DNA of 64,000 nt from Lachnospiraceae bacterium (GTDB lineage Bacteria; Bacillota; Clostridia; Lachnospirales; Lachnospiraceae), in NCBI GenBank assembly GCA_021202635.1, contig JAJQCQ010000023.1, positions 1-64,000 on the forward strand. The letters run 5' to 3'. Made by a program: the position numbers and the translations under genes. Of this stretch, positions 1-64,000 are shown in pieces. Numbering within the stretch: the first letter of the stretch is position 1; every line of letters begins with the position of its first letter. Below the pieces are notes generated by a model. That model saw nothing but the letters and a program-made list of their open reading frames with translations, ran no database searches and was not told where the DNA came from.

Positions 1-87
1 CATATTTGTCAATATTCTTTCTAATTTTTTATTGTTCGACTTTACCCTTTCGTTAAACAGTGATGCCGCTATTATGCCACATTTACC

Positions 88-2777
88 TCATAATACAGGC
101 ACCATCATTCTTGCGCTGCCATAAGGACTTTCCGCGTAAATTTCTATTTTTCCTGCCTCTTTTGGCCGGATAATGGCAAGCGCTTCGCCATAATAGGTAT
201 CTGTGTGATCTGACAGGAATCCCTTTTCGTTGTATGGGCAACCGCTTCCCAGTCCAAGCAGTTCGCCCCCGCTAACAGACAGGCGGATTTCTCCCCTTAC
301 CAGAGGCTTTCTCTCACCAGCGCTGTCCGTATAGCGAAGCCGCACATAACACAATTCTTCCGCCGTCACCGTTTCTCTTTCCGGAAAGAGCGTCAGTCGG
401 GTGTCCTCTCCCGCGCTTTTCAGGGACGTGCGGGAAATTTCTTTTCCAGTCTCATCAAATGCGGCCGCCGTAAGCTTCCCCGGGTACCATTTTATCAAAA
501 AGATCGTGCGGCACGCTTTCCCCGCCTTCTTTTCCGCCAGCTTCCTTCCATTCAGGAACAAAGCGACACGAAAACCGCGGCTGTAGACCTCCACTCTCGT
601 TCGTTTCCCCTCACACCCGTTCCAGGACCAGCTCTCTATCGCATTCGTCATCCGCCACGCAGACGGAGAGTGGCGGTCGAAGGTATGATTTGCCGGGACA
701 ACCGCCATTCGGATCAAAGACTGTTCAAACACCACCTGAGTATAGGCCGCTTCTCCGAATGGGCGGCCTGTAAGATCCAGTCTGCCCGCTCCGGCCGCAA
801 GCCACCCGGCGCCGAAGTGAAAATCCGGCAAGCGCTTTTGGAGTTTAAGGCTCTGTTTTCGTATCATTCTCACTGCATGAAAAAATTGTGCACCTTTATC
901 AGTCGAAAACGGTTTTGCATAATCTTCCTCTAAGCGCAGCTTCTCAGAAGTTGTCACATATTCCGCATACTCCCAGGCGCCTATTCCAACCTCGCCAAGA
1001 TAATCCATACCCGTCCAGACAAAATCACCGATCACCCCCCCCGATTGTGTTTGGCCAGTTCCCAGAAACAAAAGCTGTCAAAGCAGAAGGTCTCCGTTCC
1101 CAGTATCACCCGTTCCGGATATTTTTTCAGATCTTTTCGATAGCGGTCAATTCCGTAATTGTAACCCGCAATATCCAGACACGCGTAGACTTCCCGGGTG
1201 TTGTGATCCGAACCAGGAAGAACCGCTCCAAGCTTCATCACTTTCGCGCCAAAAATTCCCGCAAGGTGATTGTAGAATTCACTGCCGACAAGTTTTTTCT
1301 TCTCACCTCCTGGGTTGGAAATTCTATGCCACGCATTTTTCAATACCGTTGCTGCGCCTGCAGATGGCTTATCCGTTTCCTCTGTCTGTCCATAAACGCC
1401 AACTCCCATAGCTCCAAGGTAATTAAAAAATGGATTCACTGCACAGGTCACCGGCCGGTCATCCATCCCGTGCAGATATTCTCTCATTTCACGGGCCATG
1501 GCGATCCCTTCCGGCTGCGCGGTCTCCGCGACCTCATTTCCAATTGAATACAAAACCACAGACGGATGGTTATAATCCTTCCGCACCATATCGGCCAGAT
1601 CGCCTCGCCAGCAGTCTTTCGCATATGTAGCATAATCATACGGCGTTTTATGCAGATACCACATATCCGCATACTCATCCATCACCAGCATTCCCAGACG
1701 GTCGCAGGCCTCCAGCAAGGCGCGGGAGCATGGATTGTGGGCGGAACGTATCGCATTGTAGCCGTTTTCCAGCAGCAGCCGCACCTTTCTCTCCTCCGCA
1801 AAAGGATGCGCCGCCGCCCCAAGAAGCCCATTATCATGATGAATGCAGGCTCCCCTGAGAACAATTCGCTTCCCATTCACGCAAAAGCCCTGCGTCCGGT
1901 CGCAGGTAATGCGGCGTATGCCGAATACAGTTTCCTGCACATCCTCCCCATATGTCACCCGGCAGGTGTAGAGTCTGGGATGTTCAGGAGACCAGAGCTG
2001 CACATGTTCGAGGAGAAAATCTGTTTGCATCCCCTCTTTTTCGAAAAAACAATTGCTGACAGGAACGTTCTTTTGGGCAAATACATTCGTTCCGTCCAGG
2101 ATTTCCATTTTCACCTGCCAGCGGATTTCTGCGCTCTTTCTGTTACCCAGTCCTTCTTTCGGCAACGACTCTCTTTCCGCTTCCCCTTGCTTTCCTGTTC
2201 TCACAGGATTGCTTTCCCGCGCAATTTTTCTTCCGCCAACAGAGTCTTTCACACCTGTAACCACCTGAACCTGAATTCGCGGAGGATCGACTGACAACGT
2301 ACGAATCCGTATTCCGCCCGGCTCGATATACTGTTCCGGCAGCACGTAAAGCCAGACTGGCCGATAGATCCCCGCCCCGGAATACCAGCGGCTGTTTGGC
2401 TGGTCCGCGTTTCGTGCAATCACAGAGACTACATTTTCCCTTCCATACTCCAGAAACGTATCCGCACCCACCGCAAAGCCCGTGTATCCATATGGGTGAA
2501 ATGCCACCTTTTTCCCATTCAGATACACCTCGGCGTGACGATAAACGCCCTCAAATTCCAGAACGATATGCCGATTTTCCCATTCATTCGGAACCGGAAA
2601 ACTTTTCTCATAGAGATAGTCAGAGGCCTCAAACCATCCTGTATTTTTCCCTCCGGCGGCATCTTTGCACCGCCGTTCCTCCAGTGCAGCATCGTAAGGA
2701 AGACACACCGTCCGGGGCGGTTCTGACATGCCCAATCGCCGTACTATCCAGCCTTCGTTGAAATCGATTGCTTTCAT
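88..2777 (-). pseudogene. Glycoside hydrolase family 2 beta-galactosidase-like, split by a frameshift
   Basis: Retaining GH2 enzyme expected to release terminal beta-galactosyl or related residues; no signal peptide, so cytoplasmic. The first part (2777 to 1032) holds the jelly-roll sugar-binding domain (about residues 1-170), an Ig-like domain (about 175-290) and most of the TIM barrel. The acid/base is E415 in SIGNEVAE and the nucleophile E562 in LGTETF. The reading frame then runs through a G8 tract (complement of 1035-1042) into a stop. The rest (IGDFVWTGMDYLG onward) continues one frame over to 88. Removing one G restores a protein of about 895 residues, normal for GH2. A charged, low-complexity insert lies at about residues 173-218. 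The start ATG is preceded by GAGGG. Expression probably shares control with the GH3 gene at 7157 (see shared operator). Whether the frameshift is real, phase-variable or an assembly error cannot be told here. Confidence 0.85.
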
Positions 2778-2827
2778 CTCTACCCTCTTCTGTTTAAAAA
2801 TATATCAATCGAGAAACCGCTTTCCTT

Positions 2828-2894
2828 ATTATAATAATTCTTTCTCCATTTTCCAGCCTTATCGGATAACCTGTACGATTCGCGACATAACCTG
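2828..2894 (-). promoter_or_regulatory. Promoter with 21-bp direct-repeat operator, upstream of GH2
   Basis: On the minus strand two copies of CAGGTTAT (starting at 2894 and 2873, exactly 21 bp apart; the second reads CAGGTTATCCG) precede a purine-rich stretch containing TGGAAAATGGAGA and a TATAAT -10 box at 2833-2828. The same arrangement with the same spacings occurs upstream of the GH3 gene (7221-7287), which argues for one activator. Two-turn direct repeats just upstream of -35 are typical of AraC/XylS-family activators. The regulator is not identified. The rest of the 306-bp gap 2778-3083 holds a further partial CGGATAAT copy near 2927 and the terminator at 3007-3048. Confidence 0.6.
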
Positions 2895-3006
2895 CATCAA
2901 TTTCATATGCTACCAAATCATATAATCGGATAATGGTGTTCTCTTTCCCTATACAATTGCAAGTCATAAGTCACGGAACTACTAAACTCCACTCGCGCCT
3001 GTATAC

Positions 3007-3048
3007 AAAAAACGGCAGACACACTTTTATCTGTGTCTGCCGTTTTTT
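3007..3048. terminator. Bidirectional intrinsic terminator
   Basis: A perfect hairpin, AAAAAACGGCAGACACA paired with TGTGTCTGCCGTTTTTT, with an 8-nt loop and flanking A/T tracts on both sides. It lies immediately downstream of the HEPN-like gene and upstream of the GH2 promoter, so it closes the MNT-HEPN transcript. Confidence 0.85.
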
Positions 3049-3083
3049 CGTCACTTTTTCCGCCTAAATTCACCGCAAATATG

Positions 3084-3359
3084 CTACGGTGTCTCTTTCC
3101 CCTGAATCTCCTGTAGAAATTCCTCAGCAAGACGCAAAGCCTTATTGATTGAATCTTTTCGAGCCACAAAATGCAAATCATATCGACCAGAAGCTTCCCA
3201 TTCAGAATACATCCTTGCATTTGCTCTGATTTCTCTTGGGATTGTTACTCCCAGACTGGTTGCCAATGCGCACAAATGATCAATATCATGTCTGTTAAGC
3301 GCATTTCTCGCCGTAACAATATCTGCCTTTACCATCCCTATGGAAATCGGATTATCCAT
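3084..3359 (-). CDS. HEPN-domain-like protein, shortened
   Basis: A 91-residue helical protein whose central and C-terminal part (HDIDHLCALATSLGVTIP, then a YSEWEASGRYD segment and RKDSINKALRLAEEFL) resembles the second half of HEPN proteins that pair with minimal nucleotidyltransferases. HEPN partners are often RNases or AMPylation targets. The usual first helices appear compressed: a short stretch, VKADIVTARNAL, runs straight into the HD.. segment, suggesting an internal deletion of roughly 40 residues relative to typical 120-140-residue members. The start overlaps the upstream nucleotidyltransferase stop by 8 bp (ATGGATAA), so the two are translationally coupled. Domain assignment is from remembered family patterns; toxin activity is not shown. 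Confidence 0.55.
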   Translation of the reverse strand: MDNPISIGMVKADIVTARNALNRHDIDHLCALATSLGVTIPREIRANARMYSEWEASGRYDLHFVARKDSINKALRLAEEFLQEIQGKETP

Positions 3360-3753
3360 CTATACCTGCCTTTCTATATATTGCCTGTCCCTTCTCTTTA
3401 ATATCCCGAAACAGAAAGGAGGAAGTGCTTTTTTTATTGATGTCATCATGGTGATTTAAGTAAATAAAATCATAATTCTGCTCAAAATTCCCATCTATGA
3501 ATAATTTATTCTTGAATTGTTCATAGCTCCTGTCACGAAACAACCGTGACTTTTGCTTATTGCTTACAATCAGCAAATCAATATCCGAATCATCCGTACA
3601 CCGCTCTTCCAAAACGGAACCAAACAGCACAATTTCCATAATAGCAGGACATATTGGAGCAGTTTTAATAATATTTTCAACGTATTCTTTTTTTATATCT
3701 GCTATCTGAACTTCTGTGTCAAAATTGGTCTCCACCCTAGAAAGTTTACACAT
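3352..3753 (-). CDS. MNT-type nucleotidyltransferase domain protein
   Basis: A 133-residue minimal nucleotidyltransferase. The diagnostic GS-x10-DxD pattern is present as FGSVLEERCTDDSDIDLL, giving the metal-binding aspartates. In MNT-HEPN modules this protein is the antitoxin, which AMPylates or otherwise silences the HEPN RNase. The gene has a good AGGAAGGAG ribosome-binding site and its stop overlaps the HEPN-like start, as in known modules. The partner looks shortened, so the module may be degenerate. An alternative is an orphan DNA polymerase beta-like nucleotidyltransferase. Confidence 0.7.
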   Translation of the reverse strand: MCKLSRVETNFDTEVQIADIKKEYVENIIKTAPICPAIMEIVLFGSVLEERCTDDSDIDLLIVSNKQKSRLFRDRSYEQFKNKLFIDGNFEQNYDFIYLNHHDDINKKSTSSFLFRDIKEKGQAIYRKAGIDG

Positions 3754-3871
3754 ATTATCTCACTCCTTCCTAAATTATTTGCACCTATTCAACGATAATT
3801 CTTCTCTGTTCACTATAAATTGATTTTAACAGATATTACTGATTTACTCAAGGAAAATATCCGCAAATACA

Positions 3872-3902
3872 AAGCAAAAAGCCACCCACTTCAGGTGACT
3901 TT
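3872..3902 (-). terminator. Intrinsic terminator of the GH3-GtrA transcript
   Basis: On the minus strand AGTCACC pairs with GGTGGCT (one G-U pair) across an 8-nt loop and is followed by TTTTTGCTTTG. It sits just after the GtrA-like gene stop. Confidence 0.6.
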
Positions 3903-3911
3903 TTCTCTGCT

Positions 3912-4475
3912 TTATTTCGTTCCAAACCCTTCCGCAAAGATGATCTTGTTCAATACAAAGAACACGACCATCGATACGCCGCCGTTTAAGACGATTGTCA
4001 CGATATTGTAAATCGCCGCCGGTACCAGATAACTAGCCACCCCAACCCATACGCTGTTGATAGAGTTAACGATCAGCGTGATCACTACCCATCCCAGAAA
4101 ATAAATCGGAATCTGCAAGGCGAGCGGTCCTTTGCTCCGGAATGTGACATTGCGCTGCAATGGGAAGTTGATACACTCTCCCAAAAAGCTGGATACCAGA
4201 TAAGCGTAAAGATATGCCAGTCCGCCATCTTCGGCAGCGTAGCCGATTACATTGAAGGTAAAACTGATGCCAAACAGCTTCCCCTGGATGGACGGCCATC
4301 CCCAGCCGATGTCCGCATAAGCTGCGAACAAGGCCGGCAGAAACAGCAGCATCAGATATTTCGCGAACGTTACTACATAGCTGAAGATGATGAACAGTCC
4401 GCCTTCCCGGAACCACTGGGCAATTTTGGGATGCTTTTGGGCATAGGTGAGCCATTGATTTTTTACTGCTTCCAT
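3912..4475 (-). CDS. GtrA-like family membrane protein
   Basis: A 187-residue integral membrane protein with four predicted hydrophobic helices (about residues 25-50, 60-80, 115-140 and 145-175) and the GtrA-family hallmark FPLQRNVTF-type loop between helices 2 and 3. GtrA proteins are thought to help move lipid-linked sugars across the membrane or to be small accessory translocases. The gene lies 90 bp downstream of a GH3 glucosidase and ahead of the terminator, so it is probably on the same transcript. Substrate unknown. Confidence 0.7.
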   Translation of the reverse strand: MEAVKNQWLTYAQKHPKIAQWFREGGLFIIFSYVVTFAKYLMLLFLPALFAAYADIGWGWPSIQGKLFGISFTFNVIGYAAEDGGLAYLYAYLVSSFLGECINFPLQRNVTFRSKGPLALQIPIYFLGWVVITLIVNSINSVWVGVASYLVPAAIYNIVTIVLNGGVSMVVFFVLNKIIFAEGFGTK

Positions 4476-4565
4476 ATATTTTTCACTTCTCTCTCATTTT
4501 CATTATTTTGCAAATCGTTTCCCACATTGCCGTAAAATCATTCTCCGGCAAGCAGGGGCATCCGC

Positions 4566-7157
4566 TTAGCTTTTCGGATAAAGTTTCTCCGCATACGTTT
4601 TATTCAGCTTTCGGTTTTTGAAGAATCCTCTGACGAGAATTCCCAGGCCTCGGAAGAAATGTCCGTTCACGGCTGTGACCATTCCCTCGGCCATCCGCAT
4701 GCTGACGATACCACCGGTCATCTTGGCAACGCTGCGGAACGGCATATTATAAATGAAAAGAACATTCAGGTCAGGCTTGCCCGCTTTCTCACTTTTCTCT
4801 TTTTTGTCTTTCAGGATTTTACAGATTCCCCTTGCCAGCGGATTCTTCGCATTGCTCATCTGACAGATCGCGTCATTGATTGTCAGCTCTCCGTCTGACC
4901 AGTGGTCTTCCGGAATCACACTTCCATAAATTGCCGCATAAGCCTCATCACTCACATTCTGAATCTGTCCGCTGTAGTAATCCGCCAGTTTTTCTCTGTC
5001 TGTACCATACGGCAGCCGTTTTGTTGTACCTTTTACCGTGATTGTACCCTGCAGCCGGATGTCTTCCACATTCGCGCCGACCAGAATCTGATATTCCGCA
5101 CCCTCAATGTCCCAGCGGTTCGTCTCCGTATTCCAGAAGCGAAATGCCTTGTCATCCAGCGGAATACGCACCCTGCGGCTCTCTCCTGCTTTCAAGAAAA
5201 CCTTTATAAACCCTTTTAATTCTCTGACTGGCCGGAAGATGCGGCTGTTCTCACAGGAAACATAAAGCTGCGCCACCTCTGCGCCATTTCGCGTTCCGGT
5301 ATTTGTCAGAGTGAAGACTGCTTCCTTTTCCGAAACCTTCAAATCAGAATATTCAAACGTCGTATAGGAGAGACCATAACCGAACGGATAACGCACCGGC
5401 TTCTGTACCGTCTCATAATAGCGATAACCGACAAAGATTCCTTCGCGATATTCACTGTTTCTTTTTTTCGCCGGAAAATAATGGTACGCCGGAGTATCCT
5501 CATAAGACATCGGATAGGTTTCATTCAGCTTTCCGGAAGGATTCACCTTTCCCGTCAGCACATCCAGCGCCGCGCCCGCGCCTGCCTGTCCGCCAAGATA
5601 GGTATGCAAGATTGCCTGGCAATATTTTTCCCATGGCATTTCAATCGCCGAACCGCCGCTTAGTACCCCTATAATCGGCTTTCCGGTCTTTGCCAATGCC
5701 TCCAGCAGAGCGATCTGATTCTCCGGAATCCGCATATGCAGACGATCGATGCCCTCAGACTCACTGACCTCATCCAGTCCGAAAAAATAGAGAATCTGAT
5801 CCGTCTGTGACGCCAGCGCGACCGCCTCCTGCTCCAGCTTCTCGTCCCGTCCGCTGTTGCGCTGATAACCCTGAGCAAAGCCGGCATATTTGATTGGCCT
5901 GGAATCTATCAGGTCCAGAATATTCTCCACTTTCGTACTGTTCACATTCGAAGAGCCTGCCCCCTGATAGCGGGCTTCCCTTGCGAAATCACCGATTACT
6001 GCGACCTTTTTCTCCGAGTCCAGAGGCAGAATATCCCCCTCGTTTTTCAGTAGTACAATGCTCTCCTGCGCGGCGTGGCGAGCGAGTTCGTGATGTTTTT
6101 CAGCCTCGATTCCATGAGTAACAGCTTTCGCAATATTCGAGTCTGCCGCATCTTTGTTGTTAACCGTTGTTCCCGCATTCTTGTCCGGTATATCCCCCGC
6201 CGACTCTGCTTTTTCTGTAACTGCGTCTGCCTGTTCCACTTTACGGCATTTATCGCCTACAGCTTCCGCTTTCTTCCGGTTCCCCGCCAGCTTCAGCACT
6301 ACTTCCAGCAGCTGCCCCACACAGTCGTCGATTTCTTTCATGGAAATCTTCCCATCTTTATATGCCTGCATCAGAATCGTCGGTGAATCATAACCCGGAT
6401 TTGGCATCTCCAGATTGGAACCCGCGCGGACGCCCTTTACATGGTCATTGGAACCACCCCAGTCCGTGATGACCACCCCGTCATACCCCCAGGCGTCCCG
6501 CAGGATATCCTTCAAAAGATGCTGATTCTCATTCGCGTAAGTGCCGTTTACCTCATTATAACTCGTCATCAGAGCCATCGGCTTTGCCTCGGTTATCGCG
6601 ATCTCGAACCCGGTCAGATAAATCTCACGGAGCGTCCGCTCGTCGACCACGGCGTTCATCGCCATGCGCCGCTCCTCCTGGCTGTTGACCGCAAAGTGTT
6701 TTGGGCAGGCAGATGATCCTTTGCTCTGGATTCCCTTCACATATCCGGCAGCCATTTTCCCAGCCAGATAGGGATCCTCGGAAAAATACTCAAAATTGCG
6801 TCCGCACAGAGGACTGCGCTTGATATTCATACCGGGGCCAAGGAGAAAATCTACTCCCAGCGCCTGCGCTTCCTCTCCAAGCGCCCTGCCCACCAGCTCC
6901 GCAAGCGCTTCATCCCAGCTGTTCGCGACGGTCGCCGCACTCGGGAAGCAGGTCGCCGGAAGCGAAGGATTCAGCCCCAGATGATCTCCCGCGCCTTCCT
7001 GACGGCGCACACCGCTCGGCCCATCCGAGCAGACCACGGACGGAATGCCAAGCCGGGGAATATCATGGGTCTCCCATTCATTCTTGCCGCCAAGCAAAGC
7101 TGCCTTTTCCTCCAATGTCAGTTTTTTCAGTAAATTTTGAGTTTTATCCTTTAACAT
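4566..7157 (-). CDS. Glycoside hydrolase family 3 beta-glucosidase-like
   Basis: An 863-residue GH3 enzyme in the normal domain order: TIM barrel (about 1-290), alpha/beta sandwich (about 355-590) and a fibronectin-III-like domain (about 610-690). A C-terminal extension of about 150 residues is often seen in clostridial GH3s. The nucleophile is D232 in VVITDWGG, with KHFAVNSQE as the substrate-binding loop. The likely acid/base is a glutamate in the SESEGIDR segment. A charged, low-complexity insert of about 60 residues (about 293-352) separates the first two domains. There is no signal peptide, so it should hydrolyse imported beta-glucosides or xylosides. The promoter shares a 21-bp direct-repeat operator with the GH2 gene. 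GtrA follows in the same direction. Confidence 0.9.
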   Translation of the reverse strand: MLKDKTQNLLKKLTLEEKAALLGGKNEWETHDIPRLGIPSVVCSDGPSGVRRQEGAGDHLGLNPSLPATCFPSAATVANSWDEALAELVGRALGEEAQALGVDFLLGPGMNIKRSPLCGRNFEYFSEDPYLAGKMAAGYVKGIQSKGSSACPKHFAVNSQEERRMAMNAVVDERTLREIYLTGFEIAITEAKPMALMTSYNEVNGTYANENQHLLKDILRDAWGYDGVVITDWGGSNDHVKGVRAGSNLEMPNPGYDSPTILMQAYKDGKISMKEIDDCVGQLLEVVLKLAGNRKKAEAVGDKCRKVEQADAVTEKAESAGDIPDKNAGTTVNNKDAADSNIAKAVTHGIEAEKHHELARHAAQESIVLLKNEGDILPLDSEKKVAVIGDFAREARYQGAGSSNVNSTKVENILDLIDSRPIKYAGFAQGYQRNSGRDEKLEQEAVALASQTDQILYFFGLDEVSESEGIDRLHMRIPENQIALLEALAKTGKPIIGVLSGGSAIEMPWEKYCQAILHTYLGGQAGAGAALDVLTGKVNPSGKLNETYPMSYEDTPAYHYFPAKKRNSEYREGIFVGYRYYETVQKPVRYPFGYGLSYTTFEYSDLKVSEKEAVFTLTNTGTRNGAEVAQLYVSCENSRIFRPVRELKGFIKVFLKAGESRRVRIPLDDKAFRFWNTETNRWDIEGAEYQILVGANVEDIRLQGTITVKGTTKRLPYGTDREKLADYYSGQIQNVSDEAYAAIYGSVIPEDHWSDGELTINDAICQMSNAKNPLARGICKILKDKKEKSEKAGKPDLNVLFIYNMPFRSVAKMTGGIVSMRMAEGMVTAVNGHFFRGLGILVRGFFKNRKLNKTYAEKLYPKS

Positions 7158-7220
7158 TATAATCTCAATACAGCCTTTCTTGTGTCCTGTCTGATATCCG
7201 ATCTGTTATTTCATATGTCA

Positions 7221-7287
7221 ATTATACCCCTTCTCTCTCCATTTTCCATCCTTTTCGGATAATCTGTTTCTTTTGCGACGTAATCTG
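7221..7287 (-). promoter_or_regulatory. Promoter with 21-bp direct-repeat operator, upstream of GH3
   Basis: On the minus strand CAGATTACGTCGC starts at 7287 and CAGATTATCCG at 7266, 21 bp apart. They are followed by TGGAAAATGGAGA and, 22 bp from the start of that block, by TATAAT at 7226-7221. Sequence and spacing match the GH2 promoter (2828-2894). No good -35 box is present, which suits an activator-dependent promoter. Confidence 0.6.
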
Positions 7288-7288
7288 A

Positions 7289-8029
7289 TTACAGTTCACG
7301 CCCTTCTTTCTGTTTCCTGTAAATTCGCCAGGAATACAGGAACGGCAGTACAACTGCCACCACAATCGTACCAAATAAAACCGGCATCAGAAGCCCACCC
7401 GGCAAAAAGATCGAAAGCAAAAGTACCAGTCCGTCAATCACCCATACCTTTCCGGCAAAACGGTGCGTCTGGTTCCAGTTTTCTTCATTATTTAATGTCC
7501 AGGAAAGCCGAATCCCAATGGTTCGATTCTGCTTTATTTTCGGGAAGTAATTCCCCAGAAATAAAAACAGCAGTCCCATCATAACCGAGCAAACCGTAAG
7601 TACATGAAACTCTTTTTCCAATGCCGCTGCATAGATCATCCCATTCGTGAACAAAGACACCAGCGGTATAATCCAGAACACCATGCCGAGTACTTTTTTA
7701 TTCTGATCCTTCTGCTTTGCGTCTCCGGCAGTAGCAAACAGGCAGAAAAAATGCATGATCAGCAGAAATACGGGGATTCCAAAAACCGCAAACGCCTTTG
7801 AGCTGAAGCCGTCCGGTGTATTACTGGTGCTCCAGTGCGTCGCCATCTGATCCGGCAGGCGGTTCCACAGAAGAAGCCCCGCCAGAACCGGAAGCAAAAT
7901 CACAATTGAGGATAAAATTACCGTTCGTCTGTTACTCTTAAGCATAACTGATTCCTCCCTTAACTCCTTTAATTTCTTATTATCATGCCATATATCGTTT
8001 TTCATAAAGCTTTTTTTCATCGCGACCAT
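7289..8029 (-). CDS. sdpI: SdpI-family membrane protein (DUF1648 plus SdpI domain)
   Basis: A 246-residue membrane protein with about six hydrophobic helices. The N-terminal DUF1648 part has the motif LPDQMATHWSTSNTPDGFSSK, one residue-block typical of the family. The C-terminal SdpI/YhfL part has NRTIGIRLSWTLNNEENW. In Bacillus subtilis SdpI confers immunity to the SdpC toxin and sequesters the repressor SdpR at the membrane. Here the gene overlaps the upstream ArsR-type repressor by one base (TAATG), the same arrangement. No toxin gene is in the window, so this may be a stand-alone envelope-stress or bacteriocin-immunity pair. Confidence 0.8.
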   Translation of the reverse strand: MVAMKKSFMKNDIWHDNKKLKELREESVMLKSNRRTVILSSIVILLPVLAGLLLWNRLPDQMATHWSTSNTPDGFSSKAFAVFGIPVFLLIMHFFCLFATAGDAKQKDQNKKVLGMVFWIIPLVSLFTNGMIYAAALEKEFHVLTVCSVMMGLLFLFLGNYFPKIKQNRTIGIRLSWTLNNEENWNQTHRFAGKVWVIDGLVLLLSIFLPGGLLMPVLFGTIVVAVVLPFLYSWRIYRKQKEGREL

Positions 8030-8292
8030 TACTCACCCATCAGGTCCGTCATCCACAGCAGCGTCTCCTCCAAAACGGAAGTATTGATCTCATAATAAAT
8101 GAATTTTCCTTCCCGCTTATCCCGAACCAGATCCGCATCCTTCAACACCGAAAGGTGCCTGGAAATAGATGCGGCGGTTACGGGAAAGTGTTCGGTAATC
8201 TCTCCGGCTGACATTCTGCCGCTTTTGAGTAAATTCAGGATTTCACGACGGGTCGGATCCGCGAGAGCCTTTAATGTTTCCTGTAAACCCAA
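8029..8292 (-). CDS. sdpR: SdpR-like ArsR-family transcriptional repressor
   Basis: A winged-helix repressor of about 87 residues: LKALADPTRREILNLLK, then a recognition helix in TAASISRHLSVLKDADLV and the wing DKREGKFIYYEIN. It lacks metal-binding cysteines, like SdpR. Longer starts are possible upstream, but AGGAGG lies 7 nt before the TTG at 8292 and only 1 nt before the ATG at 8298, so TTG (protein beginning GLQETLK) is preferred. A perfect palindrome overlaps the promoter, as expected for autoregulation. It is co-transcribed with sdpI. Confidence 0.8.
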   Translation of the reverse strand: MGLQETLKALADPTRREILNLLKSGRMSAGEITEHFPVTAASISRHLSVLKDADLVRDKREGKFIYYEINTSVLEETLLWMTDLMGE

Positions 8293-8309
8293 TGCCATCC
8301 CTCCTTTAA

Positions 8310-8361
8310 CATTTAACTTAATTGTTAAATGAAAGATACCATATCGTCCCTGCTTTGTCAA
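8310..8361 (-). promoter_or_regulatory. sdpRI promoter and repressor operator
   Basis: Minus-strand TTGACA (8361-8356), a 17-bp spacer and TATCTT (8338-8333) form a consensus-like sigma-A promoter. Directly after the -10 box is a perfect inverted repeat, CATTTAAC-TTAATT-GTTAAATG (8310-8331), well placed to be bound by the ArsR-type repressor it precedes. Confidence 0.75.
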
Positions 8362-8417
8362 TCCATTTTCAAAAAACACTCTGTCCTCCCGCTGGCCGGA
8401 ATATCTGGAAAAACAGG

Positions 8418-8447
8418 TTGCTTACACCCCTGTTTTCGGAGTATAAT
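8418..8447 (+). promoter_or_regulatory. Promoter of the LytTR/GHKL two-component operon
   Basis: TTGCTT (8418-8423), an 18-bp spacer and TATAAT (8442-8447). Inverted repeats AAAACAG/CTGTTTT (around 8410-8436) and AATGAT/ATCATT (around 8446-8463) overlap the -35 box and the expected transcription start and could be operators. Confidence 0.5.
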
Positions 8448-8550
8448 GATGTCAATTATCATTGAATTGTAAACAGCCTTTGTTTCAGATATCAGAAGAC
8501 ATCAAACAAATCGGAACATCGGCACAAGCCGGAAAGGAGGAGGAACGCCT

Positions 8551-9258
8551 GTGATTCGTATTGCGATTGCGGAGGATATGGAGCCGGAGCGGCAGCGTCT
8601 GGCCGAATATATCCGTCGATATGAGGAAACACACGATGAGACTTTTCAGGTCTCTTTCTTTCCGGACGGTCTTTCTCTGGTCGAGGAGTACCCGAAGGAC
8701 TGTGACATCCTGTTCCTTGATATTGAAATGAAGCCGATGAATGGGATGGATGCCGCGAAAGCGATCCGGACGGTGGATGAAAATGTGGTCATTATTTTCA
8801 TCACGAACCTGGTGCAGTACGCTCTGGAAGGCTACACCGTAAACGCGCTGAATTTTATCATAAAGCCGGTAAATTACGAGACGTTCGCCGCAGAGGTGAC
8901 CCGTGCGCTTGGATTGATCGTGAAACGCACGCCTCATTTTCTGGCCGTTAAAAACCGCGAAGGCACCATCCTGCTCGATATCCGTGACATTACTTATGTG
9001 GAGACTTCGCTTCATAAAACAGTTATTCATACGCGTACGCGTGAAATCCCGTCCGGTGAGACGATGAATGCCCTGGAGAACAAGCTGGCGGAGTTTCCTT
9101 TTTTCCGCTGCCATACCGCTTATCTGGTCAACCTGAACTACGTGGACCGGTTTCAGGGGTGTGACGTCTGGGTTGCCGGAACACAGCTGGCGATCAGCCG
9201 CCACCGGAGGAAAGAATTTCTGGAAGTACTGGCGGAATATGTGGGAGGATTGTCGTAA
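8551..9258 (+). CDS. LytTR-family response regulator
   Basis: A 235-residue response regulator. The receiver domain (about 1-125) has acidic residues E8/D9, phospho-acceptor D57 in LFLDIEMKPMNG and K103 region IIKPVN. The LytTR DNA-binding domain (about 140-232) includes the YVETSLHKTVIHT strand and the FFRCHTAYLVNL motif. LytTR proteins bind pairs of 9-bp direct repeats 21 bp apart. Exactly such a pair lies upstream of the reductase gene after this operon. The GTG start is preceded by GGAGGAGG. The stop overlaps the histidine kinase start (TAATG). Confidence 0.9.
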   Translation: MIRIAIAEDMEPERQRLAEYIRRYEETHDETFQVSFFPDGLSLVEEYPKDCDILFLDIEMKPMNGMDAAKAIRTVDENVVIIFITNLVQYALEGYTVNALNFIIKPVNYETFAAEVTRALGLIVKRTPHFLAVKNREGTILLDIRDITYVETSLHKTVIHTRTREIPSGETMNALENKLAEFPFFRCHTAYLVNLNYVDRFQGCDVWVAGTQLAISRHRRKEFLEVLAEYVGGLS

Positions 9259-10670
9259 TGAATCAGATTTTCACCTGGATCAAAGTTCTTTTTCCATCCT
9301 TTCTGATGGCGCTGACCGATCAATTAGGCTGTGTATTCTTTTTGAAGTCTTCTTCACGAAACCGTCCTTCTTCTGTTTCGCCATTCCATCGCCCTCGGAA
9401 GCAGAACCCCAGTCTGAAAGCACCGGCACACGGTTTCTTCGCACTCCAAAACTGGAAAGACAGTCTCTTTCTGATTTTCAGTGTTTTTCTGGCTGTGCCG
9501 TTCCAGCGAGGCAGCTACTGGGATCCGGGCACATATGCCGTTGTCGCCATTAAGCTATGCTTCTACTTTCTTTTTATCTGGCTATGGACGCAGAACCGTG
9601 TTCTTGTCTGTATCTATGAAGCAATGGTCTATTTTCTGATCAGTGACTGCCTGCGGACACTGTCTGGTTTTTTCTCTCAGAACCTGTTTCACAATGATGT
9701 CTTTCTGGTCGGTTCTCCTGGCCCTCTGATCGTCGCCAACCTGGTCGAAACAACTTTTCTGTTTCTGACCGTCTGGCTCGTACGGCAGTTTATGGAAAAA
9801 AGCGGCCGTCCAGTGCTACGCCCTGGGCATATCCCGGTATTGGCCGTCTCTCTGCTTCCGTATCTGTTTATCCGCGGCATCACGATCTGGCTGCCGGTAG
9901 CAAATGAAGAGCTCACCGCTGAAACTCCGGTTATGATGCTGATCACGCTTCTTGCTGGCCTGCTGCTTCTGATTGGAAATGTGACCGCGGTTTCCTCTGA
10001 GCGTCATACCGCCGAGCTGCACCAGCTGGAGCAGATGCTTTTTGTCCAGCACGCACAGTATTCGCAGTCAAAGGAAGTGGCCGACCGGGTCAACCGCCAG
10101 TATCATGACCTGAAAAATACCCTTCTTTACATACAAAACTGTACCGATCAGGAACAGATTCGCCAGGAGCTTGGAAAAATGCTGGAGCAGATCCGTCCAT
10201 ATGAAACAGAGCTGAATACCGGCAATCAGGCTGTGGATGTGATTTTGAATCAGAAGCTCGCCCTCTGCCAGGAAAATCACATTCGCTGTGTGCCTTATAT
10301 TGATGGAAGCTTGCTGGATTTCATGGATCCTCTGGATATCTGCACGATCCTCGGGAACGCCCTGGACAACGCCATTGAAGCCTGTCTGAAAATTGCGGAT
10401 GAGCAAAAAAGACAGATACGCATCCGGATATCCCTGAAGAATCAGATGCTGAGCCTGCACGTTGAAAACAGCTGTGAATCACTCCCAACAGAAAAGGACG
10501 GTCAGCTGCTGACGGATAAGCCTGACGCCTCCGCACATGGGTTTGGTATACGCAGTATCCGGCATACGGCGGAAAAATACGGCGGACAGCTCTCCTATCG
10601 GGTCACAGAGGGACAGTTTGTGCTGGATCTGCTGCTGCCGGTTTCTGATGCGAAAGCAACCGCTGTATGA
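9258..10670 (+). CDS. GHKL-family sensor histidine kinase
   Basis: A 470-residue membrane kinase of the AgrC/NatK type. The N-terminal half has about six hydrophobic helices (to about residue 255). A coiled dimerisation helix follows, with the phospho-accepting H283 in YHDLKN and a GHKL ATPase domain with N-box LGNALDNAIEAC and G-box GFGIRS. It should sense an extracellular or membrane signal and phosphorylate the adjacent LytTR regulator. Residues 25-60 form a hydrophilic segment rich in Ser/Arg/Pro, unusual for this family so close to helix 1. The ligand is unknown; the neighbouring exported reductase suggests its substrate or redox state. Confidence 0.85.
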   Translation: MNQIFTWIKVLFPSFLMALTDQLGCVFFLKSSSRNRPSSVSPFHRPRKQNPSLKAPAHGFFALQNWKDSLFLIFSVFLAVPFQRGSYWDPGTYAVVAIKLCFYFLFIWLWTQNRVLVCIYEAMVYFLISDCLRTLSGFFSQNLFHNDVFLVGSPGPLIVANLVETTFLFLTVWLVRQFMEKSGRPVLRPGHIPVLAVSLLPYLFIRGITIWLPVANEELTAETPVMMLITLLAGLLLLIGNVTAVSSERHTAELHQLEQMLFVQHAQYSQSKEVADRVNRQYHDLKNTLLYIQNCTDQEQIRQELGKMLEQIRPYETELNTGNQAVDVILNQKLALCQENHIRCVPYIDGSLLDFMDPLDICTILGNALDNAIEACLKIADEQKRQIRIRISLKNQMLSLHVENSCESLPTEKDGQLLTDKPDASAHGFGIRSIRHTAEKYGGQLSYRVTEGQFVLDLLLPVSDAKATAV

Positions 10671-10737
10671 CCAGTTAGTCGTAGTTTTGTACCAGTTGGT
10701 CGTTAAATTTCTTTTTTATCTTTTTGTCTGTTATAAT
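10670..10737 (+). promoter_or_regulatory. LytTR-type operator and extended -10 promoter for the flavin reductase
   Basis: Two direct repeats, ACCAGTTAG (10670-10678) and ACCAGTTGG (10691-10699), lie exactly 21 bp apart, the geometry of AgrA/LytTR sites. Nine bases after them comes the -35 region, which is T-rich and not consensus. An extended -10, TGTTATAAT, has TATAAT at 10732-10737. This is the expected layout of a promoter activated by the upstream response regulator. The first repeat overlaps the kinase stop codon. Confidence 0.7.
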
Positions 10738-10832
10738 CTTCACACAATTGATCTGAGATTTTCTCCTGCTGATTCCAGACAAAAAACGAGCAGGAAAAAT
10801 CCGATTTATTTTCCAAACAGGAGGATTTTACC

Positions 10833-12950
10833 ATGAAAAAAGAGAAAAACAGTCTTTCCCGGCGCGACTTTATCCGCAGCGCAAGCGCAGGTGCAGCAGC
10901 CCTGGCAGCTTCCGGACTTTTCGGAGGAGTGGTTCACGCAGAAGAAGGCGCAGCGGCAGCTTCCGGCGAAGCGATTTACACACCAGGTACTTATACTGCC
11001 AGTGCGACCGGTATGGGCACTGTCACGGTTACCATAACCTTTGATGAGACCAGCATCACAGATGTAGTGGTTGACGTTTCCAATGAGACCGAAACCATCG
11101 GCCAGCTGTATGGCGAGACGCTTCAGGAAGCGCTCCTCGCGGCACAGTCTGCTGATATTGATGGTGTCAGCGGAGCAACTCTGACTTCAGATGCTGTCAA
11201 GGAAGCGGCAGCGAACTGTATTGCACAGGCGATGGGGGTAGCGGTTGAGTCAGCCGACGAAGCAGATACCGACAGCAGCGATCCGTACACCGGAACCGAT
11301 GAGGAAGGGAATACCGTTTATTATTCCATGCGCCGCAGCTGGGTCGGCGAGGCTCCGACCTTCAGCGAGAGCGACATCGCGGGCGAGTATTCCGCGGACG
11401 TCATTGTCATCGGCGCAAACTATTCGGGCGCGAACTGCTTCCGTATGGCATGCGAACAGGGCGCAACCTGTATCGTCCTGGATTCCCAGTCTGAGGATTC
11501 CTTTGAAGCTTACGGCGGTCAGCTCGGCCATTTCAATTCTCAGTGGCAGGAAGATGTTCTGGGTGTACCGAAGGATTACTTTGACCCGGTTGATTTCATC
11601 GAGAGCTATCAGCTGCAGAGCGCTGGACGTGCGCAGCCGGATCTGATCAGCAAGTGGGCAAAGAGAAATGGGGAACTGGTAGACTGGATGACAGAGCTCT
11701 ATGATGATATCACGGAAATCACCGGTGAAGACACCATCGAGCCTGACAGCGACTACAGCTATAAAAAAGGCTTCTTCATGACCTATCCTGCTGTTATTAA
11801 TCTTGGTTCCGGCAGCATGTCCAGCTCCGGAGAATTCTGCACAAAGACTGTACAGGCCGGCCTGGAGGCAAGCCCGGATTCGCAGGCATTCTATAACATG
11901 ACCGCCAAAGTACTGATCAAGAACGGCGACACCGTCTGCGGCGTGATCGCACAGAGTCTGGAAGACGACCAGTATTACCGTTTCATGGCTAAGAAGGGTG
12001 TCGTGCTGGCGACCGGCGATTTCAGCGCGAATTCTGATATGTACCGTTCTCTGTGTACCGAAGTGCAGGAGTGCAATCCTTACACGGAGCTGACCGGTTC
12101 CGGACGTGACGGCTACGGACACCGCATGGGCATCTGGGCCGGCGGCGTCATGGAGATCGGCCCGAGAGCCGCAATGGGCGGCGCAACCTCTGCGCTTCCA
12201 ATGGGCTTCTTCGGCGCGGCCAGCGGTCTGTGGATCAACAAATATGGCAAGCGTTACTGCAACGAAGCGTTCGGTGTTCCGTTCGTAGCAGGCTGCCAGA
12301 GTGCACGTCAGCCGATTGACAGTTCCATTATCCAGGTATGGGATGAGGGACACTGGAGAGAATTTGCGCAGAATCAGGCACTCGGTCATTTCAATGCTTC
12401 TGATATTTCCGATGCAAAGATGGACGAGTACGCAGCCTCTCTGGAAGAAGTAAAAGCGGCCGGTGCGGAAGGTCTCAACAATGTTTACTGCGCGGATACC
12501 CTGGAGGAGCTGGCTTCTTATCTTGGCTTCGAGGGCGAATATGCAGAGAACTTCGTAAACGCAGTCGAGACCTATGACGCCTATGCAGAAGCAGGTAAGG
12601 ATGAGGATTACGCAAAACCGGCTGATATGATGTTCCGCATCAGCGAGGGACCATTCTACGCAGAAAAGCTTGACCGCAACGCAAACATCGTCCTCGTTAC
12701 CCTGGCCGGTCTCTTCGTAGACGGCAACCAGCAGGTGCTGAATCAGAAGTTCGAGCCGATCCCCGGCCTCTTCGCAACCGGTAACGCGTCCGGCGGCCGT
12801 TTCCCGCTGCAGTATACCGCTCCGATGAACGGCATCAGCATCGGCTTCGCCACCGTATTCGGCGCACTGCTCGGTGAATACCTGGGACAGAGCGCTCCGG
12901 AGGTATCAACCGGCGATTCCGCTACCTCCGCGACGGGAACAATCGATTAA
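10833..12950 (+). CDS. Tat-exported FMN-binding/FAD-dependent reductase (fumarate/urocanate reductase-like)
   Basis: A 705-residue extracellular flavoprotein. A twin-arginine signal, SRRDFIRSAS, ends near AHA-like VVHAEE at about 36. An FMN-binding domain (about 50-130) has the flavinylation motif DGVSGAT, in which T116 would carry covalent FMN added by ApbE. An FAD-binding domain of the flavocytochrome c/fumarate reductase family follows (ADVIVIGANYSGANC at about 188, GRDGYGHRMGIWAGG, and a C-terminal SGGRFPLQYTAPMNG with a possible substrate arginine). Such enzymes pass electrons from membrane flavoproteins to small organic acceptors such as fumarate, urocanate, cinnamates or methacrylate. 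The substrate here is not evident. Its own promoter carries LytTR boxes and its ribosome-binding site is AGGAGG. No apbE or tat genes are in the window. Confidence 0.85.
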   Translation: MKKEKNSLSRRDFIRSASAGAAALAASGLFGGVVHAEEGAAAASGEAIYTPGTYTASATGMGTVTVTITFDETSITDVVVDVSNETETIGQLYGETLQEALLAAQSADIDGVSGATLTSDAVKEAAANCIAQAMGVAVESADEADTDSSDPYTGTDEEGNTVYYSMRRSWVGEAPTFSESDIAGEYSADVIVIGANYSGANCFRMACEQGATCIVLDSQSEDSFEAYGGQLGHFNSQWQEDVLGVPKDYFDPVDFIESYQLQSAGRAQPDLISKWAKRNGELVDWMTELYDDITEITGEDTIEPDSDYSYKKGFFMTYPAVINLGSGSMSSSGEFCTKTVQAGLEASPDSQAFYNMTAKVLIKNGDTVCGVIAQSLEDDQYYRFMAKKGVVLATGDFSANSDMYRSLCTEVQECNPYTELTGSGRDGYGHRMGIWAGGVMEIGPRAAMGGATSALPMGFFGAASGLWINKYGKRYCNEAFGVPFVAGCQSARQPIDSSIIQVWDEGHWREFAQNQALGHFNASDISDAKMDEYAASLEEVKAAGAEGLNNVYCADTLEELASYLGFEGEYAENFVNAVETYDAYAEAGKDEDYAKPADMMFRISEGPFYAEKLDRNANIVLVTLAGLFVDGNQQVLNQKFEPIPGLFATGNASGGRFPLQYTAPMNGISIGFATVFGALLGEYLGQSAPEVSTGDSATSATGTID

Positions 12951-13027
12951 ACGTAGCGATTCAGAATAAATTTTCATATTTTCTGCGAAGAGCTCATGAA
13001 AACGCATACTATACATAAAAATGCTTT

Positions 13028-13060
13028 GTCCGCATTCCTAGATTCATCAGGCATGCGGAC
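13028..13060. other. Inverted repeat between reductase and radical SAM gene
   Basis: GTCCGCAT and ATGCGGAC (8-bp arms, 17-nt loop) lie in the 138-bp gap after the reductase. There is no U-tract, so this is either a weak terminator or attenuator, or an operator. Confidence 0.35.
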
Positions 13061-13089
13061 GAATACAAATACCATATGGGAAAAGATTG

Positions 13090-14031
13090 ATGGATAAGCG
13101 AAATTTATTACTATACATAGACATTCCATTCTGCCCGGTTCACTGCAAACACTGCGGGAAAATCGCCTGTGCGCCCAGCTCCGATCTGCGGTATGCGTAC
13201 GCACAGGCGCTCCGAAAGGAAATCGCTGCCTCCGCAGACAGCCTCCCGGATTATGAGATTTCCGCCGTCTACATCGGCGGCGGAATCCCGGGGCATATGA
13301 TGGACGAAGAGCTGGGTGAACTGCTGAAAGACCTTTCTTCGTGGTACAATATTGCTCCAGATGCGGAAATCACATTGAAGGTGCATCCCGGCATGGTCAG
13401 TGTCGAGACACTGAATGCCTGCCGCCGTGGCCATGTCACCAGGCTCAGCATGGAATACGTGACGCATAATTCCTTCGAATATGAAATGCTCGGACGTTTT
13501 TTAAGCCCCTCCGCCATGGATGTCACCCATATGATTCTTGGGGGCAGCAGGCTTGACCTGAGCTTTGACATCATCGCCGGGCTTCCCGGACAGACAAGAA
13601 CTTCCCTGCTGGAAAGCATAAAAAAGGTGCTTTCCTATGGAGCGTCTCACCTTTCCCTCTATCCGTTCGTGCTGACGCCCGGAACGGAACTGGCTGAGGA
13701 ATATGCTGCAAAGCAGGGTTCTGCAGTCATCGAGAATCCGCGCAAACGCATTCCAGATCCGGAAGAAGTGGCCGCTTGGCTTGCAGATGTGAAGGATTAC
13801 CTGACATCTCAGGACTTTACAGAATACCTTCCGGGGCGATTCGCCCTTTCCGGGAAAGAATGCCGGTATTTTATGCTTGAATCCGGCGGATGTGAATCTC
13901 TCGCCTTCGGACTCGGCGCAGAAAGCGCTTTCGACGGTGTGCGCTCAAAAAATACGTCCAGTCTGAAAAAATATTTACAATACTCAGACCAGCCGGAGAA
14001 AATCATTTGCCATATGGAGCCTATCCTTTAG
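13090..14031 (+). CDS. Radical SAM protein, coproporphyrinogen III oxidase/HemW-like, C-terminally short
   Basis: About 313 residues. The radical SAM cluster motif is CPVHCKHCG (Cx3Cx2C) inside YIDIPFCPVHCKHCG, the HemN/HemW-type signature. It is followed by the SAM-binding GGG in YIGGGIPG and the family segment DLSFDIIAGLPGQT. It stops at about the point where HemW enters its C-terminal HemN_C domain (family length about 380), so that domain is missing. An ATG at 13090 follows an in-frame TTG at 13087; neither has a strong ribosome-binding site. Location right after the flavin reductase suggests a related role, for example heme or cofactor handling or modification of the reductase substrate, but this is inference. 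Confidence 0.75.
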   Translation: MDKRNLLLYIDIPFCPVHCKHCGKIACAPSSDLRYAYAQALRKEIAASADSLPDYEISAVYIGGGIPGHMMDEELGELLKDLSSWYNIAPDAEITLKVHPGMVSVETLNACRRGHVTRLSMEYVTHNSFEYEMLGRFLSPSAMDVTHMILGGSRLDLSFDIIAGLPGQTRTSLLESIKKVLSYGASHLSLYPFVLTPGTELAEEYAAKQGSAVIENPRKRIPDPEEVAAWLADVKDYLTSQDFTEYLPGRFALSGKECRYFMLESGGCESLAFGLGAESAFDGVRSKNTSSLKKYLQYSDQPEKIICHMEPIL

Positions 14032-14047
14032 CGGAAAAAGCTTTCCG

Positions 14048-15007
14048 TTAAAAAAGACTTTCCATCACACTCATGATCCTGTCTATATTCCTTTGGGACA
14101 AATAGGCAGGATTTAATTTATGCTTACTATAATGATATATCGTATTCTGTGTAACACTGATTAGCTGTTGTGTAAAAAAACGTTCCCAGCTTAAATACTC
14201 ACAACTATCTACGTAATCGCACATATGACTCAAAATTGCATCAGGCACAGCTACAATTCCAGATTTTAAAATCATCCACTCAAAGGACTCAGGAGCATAC
14301 AAAGCGATCTTCTTATGATATCTGATATACTCCACAACATCATCCATCTCCGATCCAAACGCAGATCCATCCACTACTGCCAGAACGGTATTTTTATTCT
14401 TATCCAGCTTAACTATAGTATTTAAAACATTTGATTTTCCTTTTGCGGATATACAGCTCATCTGATTATTTCTGGCCACCATATTAAAAAAATCCCATCC
14501 AGAATTAGAGTCTTCTGTCACGATTATGCTATGGCTGTCCTGCTCCGCTACTGACAATTCATGAAATAACGGATATGCCTCATTAAAAACCTGCCGAATA
14601 CCTCCGTACTTATTGCTTTCTCTAAAGCCATATATTTCTTTTACGCTATATGGTAATGCACTTAACTTTTCCCTTGTAACTAATACAAAATAATTAGAAT
14701 TATGATTTATTAACCGGGCGAATTCATCCGTTCGCACAAAACCATTTCCTTCATCGATAAAAATAATGGCATCAGTTAACTCAAGAATGCGTTTTTTCCA
14801 TTCCATCCCTTCCACGACCACACAGTTTCTATCACAATTAAGTACGATACCACTGTCTGCACCAAACGTATTATAATCACGAATCATGTTCACAAGCTGC
14901 GTCTTTCCTGTCGCACTGTTTCCCCGGATAACCGTGATATTTCTTTGTATAGTCATTTCGTATTTCAGCTTATTTGAATAAACCTCGATAATATATTTCC
15001 CTTTCAT
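14048..15007 (-). CDS. P-loop ATPase partner of DUF4869 protein
   Basis: About 319 residues. An N-terminal beta-rich start leads to Walker A GNSATGKT (residues 29-36). A Walker B-like strand, DAIIFIDEGNG, lies at about 80, followed by a sensor-like FVLVTRE. The remaining two thirds match no family I can name. The preferred ATG at 15007 overlaps the stop of the upstream DUF4869 gene as ATGA, so the two are translationally coupled. There are no membrane segments. I recall DUF4869 genes being followed by such an ATPase in many Firmicutes, which suggests a conserved two-gene module. The function is unknown; defence, stress response or regulated proteolysis are all possible. Confidence 0.7.
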   Translation of the reverse strand: MKGKYIIEVYSNKLKYEMTIQRNITVIRGNSATGKTQLVNMIRDYNTFGADSGIVLNCDRNCVVVEGMEWKKRILELTDAIIFIDEGNGFVRTDEFARLINHNSNYFVLVTREKLSALPYSVKEIYGFRESNKYGGIRQVFNEAYPLFHELSVAEQDSHSIIVTEDSNSGWDFFNMVARNNQMSCISAKGKSNVLNTIVKLDKNKNTVLAVVDGSAFGSEMDDVVEYIRYHKKIALYAPESFEWMILKSGIVAVPDAILSHMCDYVDSCEYLSWERFFTQQLISVTQNTIYHYSKHKLNPAYLSQRNIDRIMSVMESLF

Positions 15008-15456
15008 ACAACCGTCTCCTGCAGGCAATTATGGGCAACTATAACAAGATCAGCCATTGAGGTAACTATTTGATCATTATTTAGAACATGTATCTGAAAC
15101 ATCCCTTCCCCGAAATCCATAATATGTCCTAACCGAATCGTTAGATCTTTCTTCTCTGCAATCTTAAGAATCCATTTTGCACAGTTATCCCCACAGGTAG
15201 ACGCATTAAAAATTCTCGTATCATCATTTATCATAAGAAGCAATGTTTTCGTTCCACCTGAAAGGTCCTCCGGAGGAATCATCCCAAGCACTCTGCTTTG
15301 GATGCAGCGTTCCCCCAGTACAACCGAACGATCTACATCAAGAATGATTTCTTTCGCTAAATCGTCCACAATCCAGGAAGGATCATACGTGTTTCTAAAA
15401 TACACTTCCGTATTATTGATTACACCCTCCATTTCTCCGTAATAAATATGCAGCAT
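15004..15456 (-). CDS. DUF4869 family protein
   Basis: A 150-residue protein beginning MLHIYYGEMEG, which with FNASTCGDNCAKWIL and LTIRLGHIMDFG is the pattern I associate with DUF4869. No catalytic motif is recognisable, and the two conserved cysteines in TCGDNC are worth noting. An upstream GTG would add five residues but would bury the GGAGG ribosome-binding site, which lies 8 nt before the ATG at 15456, so that ATG is chosen. It overlaps the downstream P-loop ATPase by 4 bp. Function unknown. Confidence 0.75.
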   Translation of the reverse strand: MLHIYYGEMEGVINNTEVYFRNTYDPSWIVDDLAKEIILDVDRSVVLGERCIQSRVLGMIPPEDLSGGTKTLLLMINDDTRIFNASTCGDNCAKWILKIAEKKDLTIRLGHIMDFGEGMFQIHVLNNDQIVTSMADLVIVAHNCLQETVV

Positions 15457-15605
15457 CCTATTGTCCTCCACTGTTGGATTCTATTACATCTTTGCAGAAG
15501 TACCTCTTCTTTGCTATTTTTCTGCTCAGTTAGAATAACACAAATAGAAAATCTTTACAATCGCCTGGTCTAAAAGAATACAGCCATAACACAGTTACAT
15601 CATCT

Positions 15606-17921
15606 TTACTCTTCTACATACTCATACGTAATTTCCGCCGCTGTCAGATTTTCATTCCCCGATTTTACTGTGATCTCTTCCCACTCTTCTTCTGTCCCGG
15701 CATAATAGACCACCTCCAGGGCATCGCAGCCGGTGAATGCGTAAAGCCCTACTTTTGTCACAGTATCCGGAAGGAAAATCCTGATCAACGCGGCACAGCC
15801 GGAAAACGTATAATTGCTGATGTCCGTCAGACCATCCGGCAGTGCAATGACTGTCAATGCCGTGCAATTTGCGAATGCTTCCTTTCCAATACTTATCACA
15901 CTATCCGGCAGTGCAATCTCCGCAAGAGCGACACACCCCTTAAAGGCGTTATCGCCAATAGCGGTTAAAGCATCCGACAACGTCACCTCAGCCAAAGCGG
16001 TACAATTCTCAAACGCATATTTTCCAATACTCGTCACGTTATCCGGCAATTCTATACTCTTAAGAGCAGTGCATCCGTAAAATGCGGAATCCCCAATACT
16101 CGTCACACTGTCCGGAAGATCGATGGCCGTCAGAGCCGTACAGCCGGAAAAGGTATTGCCGCTGATGGACGTGATGCTGTCCGGAATCGTTACTTCCGTC
16201 AGCCCCTCACAGCTGCCAAATGCATAGCTGCCAATACTCGTCACGCTGTCCGGGATCGTCACCGAGGTCAGGGCGTTACATCCGTAAAAAGCGTATTTTT
16301 CAATGGCAGTCACACTCTCTGAAAACGTGATATCCGTAAGACCGGTACATTTTTGAAATGCAGAATCACTGATGCTGCTCAAGCTGTCAGGGAAGGTCAC
16401 CGCCGACAGACTTGTGCAGGAATCAAAGGCATTTTTACCAAGGCTGGTCAGGGTATCCGGGAAGGAAACATTGACCAGTGCCGTACACTTTTCAAAGGCG
16501 TTCGCGCTGATGCTCAGCACACCGTCCGGTATCATAAGACTTGTCAGGCTGGTACAGTTCGAAAAAGCATACATCCCAATGCTGGTCACTCCTTCCGAGA
16601 TCGTCACACTGCCAAGACCCGTACAGTTTTTAAAGGTGCTGCTGCTGATCGTCGTCACCGTGCCAGGAATCGTAATATCGCTAAGCGCCTCACATTCAGA
16701 AAAAGCAAACATGCCAATTTCCGTCACACCCTCGCCAAGATCAATCTCAGTCAGACTCTCACAGTCATAAAAGGCGTAGTTTCCGATCTCCGTCACACTG
16801 TCCGGAAGCGTGACCTGTTCGAGGCTATCACAGTCAGCAAAGGCATAATCTCCCAGGGCCGTCACACTCTCCGGAATCTCCACATCTCTTAACGTCGCGC
16901 AGGAGTAAAACGCATATTCTCCAATCTCTGTTGTGCTTTCTGGGATGCTGATACTTTCCAGGCTGTCACAGTCAGAAAATACATACGCGCCGATCTCTGT
17001 GATTCCGGCATTCAATGTCACATCGCTAAGTCCCGTGCAGCCGCAGAACGCATAGTCGCCAATCTCTGTTACGCTCTCCGGAATGCTGATTGTCGTCAGG
17101 GATTCACACCCGTAAAACGTATAGGTCCCAATCTCCGTCACGACGTCGGACACGGTAAATTTCTCCAGGCTGCTGCAATTGTAAAACTGATAATCGCCGA
17201 CAGTCGTTATCGCATCCGGAAAGGATAAGGCTGTCAGGCTCTCACACCCATAGAACGCATAATCGCCCAGACTTGTCACCGCATCTGGAATACTGATTTC
17301 CGTCAATGATTCGCATCCGTAAAACACATACGCCCCAATCTCCGTCACGGTGTCCGGAATGCTGATCTCCGTCAGATTCTCACAACCATAAAATGCATAA
17401 TCCTCAATATTCGTCACACCTGAATCTATCATGACAGTAACAACAGTATCGCAGTTTTTATACCATGGGACATCGTCTTCATCCGAAAATTCTGTCATCG
17501 CGCCCGTGCCGCTGATCGTCAGTGTACCGTCATTGTACAGCTCCCATGCCAGATCATCCCCGCAGGTACCACTGTCCACAAGCGCCAGGACAAATTCTGT
17601 CTCTGTCTCGGTTTCCGTCTCCGTCTCATAGACCAGCTCTTCATCCTCTTCTGAATCCGAAGAGTCACCCCAGCCACCCATATTTCCAAAGTCTCCAAAA
17701 TTCATACCGCCCGATGAATCTCCACTGCTGTCGTCAGACCAGCCACTCCCACCAAAATTTCCGAAATCCATACCGCCCATTTCACCAGCATAAACGGTTG
17801 ATGGGGGTACGAATACCGCCAACGCAGTCGTTGAAAGCATAATTCCCGAAAACAATAATACACGAGCAGAAACGAGAGGACGCACCTTACCTGTCCGAAA
17901 ATATTTCTGAATCCATTCCAT
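15606..17921 (-). CDS. Secreted BspA-type leucine-rich repeat protein
   Basis: A 771-residue exported surface protein. The signal peptide spans about residues 1-45 (hydrophobic VLLFSGIMLSTTALAVFV, cleavage near VYAGE). A Gly/Asp/Ser-rich low-complexity region with GGMDFGNFG and GGMNFGDFG repeats follows, then a TETETETETE tract at about 96-108. Next is one Ig-like or capping segment (SGTCGDDLAWELYNDGTLTISG), then 25 tandem 23-residue LRR_5 repeats of the pattern VTEIGxYAFYGCxSLTxISIPDS. It ends TYEYVEE without LPXTG or a membrane anchor, so it is either released or held by another mechanism. BspA-like proteins bind host matrix proteins and partner bacteria. The only other secreted ORF of similar style is the transglutaminase-like protein at 47366. 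Confidence 0.9.
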   Translation of the reverse strand: MEWIQKYFRTGKVRPLVSARVLLFSGIMLSTTALAVFVPPSTVYAGEMGGMDFGNFGGSGWSDDSSGDSSGGMNFGDFGNMGGWGDSSDSEEDEELVYETETETETETEFVLALVDSGTCGDDLAWELYNDGTLTISGTGAMTEFSDEDDVPWYKNCDTVVTVMIDSGVTNIEDYAFYGCENLTEISIPDTVTEIGAYVFYGCESLTEISIPDAVTSLGDYAFYGCESLTALSFPDAITTVGDYQFYNCSSLEKFTVSDVVTEIGTYTFYGCESLTTISIPESVTEIGDYAFCGCTGLSDVTLNAGITEIGAYVFSDCDSLESISIPESTTEIGEYAFYSCATLRDVEIPESVTALGDYAFADCDSLEQVTLPDSVTEIGNYAFYDCESLTEIDLGEGVTEIGMFAFSECEALSDITIPGTVTTISSSTFKNCTGLGSVTISEGVTSIGMYAFSNCTSLTSLMIPDGVLSISANAFEKCTALVNVSFPDTLTSLGKNAFDSCTSLSAVTFPDSLSSISDSAFQKCTGLTDITFSESVTAIEKYAFYGCNALTSVTIPDSVTSIGSYAFGSCEGLTEVTIPDSITSISGNTFSGCTALTAIDLPDSVTSIGDSAFYGCTALKSIELPDNVTSIGKYAFENCTALAEVTLSDALTAIGDNAFKGCVALAEIALPDSVISIGKEAFANCTALTVIALPDGLTDISNYTFSGCAALIRIFLPDTVTKVGLYAFTGCDALEVVYYAGTEEEWEEITVKSGNENLTAAEITYEYVEE

Positions 17922-18034
17922 ATCTGTATTCCGCCTTTACTAATATAGTTTAAAGACAGTGTAAAACAAAAATATGGAAAAATAGTGTCTGCGCTATAAA
18001 AAAGTTTCCAACACCTAAACCTTTTCATTCGTTA

Positions 18035-19423
18035 TCACTCAAACAGATTTTCCAGCGTCAAAAGCCGCGTCCCTTCTTTGGCCGCCCGCTCCTGCACCGG
18101 ATGCGTATATCCGCTTTTGCTGATAAACAGGAAATGCTTCTTCATATTTTCCGGAAATGCCTTTGCCGCTGTCAACAAATCCTCATACTCTTCCATCGGC
18201 ATAGGGCGATTCGTAAATTTGCACTCACAGAATATGCCTTCCGTCTTATTCTTATTCAAAGCCAGAATATCCACATCATCCTGAGCCTTGATAACAGGAT
18301 TGTTCCCCCACCATTTCCCAATATATGCCGGAACAAAAGGAAGCTTTCTTTGTCTGGCCTGCCGCATCAGATATTGCCTGCAAATATCCTCAAATGCCAA
18401 TCCCATGAAGTCCGAAATATCGTCCATAATTTCCGCTGCCGCATCCTTCGTCCCCAATAAATCATAATAGCTCTTGTTAGAAAAAATATAGTGGTACCAG
18501 AAACGGTAAAACGGATCCGTCAGAGCATAAATCGTTTTTTTGCTTCCTTCCGGTTCCCCACATGGCACTCTCTTTTCCACCAGTCGGATTGAGAGAAGTG
18601 TGGAAATATATTTGCTGCACTTGCTCTTATCCTCATGAATGGCATCTGCAATCTCTGTCACCTTATTGCAGCCTCTGGCAATCACTTCCAGGATGCTATT
18701 GTAAACCCCTGGTTCACGCAATTCCATTCGCAGCAGCGGCATCGGTTCATCATACAAAAAGGCGCCGTTTCGCACAACCTCTCTCTCAAGATTCTCCTGA
18801 ATCGTATACTCCGACGAAAATGCATTTAAATATCGGGGAATTCCTCCCAAAATACCATAGGCAATCAGCTGATCTTCAAAAGAGTACTTTGGAAAAAAGC
18901 GGGCAGCATCCAGATAGTCAAACGGCAGAACCTCCAATGTGGCTGTTGCCCTTCCATACAGAGGACTCTCATATCCCATGACATCATTTACCATAAAACT
19001 CACACTGGATCCGCACAGAATCAGGAGAATATTCATATCCTTCCAGAAATGGTCAATCTCATGCTGGAGAATACTTTTTACGGAAGGATTCGGCCCGGCC
19101 ATAAATGGAAATTCATCAATAATCAGAACGGTTTTCTCTTCTCCTGTCCTCCTGGATATATAAGAAAAAGCATCCTCCCATGACAGAAAGGGGGCAAGAA
19201 TCTGTCTATCAAAGTATCTCTGGATCGCTCCGGAAAAATCCTGCAGATTCAAACTATCATTCTTTTCCTGTGCGGAATAAAATATTACATCATGCCGGGC
19301 AGAAAACTCTTGAAGGATCGTTGTTTTCCCCACTCTGCGTCTTCCATACATCACCAGGAATTCAAAGTGTTTACTCACATAAAGCTGCTCAAGCTGTTCC
19401 AGTTCACTTTCTCTTCCAATCAA
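18035..19423 (-). CDS. AAA-type ATPase with C-terminal DUF234 (archaeal-type ATPase family)
   Basis: About 462 residues. Walker A is GRRRVGKT (27-34), Walker B TVLIIDEFPF and the sensor region LLILCGSS. A winged-helix middle part follows, and the C-terminal DUF234 region ends with an endonuclease-like patch: DVDILALNKNKTEGIFCECK has the D-x(n)-ExK look of a PD-(D/E)XK nuclease. A TTG at 19423 with GGAGG 8 nt upstream gives the family-typical start (M/L)IGRESELEQL and is preferred over the TTG at 19447. A 12-bp direct repeat lies upstream. Family members are common in anaerobes and archaea; their biological role is poorly defined. Confidence 0.8.
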   Translation of the reverse strand: MIGRESELEQLEQLYVSKHFEFLVMYGRRRVGKTTILQEFSARHDVIFYSAQEKNDSLNLQDFSGAIQRYFDRQILAPFLSWEDAFSYISRRTGEEKTVLIIDEFPFMAGPNPSVKSILQHEIDHFWKDMNILLILCGSSVSFMVNDVMGYESPLYGRATATLEVLPFDYLDAARFFPKYSFEDQLIAYGILGGIPRYLNAFSSEYTIQENLEREVVRNGAFLYDEPMPLLRMELREPGVYNSILEVIARGCNKVTEIADAIHEDKSKCSKYISTLLSIRLVEKRVPCGEPEGSKKTIYALTDPFYRFWYHYIFSNKSYYDLLGTKDAAAEIMDDISDFMGLAFEDICRQYLMRQARQRKLPFVPAYIGKWWGNNPVIKAQDDVDILALNKNKTEGIFCECKFTNRPMPMEEYEDLLTAAKAFPENMKKHFLFISKSGYTHPVQERAAKEGTRLLTLENLFE

Positions 19424-19480
19424 ATCTATATCCTCCGTTTTTTGCAATGGTTCATGTCTGATCTTTACTCATGCTCAAGG

Positions 19481-19507
19481 AAGTAGTATACTCATAAGTA
19501 GTATACT
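19481..19507 (-). promoter_or_regulatory. Tandem 12-bp direct repeat upstream of the DUF234 ATPase
   Basis: AAGTAGTATACT occurs twice (19481-19492 and 19496-19507), a 15-bp period, each copy containing the palindrome GTATAC. It lies about 60-85 bp upstream of the chosen ATPase start, a plausible repressor or activator site. No protein is assigned. Confidence 0.4.
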
Positions 19508-19538
19508 TTAGATTCAACAAAAATACAACTGTAAAATT

Positions 19539-19568
19539 ATGCCCCTTGTGCATTCACACAAGGGGCAT
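19539..19568 (-). terminator. Intrinsic terminator of the ATP synthase operon
   Basis: ATGCCCCTTGTG and CACAAGGGGCAT form a perfect 12-bp stem with a 6-nt loop, followed on the minus strand by AATTTT. It lies 37 bp after the atpC stop codon. Confidence 0.75.
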
Positions 19569-19604
19569 ATTACAATGCTTTTTATAATAATTCAAAACCG
19601 ATAC

Positions 19605-20006
19605 CTACTGCTTCACACTCAGCCTTACCAGCGCCCGCTGCAGCTTCGCGGTGGCATTGGCATATTCCTGATCGGTCAGGCCCTGCCTTGCCAGGCGCTC
19701 TTCGGCACGTCGTTTCGCGTCCTCGGCGCGGTTTTTGTCGATGTCTTCCTTCCACTCCCAGGTGGTGGCAAGGACACGGCAGGTGCCGTTCATAACAGAG
19801 AGCATACCGCCAATGCAGGCAGCATACCGTGTGGTGCCGTCTCCAAAAACGACGTGCGCCTCTCCCATACCGATCGCCGTGCAGTAATTGCAATGACCTG
19901 CTAGGATCGCCAGGTCGCCTGTGATGGTTCTGCACACGACGCGCTCGGCGTCCCCCTCAAAGAGCAGGCCGTCCGGCGTTCCGATTTTTAATGGAAAACT
20001 ACTCAT
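19605..20006 (-). CDS. atpC: F-type ATP synthase epsilon subunit
   Basis: 133 residues: an N-terminal beta-sandwich (SSFPLKIGTPDGLLFEGDAERVV.. with CTAIGMGEAHV) and a C-terminal helical hairpin (DIDKNRAEDAKRRAEERL). The epsilon subunit sits on the central stalk of the membrane enzyme and regulates ATP hydrolysis. It is the last gene of the operon, 15 bp after atpD, with an AGGAGG ribosome-binding site, and is followed by a terminator. Confidence 0.92.
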   Translation of the reverse strand: MSSFPLKIGTPDGLLFEGDAERVVCRTITGDLAILAGHCNYCTAIGMGEAHVVFGDGTTRYAACIGGMLSVMNGTCRVLATTWEWKEDIDKNRAEDAKRRAEERLARQGLTDQEYANATAKLQRALVRLSVKQ

Positions 20007-20021
20007 GGCCTCTGCCTCCTT

Positions 20022-21446
<1,425 letters not shown>

Positions 21447-21488
21447 TCAGCATTTGTCCATGAGCCGCACAGCGGGTCGTGGACGCAG

Positions 21489-21526
21489 GCCGCGCCATGC
21501 GCGTAAGCGCATCTTCGTTGCGCGGC
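21489..21526 (-). other. Nested stem-loop in the atpG-atpD gap
   Basis: GCCGCGC (21489-21495) pairs with GCGCGGC (21520-21526), and an inner stem ATGCGC/GCGCAT closes a 4-nt loop. It lies between two genes that are normally only a few bases apart. It could be an mRNA processing or stability element setting the atpD level, or a small mobile repeat. Confidence 0.4.
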
Positions 21527-21527
21527 T

Positions 21528-22454
21528 TCAACCAACGCCCTCCGCGCCCGCAACAATCTCGGTAATCTCGGTTGTAATACTGCTCTGACGAGCCCGGTTG
21601 TAGCTCAGGTTCAGCTTCTCAATCATTTCCTCTGCATTGCTCGTCGCCGCTTCCATCGCGTTGCGACGTGCCGCCAGCTCGCTTGCAACCGCGTCAGAAA
21701 TGCCGCCGTAGATGAAACCGCCCAGATATTCGGGAACGATCGCGTCAAACACTTCCGAACTGTCCGGCTCATACAGAATCAGATCATGGACCGATTTCTT
21801 CTGTCCATTGCCGGAGCCTGCACCCTGTCCTGCTCCGTCCGACACATCGGCGGCACCGGAAGCATCCCTATTAACACTCTCCAGATCCGTCAGCGGCAGC
21901 ATCGGATATACCTCCGGACGCTGCGACAGCATGGATACAAACTCCGTGTAGCACAGCTCAATATGTCCAAACCTGCCTTCCCGATATTCTCTGCAAAGAA
22001 GTCTGGCGATCTCAAAACAATCCGCCACAGAAATATTCGCAACGGTCGCAAATTCTTCTGTCAGAATCTCAATCTTTCTGCGCTGAAAATATTCCACTGC
22101 TTTCTTCCCGATCGGCAGTACAACATAATCTCTGTTCTCTCCGGCAGCTGCTTCCAGCTTCTTAAACAGATTGGAATTGTAGCCGCCCGCAAGTCCGCGG
22201 TCACCCGCGATCACGACATAGCAGCAGCGCTCATTCGATGATGGTTTCGCATAAACAGAAGAAAAATCCGTATTCCCTTCCGCGATGTCAACCAGCGTCT
22301 GGTGCAGCTCGCGAAAATAGGGGCGGCACTGATCAGAGCGCTCCTTCGCCCTGCGCAGCTTGGAGGATGCCACAAGCTCCATTGCCTTGGTAATCTGCAT
22401 CGTGCTCTGCACACTTTTAATTCGCAGCTTTACCGCTTTCATATTTGCAGCCAT
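21528..22454 (-). CDS. atpG: F-type ATP synthase gamma subunit
   Basis: 308 residues, the rotating central stalk. The N-terminal helix (MKAVKLRIKSVQSTMQITKAM) and C-terminal helix (NLSYNRARQSSITTEITEI) of the coiled coil are conserved, as is VIAGDRGLAGGYN. A Gly/Ala/Asp-rich, probably disordered insert of about 25-30 residues sits at about 192-220 (SGAADVSDGAGQGAGSGNG), making it longer than the usual 285-290 residues. A good GGAAGGAGG ribosome-binding site lies upstream. Confidence 0.95.
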   Translation of the reverse strand: MAANMKAVKLRIKSVQSTMQITKAMELVASSKLRRAKERSDQCRPYFRELHQTLVDIAEGNTDFSSVYAKPSSNERCCYVVIAGDRGLAGGYNSNLFKKLEAAAGENRDYVVLPIGKKAVEYFQRRKIEILTEEFATVANISVADCFEIARLLCREYREGRFGHIELCYTEFVSMLSQRPEVYPMLPLTDLESVNRDASGAADVSDGAGQGAGSGNGQKKSVHDLILYEPDSSEVFDAIVPEYLGGFIYGGISDAVASELAARRNAMEAATSNAEEMIEKLNLSYNRARQSSITTEITEIVAGAEGVG

Positions 22455-22478
22455 CTCAGTTCCTCCTTCCCTGCTCCG

Positions 22479-23999
22479 TTATTTCGTACTGAGGAACTGA
22501 TCGGTATAATCCTGCAGTGCCTGTTTCAGGTTTGTTTCCGTATCTTCGTCCAGCTTGCCGGTCTCCCGGATGGCCTGCATTGCCGCAGCCCCCTGCGCGT
22601 TTGTGTCGAGGAACGGATACAGTCCTGCCTCATAGTCACGCACATCACCGGTCTCGACGCCTGCCAGATAGCCCTTGGTCACTGCGTAAATGATCGCAAT
22701 CTGCTTTTCCACCGGAATCGGTGAGTTCTGATTCTGCTTCAGGATCTCCACAATACGGGCACCCTGATCCAGACGAGACTTGGTGTCCGCGTCCAGGTCG
22801 GAACCAAACTGTGCGAAGCTCTGCAGCTCACGATACTGAGAATAAATCAGCTTCAGCGTACCGGCTACCTTTTTCATTGCCTTAATCTGGGCGTTGCCGC
22901 CGACACGGGAAACCGAAATACCCGGGTTTACCGCCGGCATAATGCCGGAGTGGAACATCTCCGTCTCCAGGAAGATCTGACCGTCTGTGATGGAAATTAC
23001 ATTCGTTGGAATGTAAGCGGATACATCACCCGCCTGTGTCTCGATGATCGGCAGTGCGGTCAGTGAGCCGCCGCCATGCGCTTCATCCATCTTTGCTGCA
23101 CGCTCCAGAAGCCTGGAATGCAGATAAAAGACATCGCCGGGATAAGCCTCACGTCCTGGCGGTCTGCGGATCAGCAAAGAGAGTGCACGGTAAGCCACCG
23201 CGTGCTTGCTCAGGTCATCGTAAATGATCAGCACGTGTTTCCCCTGCTGCATAAAATATTCGCCCATCGCACATCCCGAATAAGGCGCGATATACTGCAG
23301 CGGACTCGCCTCGGATGCGGTCGCCGCCACAATAATGGTATAATCCATCGCTCCATTTCTGGAGAGGTTCTCGGATAATGCGGCTACCGTCGACCGCTTC
23401 TGTCCAATCGCCACATAAATACAGATAACATCCTTGCCTTTTTGGTTAATAATGGTATCGGTCGCAATCGTCGTCTTACCGGTCTGACGGTCGCCGATAA
23501 TCAGCTCACGCTGTCCTCGTCCGATCGGAATCATGGAGTCAATCGCCTTGATACCGGTCTGCAGCGGCTCAAAGACCGGCTGCCGGTCACAGATACCAGG
23601 CGCCTGATTCTCAATCGCGCGATATTCGCTGGCTGTGATCGGTCCTGCCCCGTCAATCGGCTGTCCGAGTGCATTGACCACCCGGCCGATCATTGCCTCT
23701 CCCACCGGCACAGATACAACCTTGCCGGTGCGTTTCACGGTCTGTCCTTCCTGAATCTTTTCGCCGGAACCAAACAAAACGATTGAGACACTATTCTCCT
23801 CGAGATTCTGTGCCATACCGAAGCTGCCGTCCTCAAACTCCAGCAATTCTCCGGCCATACACTTCGCCAGGCCGCTGGCTCTGGCAATTCCATCTCCGAC
23901 CAGCAGAACCGTACCTGTCTCGTCCTGGTGAATCGCATTCTCGTAATATTTGATCTGGCTTCGGATGACCTTTGTTATTTCTTCAGGTTTTAATTGCAT
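22479..23999 (-). CDS. atpA: F-type ATP synthase alpha subunit
   Basis: About 506 residues from the preferred ATG ([11 protein letters not shown]..). The open frame extends 15 codons further, but those residues ([15 protein letters not shown]) are not family-like. P-loop GDRQTGKT, the [12 protein letters not shown] signature and the non-catalytic nucleotide site are intact. A 190-bp stretch separates it from atpH, unusual for this operon, and contains a 9-bp-arm inverted repeat (24118-24165). Confidence 0.95.
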
Positions 24000-24117
24000 G
24001 GTCTCATCCATCCTTACCCGAATGCAGCTGTCCGGACTTCTCACAAATAATACAATGATTCATTCCGAATAACCACACTCAAACTACTGATTAATATGCA
24101 TCAATTACCGTAACGGC

Positions 24118-24165
24118 TCAGAACAGCATCAAAATGGAAAGGCAATCTGCGGCCCTCTGTTCTGA
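24118..24165 (-). other. Inverted repeat in the atpH-atpA gap
   Basis: TCAGAACAG (24118-24126) and CTGTTCTGA (24157-24165) are perfect 9-bp arms with a 30-nt loop, lying in the leader of atpA. A related palindrome, AGAACAGC-N5-GCTGTTCT, occurs at 34997-35017 between the Jet operon and the permuted GH3. Confidence 0.4.
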
Positions 24166-24190
24166 ATCGCACCCATTCGTCTTCCATTCT

Positions 24191-24730
24191 TCAGATCACA
24201 ACATCCGCAAGCTTCCGGGAAATACCGGATATGCGCCCCTGCACCGTACCGTCAAGCTGTTTTCCTTCCAGCTCCACACGCAGCCCTGCCACAACCGCAG
24301 GGTCAACTCTCTGTGTCAGCACAACGGTCTTTCCGCTCTTCTTTTCCAGCTTTTCTTTTAAAGCCGCCGCCTGCGCGTCCGTCAGCGCAACCGCGCTCGT
24401 AACTACCGCCTCGGCAATGTTATGATCTGCATTGTAACGCCGTGTGTATTCCTCGCAGCAGCCTGTATACTCCCGCAGGATTCCTTTCTCACACAGCAGC
24501 TTCAAAAAGCTTACCAGATACCGCTCCGCCCGATTCCCAAATGCGGTCTCGATCAGCCCAATCCGCTCGTCCTTCGCAATCGAAGGCTCGCAGAGCAGTG
24601 CCAGGTAATCCGGATTCTCCTGAAACAAATCCTTCACCGCAAGCATCTGTTCACGAATCGTATCCGTAAGCGTCTCCTCGGCGGCAAGCTCATACAGGCT
24701 GCCGCCATATACTCTGGCAGTCTGTGTCAT
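24191..24730 (-). CDS. atpH: F-type ATP synthase delta subunit
   Basis: 179 residues, the peripheral-stalk OSCP-like subunit. It has the N-terminal helical bundle (ARVYGGSLYELAAEE) and C-terminal motif VDPAVVAGLRVELEGKQLDGTVQGR. The start overlaps the atpF stop as ATGA. Confidence 0.93.
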   Translation of the reverse strand: MTQTARVYGGSLYELAAEETLTDTIREQMLAVKDLFQENPDYLALLCEPSIAKDERIGLIETAFGNRAERYLVSFLKLLCEKGILREYTGCCEEYTRRYNADHNIAEAVVTSAVALTDAQAAALKEKLEKKSGKTVVLTQRVDPAVVAGLRVELEGKQLDGTVQGRISGISRKLADVVI

Positions 24731-25230
24731 GCGCTCTCTCCTACACTTGCTATAAATTCATCAATCAGCTTTGCGTGATCCTCTTCACTGACCTCCCGCT
24801 CGATCACCTTTCCGGCAATCTCCACAGCCATGCTTCCAATCTCATCCTTAATCTCATTGACCGCTTTGCGCTTTTCCTGCGCGATATCGCTTTCGGCCTT
24901 TGCTTTCATGGAAGCGGCCTGCTGCGAAGCTTCGCGGAGAATCTCCTCACTCTGAACAGTCGCTGTCTTCTGCGCATTCGTCAGAATGTCATTCACCTTT
25001 GTCTTCGCTTCCAGCATATTCTGTTCATACTCCGTCTTCATGGCCTGCGCCTCTTCCTTCGCCTTCGTGGCTTCCTGAATCTCGGCGTCAGCCGCGGCTT
25101 TGCGCTTTTCAAGAATATTATTGATCGGCTTAAACAGAAAACGCTTGATCAGATACATCTGAATAAACAGGTTGCAAATCTGTGCGATAAAGGTCCACGG
25201 TACAAGGCCTACTAAATTCTGTACATCCAT
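24727..25230 (-). CDS. atpF: F-type ATP synthase b subunit
   Basis: About 167 residues from the ATG at 25230, which has GGAGG 8 nt upstream; nine further in-frame residues are unlikely to be translated. One N-terminal membrane helix (PWTFIAQICNLFIQMYLI) is followed by a long charged coiled coil, as expected for the peripheral stalk. It lies between atpE and atpH. Confidence 0.93.
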   Translation of the reverse strand: MDVQNLVGLVPWTFIAQICNLFIQMYLIKRFLFKPINNILEKRKAAADAEIQEATKAKEEAQAMKTEYEQNMLEAKTKVNDILTNAQKTATVQSEEILREASQQAASMKAKAESDIAQEKRKAVNEIKDEIGSMAVEIAGKVIEREVSEEDHAKLIDEFIASVGESA

Positions 25231-25422
25231 GTCGGTAACCTCCATTCTTTCCCACACTGTGAGCTGTTACAAATGTCCCCTCTTCTGCTGATTTCCGGAT
25301 ATCCGCATTCATAAATGCTTCCGGTTTGCGTCTGTCCTGTCATCTGTCAGACCCGCCCTGTGCTTTGCAGAAAACCATGCAGTCCGGAACACCCTGCTTT
25401 TCTCACAGTCTGCTTCTCACCA

Positions 25423-25749
<327 letters not shown>

Positions 25750-25832
25750 TCATCCGCTGCAAACAGCCGACAGCCATCATGAACAGTCAAAAGCCATTTT
25801 ATACTGATTGTTATACATTTTTGATGCTTTCC

Positions 25833-26591
25833 TTAGCCCTCCGCCGCATTTGCGATATAAAGCGTCGTCAGCATACAGAAAATATAAGCCTGCATCACAC
25901 CGGTAAACCAGTCAAAGTACACCGATAAGATCGCCGGTATACCGACATCCAGAACCGGAATCTGCGCAAGCACATCGCCTACCAGTCCCGGAATCAGTCC
26001 GAGCAGCGCGGCGCTGGCAACTGCCAGAGCGGCATAGATCAGGGAATTGATGACAATACCCGACAAAATATTTCCAAAATGACGGCATGCCATACTGATC
26101 GGCGTTGCGAGCTCTGACAGAATATTGAACGGTGTCAGAACCGGTATCGGCTGGGTAAATCCCTTAAAATATCCACCGATGCCGCCCGCCTTGATCTTCT
26201 GCCATGTGATCATGACAAATACGACCACCGCCCAGGCTGCCTCCGTGGAAAGATCGGCTGTGGGACTTCTTAATCCCACCAGACTGATCAGGTTCGAAAC
26301 CAGGCTCGTTGAAAACAGCGCCGCCACAAATGGAATCAGGTAGCGGAAAGTCTCCCCCATATTTCCAATCACAAACTTATTGGCCGTCTCTACAAGCATT
26401 TCCGCCACAGCCTGCCGTTTGGAAATATTTTCCACCTTAAGGTCGTGCGTCAGCCAGATGCAAAGACCTGTAATCAGAATCATGACCAGCCAGCTGACGA
26501 CGATTGTCTCGCTGATCTGCAAATCTCCCAGTATGGGGATATTCGTGTGTATGGTGAAAAAGACTCTTGCTCCTGAAATATCAACTTCCAT
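25833..26591 (-). CDS. atpB: F-type ATP synthase a subunit
   Basis: About 252 residues with five to six membrane helices, the stator half-channels for ion flow against the c ring. The conserved arginine lies in the segment FKGFTQPIPVLTPFNILSELATPISMACRHFGN, with R in ACRHFGN. The ATG at 26591 is preferred because the in-frame GTG at 26603 lies inside the AAGGAGGTGG ribosome-binding site. Confidence 0.93.
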   Translation of the reverse strand: MEVDISGARVFFTIHTNIPILGDLQISETIVVSWLVMILITGLCIWLTHDLKVENISKRQAVAEMLVETANKFVIGNMGETFRYLIPFVAALFSTSLVSNLISLVGLRSPTADLSTEAAWAVVVFVMITWQKIKAGGIGGYFKGFTQPIPVLTPFNILSELATPISMACRHFGNILSGIVINSLIYAALAVASAALLGLIPGLVGDVLAQIPVLDVGIPAILSVYFDWFTGVMQAYIFCMLTTLYIANAAEG

Positions 26592-26655
26592 AACATTTTC
26601 CACCTCCTTACCGGCTGAATTTTACAATATAGAAAAGTCCGTGAGTCAGCCGCTT

Positions 26656-27075
26656 TCACTTAGACTTTTTAAAAATCCCAGTCAGCTTAATACCGAAACT
26701 GGGGAGAAACAAAGGTACAATCCCTGCCACAAACTGAAAGCAGGGCGCCACAATCGCGGCAATCACCCACAGCATCTGAAGCAAAAGCCGCTGAGAATAA
26801 CTCGCTTTGACCTTCGTCCGGGCCGCCTCCTCATCCGCGGCAGACGCCGCGCTCTGAACCATCAGGCCCATCAGAAAGAAATTAAGGACCGCAATCACAC
26901 CGCCCACCAAACCGCCTAAAATGACAGTATAATCAAACGGAACCGAATCCGGCACCGCCGCATGCAAAACGCCAAACACGATCCACATAATCACGATTCC
27001 AACGGCAGTCATAATCGTAACCCGGCGTGTCTCCGTTTTCACCGCCGGCTGAACTTCACCGAACAAACCACTCAT
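26656..27075 (-). CDS. atpI: ATP synthase subunit I-like membrane protein
   Basis: 139 residues with four hydrophobic helices in two pairs (about 25-45, 50-75, 100-120 and 120-135), as in the AtpI family. AtpI is thought to help c-ring assembly or Mg2+ supply. Position directly before atpB supports the call. Sequence conservation in this family is low. Confidence 0.7.
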   Translation of the reverse strand: MSGLFGEVQPAVKTETRRVTIMTAVGIVIMWIVFGVLHAAVPDSVPFDYTVILGGLVGGVIAVLNFFLMGLMVQSAASAADEEAARTKVKASYSQRLLLQMLWVIAAIVAPCFQFVAGIVPLFLPSFGIKLTGIFKKSK

Positions 27076-27105
27076 TTCCGGCCTCCTCGCAATGGTGCGA
27101 CCCTC

Positions 27106-27372
27106 TTACAGATGTTTATTAAATGATATTTTCCTGTTACCAGTTTTGTCCGTTTCATCCTTTTTTATCACAGAGAGGTAAAACTTGTACGCGAACATAC
27201 CGCTACCGCCCAGGCCAAAAAAGAATCCCACAATATAGATCCAGCCACCGACTCCTGTATGAGCCGTCAGCCACCAGCAGGCTGCCAGGCACAACAGGAG
27301 CGGCGTAATAAGCGACAGCCCAAACTGGCCCAGAAGCGTTATATTTTTTAAAATATCCGCACCTTTTTTCAC
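27106..27372 (-). CDS. atpZ: AtpZ/AtpI-family small membrane protein
   Basis: 88 residues with two membrane helices (LGQFGLSLITPLLLCLAACWWL and IYIVGFFFGLGGSGMFAYKF) and the GxGGxxxF-like pattern of AtpZ proteins that open atp operons. GTG start with GGAG 8 nt upstream. First gene of the operon, 90 bp downstream of a sigma-A-like promoter. Confidence 0.75.
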   Translation of the reverse strand: MKKGADILKNITLLGQFGLSLITPLLLCLAACWWLTAHTGVGGWIYIVGFFFGLGGSGMFAYKFYLSVIKKDETDKTGNRKISFNKHL

Positions 27373-27423
27373 TGTATTCGCTCCATTTCTACAATCACAT
27401 GTGAAATTAACGAAACCGGGTTT

Positions 27424-27452
27424 ATTCTACCAATTTTTGTATCCGTTCGCAA
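27424..27452 (-). promoter_or_regulatory. Promoter of the ATP synthase operon
   Basis: Minus-strand TTGCGA (27452-27447), a 17-bp spacer and TAGAAT (27429-27424), about 50 bp upstream of the atpZ start. Confidence 0.55.
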
Positions 27453-27572
27453 GTAGATTCTGATAAATAAATTATTAACATAGTGAACAGGATGAAAACA
27501 AATTCAAAACATCCTGAACAGAAAGCAATCTGTAAATAACGGTCTTGTTGCAAAGCGTGTCACGGTAAAAAG

Positions 27573-28094
27573 TCAGGTTCGGATTTTCTCCCCCACAAGA
27601 TTCGTCAGCATTCCCAGCGCAATCCCCGTCACCAGTCCGCCCAGCACATCCGTCGGATAATGAATGCCCACATACAGCCTCGAAAAGGCAATCAGCACAG
27701 CCAATATCAGCAGCAGCACACCATAACGTTTCGGCAGCTGTCGGTAAACTGCCACCGCCGAGGCAAAGCTCGCGCCGGTATGCCCGGACGGGAACGATGC
27801 ATCCTTCGCAGGCGAAACCAGGCAGACAAGCCCGTCAATCACCTCATAGGGGCGTGTACGGTTCACCAGGTTTTTCAGAATCAGATTGTTGACCAGAAGC
27901 GACCCCAGGAGCGCACACGCAGAGTAAACACCCGCTCTTCTTGTTTTTCGAAAGCAAAGCAGGAAAACCGTAAGAATAATCCAGAAAATCCCGCCGTCTC
28001 CCAGATGTGTGATTGTCTTAAAAACCGGATCTAAAATCGGATTCCGGATATTATTCTGAATAAAAAGCAGGATATTCTCTTCCATAGCAGACAA
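27573..28094 (-). CDS. PAP2-family phosphatase
   Basis: About 173 residues, five to six membrane helices. The three PAP2 motifs are present: KNLVNRTRP, SFPSGHTGASFA and SRLYVGIHYPTD, which together form the phosphatase active site on the outer face. Likely substrates are undecaprenyl pyrophosphate or phosphatidylglycerol phosphate. The TTG at 28094 has AAAGGG 8 nt upstream; GTG at 28103 or ATG at 28085 are alternatives that change only a few residues. Confidence 0.85.
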   Translation of the reverse strand: MSAMEENILLFIQNNIRNPILDPVFKTITHLGDGGIFWIILTVFLLCFRKTRRAGVYSACALLGSLLVNNLILKNLVNRTRPYEVIDGLVCLVSPAKDASFPSGHTGASFASAVAVYRQLPKRYGVLLLILAVLIAFSRLYVGIHYPTDVLGGLVTGIALGMLTNLVGEKIRT

Positions 28095-28114
28095 ATATCT
28101 CACCCTTTCCGCAA

Positions 28115-28357
28115 CTATCTTCTTCCTGCGATTTTATTCACCAGCCAGATAACAATACAGGAACCGATCACACTAACGATAATACTCCCTATGAAGCCGC
28201 TCCCGTAAATTCCAATCAGGCCAAGCACCGCATTCCCGACAATGCCACCCACAATGCCAAGAACAATATTTCGCAGAATCCCGCCCTCGTTATTCATAAT
28301 CTTTCCGGCAATCCATCCGGCCAGACCGCCAATTACCAGTCCAATAATTAAACTCAT
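28115..28357 (-). CDS. GlsB/YeaQ/YmgE-family stress-response membrane protein
   Basis: 80 residues, three glycine-rich membrane helices with the family signature GLVIGGLAGWIAGKIM at the N-terminus and a GNAVLGLIG motif. Such small envelope proteins are stress-induced; the molecular role is unknown. AAGGAGG ribosome-binding site. It follows the Jet operon by 25 bp and may be read through from it. Confidence 0.85.
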   Translation of the reverse strand: MSLIIGLVIGGLAGWIAGKIMNNEGGILRNIVLGIVGGIVGNAVLGLIGIYGSGFIGSIIVSVIGSCIVIWLVNKIAGRR

Positions 28358-28382
28358 TTTTACCGCATCCTCCTTTGAATCG

Positions 28383-29609
28383 TTACTTTTTTTCTTTCCT
28401 GTCCGTTTCCTCCGCCGCGCAGTAGTAGCTCACAATCTCCTGCTCCAGCTTTACTCCTTTTTCCTTCATATACGCAAGAACCGGGCGGTAAGCCTCCTCG
28501 CCGCAGAGCGTTTTCATCCGGCTCCGGTCATTCTCCGTAAGCGTTTTCAGGCATGGGCCAAACCGCTCATCCCTGAGCTGGCGAATTCCCATGCAGTACA
28601 ATTCAAACTTCCACGAAAGTGCCCTGCACAAATGCCGGTGAATCAGAAATCCTCCCACATCGATGTCCCCAAAATGATAATAAGAGCATTGCGGATTGTC
28701 CTGAATCACCTTTTTCAGAAACCGGAGCTGCGCCCTGCCTGCAAATCCTCCAAGATAAAACAATGCCCGGTCTGAACAGCTCATCCGCTGGTAAGAAGCT
28801 TTGTTCTCAATCGTCATGACGACAGGACAGGAAACGATGATACGCCGAATGTCGGCTACATCAGAGGAGAGAAGCGCCGCTCCGCCCTTCAGCTTTCCCG
28901 TCTCCAGCGTGCATCCCTCCCAATCAATCCTCCAGGGACCCCGGATACAGAGCTCCTGCTCGGGCTGGGAAACATGATAAAGGGAAAGAATCTCATCATT
29001 CTGCTCGTCCTCCTCACGGGGCATGTTCCTGGCCGCGCGAAGAACCGTACAGATTTCCTCGTAATTGTTTTCCTCAAAATACTTGGAATCTCCATACACC
29101 AGCACGGAAGCTTCCCTGACATACAGCTCCTCTTCATTTTTATCGAGGAAAGAAAGCATTTTCAGATTCGCCTCTATGCGCTCCGGATCATCCTGCCACC
29201 TGGCCTGTCCCATCTCCTCTTCCATACGGTTACAGTAATACCGAAGCAGTTCGCCGCCCGTCCCATATTCCTTCAGCAGACCTTCCACCTGTGCCCGCAG
29301 GCGGCTCTTCGGCATCATTCCATATTCTGTCCTCAGAAATTCGTATAGTTCCTCCAGCCGGTTCTCCTGCAGGTAAATTTTCTGTATATCCAGACTGAAC
29401 TTCAGCGTATCGAACGTGATAAATTCCCGTTCGCCAAGCCGCTGCACTGCCTCATAAATAGCCTGTTTTATCTCAATATCTGCATTGTTTGACGTATAAT
29501 CCTTATAAATTTCTGTCGGGTGCAGAATCACCCGGCGGCCTGTGCTTTTCCGATGCTCCGCTTTTTTCAGCAGCCGGCAGAGAATTTCTTTTTCAAAATC
29601 AGCAGTCAT
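28383..29609 (-). CDS. jetD: Wadjet-type JetD nuclease (TOPRIM/DUF2220-like)
   Basis: 408 residues. The N-terminal part is helical. The C-terminal TOPRIM-like domain has the catalytic glutamate in VVMTIENKASYQ and the D-x-D metal site in YYHFGDIDVGGF, the pattern of DUF2220 proteins. In Wadjet systems JetD is the nuclease that cuts circular DNA once the JetABC motor has extruded it. It overlaps jetC by 11 bp, the last of four coupled genes. Confidence 0.85.
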   Translation of the reverse strand: MTADFEKEILCRLLKKAEHRKSTGRRVILHPTEIYKDYTSNNADIEIKQAIYEAVQRLGEREFITFDTLKFSLDIQKIYLQENRLEELYEFLRTEYGMMPKSRLRAQVEGLLKEYGTGGELLRYYCNRMEEEMGQARWQDDPERIEANLKMLSFLDKNEEELYVREASVLVYGDSKYFEENNYEEICTVLRAARNMPREEDEQNDEILSLYHVSQPEQELCIRGPWRIDWEGCTLETGKLKGGAALLSSDVADIRRIIVSCPVVMTIENKASYQRMSCSDRALFYLGGFAGRAQLRFLKKVIQDNPQCSYYHFGDIDVGGFLIHRHLCRALSWKFELYCMGIRQLRDERFGPCLKTLTENDRSRMKTLCGEEAYRPVLAYMKEKGVKLEQEIVSYYCAAEETDRKEKK

Positions 29610-32600
29610 GGAATTTCACCTTCCCGATCTGCATGTTGTCATTACTGATTTTCAGCACCGGAATAATCACGCCGCACTCGCTTCCGATCGATTCCAGCTT
29701 GTTCGGCGGCGCGCAGAAGATCACCTGAAAATCCTGGTCCCGGAAGAAATCAAGCATCAGCTTAATGTTGTGGTCACTCATCTTTTCGAAGGGCTCATCA
29801 ATAAACAGCAGCCTGACGGAATTCACCCGGGCATTGTAAAGCATCGACAGGGCCGCGGAGAGAATCAGCGTGTATGGAATCTGCGTCCCCGCTCCGGAAT
29901 TGTATCCCACCTGTCTGGACAGGCGGCCATCCTTCACTTCATCATTATTGATGATGATCTCATAGCTCATATAATTCCGATAATCTGCGAAGCGTTCCAT
30001 CTCCGTCGCATCGTTTTTTTCAATGATCCGGTTGATGAGCTCCCGAATCTCCCTCTCCCTGGTCTCCGTCTCCTCCTCACTGTACTCGGTAAGCATGGCA
30101 AACGTCATCTGTCCATCTCCCAGATCGTTTGTCCGCTGCAGATATTCCGCGTAGTTCAGAATCTTTGCGTAATCTGAGCGGTCGTCGAGCAGCCGGACGT
30201 CAAACTGATACTTTGTGGAGAAGCGGAGCTTGCGAAGCTCCTTATTGATGTCAATGATATCGTTTCGCGCCGCTTTCGCTGTCTCATAAATATTCAATAC
30301 AAATTCCCGCTTAAAGATTCGCTCATAGCGGGCGGTCTGGTCTTTCAGCTTCTGCTGGATTCCCTGAAGATCGTCAATCCAGATCCTCCCGCGCCTCTTC
30401 TGATAGCTGGCCTCCTGATCCAGTCCGACCGGCAGCCGATCCGTGTCCTGTCGGCGGTTATTGTAAGCCTGCTCCAGTCCGTTGATCTCCGCCTCCAGTT
30501 CCCGTACACGGCGGCTGGTGCGTTCCTTTGTCGCCGGCTGCATCAGACCGCCTTCTCTGTTGCTTCCCGACAGCCAGCCATCATACTCCTCCATCGCCGT
30601 CTCCACCGCGGATTTATGCAGTGCGCGCTCCTCCTCCAGCTTTTCCTGCGCTTCCTGCTCCTGCTGCCCGCAGCGCGCATATTCCTTCCGGCTGACCCGG
30701 ATCTCCGCCTCCAGATTCGATTTTTCCCTCATCTGCGCGTCCCGGGTTCGTTTTTTCTCGTTCAGCTGCTGCTCCAGCTCAGTGACCCGCTGCGAGAGCG
30801 CCATAAACTCGGCATTATTTTTCTGCGCTTCCAGCAGCTCTTCATGGTGTCTGTTCTCTTCCCTCAGGTTTTCCGTCACCTGCGCGGCTTCCCGGTGCGC
30901 ATTCAGGTTGTATTCCCGAAACGCGCTCAGTTCTTTTCCCAGAAAAGAGGTTTTTTCGCCCAGTTCATGCTCTCTGGAAAGCAGCTCTTTTTCTCTTGCC
31001 TCCAGCTCCGCCAGCTTCCGCTTTGCATTCCGGCGGTTCAGCTCGATCGCCTCACTGCCCAGGCAATAGCTCTGAATCCGTTTTTTGTTGATATAGGTTA
31101 CGGCCATATTGCGGCTCATTTTTCCTTCTTTGGACAGCGCATTGTCATAATCCGGCACCTGCGCGGTCTCCACGCCGTGAATCCGGCCCAGCCAGAAGGC
31201 AAAATACCTTGCCGCCGTCTCATTACGGATATCCAGCTGATAAAAGACCGAATCCTCCTCACATTTCTGTTCCCGCGCCATCAGCCGCTTCGTATTCACC
31301 AGCTCCACATAGCGATGCCGGGAGCGGTCCATCACCGCATTCGCCGCGTCAAAGGCTTCCGGCGGCACAATGGCCGCATAGCGATGGACTCCCAGGAAGG
31401 CTTCAATGACATCCCGCCAGCCCTCATCCTTCAGATCCGAGACATACTCGCAGGCCATCCGCGCCTCACCGGCTACGCCCTTCGCCTGAAACGCGCGGTT
31501 AATCTCCCCGATCAGTCCCAGCTGCTCCCCTGCATAAGAATAATCCGCCCGGTTCTTATCACAGTTCTCGATGATGCGCGACTGCTGAATGCATTCATCC
31601 CGCACCTGGGAAAGCTCTTTCTTTATGGTACCCAGCTCCTGAAGCATCCCGTCACGGGTGCTGCTCACTGCGTTTCTCAGCGCATCCACATAACACTGTT
31701 TTTCTGCCGGATCTGCCGAAGCAGAGGTCAGCTTTTCCGCCATTCCTCCGTCCGGAAGAGCAGCGTTCTCCCCTTCCAGCATGCTGACCAGCTTCCGTAT
31801 GCGCGTCTGGAACCGTTCCAGCTCTTCTTTTTCCTGCTCCAGATTCTCCAGCTGTTTTCTGTATCTTTGCAGCAATTCCTCTGACGCGAGAATCGCTTTT
31901 GCTACATCCATATTCTTCAGCGCATGTCTGGCCTCTGCGTAATATGCGTCGATCTCCTCGATTGCCCCGGCTTCCTCCTCAATCATCCGCTCCAGGTCTC
32001 TACAGCGGATCTGGCTGCTATGTATCTGCTCTTCGATTTCCTTTTTCCGTCCCTGGCATTTCACCAGACTCTGGTAGATCGCTTTGATATCGTCAATTTT
32101 AAGCCGCAGCTCCCGCCTGCCATGCTCCTCATAATCCTTCAGAATCCTGTCCAGATCCGCCAGCTCCTGGTTGATCTGCTCCAGGCTGAGATTGATCTGC
32201 TCAATATTCTTTTTCGCCTCTTTGAGCTTGTCAAAATTGACATTATGCGCTTCCAGTACAGACTCCCGGATGAACTCCTGTATCTTCGCAGCCGGATTGT
32301 AGGCCATAATGCTCCGCAGCTTTCTCTGATACCGAAACACCTCCTGATAGGGCAGCTTCAATCCTGTCATCTGCATAAACAGAGTAATCCCGTCCTTTTT
32401 TCCCTTCATCTGCACCGCATATCTCTTCTGAAAGCCGGAAATATCGTAAGGCTTCAGAACCGACTGATCCAGATAGACATAATCGATATCGCTCAGACAT
32501 TTCCCGTCCAGAGCATACCACGCGGTGCTCCGGATATCCGCAGCCGCCGTCTCAATGATCACGCCCAGCACAAACGGCCTCTCATTCACCTGATCCTCGT

Positions 32601-32910
32601 ATTCCAAGGCAATATGCGTATATACCGTCGGAATTTTCTCCGCAGGTCTCGCGTAAATGCCGGCGCTGGCATCCATCAGACATCGCGTGTAGGAAAGAAG
32701 GTTCCGTTTTCCTGTGCCCTGATGCCCGCTGGTCGCCTTATTGAACTGGGCATCCCCGGTATAGGCGTATTTAATCGCGTCCAGTATCGTCGATTTTCCG
32801 CATTCATTTTCACCCGAAATCAAGGTCAGATTCTCCGCCACCGGAATCGTCACATTGTGAAATCCGTACCAGTTCACCAGACGGATATTCCGCATCACCG
32901 TTTTACTCAT
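29599..32910 (-). CDS. jetC: Wadjet-type JetC SMC-like ATPase
   Basis: 1103 residues, SMC/MukB-like. N-terminal Walker A GENECGKST (with NLTLI before it) and a C-terminal signature region NSGAGTQIPYTLILSAAL plus Walker B VRLLFIDEPFEKMSD form the ATPase head. Two long coiled coils (about 230-500 and 650-880, Glu/Gln/Arg-rich) flank a hinge-like middle region. JetC is the DNA-loop-extruding motor of the anti-plasmid Wadjet complex. Overlaps with jetB (8 bp) and jetD (11 bp). Confidence 0.9.
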   Translation of the reverse strand: MSKTVMRNIRLVNWYGFHNVTIPVAENLTLISGENECGKSTILDAIKYAYTGDAQFNKATSGHQGTGKRNLLSYTRCLMDASAGIYARPAEKIPTVYTHIALEYEDQVNERPFVLGVIIETAAADIRSTAWYALDGKCLSDIDYVYLDQSVLKPYDISGFQKRYAVQMKGKKDGITLFMQMTGLKLPYQEVFRYQRKLRSIMAYNPAAKIQEFIRESVLEAHNVNFDKLKEAKKNIEQINLSLEQINQELADLDRILKDYEEHGRRELRLKIDDIKAIYQSLVKCQGRKKEIEEQIHSSQIRCRDLERMIEEEAGAIEEIDAYYAEARHALKNMDVAKAILASEELLQRYRKQLENLEQEKEELERFQTRIRKLVSMLEGENAALPDGGMAEKLTSASADPAEKQCYVDALRNAVSSTRDGMLQELGTIKKELSQVRDECIQQSRIIENCDKNRADYSYAGEQLGLIGEINRAFQAKGVAGEARMACEYVSDLKDEGWRDVIEAFLGVHRYAAIVPPEAFDAANAVMDRSRHRYVELVNTKRLMAREQKCEEDSVFYQLDIRNETAARYFAFWLGRIHGVETAQVPDYDNALSKEGKMSRNMAVTYINKKRIQSYCLGSEAIELNRRNAKRKLAELEAREKELLSREHELGEKTSFLGKELSAFREYNLNAHREAAQVTENLREENRHHEELLEAQKNNAEFMALSQRVTELEQQLNEKKRTRDAQMREKSNLEAEIRVSRKEYARCGQQEQEAQEKLEEERALHKSAVETAMEEYDGWLSGSNREGGLMQPATKERTSRRVRELEAEINGLEQAYNNRRQDTDRLPVGLDQEASYQKRRGRIWIDDLQGIQQKLKDQTARYERIFKREFVLNIYETAKAARNDIIDINKELRKLRFSTKYQFDVRLLDDRSDYAKILNYAEYLQRTNDLGDGQMTFAMLTEYSEEETETREREIRELINRIIEKNDATEMERFADYRNYMSYEIIINNDEVKDGRLSRQVGYNSGAGTQIPYTLILSAALSMLYNARVNSVRLLFIDEPFEKMSDHNIKLMLDFFRDQDFQVIFCAPPNKLESIGSECGVIIPVLKISNDNMQIGKVKFHDC

Positions 32911-33520
32911 TTATCTCCGGTTCCTCCTCTGTGTCTGTTTCCCCTGAAATATATTCGTCAGCCACCTGCTTCAGCTGCCCCGGATCCATGCAGAAGGAAA
33001 GGGACGGATACAGGCGGATTCTTCCATCCTCTTTTCCCAGATCATCCCCGTAATCAATCAGACTGAAACGCTTCAGTGTGCGAAAAGCATTCCGAAGCTC
33101 CCCGGGAGAAAATGCCATCTGGTAGATCCCGCACTTATCCATAACATCCCCCACTGTCACATAAACCGGATCTGTGTACCCCATGCGTTCAAGGAACAGA
33201 AGCCATAGGATCACCAGCAGCTGAATCTCCTTCTGATCAAAGCGAAACAGATTGATCCGCTTCAATCCCACTGTATCGACGTCTTCATCTGCCTGCTGGA
33301 GCATGGCCACCTTCATGCGATCCTCCACCACAACCTTGTAGCCAATGGCAGAAAGATACACATTCATATCGTACTGATTTGCCTCCGATGAAAGATAATC
33401 ATACAGCTTCTCATCCCTGTCCTCCAGGATGAAAGTAGAATCCAGCAGCTTCCGGACACAGCGTTTGAACCAGTAAGCGTCCTCCTCGCTCATCCGCTCC
33501 ATAAAACTAAAATTCCCCAT
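32903..33520 (-). CDS. jetB: Wadjet-type JetB (kleisin-associated MukE/KITE-like) subunit
   Basis: 205 residues, helical with winged-helix-like segments (YVTVGDVMDKCG, FSPGELRNAFRTLKRFSLIDY) ending in an acidic tail. Position and size match JetB, the MukE/KITE-like partner of the SMC motor. It overlaps jetA by 14 bp and jetC by 8 bp. The assignment rests on context more than on sequence. Confidence 0.8.
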   Translation of the reverse strand: MGNFSFMERMSEEDAYWFKRCVRKLLDSTFILEDRDEKLYDYLSSEANQYDMNVYLSAIGYKVVVEDRMKVAMLQQADEDVDTVGLKRINLFRFDQKEIQLLVILWLLFLERMGYTDPVYVTVGDVMDKCGIYQMAFSPGELRNAFRTLKRFSLIDYGDDLGKEDGRIRLYPSLSFCMDPGQLKQVADEYISGETDTEEEPEINE

Positions 33521-34946
33521 TGCTCCGCTTCTTATCCTTTCTCATCACAGTCAGATCGCTGATGCTGGCTATGCCGGTATCCACGGTCTCTTCCGACAGC
33601 TGTACCTCATAAGGAAATTCCTCATTTTCCGTATAGAGGACGGCAGCCGCATACATGAGTGCCTCCTCCCTGGTTTTCAGAACCTGGTCCTTCATGCGAA
33701 TCCGCTCATCCGCTCCCATCTGTACCGCCAGATAGCTGCTCACACGGTCCACGGAATAACGGTTCGGTACACTGCGGAACAGTTCCTCCGTCTTTGCCTG
33801 CTTTTCCTCCTCCGACAGTTCTTCCGTCAAAAGTCCGATGTTCTCCTTCTCATCGGCTGACCGCCGGTTTCTTTCAAATGATCTGCTGCTCACGTACTTC
33901 TGCTGAATCATCCTGGTGCATTCTCCAATCTTTTCCAGCGCCTCCGCCCTGTCCTTTTCGTCCAGCGAAGCTACTGCATTCAGCAAATCATTCAGCACAG
34001 CCTCCATCCTCATGCCATTGCCGGCCATCAGCATAATCCTTGTATTTGCCAGATTATAGTAATTGTTAATACGGCTGTCAATCAATTCCATGTTTTCTTC
34101 ATATTCCACAGCCAGGAAATACTGCAGTTCCGAAAAATACCCATCCACGCGTTCCTGTGCCTGGTCCTGGTTCAGCTGCAGCTTTTCCGCGCATTCCCTC
34201 ACCATCTTATCATACAGCTCCCCCTGCCTGATTTCTCTGAGCCGGTTGCGCATAAAGGAAAGCTGAACCGGGATAAGCCCGTTGTTTTTTACAAAAAAAT
34301 ACTCACTGAAAAAGCGGTCCAGCATCTCATCCTTCATGATGAACTGCCCAAAGCTATTGATGTCCTGGAAGGCTACCACCGCTTTCATAATGTCGGAGAT
34401 GCTGTTCTTCAGATCAGTCAGTTCGTTCTTCAGCTCGGATTCATTCTCCACAAGCGGAACCAGGATATTCGCATAAGGGCGCTCCGTCCGCATGGAATCT
34501 TCATCAAAAACAGACTTCAGAATCTCATACATGGAAAAAATCCGGTTTGACATCAGACCTTCCCCGTTTTTTTCCGTCATCTTCCGCAGAAAATCCATCA
34601 CTCTGCGGCAGTTCGTCGAAACGGCCGTCACATACTCTCCATTGCGTCCAATTTCCCTGGGGAGCAGCCAGCCGCAGTCCCGAAACAGGGACAGGATCGC
34701 AAAAGCCTGCAGTCCTCCGCCCTCTTCTGATGTCCCCGACTCCTCATTCGCCGTCTCTTCCGCTTTTCGGATATCCGCATTCTTCAGATACAGTGTAATA
34801 CTGTCTCTGGCATCCGTCTCATACAGCACCGGCAGTTCTTTCATCTTCTCGATCAGAAGCTGAATACAGTCATAGTAAATTCTCCGGTATTTCAGAGTCA
34901 GCGGTTTGAAAAAAGATTCGTTCTCTATGAAATCAAAAAAATTCAT
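33507..34946 (-). CDS. jetA: Wadjet-type JetA (kleisin-like) subunit
   Basis: About 479 residues, mostly helical and rich in Glu/Arg/Leu, resembling the JetA/DUF5716-type proteins that open clostridial Wadjet operons and act as kleisin (MukF-like) bridges. The ATG at 34946 has AAAGGA 8 nt upstream and is preferred over one three codons earlier. First gene of a tightly overlapping four-gene operon transcribed away from the permuted GH3. The subtype (perhaps type III) is inferred, not verified. Confidence 0.8.
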   Translation of the reverse strand: MNFFDFIENESFFKPLTLKYRRIYYDCIQLLIEKMKELPVLYETDARDSITLYLKNADIRKAEETANEESGTSEEGGGLQAFAILSLFRDCGWLLPREIGRNGEYVTAVSTNCRRVMDFLRKMTEKNGEGLMSNRIFSMYEILKSVFDEDSMRTERPYANILVPLVENESELKNELTDLKNSISDIMKAVVAFQDINSFGQFIMKDEMLDRFFSEYFFVKNNGLIPVQLSFMRNRLREIRQGELYDKMVRECAEKLQLNQDQAQERVDGYFSELQYFLAVEYEENMELIDSRINNYYNLANTRIMLMAGNGMRMEAVLNDLLNAVASLDEKDRAEALEKIGECTRMIQQKYVSSRSFERNRRSADEKENIGLLTEELSEEEKQAKTEELFRSVPNRYSVDRVSSYLAVQMGADERIRMKDQVLKTREEALMYAAAVLYTENEEFPYEVQLSEETVDTGIASISDLTVMRKDKKRSNGEF

Positions 34947-34996
34947 TGCCACCATCCTTTTTCGATGACCTTGTTATCACTGCACCTTAATAATTT

Positions 34997-35017
34997 AGAA
35001 CAGCAGGCCGCTGTTCT
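34997..35017. promoter_or_regulatory. Palindrome between jetA and the permuted GH3 gene
   Basis: AGAACAGC-AGGCC-GCTGTTCT, perfect 8-bp arms, in the 238-bp divergent gap. It could be an operator for either gene. The motif CAGAACAG/CTGTTCTG recurs in the atpH-atpA gap. No clear sigma-A promoter could be assigned to jetA. Confidence 0.4.
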
Positions 35018-35184
35018 GAACTGTTACACTCATTTTATCATATGGCCCATTTTTTTAACAGTCCCCATTTTTAGTCTTTTCAATTTTTAAAGTATCTGTT
35101 ATGATTACACCCAACGCTGCTGTTCCGTATCTTTACAGCTGCGTATAAAAATCATAACGATTCAGAATAGAAGGAGGGAGATGT

Positions 35185-38100
35185 ATGAATTCCTATCAGA
35201 TGGACATGGACAGGTATAAAAGCCTTGCCAGAAAAGCCGTGGCTGAGGGATGCGTGCTTCTGGAAAACGAGGGAAACGCGCTGCCGGTCCGCAATGGGGA
35301 AAAAGTAGCAGTATATGGCCGCATGGCGTTTCACTATTACAAAAGCGGTCTCGGCTCCGGAGGAATGGTCAATACCCATTACACCGTCGGCATCCTGGAT
35401 GCACTGAAAAGCTGCGAAACACTCTCACTGGATCAGAGGCTGCTGGATATTTATGAAGCCTGGATTCAGGAGCATCCTTACGACGAAGGCAAAGGCTGGG
35501 GACAGGTACCATGGTCTCAGAAAGAAATGCCGGTAACCGATGAAATGCTCGAAGCGGCGGCGCGTTCCGATCTTTCCCTGATCGTCATCGGAAGAACGGC
35601 CGGAGAAGATCAGGACAACAGGCCTGAGGAAGGCAGTTATGAACTTACGGGGGAAGAAAAAGAACTGATCCGGCGTGTCTGCGAAGCTTCGAACCGGACT
35701 GCGGTTCTTCTGAATGTCGGAAATATCATTGATATGAAATGGGTGAAGGAATATCGTCCGCAGGCGGTACTCTATGTCTGGCAGGGCGGCCAGGAGGGCG
35801 GAAACGGCGTACTCGATGTTCTGACCGGAAAAACCGCGCCCTGCGGCAAGCTGACTGACACGATCGCCTGGGATATTGCCGACTATCCGTCTACGCAGTA
35901 TTTCGGGAATGAAGCGAAAAACTACTACTCGGAAGATATCTATGTAGGCTACCGTTACTTCGAGACATTTGCCAGAGAAAAAGTCCTCTACCCGTTCGGA
36001 TATGGGCGCTCGTACACGGAATTCTCCGTAGACGGTCAGCTCACCGGCGTGACAGACCGGTCTGTCGGTTCCGCACAGGATTCGTGTACCGCATCCGACG
36101 GCTCTGCCGCCTCAGACGCCATCCATCTGGAAGCCGTGGTCAAAAACACCGGAACCTTTCCGGGCAGGGAAGTGGTTCAGGTATACGTTGAAAAACCGCA
36201 GGGAAAGCTCGGCAACCCGACGCGCACTCTCGTGGCCTTTGCAAAAACAAAAGAGCTCGCGCCCGGCGAAACGCAAAAGCTCTGCTTTTCTGTTCAGAAG
36301 CGGGAGCTTGCCTCCTACGACGACAGCGGGTGCACAGGACATCCCTTCTGCTATGTGATCGAGGAAGGCAGCTACCAGTTTTACATCGGTACGGACGTGC
36401 GGAGCGCCCGCTTCGCCGGGAGCCGTTTCATGGAATTCGAAGTGACCGGGCAGCTCTCCAGAGCCTATGCGCCTGTGGAAGCTTTTCAGAGAATGCGTCC
36501 GATACCGGACAGTCCTCTTTCTGCGAACAAATGTCAGCAGGAATCGGCTGTCAGCTCCGAACCGGCCGCAGCCGCAGGACAGAACCCAGCGGAAAATCCA
36601 TACCGGATTGGCTTCGAGCCTGTGCCTGCTGAAGCTTCCTTCCCGGCAGAGGACCTCTGTGAGGAAAACAATCTCCCCTGTACAGGAGACCAGGGATACC
36701 AGCTTGTGGATGTTCTTGATGGGAAGATTTCTCTGGATCAGTTTACAGCGCAGCTGAACGACGAGGACCTGCTGCAGATGTTTTTGGGGGAAGGAATGTG
36801 CAGCGCGAAGGTGACGCCCGGTACCGCGGCTGCGTTTGGCGGAGTCACAGACCGGCTCCAGAACATGGGGATTCCCGCAGCCTGCTGTTCAGACGGCCCA
36901 TCCGGAATCCGTATGGACTGTGGAACGAAGGCTTTTTCCCTTCCGAACGGGACACTGCTCGGATGTACGTTCAATGAAGCGCTTGTGGGAGAGCTTTTTG
37001 AAATGACCGGTCTGGAGCTGCGGCTGAACCAGATTGATTCCCTGCTGGGACCGGGTATGAACATCCATCGGAACCCGCTGAATGGAAGAAATTTTGAATA
37101 CATTTCCGAAGATCCCTATGTGACGGGAAAAATCGCGGCAGCTCAGGTGGCGGCGATGCGGAAATGGGATGTTTCCGCCACCATTAAGCATTTCTGCGCA
37201 AACAACCAGGAATGGCATCGCAGAAACGCAGAAGGAATCCTTTCTGAACGGGCGCTGCGTGAGATCTATCTGAAAGGCTTTGAGATCGCGGTAAAAGAGG
37301 GCGGCGCGCGCTCCGTTATGACCACCTATGGACCGGTCAATGGACTGTGGACAGCGGGAAGCTACGACCTCTGCACAAAAATACTCCGTGAAGAATGGGG
37401 ATTTGACGGCATCGTCATGACAGACTGGTGGGCGGAAGCCAATGAGCCGGGCCAGCCATCCGCAAAAACGGTCAAGGCTCCCATGATTGCAGCGCAAAAT
37501 GATCTGTACATGTGCGTTCCCTCCAGCGAAAACGACCCGGATCTGGCGCTTCTGTCCGAACAGCTGAAATCCGGAAGGATCACCCGCGGGCAGCTCGTCC
37601 GCAACGCCAAAAACATCCTGCGCTTCCTCTTACAAAGTCCGGCGATGCAGAGAATCTGCGGGCGGGTCTCCGAAGAAGAGCGCGAAGCGGCAAAGGCCAT
37701 GGCAGATCAGCAGGACGCTGTGACGGACCTTGACTATTTTTCTATGGACGCCTCCGGGACAATCGTACTCGATGGTTCCCTGTTCCATCCAAAGGCCGGT
37801 GAAACAGAGACATTTGGCATCACCCTGAACAAAATGGGGTTATACAGCATTTCACTGGAGCTGCAGTCGGATTTGGGGAGTCTTGCACAGCTTTCCCTGT
37901 CCATCTTCCTGGACAACCGTCTGAACACGACGGTCAGCCTCCAGGGGCTGGAAGGCAGGGTTGCTGAGGAAAAGCGCGATCTTGGTTTCCAGATCGGCAG
38001 CAATCACTACATGCGATTCTACTACGGAGCGAACGGACTGAATATCCGGAAAGCGGTCATCCGACTCGAAAAAGAGTTCAATCCCAGACGGCCGGAATAA
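35185..38100 (+). CDS. Circularly permuted glycoside hydrolase family 3 enzyme
   Basis: 971 residues with the two GH3 domains in reversed order. The alpha/beta sandwich (about 10-270, with VIGRTAGEDQDN carrying the likely acid/base) and fibronectin-III-like domain (about 290-425) come first. The TIM barrel (about 540-820) follows, with CSDGPSGIRMD, KHFCANNQEWHRRNAE and nucleophile D747 in GIVMTDWW. A C-terminal beta-rich tail of about 120 residues may be a carbohydrate-binding module. Ser/Ala-rich linkers lie at about 295-310 and 445-475. This inverted arrangement is known from some Butyrivibrio, Ruminococcus and Clostridium beta-glucosidases. No signal peptide. It begins a sugar-utilisation cluster; GGAGGGAG ribosome-binding site. 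Confidence 0.88.
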   Translation: MNSYQMDMDRYKSLARKAVAEGCVLLENEGNALPVRNGEKVAVYGRMAFHYYKSGLGSGGMVNTHYTVGILDALKSCETLSLDQRLLDIYEAWIQEHPYDEGKGWGQVPWSQKEMPVTDEMLEAAARSDLSLIVIGRTAGEDQDNRPEEGSYELTGEEKELIRRVCEASNRTAVLLNVGNIIDMKWVKEYRPQAVLYVWQGGQEGGNGVLDVLTGKTAPCGKLTDTIAWDIADYPSTQYFGNEAKNYYSEDIYVGYRYFETFAREKVLYPFGYGRSYTEFSVDGQLTGVTDRSVGSAQDSCTASDGSAASDAIHLEAVVKNTGTFPGREVVQVYVEKPQGKLGNPTRTLVAFAKTKELAPGETQKLCFSVQKRELASYDDSGCTGHPFCYVIEEGSYQFYIGTDVRSARFAGSRFMEFEVTGQLSRAYAPVEAFQRMRPIPDSPLSANKCQQESAVSSEPAAAAGQNPAENPYRIGFEPVPAEASFPAEDLCEENNLPCTGDQGYQLVDVLDGKISLDQFTAQLNDEDLLQMFLGEGMCSAKVTPGTAAAFGGVTDRLQNMGIPAACCSDGPSGIRMDCGTKAFSLPNGTLLGCTFNEALVGELFEMTGLELRLNQIDSLLGPGMNIHRNPLNGRNFEYISEDPYVTGKIAAAQVAAMRKWDVSATIKHFCANNQEWHRRNAEGILSERALREIYLKGFEIAVKEGGARSVMTTYGPVNGLWTAGSYDLCTKILREEWGFDGIVMTDWWAEANEPGQPSAKTVKAPMIAAQNDLYMCVPSSENDPDLALLSEQLKSGRITRGQLVRNAKNILRFLLQSPAMQRICGRVSEEEREAAKAMADQQDAVTDLDYFSMDASGTIVLDGSLFHPKAGETETFGITLNKMGLYSISLELQSDLGSLAQLSLSIFLDNRLNTTVSLQGLEGRVAEEKRDLGFQIGSNHYMRFYYGANGLNIRKAVIRLEKEFNPRRPE

Positions 38101-38124
38101 GTTTTCTGCGGATACGGACGGCTT

Positions 38125-38955
38125 TTATGCCGTCCGTTCACGCTCCCGGTACTGACCCGGCGTAATGCCGTATTTTTTCTTAAAAGAGCGGAAGAAATTT
38201 TCCGGATTCTTGTAGCCAAGCGAGCAGCTGATATCGCACAGACAGGTATCCGTATCGGCCAGCAGATGCTCAGCCGCCTTAAAGCGGATGTTTGCCAGAA
38301 TATCCGCGAAATTTCTTCCGGTAACCTGTTTAATGTAACGGGAGCAGTAACCGACCGAATAACCCATTTCGGCGGCCAGAGATTTCAGAGTAATGTTGGC
38401 ATAGTCCGCGGAAATGCGCCTGATAATTTCTGCGGACTCCTTCTGTATCGGTGAATCAGGCAGGTAAACCGCCGTGTCAGGACAGACGCGCAGCAGCATA
38501 TGAAGAAGGATCTGCAGCAAATCAATCAGAATTTCCCCCGAATACCTGTCCTGTGAAACCTGTTCCCTGCCCATAATCTCAAGTAATTCTCTCATCTTCT
38601 CATTTGTCCCGATGGTAAACCGCAGACAGGATGAGAACCCTTCCTCATACAGGCAGGCTGCAAAGAAATCTGCAACCACACGGTTGCCTTGAAACAGCGG
38701 ATATAATCGCTCCGCAATCACCTGTCTGGGGAAGGAAAAGCCGATCATTCCGTGATCAACCCCCCCTGCCAGCCCAAAAACAGAAAAACAGGCAGCAGGC
38801 GGAACCAGGCACAGATCATTCTCGCACAGCTCAAACACCTGGTCTGCTACCTCAATTTCATAAATTCCTTTTTTCAGAAACAGAATCTCCAGAAAACGAT
38901 CCTCTATTTTCCCGTAATGAACTTCCTTTTTATGTGCTTCATCTATCTGATTCAA
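38125..38955 (-). CDS. AraC-family transcriptional regulator
   Basis: 276 residues. The N-terminal cupin-like sensor domain (about 15-150) and the C-terminal pair of helix-turn-helices (about 170-272) end in the AraC signature SLGYKNPENFFRSFKKKYGITPGQYR. It is probably the sugar-responsive activator of the adjacent GH3 and ABC transporter genes, since it is convergent with the first and divergent from the second. A ribosome-binding site AAGGAG precedes the ATG. Whether it also binds the 21-bp repeats at 2.9 and 7.3 kb is untested. Confidence 0.88.
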   Translation of the reverse strand: MNQIDEAHKKEVHYGKIEDRFLEILFLKKGIYEIEVADQVFELCENDLCLVPPAACFSVFGLAGGVDHGMIGFSFPRQVIAERLYPLFQGNRVVADFFAACLYEEGFSSCLRFTIGTNEKMRELLEIMGREQVSQDRYSGEILIDLLQILLHMLLRVCPDTAVYLPDSPIQKESAEIIRRISADYANITLKSLAAEMGYSVGYCSRYIKQVTGRNFADILANIRFKAAEHLLADTDTCLCDISCSLGYKNPENFFRSFKKKYGITPGQYRERERTA

Positions 38956-39261
38956 TTGTACAGTCTCCTTGTCATAAAGTATCCAACGCCCTGGTATGGT
39001 GTCACATTGTCACCGTCATTTTTCAATTTTTCCGTGTTTTCATCCGTTTGATATGGGTAATATTAACAAATGATAGTCCTTCATGTCAAGAAAAACACGT
39101 GTTTTTTTGCCGATTTCGTTGTAAAATTCATTTTATTGTAACAATTTTTGAATCCTGCGATGTTACAGTCCGTCCGTGAAATACAGAATCTGATATCCGC
39201 TGTTTTTGATGACAGCAGTGCTCACGGCCGGGCAGGAAAAAAACGGAATGGAGGATGGAGT
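38956..39261. promoter_or_regulatory. Divergent regulatory gap between AraC regulator and ABC permease
   Basis: 306 bp of AT-rich sequence without a gene. It holds a palindrome, AAAAACACGTGTTTTT (39091-39106), that may be an operator, and several AT-rich stretches. I see no convincing sigma-A promoter and no copy of the 21-bp repeat found upstream of the GH2 and GH3 genes. Confidence 0.4.
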
Positions 39262-40197
39262 ATGGCGGGAAAGGGAAAGGTCAAGCCAAAGAAACAGAAA
39301 ATCACAATGAACCTTTTATGGCGGCAGAGGTACCTTCTGCTGATGTCAGTACCGTTTGTGGTATGGCTGTTCATTTTCAAGTACATTCCTTTATGGGGAT
39401 GGACGATGGCATTTCAGGAAGTGAAGCCGGCAACATTTTCCCTTCCGATCTGGGAACGGACCTTCGTAGGACTTGAAAATTTCATGACGGCGTTTAAAGA
39501 CCGCCTGTTTACACAGACCATGATCAACACGGTGGGAACCGGCATTCTGGACATCGCGATCGGTACATTTGCCGCCATTGCGTTTGCCGTTTTACTGAAT
39601 GAGATGAAATTTCTGCGACTGAAGAAGCTGACGCAGACCATCTCCTATCTGCCGCACTTTGTATCGTGGGTCATCGTGGCCAGTATCGCGAAAAACTTTC
39701 TCAATGACGGCGGCGTTCTGGATACGATTTTCGGCACGAACCTTCACCTGATGAGTACAAACTCTCCTCTGATCTGGGTAGTGATCACCCTGATCAACTG
39801 CTGGAAGGAAATGGGATGGAACGCGATCATTTACCTGTCCTCCATGGCCGGGATTGATCCGGGCCTGTATGAGGCTGCGGAAATCGACGGCGCCAACCGT
39901 TTTCAGCGGATCTGGCATATCACGCTTCCGGGCATCCGTCCGACCATCGTCGTCCTTCTGATCATGAGCATCGGCAGCGTGCTGAATGCCGGCATGGAAC
40001 GTCAGATGCTTCTCAGCAACGCAATCGTAGAAGATCACACCATGGTATTATCCTGGTTCGCATATAAACGCGGTATCGGAAACAGCAATTACGGCCTGGG
40101 CACTGCCATCGGCGTCTTCCAGTCTGTCGTAAGCGTCACCCTGCTGCTGATCGCAAATAAAATCGCCGGGCTGCTCGGTGAAGACAGACTGATCTAG
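39262..40197 (+). CDS. LplB-type sugar ABC transporter permease
   Basis: About 311 residues with six membrane helices and the permease EAA loop EAAEIDGANRFQRIWHITLPG. It matches the LplB/YtcP-class permeases of the CUT1 family that import oligosaccharides. The ATG at 39262 has GGAGG 7 nt upstream; the longer open frame from 39148 lacks a ribosome-binding site. Thirteen bases separate its stop from the next permease start. No ATPase gene is in the cluster, so a shared MsmK-type ATPase is likely elsewhere. Confidence 0.88.
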   Translation: MAGKGKVKPKKQKITMNLLWRQRYLLLMSVPFVVWLFIFKYIPLWGWTMAFQEVKPATFSLPIWERTFVGLENFMTAFKDRLFTQTMINTVGTGILDIAIGTFAAIAFAVLLNEMKFLRLKKLTQTISYLPHFVSWVIVASIAKNFLNDGGVLDTIFGTNLHLMSTNSPLIWVVITLINCWKEMGWNAIIYLSSMAGIDPGLYEAAEIDGANRFQRIWHITLPGIRPTIVVLLIMSIGSVLNAGMERQMLLSNAIVEDHTMVLSWFAYKRGIGNSNYGLGTAIGVFQSVVSVTLLLIANKIAGLLGEDRLI

Positions 40198-40209
40198 GAG
40201 GGTGGACTT

Positions 40210-41074
40210 ATGAAAAAAAAGGTAAAAGTTTTTGACTACATACTGATTGTATTTTTTTGCGCTGATCCTGCTGGTCACCTTATACCCGTTTCTGAATGTC
40301 CTGGGAATTTCCCTCAATGACGCGATGGACACGCTCAAGGGAATTAACTTTGTCATTCCGCGCAAATTTACCCTGAGTAACTATACCTATGTTTTTACCA
40401 GCAATGACTTCATCCAGCCATTCATTACCTCTGTGATGAGAACTGTGATCGGCACCGCTGTCAGCCTGGTATGCACGACAATGCTTGCTTACACATTGAG
40501 CCGCAGAGATTTCGTATTCCACAAGCTTTTTACCGTTATATTTGTTGTTACCATGTACGTAAGCGGCGGCTTGATTCCGGAATATCTGCTGATCATGCGC
40601 ACCCTGAAGCTCGGCAATAATTTTCTCGTATACATCCTGCCGTCCATTCTCTGGGTATACAATGTCATCCTGGTACGCTCCTATATGGATGGGCTTCCGG
40701 CCGCGCTTCAGGAGGCGGCAAAGCTGGACGGAGCCAATGATTTTCAGATCTGGGCACAGATCATCATGCCTTTGTGTACGCCTGTGATTGCAACCGTCGG
40801 TCTCTATTACGCGGTCGGCCAGTGGAACTCCTTCATGGACACGTACCTGTACGCGAAAAATATCCCGACCCTGCAGTACAAGCTCTATGAAATTATGAAC
40901 CAGGCAACCATGCAGGTCGATATCCACAGCGCTACAAACGCGACCTCAACCGTAACACCTACTTCCATTCGAATGGCCGTGACCATTGTGGCAACTGTTC
41001 CGATCATTGTTGTATACCCGTTCCTGCAAAAGTATTTCGTAGGCGGCATGACACTCGGCTCGGTAAAAGACTGA
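40210..41074 (+). CDS. LplC-type sugar ABC transporter permease, frameshifted near the start
   Basis: Six-helix CUT1 permease with EAA loop EAAKLDGANDFQIWAQIIMP, partner of the preceding gene. The natural ATG at 40210 follows GGAGGGTGG and reads MKKKVKVFDYILIVFF, then goes out of frame in a T7 run (40252-40258). The rest of the protein (ALILLVTLYPFLNVLG onward) is one frame away. Removing one T joins them into a normal protein of about 287 residues. The open frame starting at the TTG at 40247 has no ribosome-binding site. The effect on function depends on whether the extra T is real. Confidence 0.85.
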
Positions 41075-41164
41075 TCTCGAAGCTGTCAGAAGCAGGGCGA
41101 AAACACCTATTCCCTGGCTGGCAGATGAGGTATATATTCCATATCAAAAAGGAGGAACAAGGAA

Positions 41165-42817
41165 ATGAAAAAGATCACAAGAAGAGATTTTCTGAAAGGT
41201 TCTGCAGCAGGCGCGGCAGGCATCGCTCTGGGAGGAATGCCCATGTTCGCGGCAGCGGAAGAAGAAGATTTAAGTCCAATTACATTTGACATGTACCTTG
41301 CGGACAATACAAATGGCAACTGGGACAATCCGGTCGGCAACGCGATCACCGCAGCCACCGGTGTGACTCTGAACATCACGTATCCGGTAACCAGCACAGG
41401 CGACCCGGGCGAGGATGTGGCACTGATGATTGCCAGCAATGATTACCCGGATCTGATTTACGCAAAGACCAGCGCAACGGATCTGTATGACGCCGGTGCT
41501 CTGCTGGATATGACGGATCTGATTGAAGAATATGGTCCGAATATCAAGAAAATGTACGGAGACGAGCTTGAAAAGCTGAAATGGGGCAATGGCGACGACG
41601 GTATCTATCAGCTTTCCTATGCAGGTGTAGGCGCTGTCACACTGACCACAGGCGGCTCCGCTCAGATCCAGTGGGCAGCTGTGGAAGAGAACAACTACGA
41701 ATATCCGACAACAGTTGCGGAGTATGAAGCTCTGATCAAACAGTATCTGGAAAATCATCCTACCACGGACGACGGACTGGATATGATCGGTATCACCATC
41801 AGTGCGGCTGACTGGCACTGGATGATCACCCTGGGCAATCCGGCCGGCTTCATTGCAGACGCCGCAGAAGACAATGGCCAGTGGCTGATTGATGAAGACT
41901 ACAATGTTATTTACAAGCATACATCCGAAAACGAAAGAGAATACTTCCGCTGGCTGTGCCGTATGTACAACGAGGGAATTCTTGACCCGGATTTCGCGAC
42001 ACAGACCGATGACGATTACATCGCCAAGATCGCGACCGGCCGCGTAGTCGGCATTCTGGACTCTGAGTGGCATTACAACCAGGCTGAGTCTGTTCTTCTC
42101 GCGGATGGCAAGCCGGATCAGACCTACCTGGGACTGCCTCTGACACTGTATGAGGATCAGGTCAGCAAATGCCTCCTGTATCAGGGTCTTACCGTTGGCT
42201 ATGGTATGGCTATCTCGTCTACCTGCTCCGACCCGGTACGCGCGATTAAATTCCTGGATTATCTCTGCTCAGATGAAGGCCAGATCCTGTATCACTGGGG
42301 CGTAGAGGGCGAAAACTATTTCCTGGATGACGACGGACAGCCGTACCGCACAGAGGATGAAATCAATTCCGCGAACACCGATACCAATTATGCGAAGGAC
42401 ACCGGTATTGAGAACTACACCGGATTCCCGATCTATGGAACCGGTACTTATTCAGAGGACGGCTTCCCGTATACCAGAACCACAAAGGAATCCGTAATCG
42501 AAAACTACAATGAAGCAGAGCAGAAGGGCTGCGAGGCACTCGGCATCGAAATGCTGACCGATATCTTCCCGCAGGCCGATGAGTTTGAGCTTCTGCCTTA
42601 CTCCGCACTCTGGGGATATCAGCAGCCGGCAGAGCTTGGCGCCGCTGAAGACCTGCTTGACGAGATCGCCTGGCCGGCCATGGTGAAGGCGGTCACCGGT
42701 TCGGAAGACAACTTTGACGCAACCTGGGATGCAATGCTTGCAGAGCTGGAAGCAAACGGTCTCGAGGATGTAGAAGCGCAGATGACCGAATTCCTGGCTG
42801 AAAAGATTATTGAGTGA
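41165..42817 (+). CDS. Extracellular solute-binding protein with a Tat signal
   Basis: 550 residues, LplA-class sugar-binding protein of a CUT1 ABC importer. The N-terminus has a twin-arginine motif, TRRDFLKG, a hydrophobic segment and a cleavage-like site in MFAAAEEE near residue 37. There is no cysteine in the signal region, so no lipobox. Firmicute binding proteins are normally Sec-exported lipoproteins, so Tat export of a non-lipidated one is unusual. The mature protein begins with an acidic, Thr/Asn-rich region typical of this family. It follows the two permeases by about 90 bp with an AGGAGG site. Confidence 0.88.
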   Translation: MKKITRRDFLKGSAAGAAGIALGGMPMFAAAEEEDLSPITFDMYLADNTNGNWDNPVGNAITAATGVTLNITYPVTSTGDPGEDVALMIASNDYPDLIYAKTSATDLYDAGALLDMTDLIEEYGPNIKKMYGDELEKLKWGNGDDGIYQLSYAGVGAVTLTTGGSAQIQWAAVEENNYEYPTTVAEYEALIKQYLENHPTTDDGLDMIGITISAADWHWMITLGNPAGFIADAAEDNGQWLIDEDYNVIYKHTSENEREYFRWLCRMYNEGILDPDFATQTDDDYIAKIATGRVVGILDSEWHYNQAESVLLADGKPDQTYLGLPLTLYEDQVSKCLLYQGLTVGYGMAISSTCSDPVRAIKFLDYLCSDEGQILYHWGVEGENYFLDDDGQPYRTEDEINSANTDTNYAKDTGIENYTGFPIYGTGTYSEDGFPYTRTTKESVIENYNEAEQKGCEALGIEMLTDIFPQADEFELLPYSALWGYQQPAELGAAEDLLDEIAWPAMVKAVTGSEDNFDATWDAMLAELEANGLEDVEAQMTEFLAEKIIE

Positions 42818-42976
42818 TAAAAAATAAGCCATTGAACTGATCCAAATATAATGGTATCATACCGGACAGGGGGAGGGAGCTTCCCCCTGTTTCCTTTTTA
42901 TGCACAGGGCCGGGCAAAGTGTTCTGCGGTTTTTGCTGCACCCGGCCCGCGCTTCAACAAAGAAACGGAGGCTACT

Positions 42977-44488
42977 ATGAATCAACACTTTTATTGCACA
43001 GCCAGCTCCCCGCTGGCAGAAACCGTTTCCGGTCCGGTACGCGGTTTCCATTACAACGGTCTCGATATCTTTAAGGGCATTCCCTATGGCAGGGCACGCC
43101 GGTTCCACGCACCAAAGCCCATGCCTGCCTGGGAGAGCGCGCTGGACGCCACCAGCTTTGGCTGTGTGTGTCCTCTGATGGAACAGGAAAAACCCAAAGG
43201 CGAGCTGCTTGTCCCGCACCGGTACTGGATTCAGGATGAGGATTGCCTGAATCTGAATGTGTGGACACCTGCCTGCGATGATGCCAGACGTCCGGTTCTG
43301 GTCTGGCTGCACGGCGGCGGTTATTTTGCCGGTTCCGCGATTGAACACATTGCCTATGAAGGGGAAAACATGGCCAGACTTGGCGACTGTGTGGTGGTTT
43401 CGATCAACCACCGACTGAATATCCTCGGCTACTTCGACCTGTCTGATTTCGGGGATGAATATGCAAATTCCGGAAATGCGGGCGGCGATGATATCATCCT
43501 TGCCCTGAAATGGGTGCATGAAAATATTGCCGCATTCGGCGGCGATCCGGATTGTGTGACCGTATTCGGCCAATCCGGCGGAGGCGCCAAGGTCACTACT
43601 CTGATGCAGAGCCCGGCTGCGGACGGTTTATTCCAGCGTGGTTTCATTATGAGTGGCGTAATTGGTGATACATTAGCTGATTGCAAGGGAAGCGGACGCA
43701 AATGTGCGGAAGCGGTTATGGCAGAGCTGGGCATTACCACCACAGCCGAGCTGGAAACCGTTCCTTACGCGCATCTGGCTGCCGCGTACAATAAAGTCAG
43801 TCCTGCCCTCAAAAAGGAAGGCGTAAACGTCGGCACTGCGCCTCATCCAAATGAATTCTATCTGGGCGACCCACTCACAAACGGCTCGGGATTCCGTCCG
43901 GAAACTTCAAGTATTTCTCTGCTTGTCGGAACGGTCTTCTCCGAATTCCAGGGATTTTCCGACTTCCTTTCTTCCATGACACCGGAAGAACTTTTCGGAA
44001 AAGAATCTGCCGACCGGCTGCGTCCGCTTTTTAAAGCCGCTTATCCGCACCGCGATACCGCACAGATCGCTTTGGTAGATACCGTTTTTCGCGCGCCTAC
44101 AATCCAGTATATCCAGGAACGGGCCAAAGCCGGCGGCGCCATCTACAGCTATCTTTTTGAACAGGATTTTCCGCTCGAAGGCGGGCGAACCGCATGGCAC
44201 TGTGCCGATATTCCCTTCGTCTTCCACAACACCAGCCTCGTGCCTGTCTGCGACTTTGACGGTGCAAAGGAACTGGAAAAAACCATTTTCCAGGCGGTAC
44301 TCTCCTTCGCCAGAACCGGGAACCCGGGCTGGTCGGAAAGTACAGCCGAGACGGAAAACACGATGCTTTTGGGAACAGACTGCCACGTCGTTCCGAACCA
44401 CGATCACGCCCTGATCCAGGCACTGCAGCCCCTGGCCGGGCAGATTTTTGCCGCCATGGCAAAGGGAGACGCGCAGATACAGCATTAA
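42977..44488 (+). CDS. Type B carboxylesterase family protein
   Basis: About 503 residues, alpha/beta-hydrolase fold. The oxyanion-hole motif is WLHGGGYFAGSA and the nucleophile serine lies in FGQSGGGAKV (a variant of GESAG). The acid EFQGF and the histidine in AWHCADIPFVF complete the likely triad. The ATG at 42977 has GGAGG upstream; the longer frame from 42851 is not supported. At the end of the sugar cluster it could deacetylate or de-esterify decorated glycans, but this family is broad. No signal peptide. Confidence 0.88.
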   Translation: MNQHFYCTASSPLAETVSGPVRGFHYNGLDIFKGIPYGRARRFHAPKPMPAWESALDATSFGCVCPLMEQEKPKGELLVPHRYWIQDEDCLNLNVWTPACDDARRPVLVWLHGGGYFAGSAIEHIAYEGENMARLGDCVVVSINHRLNILGYFDLSDFGDEYANSGNAGGDDIILALKWVHENIAAFGGDPDCVTVFGQSGGGAKVTTLMQSPAADGLFQRGFIMSGVIGDTLADCKGSGRKCAEAVMAELGITTTAELETVPYAHLAAAYNKVSPALKKEGVNVGTAPHPNEFYLGDPLTNGSGFRPETSSISLLVGTVFSEFQGFSDFLSSMTPEELFGKESADRLRPLFKAAYPHRDTAQIALVDTVFRAPTIQYIQERAKAGGAIYSYLFEQDFPLEGGRTAWHCADIPFVFHNTSLVPVCDFDGAKELEKTIFQAVLSFARTGNPGWSESTAETENTMLLGTDCHVVPNHDHALIQALQPLAGQIFAAMAKGDAQIQH

Positions 44489-44593
44489 ATAAACAGTTTC
44501 CTGAATGATACACTCTCCCCGCTCATGAGAGCGGGGGGATGGCATATGCCGCACCAGAGGAAGATGTCTGCTGGCGCAGACGCGCAGCAGCGC

Positions 44594-44623
44594 GAGAATC
44601 CCGCAAAGCGGGATTCTCTTTTT
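44594..44623 (+). terminator. Intrinsic terminator after the carboxylesterase gene
   Basis: GAGAATCCCGC-AAA-GCGGGATTCTC followed by TTTTTC: a perfect 11-bp stem. A second, simpler hairpin, CCCCGCTC-ATGA-GAGCGGGG (44517-44536), lies upstream. Confidence 0.85.
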
Positions 44624-44635
44624 CATCCATCCGAA

Positions 44636-46036
44636 TCATCTGCGCACACCTCCGGAATCTCCCGGATCTGTTCCTATGTCATGTGCCATGTCATCCAGTT
44701 CTTTCAAAATCCGGCTTGTCAGTACATACGCGAGCAGAAAGGCAAGAATATCTGACAGCGGCTGGGCAAGCTGCAAGCCGCGCAGTCCGAAAAAACGCGG
44801 CAGCACAGCCAGCACGGGAATCAGGAAAAGCCCCTGACGCGCGCAGGAAATAATGGAAGAACGCCCTCCATAACCAATCGACTGGGAAAACATATTACAC
44901 ATCGTATAATAACCCCAAAGCGACATCGTAACAAGCTGGGCGCGAAGCGCGAATGTACCAATCGCGATCACCTCGGCGTCGTCTCTGCGAAAGAGCGCGA
45001 TGATGTGACCGGAAAACAGCATGGAAATCCCGCACAGCACAAGCAGGATCACCGTCATCACTTTCACACAAAACCAGAACGACGTTTTCACACGATCGTA
45101 TTTTTTTGCGCCGAAATTGAATGCACAGACCGGCTGAAAGCCCTGCCCGAAGCCGATAATCACCGAATTAATAAACATTGTAAAGCGCGACACAATCGAC
45201 ATCGCCGCCACCGCCGCGTCCCCGTACTGTCCGGCAATGGAATTCAGCATCACAGAAGAGATACTGGCAATACCCTGCCTTGCAAGGGAAGGGGCTCCTG
45301 TATAAAGAATTCTCCCGTACATCTGCAGCGACGGTTTGAAATTGCGCGGTGTGATGTGGATCGCGTCTTTGTGCGTATTACACATAAACAATAAAATACA
45401 GAAGCTGACAAACTGGGAAAATCCCGTCGCAACCCCGGCTCCTGCCGTCCCCATTCCCAGTCCGAAAATCAGAATCGGGTCAAGCACCATATTCAGAATC
45501 CCGCCGGTTGTGATGCCCACCATAGAATAAATCGCAAGCCCCTGAAAACGAAGCATATTATTCATAATGAAGGAGCACATCATAAACGGCGCCGCCAGAA
45601 AAATAAACTGTGCGTAATCCTCCGCATAGGGAGCAATCGTCTCCGTAGAACCAAGCAGCATAATGATCCGGTGCATCTGTGTCACACTGAGCAGCGAAAC
45701 AATACAGCCCAGAGCAAAGCCCGTGAACCAGGCGACCGAAGCGAACCATTTCGCCTCCTCCTCTTTGCCCGCGCCAAGCAGCCGGGAGATATTATTCCCC
45801 GCTCCCATACCAATTGTAAAAGCAAGCGCCTGAATCATCGCCATCGCGGAGTAAACAATCCCCACCGCACCGGACGCGGATGTGCCGAGCTGACTCACGA
45901 AAAAAGTATCCGCCATATTATAAATCGACGTGATCAGCATGGATATGATCGTCGGCACCGCCAGCCTTGGAATCACCTTTTCTACCGGATCGTTCAGCAT
46001 CTGTTCATTGCGGGAAGCCGTATTTTTTTTCTTCAT
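44636..46036 (-). CDS. MATE-family efflux transporter
   Basis: 466 residues, 12 predicted membrane helices in two halves. The N-half motif PTIISMLITSIYNMADTFFVSQLG and the gap-repeat YTGAPSLARQGIASISSVMLN are typical of Na+- or H+-coupled MATE/DinF-like exporters. Substrate unknown. It stands alone on the minus strand. Confidence 0.92.
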   Translation of the reverse strand: MKKKNTASRNEQMLNDPVEKVIPRLAVPTIISMLITSIYNMADTFFVSQLGTSASGAVGIVYSAMAMIQALAFTIGMGAGNNISRLLGAGKEEEAKWFASVAWFTGFALGCIVSLLSVTQMHRIIMLLGSTETIAPYAEDYAQFIFLAAPFMMCSFIMNNMLRFQGLAIYSMVGITTGGILNMVLDPILIFGLGMGTAGAGVATGFSQFVSFCILLFMCNTHKDAIHITPRNFKPSLQMYGRILYTGAPSLARQGIASISSVMLNSIAGQYGDAAVAAMSIVSRFTMFINSVIIGFGQGFQPVCAFNFGAKKYDRVKTSFWFCVKVMTVILLVLCGISMLFSGHIIALFRRDDAEVIAIGTFALRAQLVTMSLWGYYTMCNMFSQSIGYGGRSSIISCARQGLFLIPVLAVLPRFFGLRGLQLAQPLSDILAFLLAYVLTSRILKELDDMAHDIGTDPGDSGGVRR

Positions 46037-46082
46037 TAAAATCCACCTTCTATAGCTGTAGCTTTAGCTCTGCAGTCTGATT

Positions 46083-47366
46083 TTATATAATTGACCCGGT
46101 AAATCCGCCCTGTGCGTGATCACTGCCGCAGGTCGGAAGTCCCGATGTATCCCAGTCCATTCCGGTATAGCTTTTATACGTATTCGCACTCACCAGGAAA
46201 AAACCGCCCTGTGCGTCCAGAATATACCATTTCCCATCTACACACACTTCATTCCACTGATGACTCGAGTTTGCTGAGCTGGAATTTGCATGTACATAAT
46301 AGCACTGAATACCAATCCCGTCACAGAGCGCCTTCATGCCACGCGCGAAGCCGGAACACTGCGCCTCACCGTAAACCAGGGAGCCCCATGCGGTATTGGC
46401 GCCATTGTACTGCCAGCCCGCCCATGCATAACTGCAATTATAGCGGATATAATTGTAAGCCGTAAGCACTTTCTGATAATCACTCATACTGCTTTTTATA
46501 TAATTATCCTTAAATGCCTGTACGACGCGGCGAACTTCCAGAAGCTGTGACGTACTCAGCGACGGGCCGTAGACAGAGCCCGTACTGTAGCTCCCTGAAA
46601 CCGTCGGTGTGCCAGTTGACACCTTGAGATAGTCGCTGACCTTTCCGGTCTTCACGGTAGAGCCGGATTTCCGATACGCGCGAACCCGATAATAATATTT
46701 TTTATTTGCCTGTACGGAATTATCTGTATAAGTAAGAGTAGAACCACCAGACACCGTCGCGATCTGTTTCATGGAACCACCCGCTTCTTTCCGGTAAATA
46801 TAATACCCCTGCGCGCCATCCGTCTGAGCCCATTTCAGGTAAACAGATGCAGAGGACTTCGCATAGCAGCTCGCAAGGGAAACCTGTTCCAGCTTCGTGG
46901 TAGCTGCCGCCTTTTTCGAAAACGCCCCTTTCGTTCCAGATGCATTTACCAGACGAATCCGATAATAATATCGCTTATTAAAAGAAAGAGACGTATTATA
47001 CAGATAATAATCCCCGCTGTCCTTTATGCAGGTAATCTTACCCTTTGTACCGGTCGTATACGTGATCCCATTATAGGTTGTCCAACTGCTGCACTTGATC
47101 GAATCGACTAATTTGTAAGTCCCCGTTGAAGACGTCGCCCGATAAACCTGAATCGTGTAGCTGGTCGACGGCTGCTCGATACAGAGCATAATCGTATTGT
47201 AGCTCACACTGGAGCATTCCTTGATCGTTACCTTCGGTATCGAAGCAGACGCGCTGTCCGAAGAAGCGGAAGCACTGGCATTCAGAGGAAGCCCCATACA
47301 TGTGACGATACAAAAAACCATTGCCAGCAGACCAAATATTCTGCGGATTCCTTTCCATTGACTCAT
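46083..47366 (-). CDS. Secreted transglutaminase-like protein with fibronectin III-type repeats
   Basis: 427 residues. A signal peptide (about 1-32, cleaved near NASASA) is followed by two or three fibronectin III-like domains (about 45-260, with repeated YYYRIRLVN / YYYRVRAYR strands). The transglutaminase-like domain (about 275-427) has Cys in AQCSGFARGM, His in SSHQWNEV and Asp in WYILDAQGG, the papain-like triad. Probably a cell-wall-associated peptidase or crosslinker. It ends without an anchor motif. GGGAGG ribosome-binding site. Confidence 0.88.
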   Translation of the reverse strand: MSQWKGIRRIFGLLAMVFCIVTCMGLPLNASASASSDSASASIPKVTIKECSSVSYNTIMLCIEQPSTSYTIQVYRATSSTGTYKLVDSIKCSSWTTYNGITYTTGTKGKITCIKDSGDYYLYNTSLSFNKRYYYRIRLVNASGTKGAFSKKAAATTKLEQVSLASCYAKSSASVYLKWAQTDGAQGYYIYRKEAGGSMKQIATVSGGSTLTYTDNSVQANKKYYYRVRAYRKSGSTVKTGKVSDYLKVSTGTPTVSGSYSTGSVYGPSLSTSQLLEVRRVVQAFKDNYIKSSMSDYQKVLTAYNYIRYNCSYAWAGWQYNGANTAWGSLVYGEAQCSGFARGMKALCDGIGIQCYYVHANSSSANSSHQWNEVCVDGKWYILDAQGGFFLVSANTYKSYTGMDWDTSGLPTCGSDHAQGGFTGSII

Positions 47367-47435
47367 AACATTTTTCCTCCCATTTGGTAAATTCTTACAT
47401 TTACAATCAAGTTATTTTATCATATCTCTGGCAAT

Positions 47436-47849
47436 TTAACAGTCCCTATTTCTGAAAAATGTGCTATTTTCCCCTTCTTCGCCCTCCATATCTGCCAGGA
47501 TCATCTGCTCAAGCTCCCCGCACGCATCCAGAATCTCCTGAATCTGTTCCAGCGTAATGCCATCCAGGTGAATCCCGCAAGTACACACCACCGTACAATT
47601 TTTCTGAATTGCCACCGCTTCCGCCAGCATACGCGCGACCTCATCGTCTTTATGCCCCACCCGATTCAGCACAGAGCTAGTCGCGCTAATGCCCTCCCCG
47701 GTCAGACTCTGCCGGGCGATCGACATAACCGCGGAACCGACGTGGCCGCCTTTGTCGTCCCTTACGCATATCGTGTAGTCTCTCCCCATCGGGATCACAT
47801 CACAAAGGAGCGTAATCCCGCAGACATTTTTTGCATAGGATCGGCTCAT
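47436..47849 (-). CDS. LpdD-like prenylated-flavin chaperone domain protein
   Basis: About 137 residues. The conserved pattern GGHVGSAVMSIARQSLTG, SATSSVLNRVGHKDDEVAR and CTCGIHLDGIT matches what I recall of LpdD-type proteins, small partners of UbiD-type decarboxylases that may deliver prenylated FMN. No ubiD or ubiX gene is nearby, so this may be a stand-alone paralogue. The ATG at 47849 is favoured over a TTG three codons upstream. Function uncertain. Confidence 0.55.
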   Translation of the reverse strand: MSRSYAKNVCGITLLCDVIPMGRDYTICVRDDKGGHVGSAVMSIARQSLTGEGISATSSVLNRVGHKDDEVARMLAEAVAIQKNCTVVCTCGIHLDGITLEQIQEILDACGELEQMILADMEGEEGENSTFFRNRDC

Positions 47850-47930
47850 AGATTTCAATTTCCTTCACCTCTCACAACTATCATAAAATCCGCGATACCA
47901 GTCTGTGTCGCAGGCTGCCAGCGAAACAAA

Positions 47931-49382
47931 CTAATCAAACGTAAACCGGTCAAACTCCGCTATCACACCCTCGCTTTCTGAGAGGAACTCAAAATAGACC
48001 GCGTGTTTTCCGATCATACCCGTCGTCACCTCAGCCGTTGTCTGACTCTCTCCCGCTTTCATATGCAGCTCCGCACAGATTTTTCCCCTATAGTCATCCA
48101 TCCGGACGTTTACGGTCAAATCTGCTTTTGCCTGGATAAAAGCAGTCACTGTCTTCGGCGCATTTGCTCCAAACTGCAGGTAACGGTATCCTGCCGTGAC
48201 ACCATCTGTAATCTCCACAATCGGCGCAGAAACCGTATCCTCCTGCTCATAGACCGGCCGAATATACGCTTTTGCGACGGCGCTCCCTTCCTTCTGCTGC
48301 CTGCGGTCGGTCAGATGACACGCATACCCCGCGGAGATCAGCTGGTAAGCGTCCAGACCGTTGATGTGCGCACCCTGTGAGGTCATCTCAACCGGCTTTG
48401 AGGAAACCGGTTCGCCATTTTTATAAGTAATATCGCCGATATAAATCTTCCCATTCTGATCCATCGCGACATCTACGGGCTCCAGCATCGCCTGGCGGGA
48501 ATACTCATCCGTGCCGGTCTGACGATGGTAGAAAACGTACCATTTCCCATTGATCTCCATAATACTGCCGTGGTTATTTCCCCAGCGATAGCTCATCGTA
48601 CCGGTTCCATCCGGATTCTTCAGAATCTCACCGCCGTTGAAGCTGATGTCGCCGCCCGGCTGAAAACCTTCCAGCGGACTGTCGCTGTATTTGTAAGACA
48701 AAAAGCCATTGTTTTCCGCGTAAACCCCCAGCTCCGGCACCGATGTAAAATATCGCTTGGAATAGATGTAAACATACTTTCCAAACATCTTTCTGGGAGA
48801 GGAAGCTTCGAAAAAGGCATCCTCAGCCCCTGTATGTCCATCATCCTCCTTCAGCCATGACACAATCGTGTGCTTCATCGGATGCGCATGCAGCGTTCCC
48901 TCCCTGATCGTCGCCATGTCCTCATTCAATTCGCAGCAATAGCACGCGCAAAATCCCCAGTATGCATATACTCTGCCGTCGTCATCCACAAGGATGCCCG
49001 GGTCGAAGCCAAGGTCTGTTTTCCTGGGATTGATAAAGGGGCCGGTTGGGCTTTTCGATTCAGACACATAGACACAGGAACCCTTTTGCTCCGCAGAATA
49101 CAGATAAAACGTGTCGCCCTTTTGCACCACATCCGGCGCGTAGAGGACACTGCCGTCACTCGTCTCATAGCAGATGCCGTGATAGCTCCAGTCCGTCAGG
49201 TCATCCACTGGCGCACTCCATACCACGTAATCCTTTCCGCAATATTGTGTCCGCATGGTATCATGGGAACCATAGACATAAACCCGCTTTTCCCCGCCAT
49301 ATTCAAATACGCGCGGTTCTCCGTCCGGGACATGCTCCCACAGCGGCATATAAGGATTTGCTCCTTTGATATAATCTTTCAT
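47931..49382 (-). CDS. Glycoside hydrolase family 43 enzyme
   Basis: About 483 residues. The five-bladed propeller starts MKDYIKGANPYMPLWEHVPDGEP, typical of GH43 arabinosidases/xylosidases. Conserved segments carry the acidic residues: GSHDTM, LGFDPGILVDDDG and FFEASSPRKMFGKYVYIYS. A C-terminal beta-sandwich, perhaps CBM6-like, spans about 340-483. No signal peptide, so it acts on imported arabino- or xylo-oligosaccharides. The ATG at 49382 has GGAGGAAGG upstream; the 40 upstream in-frame residues are not family-like. Confidence 0.88.
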   Translation of the reverse strand: MKDYIKGANPYMPLWEHVPDGEPRVFEYGGEKRVYVYGSHDTMRTQYCGKDYVVWSAPVDDLTDWSYHGICYETSDGSVLYAPDVVQKGDTFYLYSAEQKGSCVYVSESKSPTGPFINPRKTDLGFDPGILVDDDGRVYAYWGFCACYCCELNEDMATIREGTLHAHPMKHTIVSWLKEDDGHTGAEDAFFEASSPRKMFGKYVYIYSKRYFTSVPELGVYAENNGFLSYKYSDSPLEGFQPGGDISFNGGEILKNPDGTGTMSYRWGNNHGSIMEINGKWYVFYHRQTGTDEYSRQAMLEPVDVAMDQNGKIYIGDITYKNGEPVSSKPVEMTSQGAHINGLDAYQLISAGYACHLTDRRQQKEGSAVAKAYIRPVYEQEDTVSAPIVEITDGVTAGYRYLQFGANAPKTVTAFIQAKADLTVNVRMDDYRGKICAELHMKAGESQTTAEVTTGMIGKHAVYFEFLSESEGVIAEFDRFTFD

Positions 49383-49413
49383 CTTCCTTCCTCCACTAAG
49401 TATAAAAAACGGT

Positions 49414-49453
49414 AAAAGGTGAAACCCAGTATAATAATGGGTCTCACCTTTTT
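49414..49453 (-). terminator. Intrinsic terminator of the peptide transporter operon
   Basis: AAAAGGTGA-A-ACCCA pairs with TGGGT-C-TCACCTTTT (one mismatch) around a 10-nt loop, with a T-rich tail on the minus strand. It lies after the solute-binding protein gene and before GH43. Confidence 0.7.
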
Positions 49454-49545
49454 CTGTTTTATAATCACAAAAAGCACCTAAATGACATGCAGATTCTTTC
49501 ACAAGCTGATTTCCTGCATTCAGAAGAACATGTCCTAGTCACTTA

Positions 49546-51175
49546 TCAGTCCATGCTCGCATACTGATACATATACCCACTGTCTACCGTAAAATCAACA
49601 TGGACTCCTTCACGGATCAGATATGCCCGGCCAACCTCCCATACCGGGATAATTCCAGCTTCATTCAGAATCAAGGCTTCCGCCTCAATGTATTCCTGGA
49701 AACGAGTATCTGTATCCATGATATCTTTGCCGGATGCATCTGTCACCAGCGTATCATAGGTTTCATTGCTGTATCCGCCATAGTTAAACGAATTGCCTGT
49801 CTTAAACAAATCCATAAAGGTAGACGGATCATTATAATCAGAACCCCAGCGAGTAAGAGCGATATCGTAATCACCTGCTGCCATTAATTCACGACGTGCC
49901 TTCGTAGTCGGCTGTGCCTGTAATTCAATAGTAAGTCCTGGAAGCGTCTCCTGTAAGGATGCCTGCATAAACTGCACAATCGTCGGAATCTCATCTGCAT
50001 CATCATAAAGCAGCGTCACTGAAGCGGAATCTGTACCAAGCTCCTCCAAAGCGGTTTCCCAGTAAGAAAGCGCCAGCTCTGTGTCATACTCCTGATAAGT
50101 CGCATTCGCGACATCCCGGAAGTCTACACCCTCATCATTCGCAGCAAAATTGCTGACTACTATATAGCCTGCGCCAACCGAACCATTCTTCAAAATGTCT
50201 GAGCAAATGGAATCTCTATCAAGCGCGTGAGCAAGAGCGAGGCGGAAATTTTCGTTTGCAAAATACTCATTGCTCAGATTCGGCTGCAGATAATACAGCG
50301 TCGCATTATTTACGTAATGAATCTCATCGGAATCCGCGTACTGATCCAGATAATCTCCGGTCAGCTGCAGTACATCCAGCTGGCCACTCTCATAAGCCAT
50401 CACACCTGTGGATGTCTCTGTGATCGTCTGATAAGTCAGGGTATCCAAATTGGAAAGAGAGGAATCATAGATATATGGATTCTTGCTCAAAACAACCGTA
50501 TCAGAACCCATCTCCCATTCTGTTACCATAAACACACCGCTGTACAGAACCTTATCCGCCGTCATGCCATACTGATCGCCCTGTGCCTCAACAAATTCCT
50601 GATTTTCCGGATAGAAACACGGCATAATCAGCAGATCCGCAAAATACGGCAGATACTGACTGCATTCCACCACGAATGTGCTCTCATCCAGAGCGTAGCA
50701 CCCCAATTCATCCACATCCATCTCTCCGGTCGTGACCTCTTCTGCATTTTTAATGCATGCAGTCAGCAGCATTTCCGCGTACTCCGCACCAGTGTCCGGA
50801 TTCGCCAGACGCTTCCATGCATACTCAAAATCATATGCGGTGATTTTTTCTCCGTTCGACCAGCATGCATCGTCCCGAATCGTAAACGTGTGTGTCAGAC
50901 CATCCTCGCTGACCACATCCTCAGAAGCCAGAGACAGGATGATCCCGTCCACGGAATCACGGTAAAGCCCCTCATTACTGCTTCGGATAATTGTCATATC
51001 CACAGAGTTGGAGGCAACCACCGAGTCAAGGGTAGAAAGCGTAGAAGAACTCGGAACGATCAAATTACGTGTTCCCTCTTCTGCCATCGCGTTCAGACCG
51101 ACACCTGAAAACGCGATCGTAACCATTCCTGCCGCAGACCCCCTTTAAGAAGTCCCTCCTGGATATTTTTCTCAT
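49546..51175 (-). CDS. Oligopeptide-binding protein (OppA/DppA-like), Tat signal, frameshifted at start
   Basis: Class C solute-binding protein with the SBP_bac_5 signature segments GLTHTFTIRDDACWSNGEKITAYDFEYAWKR and NENFRLALAHALDRD. The open frame from 51126 lacks a ribosome-binding site and complete signal. An ATG at 51175 with AGGAGG reads MRKISRRDFLKG, a twin-arginine signal, then leaves frame at a G5 run (complement of 51139-51143). Removing one G gives MRKISRRDFLKGSAAGMVTIAFSG and a normal protein of about 542 residues. No lipobox cysteine. It is the last gene of the operon. Confidence 0.87.
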
Positions 51176-51216
51176 AATCTTTTCCTCCTAACGTATAAGA
51201 TTAAATATATGGTAAC

Positions 51217-52149
51217 TTATGCCTCCCAGCGGTGGAACTCCTCGTCCGTCGCCAGTACATAATGTTCACCCGAGCTTAAATGGTACGTGCCCTTCGAATA
51301 GTCAATTCCGCTGGTCACATAATCATAGGGAATCGCTACACGATTTCTCTCAATATCCGGATCCGTGACCGGGATTGCGGAAAGGAGTGATTTCGTATAA
51401 GGATGAATGGGATGGTCAAAAATCTCATCTCTGGTGCCGGTTTCAACCAGGTGCCCTAAATGAAGTACTCCTATATGATCCGATATATACTTCACCATTG
51501 CCAGGTCATGCGCGATGAATAGATAAGTCGTGCCCAACTCCTCCTGCAAATCCTTCATCAGATTGACCACCTGTGCCTGCACAGAAACATCCAATGCACT
51601 GATTGCCTCATCCGCAATCACCAGCTGCGGATGAATGACGAAGGCGCGGGCAATTCCAATCCGCTGCCTCTGTCCTCCGGAAAACTGATGTGGATAACGA
51701 TATGCCTGCTCTGCATCAAGGCCAACACGTTTCATAATTGCCAGGATCTTTTCCTTCCGTTCCTCTTTGTTTTTATAAAGATGATGATTGTCCAGTCCCT
51801 GACCGATAATATCAATTACCTTTTTATGTGGGTTCAAGCTTGCCTGCGGATCCTGAAAAATCATCTGCATTTCCCGCGTCAGCTGCTTTCTCTCTGCACC
51901 GTTCAGCTTTCCACTGATCTCTCTCCCGTTAAACCAGACGGTTCCCTCCGTCGGATCATATATACGAATCAGGGAACGTCCAATCGTCGTTTTCCCGCTT
52001 CCACTCTCTCCTACCAAACCGTAGGTTTCACCCTTCCGGATCGAAAACGTTACACCATCCACCGCTTTCAGCCAGTTTTTGCCGGATACTTTAAAATATT
52101 GCTTCAGCCCGGTTACCTGCAATAAGATCTCATTTTGATTCTGTTCCAT
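51217..52149 (-). CDS. Peptide ABC transporter ATP-binding protein (DppF/OppF-like)
   Basis: About 310 residues. Walker A GESGSGKT, signature SGGQRQRIGIARA, Walker B LVIADEAISALD, plus the oligopeptide-transporter C-terminal domain (HPYTKSLLSAIP). The ATG at 52149 gives the normal length; the longer frame overlaps dppD and is not needed. Pairs with the next ATPase. Confidence 0.92.
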   Translation of the reverse strand: MEQNQNEILLQVTGLKQYFKVSGKNWLKAVDGVTFSIRKGETYGLVGESGSGKTTIGRSLIRIYDPTEGTVWFNGREISGKLNGAERKQLTREMQMIFQDPQASLNPHKKVIDIIGQGLDNHHLYKNKEERKEKILAIMKRVGLDAEQAYRYPHQFSGGQRQRIGIARAFVIHPQLVIADEAISALDVSVQAQVVNLMKDLQEELGTTYLFIAHDLAMVKYISDHIGVLHLGHLVETGTRDEIFDHPIHPYTKSLLSAIPVTDPDIERNRVAIPYDYVTSGIDYSKGTYHLSSGEHYVLATDEEFHRWEA

Positions 52150-52157
52150 ACCTGGCC

Positions 52158-53189
52158 TCACTTTCCTGCTGCACGGCTGATTTTGGGCGCTCGAGGATCC
52201 TCCAGCCACGAATACACATAATGTGTATCCGAAATCTGAAATCTAGGCGGCTCTTCCTCATAATCAATCGCCAGCGCATACTGGTTTCTGGGTGCGAAAG
52301 CGTCTCCTTTTACCTGACTTAAAAGATTAGGCGGATTTCCGGGAATGCTGTACAAACGCTCTGTATCCTTTGAAATATCCGGTACAGAATCCAGAAGTCC
52401 CCAGGTATAAGGATGTCTAGGCTCATAAAAAATCTCCCGCGCAGTCCCCTGTTCCACGATATGCCCCGCGTACATAACCGCCACACTGTCAGCCACTTTC
52501 GCCACCACACCCAGATCATGAGTAATATAAATAACGGAAATTTCCCTTTCTCTCTGTATTCGGGCGATGAGCTCCAGGATTTTCGCCTGGATTGTCACAT
52601 CCAATGCAGTCGTCGGCTCATCACAAATCAGAATATCCGGCTCACAGGATAACGCAATCGCGATCACCACTCTCTGCCTCATTCCACCAGACAGCTGATG
52701 CGGATACTGTTTCATGCGTGTCTCCGGAGAGGTAATTCCCACCTCATCCAGCAAAGCCACTGCTCTTTTCCACGCCTCATCTTTCGTAATATGCAAATGC
52801 AGGCGCATTCCTTCCATTACCTGTTTTCCAATTGTCATAGTCGGATCCAGCGTAGTCATCGGATCCTGAAAGACCATCGCAATATGCTTGCCGCAGAGCT
52901 GAGAAATAACGTCTTTCTTTTTCATTTCAATAATATCATACTCTTTGACAGAACCATCCTCCTGCCGACAGCGATATAAAATAGAGCCACCAGCGTCTTC
53001 ATTTTTGCTGCGAATCCCCATAATCGCCCGAACGGTAACGGATTTTCCTGAACCAGACTCGCCAACAATCGCCAGAGTTTTTCCCCGCTCCAGATCAAAA
53101 TCAATTCCCCGGATTGCCTGCAGCATTCCAGCTTTTGTATGAAAAGAGATCTTCAAATTCTTTACTGTCAAAATTGGTTCCCTGTCCAT
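52158..53189 (-). CDS. Peptide ABC transporter ATP-binding protein (DppD/OppD-like)
   Basis: 343 residues. Walker A GESGSGKS, signature SGGMRQRVVIAIAL, Walker B ILICDEPTTALD, and the C-terminal oligopeptide domain (HPYTWGLLDSVP). It lacks the four-cysteine cluster of DppD proteins that bind iron-sulphur. Eight bases separate its stop from dppF. Confidence 0.92.
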   Translation of the reverse strand: MDREPILTVKNLKISFHTKAGMLQAIRGIDFDLERGKTLAIVGESGSGKSVTVRAIMGIRSKNEDAGGSILYRCRQEDGSVKEYDIIEMKKKDVISQLCGKHIAMVFQDPMTTLDPTMTIGKQVMEGMRLHLHITKDEAWKRAVALLDEVGITSPETRMKQYPHQLSGGMRQRVVIAIALSCEPDILICDEPTTALDVTIQAKILELIARIQREREISVIYITHDLGVVAKVADSVAVMYAGHIVEQGTAREIFYEPRHPYTWGLLDSVPDISKDTERLYSIPGNPPNLLSQVKGDAFAPRNQYALAIDYEEEPPRFQISDTHYVYSWLEDPRAPKISRAAGK

Positions 53190-53198
53190 ATCCTCCTC

Positions 53199-54185
53199 CT
53201 ACTGCCACATTCTCGGATCCATCGCATCTCGAAGACCATCTGCCGTCAGATTAAAACTCACCATCAGTATCGAAAAAATCACCACCGGAATCGCCACCTG
53301 ATACGGGTAGGTCAGGATATTATCAAACCCAGTACTGATCAAAGAGCCTAAGGACGCAAGCGGAGCAGGAATGCCCAATCCGACAAAGGACAAAAATGAT
53401 TCCGTAAAAATAGCGCTCGGAACCGACATCATGGCCAGAATAATCACCTGTCCCATTGTATTCGGCAGAATCTCTTTAAAAAGTATAACCGGTATCGGAG
53501 TTCCCAGGGTTCGTGACGCAAGGATATACTCCTGCTCTTTCAACTGGAGCACCTGTGCACGCACTACACGGCTCATGCCAATCCAGCTGGTAATCAGCAG
53601 CGCCAGGGTAATCGTAAATAACCCCGGTTTTAAAATAACCATCAGCAGTGTTACGACAACCAACTGGGGAATTCCATTGATCACCTCTACGATACGCTGT
53701 AAAATGATATCCACTGCACCGCCAAAATATCCGCATACCATACCATAGGTAATACCAATCACCATATCAATCAGAACCGCGACCAGCGCAATGTAAAGCG
53801 AGATTCGCGTACCATAGCAAACGCGCGCCCACAGGTCACGCCCGAGGGTATCCGTTCCGAAATAATGGTATTCGTCTTTACAATCCTTCTGCTCATAAAC
53901 ATCAACTCCATTGCGGTATCCGTCAAAAATCCCGAGATTTTCTACCACAGGAATGCGCGGCGGCATATTCTGCCGCTTGGTATCTACCGCGTCATAAGTG
54001 TAAGGAGAAAGAAGCGGTCCCAAAAACGCGAATGCAATGACCAGGACAATCGCGATTGCCCCTATCAACGAACCTTTATTTCTGGTAAAGCGATACAGAA
54101 TATCTTTCCATCGCGGAATATCTGTGTAATCCTTTTGGACTGTCTGGTTCAGTTCTGCCCCGACAATTTTAAATTTTTCGTCCAT
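53199..54185 (-). CDS. Peptide ABC transporter permease (DppC/OppC-like)
   Basis: About 329 residues with six membrane helices; N-terminal OppC_N domain (FTRNKGSLIGAIAIVLVI) and FGTDTLGRDLWARVCYG, the family signature, then the EAA-like loop SRTLGTPIPVILFKEILPN. The ATG at 54185 is preferred over an earlier one overlapping the preceding gene. Confidence 0.93.
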   Translation of the reverse strand: MDEKFKIVGAELNQTVQKDYTDIPRWKDILYRFTRNKGSLIGAIAIVLVIAFAFLGPLLSPYTYDAVDTKRQNMPPRIPVVENLGIFDGYRNGVDVYEQKDCKDEYHYFGTDTLGRDLWARVCYGTRISLYIALVAVLIDMVIGITYGMVCGYFGGAVDIILQRIVEVINGIPQLVVVTLLMVILKPGLFTITLALLITSWIGMSRVVRAQVLQLKEQEYILASRTLGTPIPVILFKEILPNTMGQVIILAMMSVPSAIFTESFLSFVGLGIPAPLASLGSLISTGFDNILTYPYQVAIPVVIFSILMVSFNLTADGLRDAMDPRMWQ

Positions 54186-54193
54186 GTTCCACC

Positions 54194-55126
54194 TCACTTT
54201 TTGCCGGCGATTCGGATGCGTGGATCTACGATCCCATACAGAATATCAACAATCAGCATCACTCCGATATACAGAGCGCTGTAAATAAAGGCCAATGAAA
54301 TTACCACATTATAATCATTGACCTGAATCGCCTGAATCAGGAGACTGCCTATTCCCGGAATGGAAAACATACTCTCTGTGATGGTACTACCGAGCATTAA
54401 GGATACCAGCATCGGTGCGATGATCGTCATCAAAGGGATCAGAGAGTTTCGCATCGCGTGCTTTATAATCACACGAACCTTGGAATTTCCCTGCGATTCC
54501 GCCAGAAGGATATAATCCGAATTCAGCACTTCAATCATCTGTGTACGAGTAAAACGGGCAATATTCGACATCGACGTCATTGATAATGCCACACAGGGAA
54601 GAAGAATGGAACGAATCGGTGTTTTCGCACTGTAAAGGATCGGCAGCAAGCCCGCTTTATAAGCCACAAAATACATCAGCCCTAATGCAAACACGTAAGA
54701 TGGGATACTGTTGCCCAGCATGGAAATCACCGAGACAATCGGATCCAGAATCGAATCGTGAAAAACTGCGGCCAAAGTACCAAGCAAAATTCCACTGACA
54801 GTTCCCATGATCATAGAAATCACCGCTATACGAATCGAAACCGGAAAACGATTCGCCAGGAGGTCCGTGATATTCATATTTTTCGCCAGCACATAGGAAA
54901 CACCAAAATCACCTTTCAGCATATTGGCCAGATATTTTCCAAAACGCACAAGCACCGGCTGATCAAGCCCATATTTCTGATACAAAACGGCAATCTGCTC
55001 CGCCTCCAGTTTTTCATCATTGAAAGGAGTACCCGGCATCAGCTCCATCATCAAAAACATAACCAGTACGATCACAACCAGCGTAAAAGCCGATATTAAG
55101 ATTCGTTTGCATATATATTTTCTCAC
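54194..55126 (-). CDS. Peptide ABC transporter permease (DppB/OppB-like)
   Basis: About 310 residues with six membrane helices. It starts KYICKRILISAFTLVVI; the GTG at 55126 overlaps the stop of the ornithine-cyclodeaminase-like gene as GTGA. EAA loop SQGNSKVRVIIKHAMRNSLIP.. is conserved. Confidence 0.92.
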   Translation of the reverse strand: MRKYICKRILISAFTLVVIVLVMFLMMELMPGTPFNDEKLEAEQIAVLYQKYGLDQPVLVRFGKYLANMLKGDFGVSYVLAKNMNITDLLANRFPVSIRIAVISMIMGTVSGILLGTLAAVFHDSILDPIVSVISMLGNSIPSYVFALGLMYFVAYKAGLLPILYSAKTPIRSILLPCVALSMTSMSNIARFTRTQMIEVLNSDYILLAESQGNSKVRVIIKHAMRNSLIPLMTIIAPMLVSLMLGSTITESMFSIPGIGSLLIQAIQVNDYNVVISLAFIYSALYIGVMLIVDILYGIVDPRIRIAGKK

Positions 55127-56076
55127 TTGGCTTCGGCCTCCTTTGCCTGTTCGTAAAGGAATATTGCGCACGCAATATCCTCTACCGCCATCCCCAGTGC
55201 CTCAAAAATAGTAATTTCATTTTCATCAGAACGCCCTTTTTGCCTGCCAAGAAGAACATCTCCGATCACGCCGGCCAGATGCTCCTCCCCGTATCGGCCT
55301 TCTTTTTGTGGAATCAGAAAATCTCCGCTTTCATGAAGCACCGAATCAATATTGTCCCCAAAAAAATGTCCCTGCGCGCTCAAATCTGAATCCAGTTCTC
55401 TATCGGCAGGCGCGCATGCACCCACAGCATTAATATGTGTTCCAGGCTTCACCCATGCGCCTTTAAGAATCGGGGTCTTCGATGGAGTCACCGTACATAT
55501 GATATCCGCTTCTCGAACTGCTTCTTCCACTGTATCGCAGGAAATACCTTCCATTCCCTTTTTGCGAACGGCTTCCGCCAGAGATTCCGCAGCCTCCGGA
55601 CAGACGTCCCACGTATAAACGGTTTTTAATGCAAATGCCTCAGACATCGCCTCCAGATGAGAACGTCCCTGTGCACCACAACCTAATATTGCCAGTTTTT
55701 CTGCGTCTTTCCTGGCCAACTGAACGGAAGCAACCGCACTGACCGCCCCTGTCCGAATTTTTGTAACAGACATCGCGTCCACGATAGCCAGCACTTCTCC
55801 GTGTTCTTTGCCAAAAAGGAGAATCTCTCCCTGATGGGAAGGATATCCGCTTCCCCCATTGGTATGATAAACACTCAAAATCTTTGCACCAAAATACCCC
55901 TTATCCGCATAGCCGGGCATAATGCCGAGAATGTTGGTATTCGGAAGGGGAATCGCGGTTCGAAGATACTGTGTCACCGTCCCCTGTCTTTCTTCTTTCA
56001 GTACCTCTTCCATAACCTTAAGGCAGACATCCGTGGTCAGATGCTCTTCTACATATTTCTGATCAAAAATATACAT
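55123..56076 (-). CDS. Ornithine cyclodeaminase/mu-crystallin family enzyme
   Basis: About 317 residues. NAD(P)-binding motif LGCGAQGRSHLEAM and the family segment SVTKIRTGAVSAVAS. Members are ornithine cyclodeaminases, ketimine reductases, alanine or opine-type dehydrogenases. The substrate is not predictable. It lies between the PLP enzyme and the peptide transporter and is coupled to the permease by a 4-bp overlap, so it should act on the imported compound or its product. The ATG at 56076 has GAAGGG 8 nt upstream. Confidence 0.85.
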   Translation of the reverse strand: MYIFDQKYVEEHLTTDVCLKVMEEVLKEERQGTVTQYLRTAIPLPNTNILGIMPGYADKGYFGAKILSVYHTNGGSGYPSHQGEILLFGKEHGEVLAIVDAMSVTKIRTGAVSAVASVQLARKDAEKLAILGCGAQGRSHLEAMSEAFALKTVYTWDVCPEAAESLAEAVRKKGMEGISCDTVEEAVREADIICTVTPSKTPILKGAWVKPGTHINAVGACAPADRELDSDLSAQGHFFGDNIDSVLHESGDFLIPQKEGRYGEEHLAGVIGDVLLGRQKGRSDENEITIFEALGMAVEDIACAIFLYEQAKEAEAK

Positions 56077-56078
56077 TT

Positions 56079-57302
56079 TTATTTCCCTTCTTCCCGCAGC
56101 TGCTTCGATACCTGTCCTTGTAATTGCCACTGTTTAGCTACATACAGAAGTCTGCGGATATCTTCTTCTGACGTAAAAGGCGCTACCGCCAGGCGAATAT
56201 GTGCACCATGTCCCGCGTTCAGAAAAACGCCATTTTCCTGGAAAAAGGCCGCCATTCGCTCTTTGTCCTCTGTATCAACCAACATACTGTGGCAATGCCG
56301 CTCCAGTGGCGTATCAATCTGATATCCCAGTGCCGTCAGCCCCTCATAGACAGCCATAAAACACTGCTCTACATAATCGGCAATCGCAGTTATCCCGATT
56401 CTTTGAATCTGTTTCAGGCTTTCATTCAGACAATAAATCGTATGAAACGGCAAGGTTCCAACCTCCAGCTTTCGCGCATCCCGATCATCCGTACAGTGAA
56501 AAGAACCAGTCGAACGGTCAAGCGCCAGTACCGGATTCGGCCCAGGCAAATAAGGGGAAAGCTTCTCCAGAAGTTCATCCCGAAAGCAGGCAAACCCACC
56601 ACCCTCGACCGAAAGCAGCCCTTTATAACCGGAGCCGACAAGGCAGTCCACACCAAGCTTTTGCATATTCACATCAGTAAAACCCAGCGCCTGAATCGCG
56701 TCCGTCAGGACAAAACACCCTCTTTTATGACATTCCAGAGCCAGTTTTTTCAAATCGATCCGATAGCCGCTGGCCGACTGCACATAACTTACCACAACAA
56801 ATCGCGTATCCTCATCCACCTGTCTGAGGAGACTTTCCGCAGTCAGACTCCACTCATTTTCCGGGTGTACCAGCCGCACCGCCACTCCTCGATTTTTCAG
56901 AGAAAGTACCGGGTATAACACGCTGACATGCTCGATATCTCCAACCACTACATTGTCATTCTCACCAAAAGGAAAGTTCTGCAACGCCATGACAATCGCC
57001 TGACAGGTATTCGCCGCAAACGCAACATGATGTCCATCCGGTGCATGCACAAGGTCAGCCAGAAGTTCTCTGGTTTCTTCGATCCGCCTGACCGCTGAGC
57101 CTTTGCCCGAACCGCCTTTCATGGGGATACCAGGATAAAAGTCCGATTTTTCAGTAAAATACTGTTCTGAAGCACTTCTCAGAAAATCCGCGCCCCCTGT
57201 CTCATACGCACTGTCAAAAAAAGCCCATGTTCTGGTAACCGGAAACTGTTCACGCAATCCGGGCTGCCAGTCCGGTGTCTGGAATGTAAAATCCTTCTTC
57301 AT
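56079..57302 (-). CDS. Class V aminotransferase-fold PLP enzyme (cysteine desulfurase-like)
   Basis: About 407 residues. The fold is that of class V enzymes: TCQAIVMALQNFPFG cofactor-binding helix, DAIQALGFTDV for the aspartate pairing with the pyridine nitrogen, and the PLP lysine in GSGYKGLLSVEG. Members include cysteine desulfurases, kynureninase-like and isopenicillin epimerase-like enzymes. No desulfurase active-site cysteine loop could be placed with confidence. It leads the operon ahead of the ornithine-cyclodeaminase-like gene. The ATG at 57302 has AGGAG upstream. Confidence 0.82.
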   Translation of the reverse strand: MKKDFTFQTPDWQPGLREQFPVTRTWAFFDSAYETGGADFLRSASEQYFTEKSDFYPGIPMKGGSGKGSAVRRIEETRELLADLVHAPDGHHVAFAANTCQAIVMALQNFPFGENDNVVVGDIEHVSVLYPVLSLKNRGVAVRLVHPENEWSLTAESLLRQVDEDTRFVVVSYVQSASGYRIDLKKLALECHKRGCFVLTDAIQALGFTDVNMQKLGVDCLVGSGYKGLLSVEGGGFACFRDELLEKLSPYLPGPNPVLALDRSTGSFHCTDDRDARKLEVGTLPFHTIYCLNESLKQIQRIGITAIADYVEQCFMAVYEGLTALGYQIDTPLERHCHSMLVDTEDKERMAAFFQENGVFLNAGHGAHIRLAVAPFTSEEDIRRLLYVAKQWQLQGQVSKQLREEGK

Positions 57303-57448
57303 CTTCCCGCTCCTGTCTTCTGGGACACAATTCATTCTTAATGTCCATCTTATCATTCAAAACTGCATCGCTTTAAATCAAAAAAACATTTTTGTCATTC
57401 TAGCATTCAAAAGTAATAAATGTCAATAGGTGGAACGTTTATATATGA

Positions 57449-57477
57449 TTGAAATAATCCTTTTCTTCTATTATAAT
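57449..57477 (+). promoter_or_regulatory. Promoter of the M17 aminopeptidase gene
   Basis: TTGAAA (57449-57454), a 17-bp spacer and TATAAT (57472-57477) form a strong sigma-A promoter, 56 bp upstream of the start codon, in the divergent gap. Confidence 0.75.
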
Positions 57478-57532
57478 AGTCCTGTTTTTGTAGCTGTTTA
57501 TTTTTTCCAACCAATGAAAGAGAGGTTGTTCT

Positions 57533-59008
57533 ATGTTTTTTTCCACGGTTTCCCTTTTGTCTTCTCCTCATGACACTGTTTTGCGTTTTTTATCCGCCGG
57601 TGAAAGAATTTCCTTTCAGGCACCCGCTATACAGGCTGCATTCAATCAACTGCCCGGAGAAGATCCGCTGACTCTTGAACATATGGAAATTCGGACATTG
57701 CGATTTCCGATACAAGGACAGTATTCCAATATCATTCTGGCCGCTTTTGACAACCATACGGCTCATCCTTATGATGAATTCCGCAAACTTACCGCGAAGA
57801 TCGGGACATGCCTGTCAAAGCTGCGTACCTCATCTCTTTTCATAGACCGGATTGACGCTCTGAATTTTGCGGAAGAATCGGTTCTTTTCACTCAACTCTC
57901 TTCCATCCTTCCGCTTTGCGAGTATCATTTTGATGCCCATTGCAGTAAAAAAGCAAACCGCACAGAAATCGCAGTATCAATTCTGGCAGACCCTTCCATG
58001 CAGCCGTATCTGGCAGAGGGCCTTGCCTTGTCAAAAGCAGTTATGACCGCCCGAGACCTGGTGAATGAGCCAGCAGATATTCTTACACCGGCGGAACTGG
58101 CAAAACGAACGCAGTGTCTGGCCCATCAATACGGTTTTCAGGTAGAGATTCTGGACGCCAGAGCCTGTGAAGAACTGGGGATGGGACTGTTTTTAGCGGT
58201 TGCAAAAGGAAGCGCTCTGGAGCCGCGTTTTCTGATCCTGCGCTGGATGGGCGGAGCGGAAGAAGAAGATCCGATTGCCTTCGTCGGAAAAGGAATCACT
58301 TACGATACCGGCGGCCTGGCAATCAAAACCAGTTCTATGGAAGTGATGAACTACGATATGAACGGTGCTGCTGCTGTTATTGGAGCGATGTGCGCCATTG
58401 CGCAGCAGAAGCTCCCCTGCAATGTAATCGCAGTAGTCGCTGCCTGTGAAAATGCAGTCGATGCCAAAAGCTATCGGAACGGCGATGTTTTTACCTCTAT
58501 GAGCGGCCAGACCGTCTATGTTCGAAATACAGACGCGGAAGGCCGGCTTACCATGGCTGATGCCATCACCTACTGTGCAAAATATGAGCACCCAAAGGAA
58601 ATATTGGAAATAGCCGGGCTTACCGGCAGTGTCAGCAACTTCTATGGTAAAATATGCGCTGCAGCCTTAACCACCACTCAGGCGCTCTACGATCGTCTGA
58701 TTCGCGTCTCCCGGCAGTCTGGAGAAAAGTACGCGCAAATGCCCGCCTATGACGAATACCGAAAATTGCTGGAAACACCCTTCGCGGATCTGAATAATGC
58801 TCCGGAAAAAGAACCAGGTGGAATTCTGGCAGCTTTATTTCTGGACTGCTTCCATGAACAAGTGCCGTTTCTTTCCATTGATTCCGGTGCCATGCCTTTC
58901 ACCCGTACCGCATCCGACTGCCAGAGCGTGGGGGGAACCGGTTTTGGTGTGCGATCCCTTTACTACTATGTAAAGAGTTCTGTCGAAGAACAATGCACCT
59001 ATTCTTAA
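57533..59008 (+). CDS. M17 leucyl aminopeptidase family protein
   Basis: 491 residues. The C-terminal catalytic domain carries GKGITYDTGGLAIK (metal/catalytic lysine and aspartate), NYDMNGAAAV and NTDAEGRLTMADA (metal-binding Asp/Glu and catalytic Arg). The N-terminal domain is weakly conserved, as usual for M17. These are cytosolic dizinc hexamers that remove N-terminal amino acids from short peptides. Transcribed divergently from the peptide-import operon, so probably degrades what that system brings in. Confidence 0.9.
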   Translation: MFFSTVSLLSSPHDTVLRFLSAGERISFQAPAIQAAFNQLPGEDPLTLEHMEIRTLRFPIQGQYSNIILAAFDNHTAHPYDEFRKLTAKIGTCLSKLRTSSLFIDRIDALNFAEESVLFTQLSSILPLCEYHFDAHCSKKANRTEIAVSILADPSMQPYLAEGLALSKAVMTARDLVNEPADILTPAELAKRTQCLAHQYGFQVEILDARACEELGMGLFLAVAKGSALEPRFLILRWMGGAEEEDPIAFVGKGITYDTGGLAIKTSSMEVMNYDMNGAAAVIGAMCAIAQQKLPCNVIAVVAACENAVDAKSYRNGDVFTSMSGQTVYVRNTDAEGRLTMADAITYCAKYEHPKEILEIAGLTGSVSNFYGKICAAALTTTQALYDRLIRVSRQSGEKYAQMPAYDEYRKLLETPFADLNNAPEKEPGGILAALFLDCFHEQVPFLSIDSGAMPFTRTASDCQSVGGTGFGVRSLYYYVKSSVEEQCTYS

Positions 59009-59096
59009 ATCTGTATATCAGCATTCGCGTTTCCAGCAGGCCTCTTCAGCAGCCGAGTTTGGTTTACTGCTGAACACGGCTGTACAAATCCGTTAC

Positions 59097-59148
59097 AGGT
59101 CACACCCTGATCAAATTTACCTTATTTTTACCTCTACAGGTGTGACCT
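59097..59148. other. Inverted repeat in the gap before the AI-2E transporter
   Basis: AGGTCACACC (59097-59106) and GGTGTGACCT (59139-59148), perfect 10-bp arms with a 32-nt AT-rich loop and no U-tract. It may be an operator or the terminator of the peptidase gene. The rest of the gap 59009-59287 shows nothing else clear. Confidence 0.35.
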
Positions 59149-59287
59149 ATAACACAAATCCAACATTTCTTCACACACGAGCCAATCTGTCTATTGATTT
59201 TTATACTTCGCTATGCTATTTTACCGGAAGAAAATACGATGGTCGGTTGACGAAAAGAAGCCGGGATATCTGAAGGAGACGATTTGT

Positions 59288-60511
59288 ATGAGTAATAGAA
59301 AGAAAGCCAATCAAAGCTATATCCATCTGATGCTGGCACTCTTCGGTGCAGCAGCCATGAGCATTCTTTTATTCTTTGTGCTATTTCGATTTGACGGAAT
59401 CGCACAGACGTTCCGTAAGCTTCAGAATGTGCTGATGCCCTTTATCATAGGGGCTGTCATTGCCTATATTTTAAAGCCCAGCTGTAATTTCATCGAGGAA
59501 AAACTGACCATCTTTTTCAGCAAACAGAAAAAAGCCCCCATGAAGCTGATTCCCGGATTAAGTGTCCTGCTTACGATGGCTCTGGGACTGGCGGTAATCC
59601 TGATTCTTCTGGTTATGGTACTGCCGACCTTACTGGACAGTATCTATTCCGTAGTTCGCCTGATCCCCTCCAGCATGGAGGCAGCTTCTGACTGGCTTTT
59701 GCAATACTTCGATGACAACGAGACCTTAAGCAACTACATCCAGGAATTTTCAGAGAGCTTCTCTACCTCGATTCCAAGCTGGATTCGAACCAATGTAATC
59801 CCAAATATCGAGATTCTGATTGGAAACATATCCAGCAGTGTATCCAGTGTGGTTTCCATTTTTTCCAATGTTCTGATCGGTCTCATAGCCGCCATTTACA
59901 TTCTGGGAAGCAGAAAAAAATTCGCCTCGCAGGCGAGGCTGATCAACTACAGCGTATTCGGGAAAAAATGGGCCGGACGAATTTTGCGTGAAGTGCAGTA
60001 CACAGACAAGGTGTTCAGCGGATATATCAACGGCCGGCTGATCGACTCCCTGATCATCGGAATCATTTGTTTCATCGGGATGCTGATTTTCCGAATGCCA
60101 TACGCCATGCTGGTCAGTGTCATCGTGGGCGTGACCAATATTATTCCCTTCTTTGGTCCCTATATTGGCGCGATTCCGTCCTTTCTGCTGATCCTGATGG
60201 TCACCCCGGTGAAAGCTGTGATCTTCCTTGTTTTTGTCCTGATCCTGCAGCAGTTTGACGGCAACATTCTTGGCCCCAGGATTCTTGGAAACGTGACTGG
60301 ACTGTCCAGCTTCTGGGTACTGTTTGCCATTCTCACCTTCGGCGGCCTGTTCGGATTCATCGGCGTGATCATCGGTGTGCCAGTCTTCGCGGTCATATAC
60401 GACATCATACGCAAGCTGGTAAAATATGGCGTGACACGGCGGGAACAGAATAACCAGGAACCCCCTGCTTCTCAAAATATGGAAAGCGAAGAAGAATCAA
60501 ATTGCCCTTGA
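59288..60511 (+). CDS. AI-2E family transporter
   Basis: About 407 residues, seven to eight membrane helices. Segment GYINGRLIDSLIIGIICFIGM and NIIPFFGPYIGAIPSFLLI are the family hallmarks. Such proteins export small signals or act as Na+/H+ antiporters; the substrate is unknown. The ATG at 59288 follows AAGGAG; 25 upstream in-frame residues lack a ribosome-binding site. The gene's 3' end is partly duplicated just downstream. Confidence 0.87.
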   Translation: MSNRKKANQSYIHLMLALFGAAAMSILLFFVLFRFDGIAQTFRKLQNVLMPFIIGAVIAYILKPSCNFIEEKLTIFFSKQKKAPMKLIPGLSVLLTMALGLAVILILLVMVLPTLLDSIYSVVRLIPSSMEAASDWLLQYFDDNETLSNYIQEFSESFSTSIPSWIRTNVIPNIEILIGNISSSVSSVVSIFSNVLIGLIAAIYILGSRKKFASQARLINYSVFGKKWAGRILREVQYTDKVFSGYINGRLIDSLIIGIICFIGMLIFRMPYAMLVSVIVGVTNIIPFFGPYIGAIPSFLLILMVTPVKAVIFLVFVLILQQFDGNILGPRILGNVTGLSSFWVLFAILTFGGLFGFIGVIIGVPVFAVIYDIIRKLVKYGVTRREQNNQEPPASQNMESEEESNCP

Positions 60512-60560
60512 GCTTCTTAAAAACAACAACAGGCAAATTGCCCCTGAGCATCCTGAAAAG
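60498..60560. repeat. Imperfect 27-bp tandem duplication at the AI-2E gene end
   Basis: CAAATTGCCC(T/C)TGAGC begins at 60498 and again at 60534, a 36-bp period with about 80% identity over 27 bp. The first copy contains the stop codon, and the second is non-coding. Confidence 0.55.
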
Positions 60561-60563
60561 TTT

Positions 60564-60601
60564 CCCAAAGAAAAACATCTCAGCCAACGTTTCTCTTTGG
60601 G
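60564..60601. terminator. Hairpin between convergent genes
   Basis: CCCAAAGAAAAAC pairs with GTTTCTCTTTGGG (one mismatch), 12-nt loop, between the convergent AI-2E and tcdA genes. No long U-tract, so a moderate terminator. Confidence 0.45.
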
Positions 60602-60651
60602 GACTTGTTGCATATGCATACATGACTTCACCCAATTAGCAAGCGCGCCAT

Positions 60652-61428
60652 TCAAATTTCCACACGGCTCAGATCCCGCACAACCTCTCCCGCAATTATC
60701 AGCCCTGCCACAGCCGGGACAAACGCATTGCTTCCCGGCACCTGGCGGCGTTTGGTATGGTTTATATCTGTTTCCGACGGACATGCCTCCTCCTGCACAC
60801 TGCAGCCTTCCACTTCATCTTCTTCTCCATCTCCCACTGGCATCATCGCCGGTTCTCTGGAATAAACCACTTTCAGTTTTTTAATCCCTCGTTTTTTCAA
60901 TTCACGGCGCATCACGCGCGCCAGAGGACAAATACTCGTTTCATAAATATCCGCGACCTCCAGCGCGGAAGCATTCATCTTATTTCCGGCTCCCATACAG
61001 CTGATGATCGGCGTCCCCGCCGCCTCCGCCTGCTCCACCAGCGCAATCTTCCCGGTCACCGTATCAATCGCGTCTACCACATAATCATACTGAGAAAAGT
61101 CAAACTGCGCCGCGGTCTCCGGCATATAAAACGTCTTATATTTATTCACCCTGGCCTCCGGATTGATCTGCAAAATCCGCTCCTCGGCCACATCCACCTT
61201 ATATTTTCCAATTGTATTCTGCAAAGCATAAATCTGACGGTTCAGATTCGTCAGACATATTTTATCATCATCAATCAAATCCAGCGTACCGATCCCGCTT
61301 CTGGATAGCGCCTCCACAGTATACCCGCCCACACCGCCAAGGCCAAACACAGCTACTCGCGCGTGAAAAAGCGTTTCCATCGCCTCACGTCCTAATAAAA
61401 GCTCCGTTCTCGAAAACTGATTTATCAT
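60652..61428 (-). CDS. tcdA: tRNA threonylcarbamoyladenosine dehydratase
   Basis: 258 residues, ThiF/E1-like fold. ATP-binding FGLGGVGGYTVEAL, NLNRQ motif, and the TcdA-specific PLARVMRRELKKRGI. It cyclises t6A37 to ct6A37 in ANN-decoding tRNAs. The weak ribosome-binding site GGAG lies 11 nt before the ATG. Confidence 0.9.
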   Translation of the reverse strand: MINQFSRTELLLGREAMETLFHARVAVFGLGGVGGYTVEALSRSGIGTLDLIDDDKICLTNLNRQIYALQNTIGKYKVDVAEERILQINPEARVNKYKTFYMPETAAQFDFSQYDYVVDAIDTVTGKIALVEQAEAAGTPIISCMGAGNKMNASALEVADIYETSICPLARVMRRELKKRGIKKLKVVYSREPAMMPVGDGEEDEVEGCSVQEEACPSETDINHTKRRQVPGSNAFVPAVAGLIIAGEVVRDLSRVEI

Positions 61429-61653
61429 ATTTTTTTCATCTCCAGTGAATATTCTCTCGCATATCGGTCATACTATGATTAGTCTCACAGGAAGGCAACT
61501 CACAGTTGAAGCGAAAAAGCTGCTGTGAAATTTCCGGATGAGATGCTCATATGCCGATGCTTCGGATCCCCCTCCAAAGCAAAACCGGCATCATGAAAAC
61601 TGTACTAAGGATAAAAATAAATACTTATCCTCCCCTTTTCGCCCGCAGACCGG
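61429..61653. other. Gap between tcdA and integrase remnant
   Basis: No gene seen. A hairpin, CCCGCAGA/TCTGCGGG (61642-61675), lies at the integrase 3' end, followed by a T-tract on the plus strand. An attachment site could lie here, but no duplicated core was found, since the other prophage end is beyond the window. Confidence 0.3.
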
Positions 61654-62470
61654 TCAGAAATGGCCGATCTGCGGGTTTTCTTGCGGGTTGAATGGTCTGG
61701 CATGATTAATTGCTGCCATATATGCATCATTATTCTGGTTCTTGCTTTTATAATATGAATCCAGTGTCGTACTGACCTTACTGTGTCCAAGTCTCTGTGA
61801 TACCTCGGCAAGAGGAACACCTGCGTCCAACAACGTAGTTGTATCCGCTTCTCTGCATTTCTTACCTGTGTCGTAATTATAATATTCCGAATAGGTCTTG
61901 TCAATTATCAGTCGACGATTATCAAAATCCACATCATCCCAAGTGGCAGCAAGAATTTCTCCAATCCGGCACCCGGTGTACAATAGAATCAGGTAAACCG
62001 CACTATACCGATATCTACCATGTTCCCAGAATTCTATGGATGCTGCTTCTATTTTCTTTACTTCCTCATCTTCCCATATGCCTGTTTCCCTTTTATTTTA
62101 GAGACTACACAGATCTGGGTTCACTTTCACAGTCTTCATATAGTTCTTAACAGGAAGATCGTGTGCTTCCAGATAATTCAACACCTGACTGATAAAACTT
62201 TTTATCCCACGTATTGACTGGGCCACTATTCCAGTATCGTATAATGACTGAATAAAATCTTCACAATGATACAGGCGCAGATTAACCAGTCTTACATTTC
62301 CAAATTCTGTATCTTGGATTTTTGTAATGTAAATACGGTAATATCTACTGATTGTAGAATTCTTCAGTTTCCCTTTTATTCCTCCATCATGTGGTTTCAC
62401 ATAGTTGAAATACATCTCAATTCCGTCTGCCACGGTCATCTTTTCTAACTGTCTCGACTGTATAGACGTT
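61654..62470 (-). pseudogene. Tyrosine recombinase/integrase remnant
   Basis: The N-terminal core-binding part reads MTVADGIEMYFNYVKPH.. down to VNPDLCSL, where a TAA stop (about 62098) interrupts it. In the same frame the sequence continues IWEDEEVKKIE.. to the catalytic-domain motif YTGCRIGE (box with the first arginine). It then jumps from GKKCREAD directly to TTLLDAGVPLAEVSQRLGHS, losing about 100 residues with the HxxR box. Both the stop and the deletion make it inactive. It is the left-end remnant of a prophage or integrative element. The 5' limit is approximate. Confidence 0.85.
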
Positions 62471-62514
62471 GTAAGGCGCAGCGGAAGCAGAACCGCCAGC
62501 TGCGGATAAGAAAC

Positions 62515-62575
62515 GCGCAGGATTATAAAGACAGGTCGAAGGTGTACGTGGCCTCTCCATATGCGGGGGATACCG
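62515..62575 (+). pseudogene. Fragment of a DUF4406/DUF7768-like phage protein
   Basis: In a frame different from the next gene the sequence reads SKVYVASPYAGDTE, the highly characteristic start of phage-encoded DUF4406/DUF7768 nucleoside-processing-like proteins. It then breaks into the DUF1492-like frame, indicating a deletion junction near 62565-62580. Confidence 0.55.
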
Positions 62576-62851
62576 AGCCGGGATGCGGACGCACCGTATG
62601 TGAGAACGTTGGAGAAAATCATGCGGCTCGAAGACCGTATTACCAGTGAGATTGACCGGCTGGTCGATTTGAAGGCGGAGATGCTTACGGCGATTGAGGA
62701 TATGGCAAATCCGCAGGAGCGCCTTCTCCTGAAGTACCGCTATTTCGAGGGATACACGTGGGAGGAAATTGGGATGGCAATGAATGTGTGTGATCGGATA
62801 GCGAGGCGGATTCATGGGAGCGCCCTGCAAAATTTTGTGGTCCCAACATAA
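62561..62851 (+). CDS. DUF1492-like phage protein, probably truncated at the 5' end
   Basis: 96 residues ending with a sigma-70 region 4-like helix-turn-helix: RLLLKYRYFEGYTWEEIGMAMNVCDRIARRIHGSAL. Phage DUF1492 proteins sit just upstream of terminase genes and probably control late genes. The N-terminal part (before about residue 20) seems to be replaced by the fused DUF4406-like fragment, so the start is uncertain. Confidence 0.55.
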   Translation: MRGIPSRDADAPYVRTLEKIMRLEDRITSEIDRLVDLKAEMLTAIEDMANPQERLLLKYRYFEGYTWEEIGMAMNVCDRIARRIHGSALQNFVVPT

Positions 62852-62969
62852 AGTTAGGGGCGGGTCGAATCTCCGTTCGGTTTCTCCCAGGGAATGGTGC
62901 GGGGGCACGCGCACAAAATCGCGAAAGTTTTTATGGGAATAGCCCCTTTGGGAAGGAGGTGCTTTGAAA

Positions 62970-63476
62970 ATGGGTACAAAAGGACCAAAACCGGGTTCCG
63001 TCGGCAGGCCGAAAAAGACCATTGCAGATAAGATTGCTGACGGAAACACCGGACACAGACCGCTGACGGTTATCGACTTCGGTGACAGCGCGGCTGACCT
63101 GGAAGGACAGGCGATGCCAAAGCCGACTGATTTTCTGTCTGCGAAACAGAAGGACGGCTCCACGCTCTGCGCTGCAGAGATTTACGAGACCACATGGCAG
63201 TGGCTTTCTGAGCGCGGCTGCGCGGCTCTGGTTTCGCCACAGCTGATTGAGCGTTTCGCCATGGCAAGCGCCAGATGGATTCAGCGCGAAACCATCACGA
63301 GCCAGCTCGGCTTCCTGGCAAAGCACCCGACCACCGGCGCTGCAATCCAGTCGCTGTATGTGGCGATTGCTGATAAGTACATGACACAGGCAAACAAGCT
63401 GTGGTCGGAAATCTACCGGATTGTCCGTGAGAACTGCACTGCGAATACACTGGCGCGAGTCCGCAGGATGATGTGA
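62970..63476 (+). CDS. Phage terminase small subunit (P27-like)
   Basis: 168 residues. N-terminal GTKGPKPGSVGRPKKTIADK, then GNTGHRPLTVID, the P27-family start, then a helical oligomerisation region (SPQLIERFAMASARWIQRE). It would recognise phage DNA for packaging. The ATG at 62970 follows AAGGAGG. The large terminase gene does not follow; the reading is replaced by an unidentified 110-bp open fragment and then a convergent repressor gene, so the element is decayed. Confidence 0.75.
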   Translation: MGTKGPKPGSVGRPKKTIADKIADGNTGHRPLTVIDFGDSAADLEGQAMPKPTDFLSAKQKDGSTLCAAEIYETTWQWLSERGCAALVSPQLIERFAMASARWIQRETITSQLGFLAKHPTTGAAIQSLYVAIADKYMTQANKLWSEIYRIVRENCTANTLARVRRMM

Positions 63477-63617
63477 TGGAGCGGCTGCTCCGGGCAAGGA
63501 AAGGAATGAACTGAGTCTTACACATTTCCCGAAGTCATCGTCAATCCGCTAGGTGACTGGACCGGCGGCACAAATGTCGATGCAGGCGCTACCAATCAGA
63601 AGCTCGGTTCTGACATG

Positions 63618-64000
63618 TCACATCAAATCCTTTATTACTCTGACAGCGACGCCCTGAATGATACAATCTTTTACAAAAATATCCTCCAGCTTTTCGTTTT
63701 CAGGATGCAGCCGAACCCGGTCCTTTTCCGGCTCCGGATAGTACCGCTTCATCGTCGCCTCGTCATCCATGAGGGCAATCACGATCTGTCCTTCGCAAGC
63801 AGAGTCCTGCTGACGGATAAGTACAAGGTCACCATCGTTTATGCCCACGCCGATCATGGAATCGCCGCTTGCACGGAGAATAAAGAACTGTCCACGTCCG
63901 AAGAGCGCCACGGGGAGCGCCACGGGGAGCCTCACGTACTCCTCGATGTTCTCCTCCGCATATTTTGGGATACCGCAGGACACCGCGCCAAGCACAGGTA
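63618..64000 (-). CDS. LexA/S24-family repressor, C-terminal part, runs off the right edge
   Basis: At least 126 residues. The self-cleaving domain is intact: cleavage site Cys-Gly in GAVSCGIPKYA, catalytic serine in ASGDSMIGVGINDGD and catalytic lysine in ATMKRYYPE. A 12-bp tandem duplication (63904-63927, GAGCGCCACGGG twice) repeats PVAL in the protein. The upstream part, with the DNA-binding domain, lies outside the window. As a Cys-Gly site occurs in several phage repressors, this is probably the prophage repressor rather than chromosomal LexA. Confidence 0.75.
   Translation of the reverse strand, partial: PVLGAVSCGIPKYAEENIEEYVRLPVALPVALFGRGQFFILRASGDSMIGVGINDGDLVLIRQQDSACEGQIVIALMDDEATMKRYYPEPEKDRVRLHPENEKLEDIFVKDCIIQGVAVRVIKDLM

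Follow-up and report, generated by a model that had tools for sequence, protein, structure and literature searches.

The window, a stretch of 64,000 nucleotides from a Lachnospiraceae genome, carries on its forward strand and in this coding order a LytTR response regulator, a GHKL sensor histidine kinase and an exported flavoprotein (8551-12950). The regulator (8551-9258) begins with a GTG codon and is 235 aa long, combining a receiver domain (phospho-acceptor Asp57) with a LytTR DNA-binding domain, and the end of its gene shares one base (9258) with the start of the kinase gene (9258-10670). The kinase is a protein of 470 aa with about 6-7 transmembrane helices, a histidine (H283) in the motif YHDLKN and an N-box asparagine (N367). 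The 705-aa reductase (10833-12950) joins FMN_bind and FAD_binding_2 domains behind a predicted Tat export signal, and a HutW/HemN-like radical-SAM protein (13087-14031, forward strand; 314 aa) with an intact CX3CX2C motif follows. Gene order differs between related loci: the regulator-kinase-reductase order is that of the window, the regulator and reductase are divergent in four others (L057, L067, L093 and L143), and in Faecalibacterium prausnitzii APC923/51-1 (L094) a reductase-radical-SAM pair faces a kinase-regulator pair. F. prausnitzii is an abundant human commensal. Elsewhere in the window, on the reverse strand, we observed an SdpI/DUF1648 membrane protein beside an ArsR-type regulator, an SdpRI-like pair (7289-8379), a DUF4869 protein overlapping a 326-aa protein with a P-loop-like N-terminus and no Pfam match (14048-15471), and a long leucine-rich-repeat (BspA-like) secreted protein (15606-17921).

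Both regulatory proteins have their expected motifs intact. The regulator matches PF00072 at 52 bits and PF04397 at 70 bits, the LytTR domain scoring above its family cut-off, and D57 together with the LytTR residues R186, C187, H188 and N194 is invariant in 14 relatives. The kinase matches PF14501 at 97 bits and has an H-box with His283, an N-box, a G-box and 6-7 hydrophobic helices; H283, D284 and N367 are invariant in 16 relatives. The two proteins thus show what defines a LytTR/GHKL two-component system, namely a receiver Asp with a LytTR domain and a polytopic kinase with an H-box and a GHKL ATPase, and the DNA shows the corresponding site, 9-bp direct repeats with a gap of about 12 bp just before a -35 element. 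Assignment to the LytTR regulatory system (LRS) class, in which a LytTR regulator that has no receiver is combined with a membrane inhibitor that has no kinase domain, was rejected, as receiver and kinase domains are both present.

The putative LytTR boxes, both on the forward strand, are box 1, ACCAGTTAGTCGT (10670-10682; core 9-mer ACCAGTTAG, 10670-10678), and box 2, ACCAGTTGGTCGT (10691-10703; core 9-mer ACCAGTTGG, 10691-10699). Their cores lie 21 bp apart from start to start with a 12-bp gap, and the repeat unit can be extended to 13 bp (ACCAGTTRGTCGT), of which 12/13 positions are identical. The pair of cores ends 10 bp before the poor -35 (TCTTTT, 10710-10715) and 32 bp before the -10 of a predicted forward-strand promoter (10710-10737), in which a 16-bp spacer leads to an extended -10, TG-T-TATAAT, in TGTTATAAT (10729-10737). 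In published LytTR sites (PMC6193735), two 9-bp repeats flank a gap of 12 bp and usually lie 10 bp ahead of the -35, and the 9-12-9 arrangement in the window, with 10 bp to the -35, has the same geometry. The original prediction of two LytTR boxes 21 bp apart, at the proper distance from an extended -10, is therefore borne out by the coordinates and by the published geometry. The boxes directly follow the regulator genes, with box 1 overlapping the kinase stop codon at its final base. Further downstream, ahead of the reductase start, a stable hairpin is predicted in the 5' leader of the reductase mRNA (10750-10806, forward strand; fold z −1.9 to −2.7 in three orthologues), and it is retained in orthologues across indels.

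Single 9-mers of this kind are commonplace (2 in the window vs 1.3 expected), which lends some support to the view that the repeats arose by chance, that the reductase is constitutive or globally regulated, and that the two-component system controls something else. However, the full pair behaves differently: the 13-bp pair at this spacing occurs once in the 3.98-Mb genome. We searched for the pattern CA[AG]TT-N16-CA[AG]TT within 330 bp upstream of reductase genes in 80 loci from named genomes, plus loci from related genomes, and found the 21-bp pair upstream of 13/19 LytTR-linked reductase genes compared to 0/64 unlinked ones (Fisher 5e−11, a value inflated by relatedness, since near-copies are frequent among the loci). 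When each cluster was counted once, the pair was present in 7/13 linked vs 0/35 unlinked clusters at 90% identity (Fisher p = 2e−5), in 6/9 vs 0/14 at 70% (p = 8e−4) and in 5/8 vs 0/12 at 50% (p = 4e−3). The strict pair is absent from 6/19 linked loci, most of which have degenerate repeats at 21 bp. Box 2 lies 40 ± 1 from the -10 in 17/20 loci, and the combined box-plus-promoter score is 15-18 in most linked loci as compared to no more than 14 in 2000 shuffles. When 60 genomes were scanned blind for both CCAGTT cores plus the -10, five matches were obtained, all at loci of this kind; four of these precede LytTR-linked reductases and the fifth lies directly 3' of an orthologous kinase at a contig end, while the reversed control pattern gave 0 matches.

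Taken together, the conservation among distant relatives, which is the strong line of evidence, the fixed distance to the -10 and the blind scan make it very likely that this putative box pair is a functional operator. Conservation at fixed geometry and the genome scan led us to reject a chance origin of the boxes. Given that the fixed-geometry pair is conserved only at LytTR-linked loci and has few other genomic copies, a reductase outside the control of its neighboring system is very improbable. The wiring of the regulator to the reductase, a part of the original prediction that stands, is well supported by these comparative data. In a reductase tree, linkage to the LytTR system underwent at least six changes, and in an average of 3.4 of 6 independent pairs the boxes changed with it; no pair was opposing and p was about 0.125, a test that does not reach significance because the independent pairs are too few. 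As a separate observation, a roe-deer rumen genome encodes a reductase 72% identical to that of the window with a box pair at 20 bp spacing (L086:1500-1640), on a short contig that carries no LytTR gene.

We also searched for further sites in the genome. The shorter pair CCAGTT-N15-CCAGTT has 4 copies, including this locus and a LytTR-linked paralogue. The remaining two were rejected as evidence of a wider regulon: they lie in coding-looking or unrelated sequence with no LytTR-linked reductase there. No box pair was found 5' of the regulator gene (8551), so feedback on the regulator is not visible in this arrangement.

What the kinase senses can be approached from its divergence. Outside of close orthologues, related kinases are 17-32% identical to that of the window (one at 59%), compared to 36-42% for the regulators (one at 67%), and such faster divergence is as expected if each kinase senses its own ligand. 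A Foldseek search with an AF2 model of the kinase returned kinase cores only, AgrC among them, and no relative of the sensor domain. The match to the AgrC kinase region, along with the architecture of AgrC/AgrA and VirS/VirR, in which a GHKL kinase with 6-7 transmembrane helices is partnered with a LytTR regulator, would be consistent with a quorum sensor for an autoinducing peptide, in which case cell density instead of the acceptor would induce the reductase. However, no AgrB/AgrD-like gene is common to the neighborhoods among ORFs of at least 90 aa, a size above that of short propeptides, and the contrast in identity fits own ligands, although different peptides would produce it as well. 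We consider a peptide signal improbable. Rather, given the parallel with the Eggerthella LuxR regulators described below, substrate sensing is the likeliest reading, in which the kinase would respond to the reductase's own acceptor.

The reductase has a twin-arginine signal (S9-R-R-D-F), an FMN_bind domain (62-130) with the flavinylation motif SGAT (113-116) and an FAD_binding_2 domain (189-656) according to Pfam. An export signal, FMN_bind with a [S/T]GA[S/T] motif and FAD_binding_2 are the features of the flavinylated fumarate-reductase-like class, and all are present here. The original prediction's "flavin reductase" therefore holds insofar as the protein is predicted to be a Tat-exported, flavinylatable reductase, but the name is imprecise since flavin is the cofactor of this FMN_bind and FAD_binding_2 protein. 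Its AlphaFold2 model (mean pLDDT 81) retrieved flavocytochrome c3 (Fcc3), UrdA and 3-ketosteroid dehydrogenases in Foldseek, with Fcc3 and UrdA as the best structural matches. In these two enzymes an arginine (R402 in Fcc3, R411 in UrdA) protonates the substrate, and its loss abolishes UrdA activity (PMC10882135). The corresponding position in the window reductase is Val482, Arg occurs there in 0/46 aligned sequences, and the R544/R560 position is likewise not conserved in the sequence alignment. We therefore did not assign the protein to fumarate/urocanate reductases proper, and the acceptors first proposed (urocanate, cinnamates, fumarate and acrylates) are disfavored because the essential arginine is missing.

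Tyr661 and Gly667 are invariant in the 46 aligned sequences and recall the Tyr487/Gly491 pair used by KstD1 (PMC5348764). The spacing is 6 here vs 4 in KstD1 and the likeness is one of motif, so that an equivalence of the two pairs is suggestive only; the comparison covered this pair out of a catalytic set that also includes Tyr119 and Tyr318. The best NCBIfam match of the catalytic part is the vinyl phenol reductase VprA (NF053717, 112.8 bits), far under the 600-bit cut-off for membership in that family. The missing Arg, the invariant Tyr661 and Gly667 and the VprA match might, tentatively, point away from a simple carboxylic acid and toward an activated C=C bond as found in enones, vinylphenols and the like, which would be a better first guess than fumarate, urocanate, cinnamate or acrylate. 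It is also conceivable, and implied by the original list of acceptors, that the wiring holds and the enzyme reduces carboxylates in the conventional manner of fumarate, urocanate or cinnamate reductases, with its catalytic residue at another position, for example Arg656; this would alter the acceptor class only. The fold and the Fcc3 and UrdA matches speak for this, as does R656, found in 32/46 sequences, which could bind a carboxylate. However, it has to accommodate a Val where Fcc3 and UrdA have an essential residue (PMC10882135) and where all 46 sequences lack Arg, as well as the poorly conserved R544/R560 position, and we regard it as a serious but unlikely candidate.

The original prediction had described the cassette as self-contained, which it is not, because ApbE, Rnf, a multi-FMN carrier and the Tat translocase are encoded elsewhere in the genome and the radical-SAM partner lies just past 12950. 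The genome has a single ApbE. An Rnf cluster (L063, G000:C96:14000-32000) encodes RnfC, an RnfD-FMN_bind fusion, two RnfA/E-type subunits, an RnfB-like ferredoxin protein, a protein with seven FMN_bind domains, TatA, TatC and another FAD_binding_2 protein with a Tat signal. Multi-flavinylated proteins linked to Rnf have been proposed to feed extracytosolic acceptors (PMC8238504), and the content of this cluster agrees with that proposal. Electrons from such a chain may reach the window reductase.

Clustering of the neighboring genes (830 ORFs) showed that only the reductase, regulator, kinase and radical-SAM genes are widely common to LytTR-linked loci. A radical-SAM gene lies near 11/17 LytTR-linked compared to 3/63 unlinked reductases, a contrast inflated by relatedness. 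Its position varies, being co-directional, convergent or beyond the kinase, so that more than shared inheritance as an operon lies behind the linkage. The protein is closest to HutW/ChuW and HemN, with a score of 133.5 bits against the NCBIfam model TIGR04107. Membership among the heme-degrading HutW/ChuW proteins was rejected, as the score is far below the 400-bit cut-off; CX3CX2C is present and the C-terminus is shorter. We also observed that, relative to the L064-type orthologue, the copies in the window and in L065 lack about 22 aa with the frame kept.

We propose that the module probably encodes a signal- or substrate-inducible exported reductase under LytTR/GHKL control. The polytopic kinase would sense a signal that is extracellular or carried in the membrane, the simplest candidate being the acceptor of the reductase itself, and, judging from the intact motifs, would phosphorylate Asp57 of the regulator. 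A regulator dimer would then bind the direct repeats at 10670 and 10691, where conservation points to an operator, and recruit RNA polymerase to the promoter, whose -10 is extended and whose -35 is poor. The reductase would leave the cell via Tat with FAD on board, the single ApbE would flavinylate its FMN_bind domain at Thr116, and electrons would come from the Rnf/multi-FMN chain suggested by the genome content. The enzyme might then reduce an organic acceptor, for instance an activated C=C of the enone or vinylphenol type, and the HutW-like radical-SAM enzyme would usually accompany it. The reduction may serve detoxification in place of respiration, a point that we counted against this explanation.

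Gut Clostridia have many exported flavin-dependent reductases that are orphan as to substrate. A conserved operator marks those that answer to a neighboring sensor, and a promoter-kinase-regulator reporter screened against compound libraries offers a route to both signal and substrate. As a broader and rather doubtful hypothesis, such modules could be widespread respiratory units of Clostridia. Each would combine a sensor of the LytTR/GHKL type with a flavinylated reductase that is Arg-less (Tyr-based) and with a HutW-like radical-SAM protein, which together would use a specific dietary or host acceptor (enone, vinylphenol, steroid or tetrapyrrole), the kinase being matched to that acceptor. 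If true, reporters built on the box promoters would show what many orphan gut reductases act on. Reporter-type screening of this kind was suggested earlier for the LuxR proteins of Eggerthella (PMC9734109). The absent catalytic Arg also warns that the fold by itself is no basis for calling these enzymes fumarate or urocanate reductases.

Among known systems, the promoter resembles those of AgrA, VirR and the S. mutans LRS (PMC4227749, PMC6193735) in its 9-bp direct repeats with a 12-bp gap and, as in LytTR promoters, about 10 bp to the -35, a poor -35 and an extended -10. However, those systems target virulence, competence or bacteriocin genes whereas the target here is an exported reductase, and, unlike in those promoters, the window arrangement has no repeats before the regulator gene. 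The enzyme is like UrdA and Listeria FrdA (PMC8238504, PMC10882135) in its export, its FMN_bind and FAD_binding_2 domains, its [S/T]GA[S/T] motif and the genomic ApbE, and unlike them in lacking the catalytic Arg and in having a neighboring LytTR system. It has the same fold as KstD1 (4c3x; PMC5348764) and an invariant C-terminal Tyr and Gly resembling Tyr487/Gly491, but differs in their spacing and in being, by prediction, exported and flavinylated. VprA is LysR-regulated (PMC10295242), unlike the window reductase, which is paired with a LytTR two-component system. Among the papers that we searched, none was found on LytTR control of flavin-dependent reductases. A close parallel is in Eggerthella lenta, where LuxR regulators with 12 transmembrane helices are paired with reductases and dehydroxylases. 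Those beside dehydroxylases answer to the substrate of the neighboring enzyme, and numerous others adjoin flavin-dependent enzymes (PMC9734109). In both cases a membrane-embedded sensor with divergent sensor parts lies beside a metabolic enzyme, and the E. lenta LuxRs that were tested activate the adjoining gene when the substrate of its enzyme is present (PMC9734109). E. lenta, one of the Coriobacteriia, uses a one-component LuxR, whereas the Clostridial locus has a GHKL kinase, a LytTR regulator and a predicted direct-repeat operator. Substrate-sensing regulator/reductase pairs are thus already known from Eggerthella, and what is new here is a two-component regulatory variant in Clostridia, a module also present in Faecalibacterium prausnitzii.
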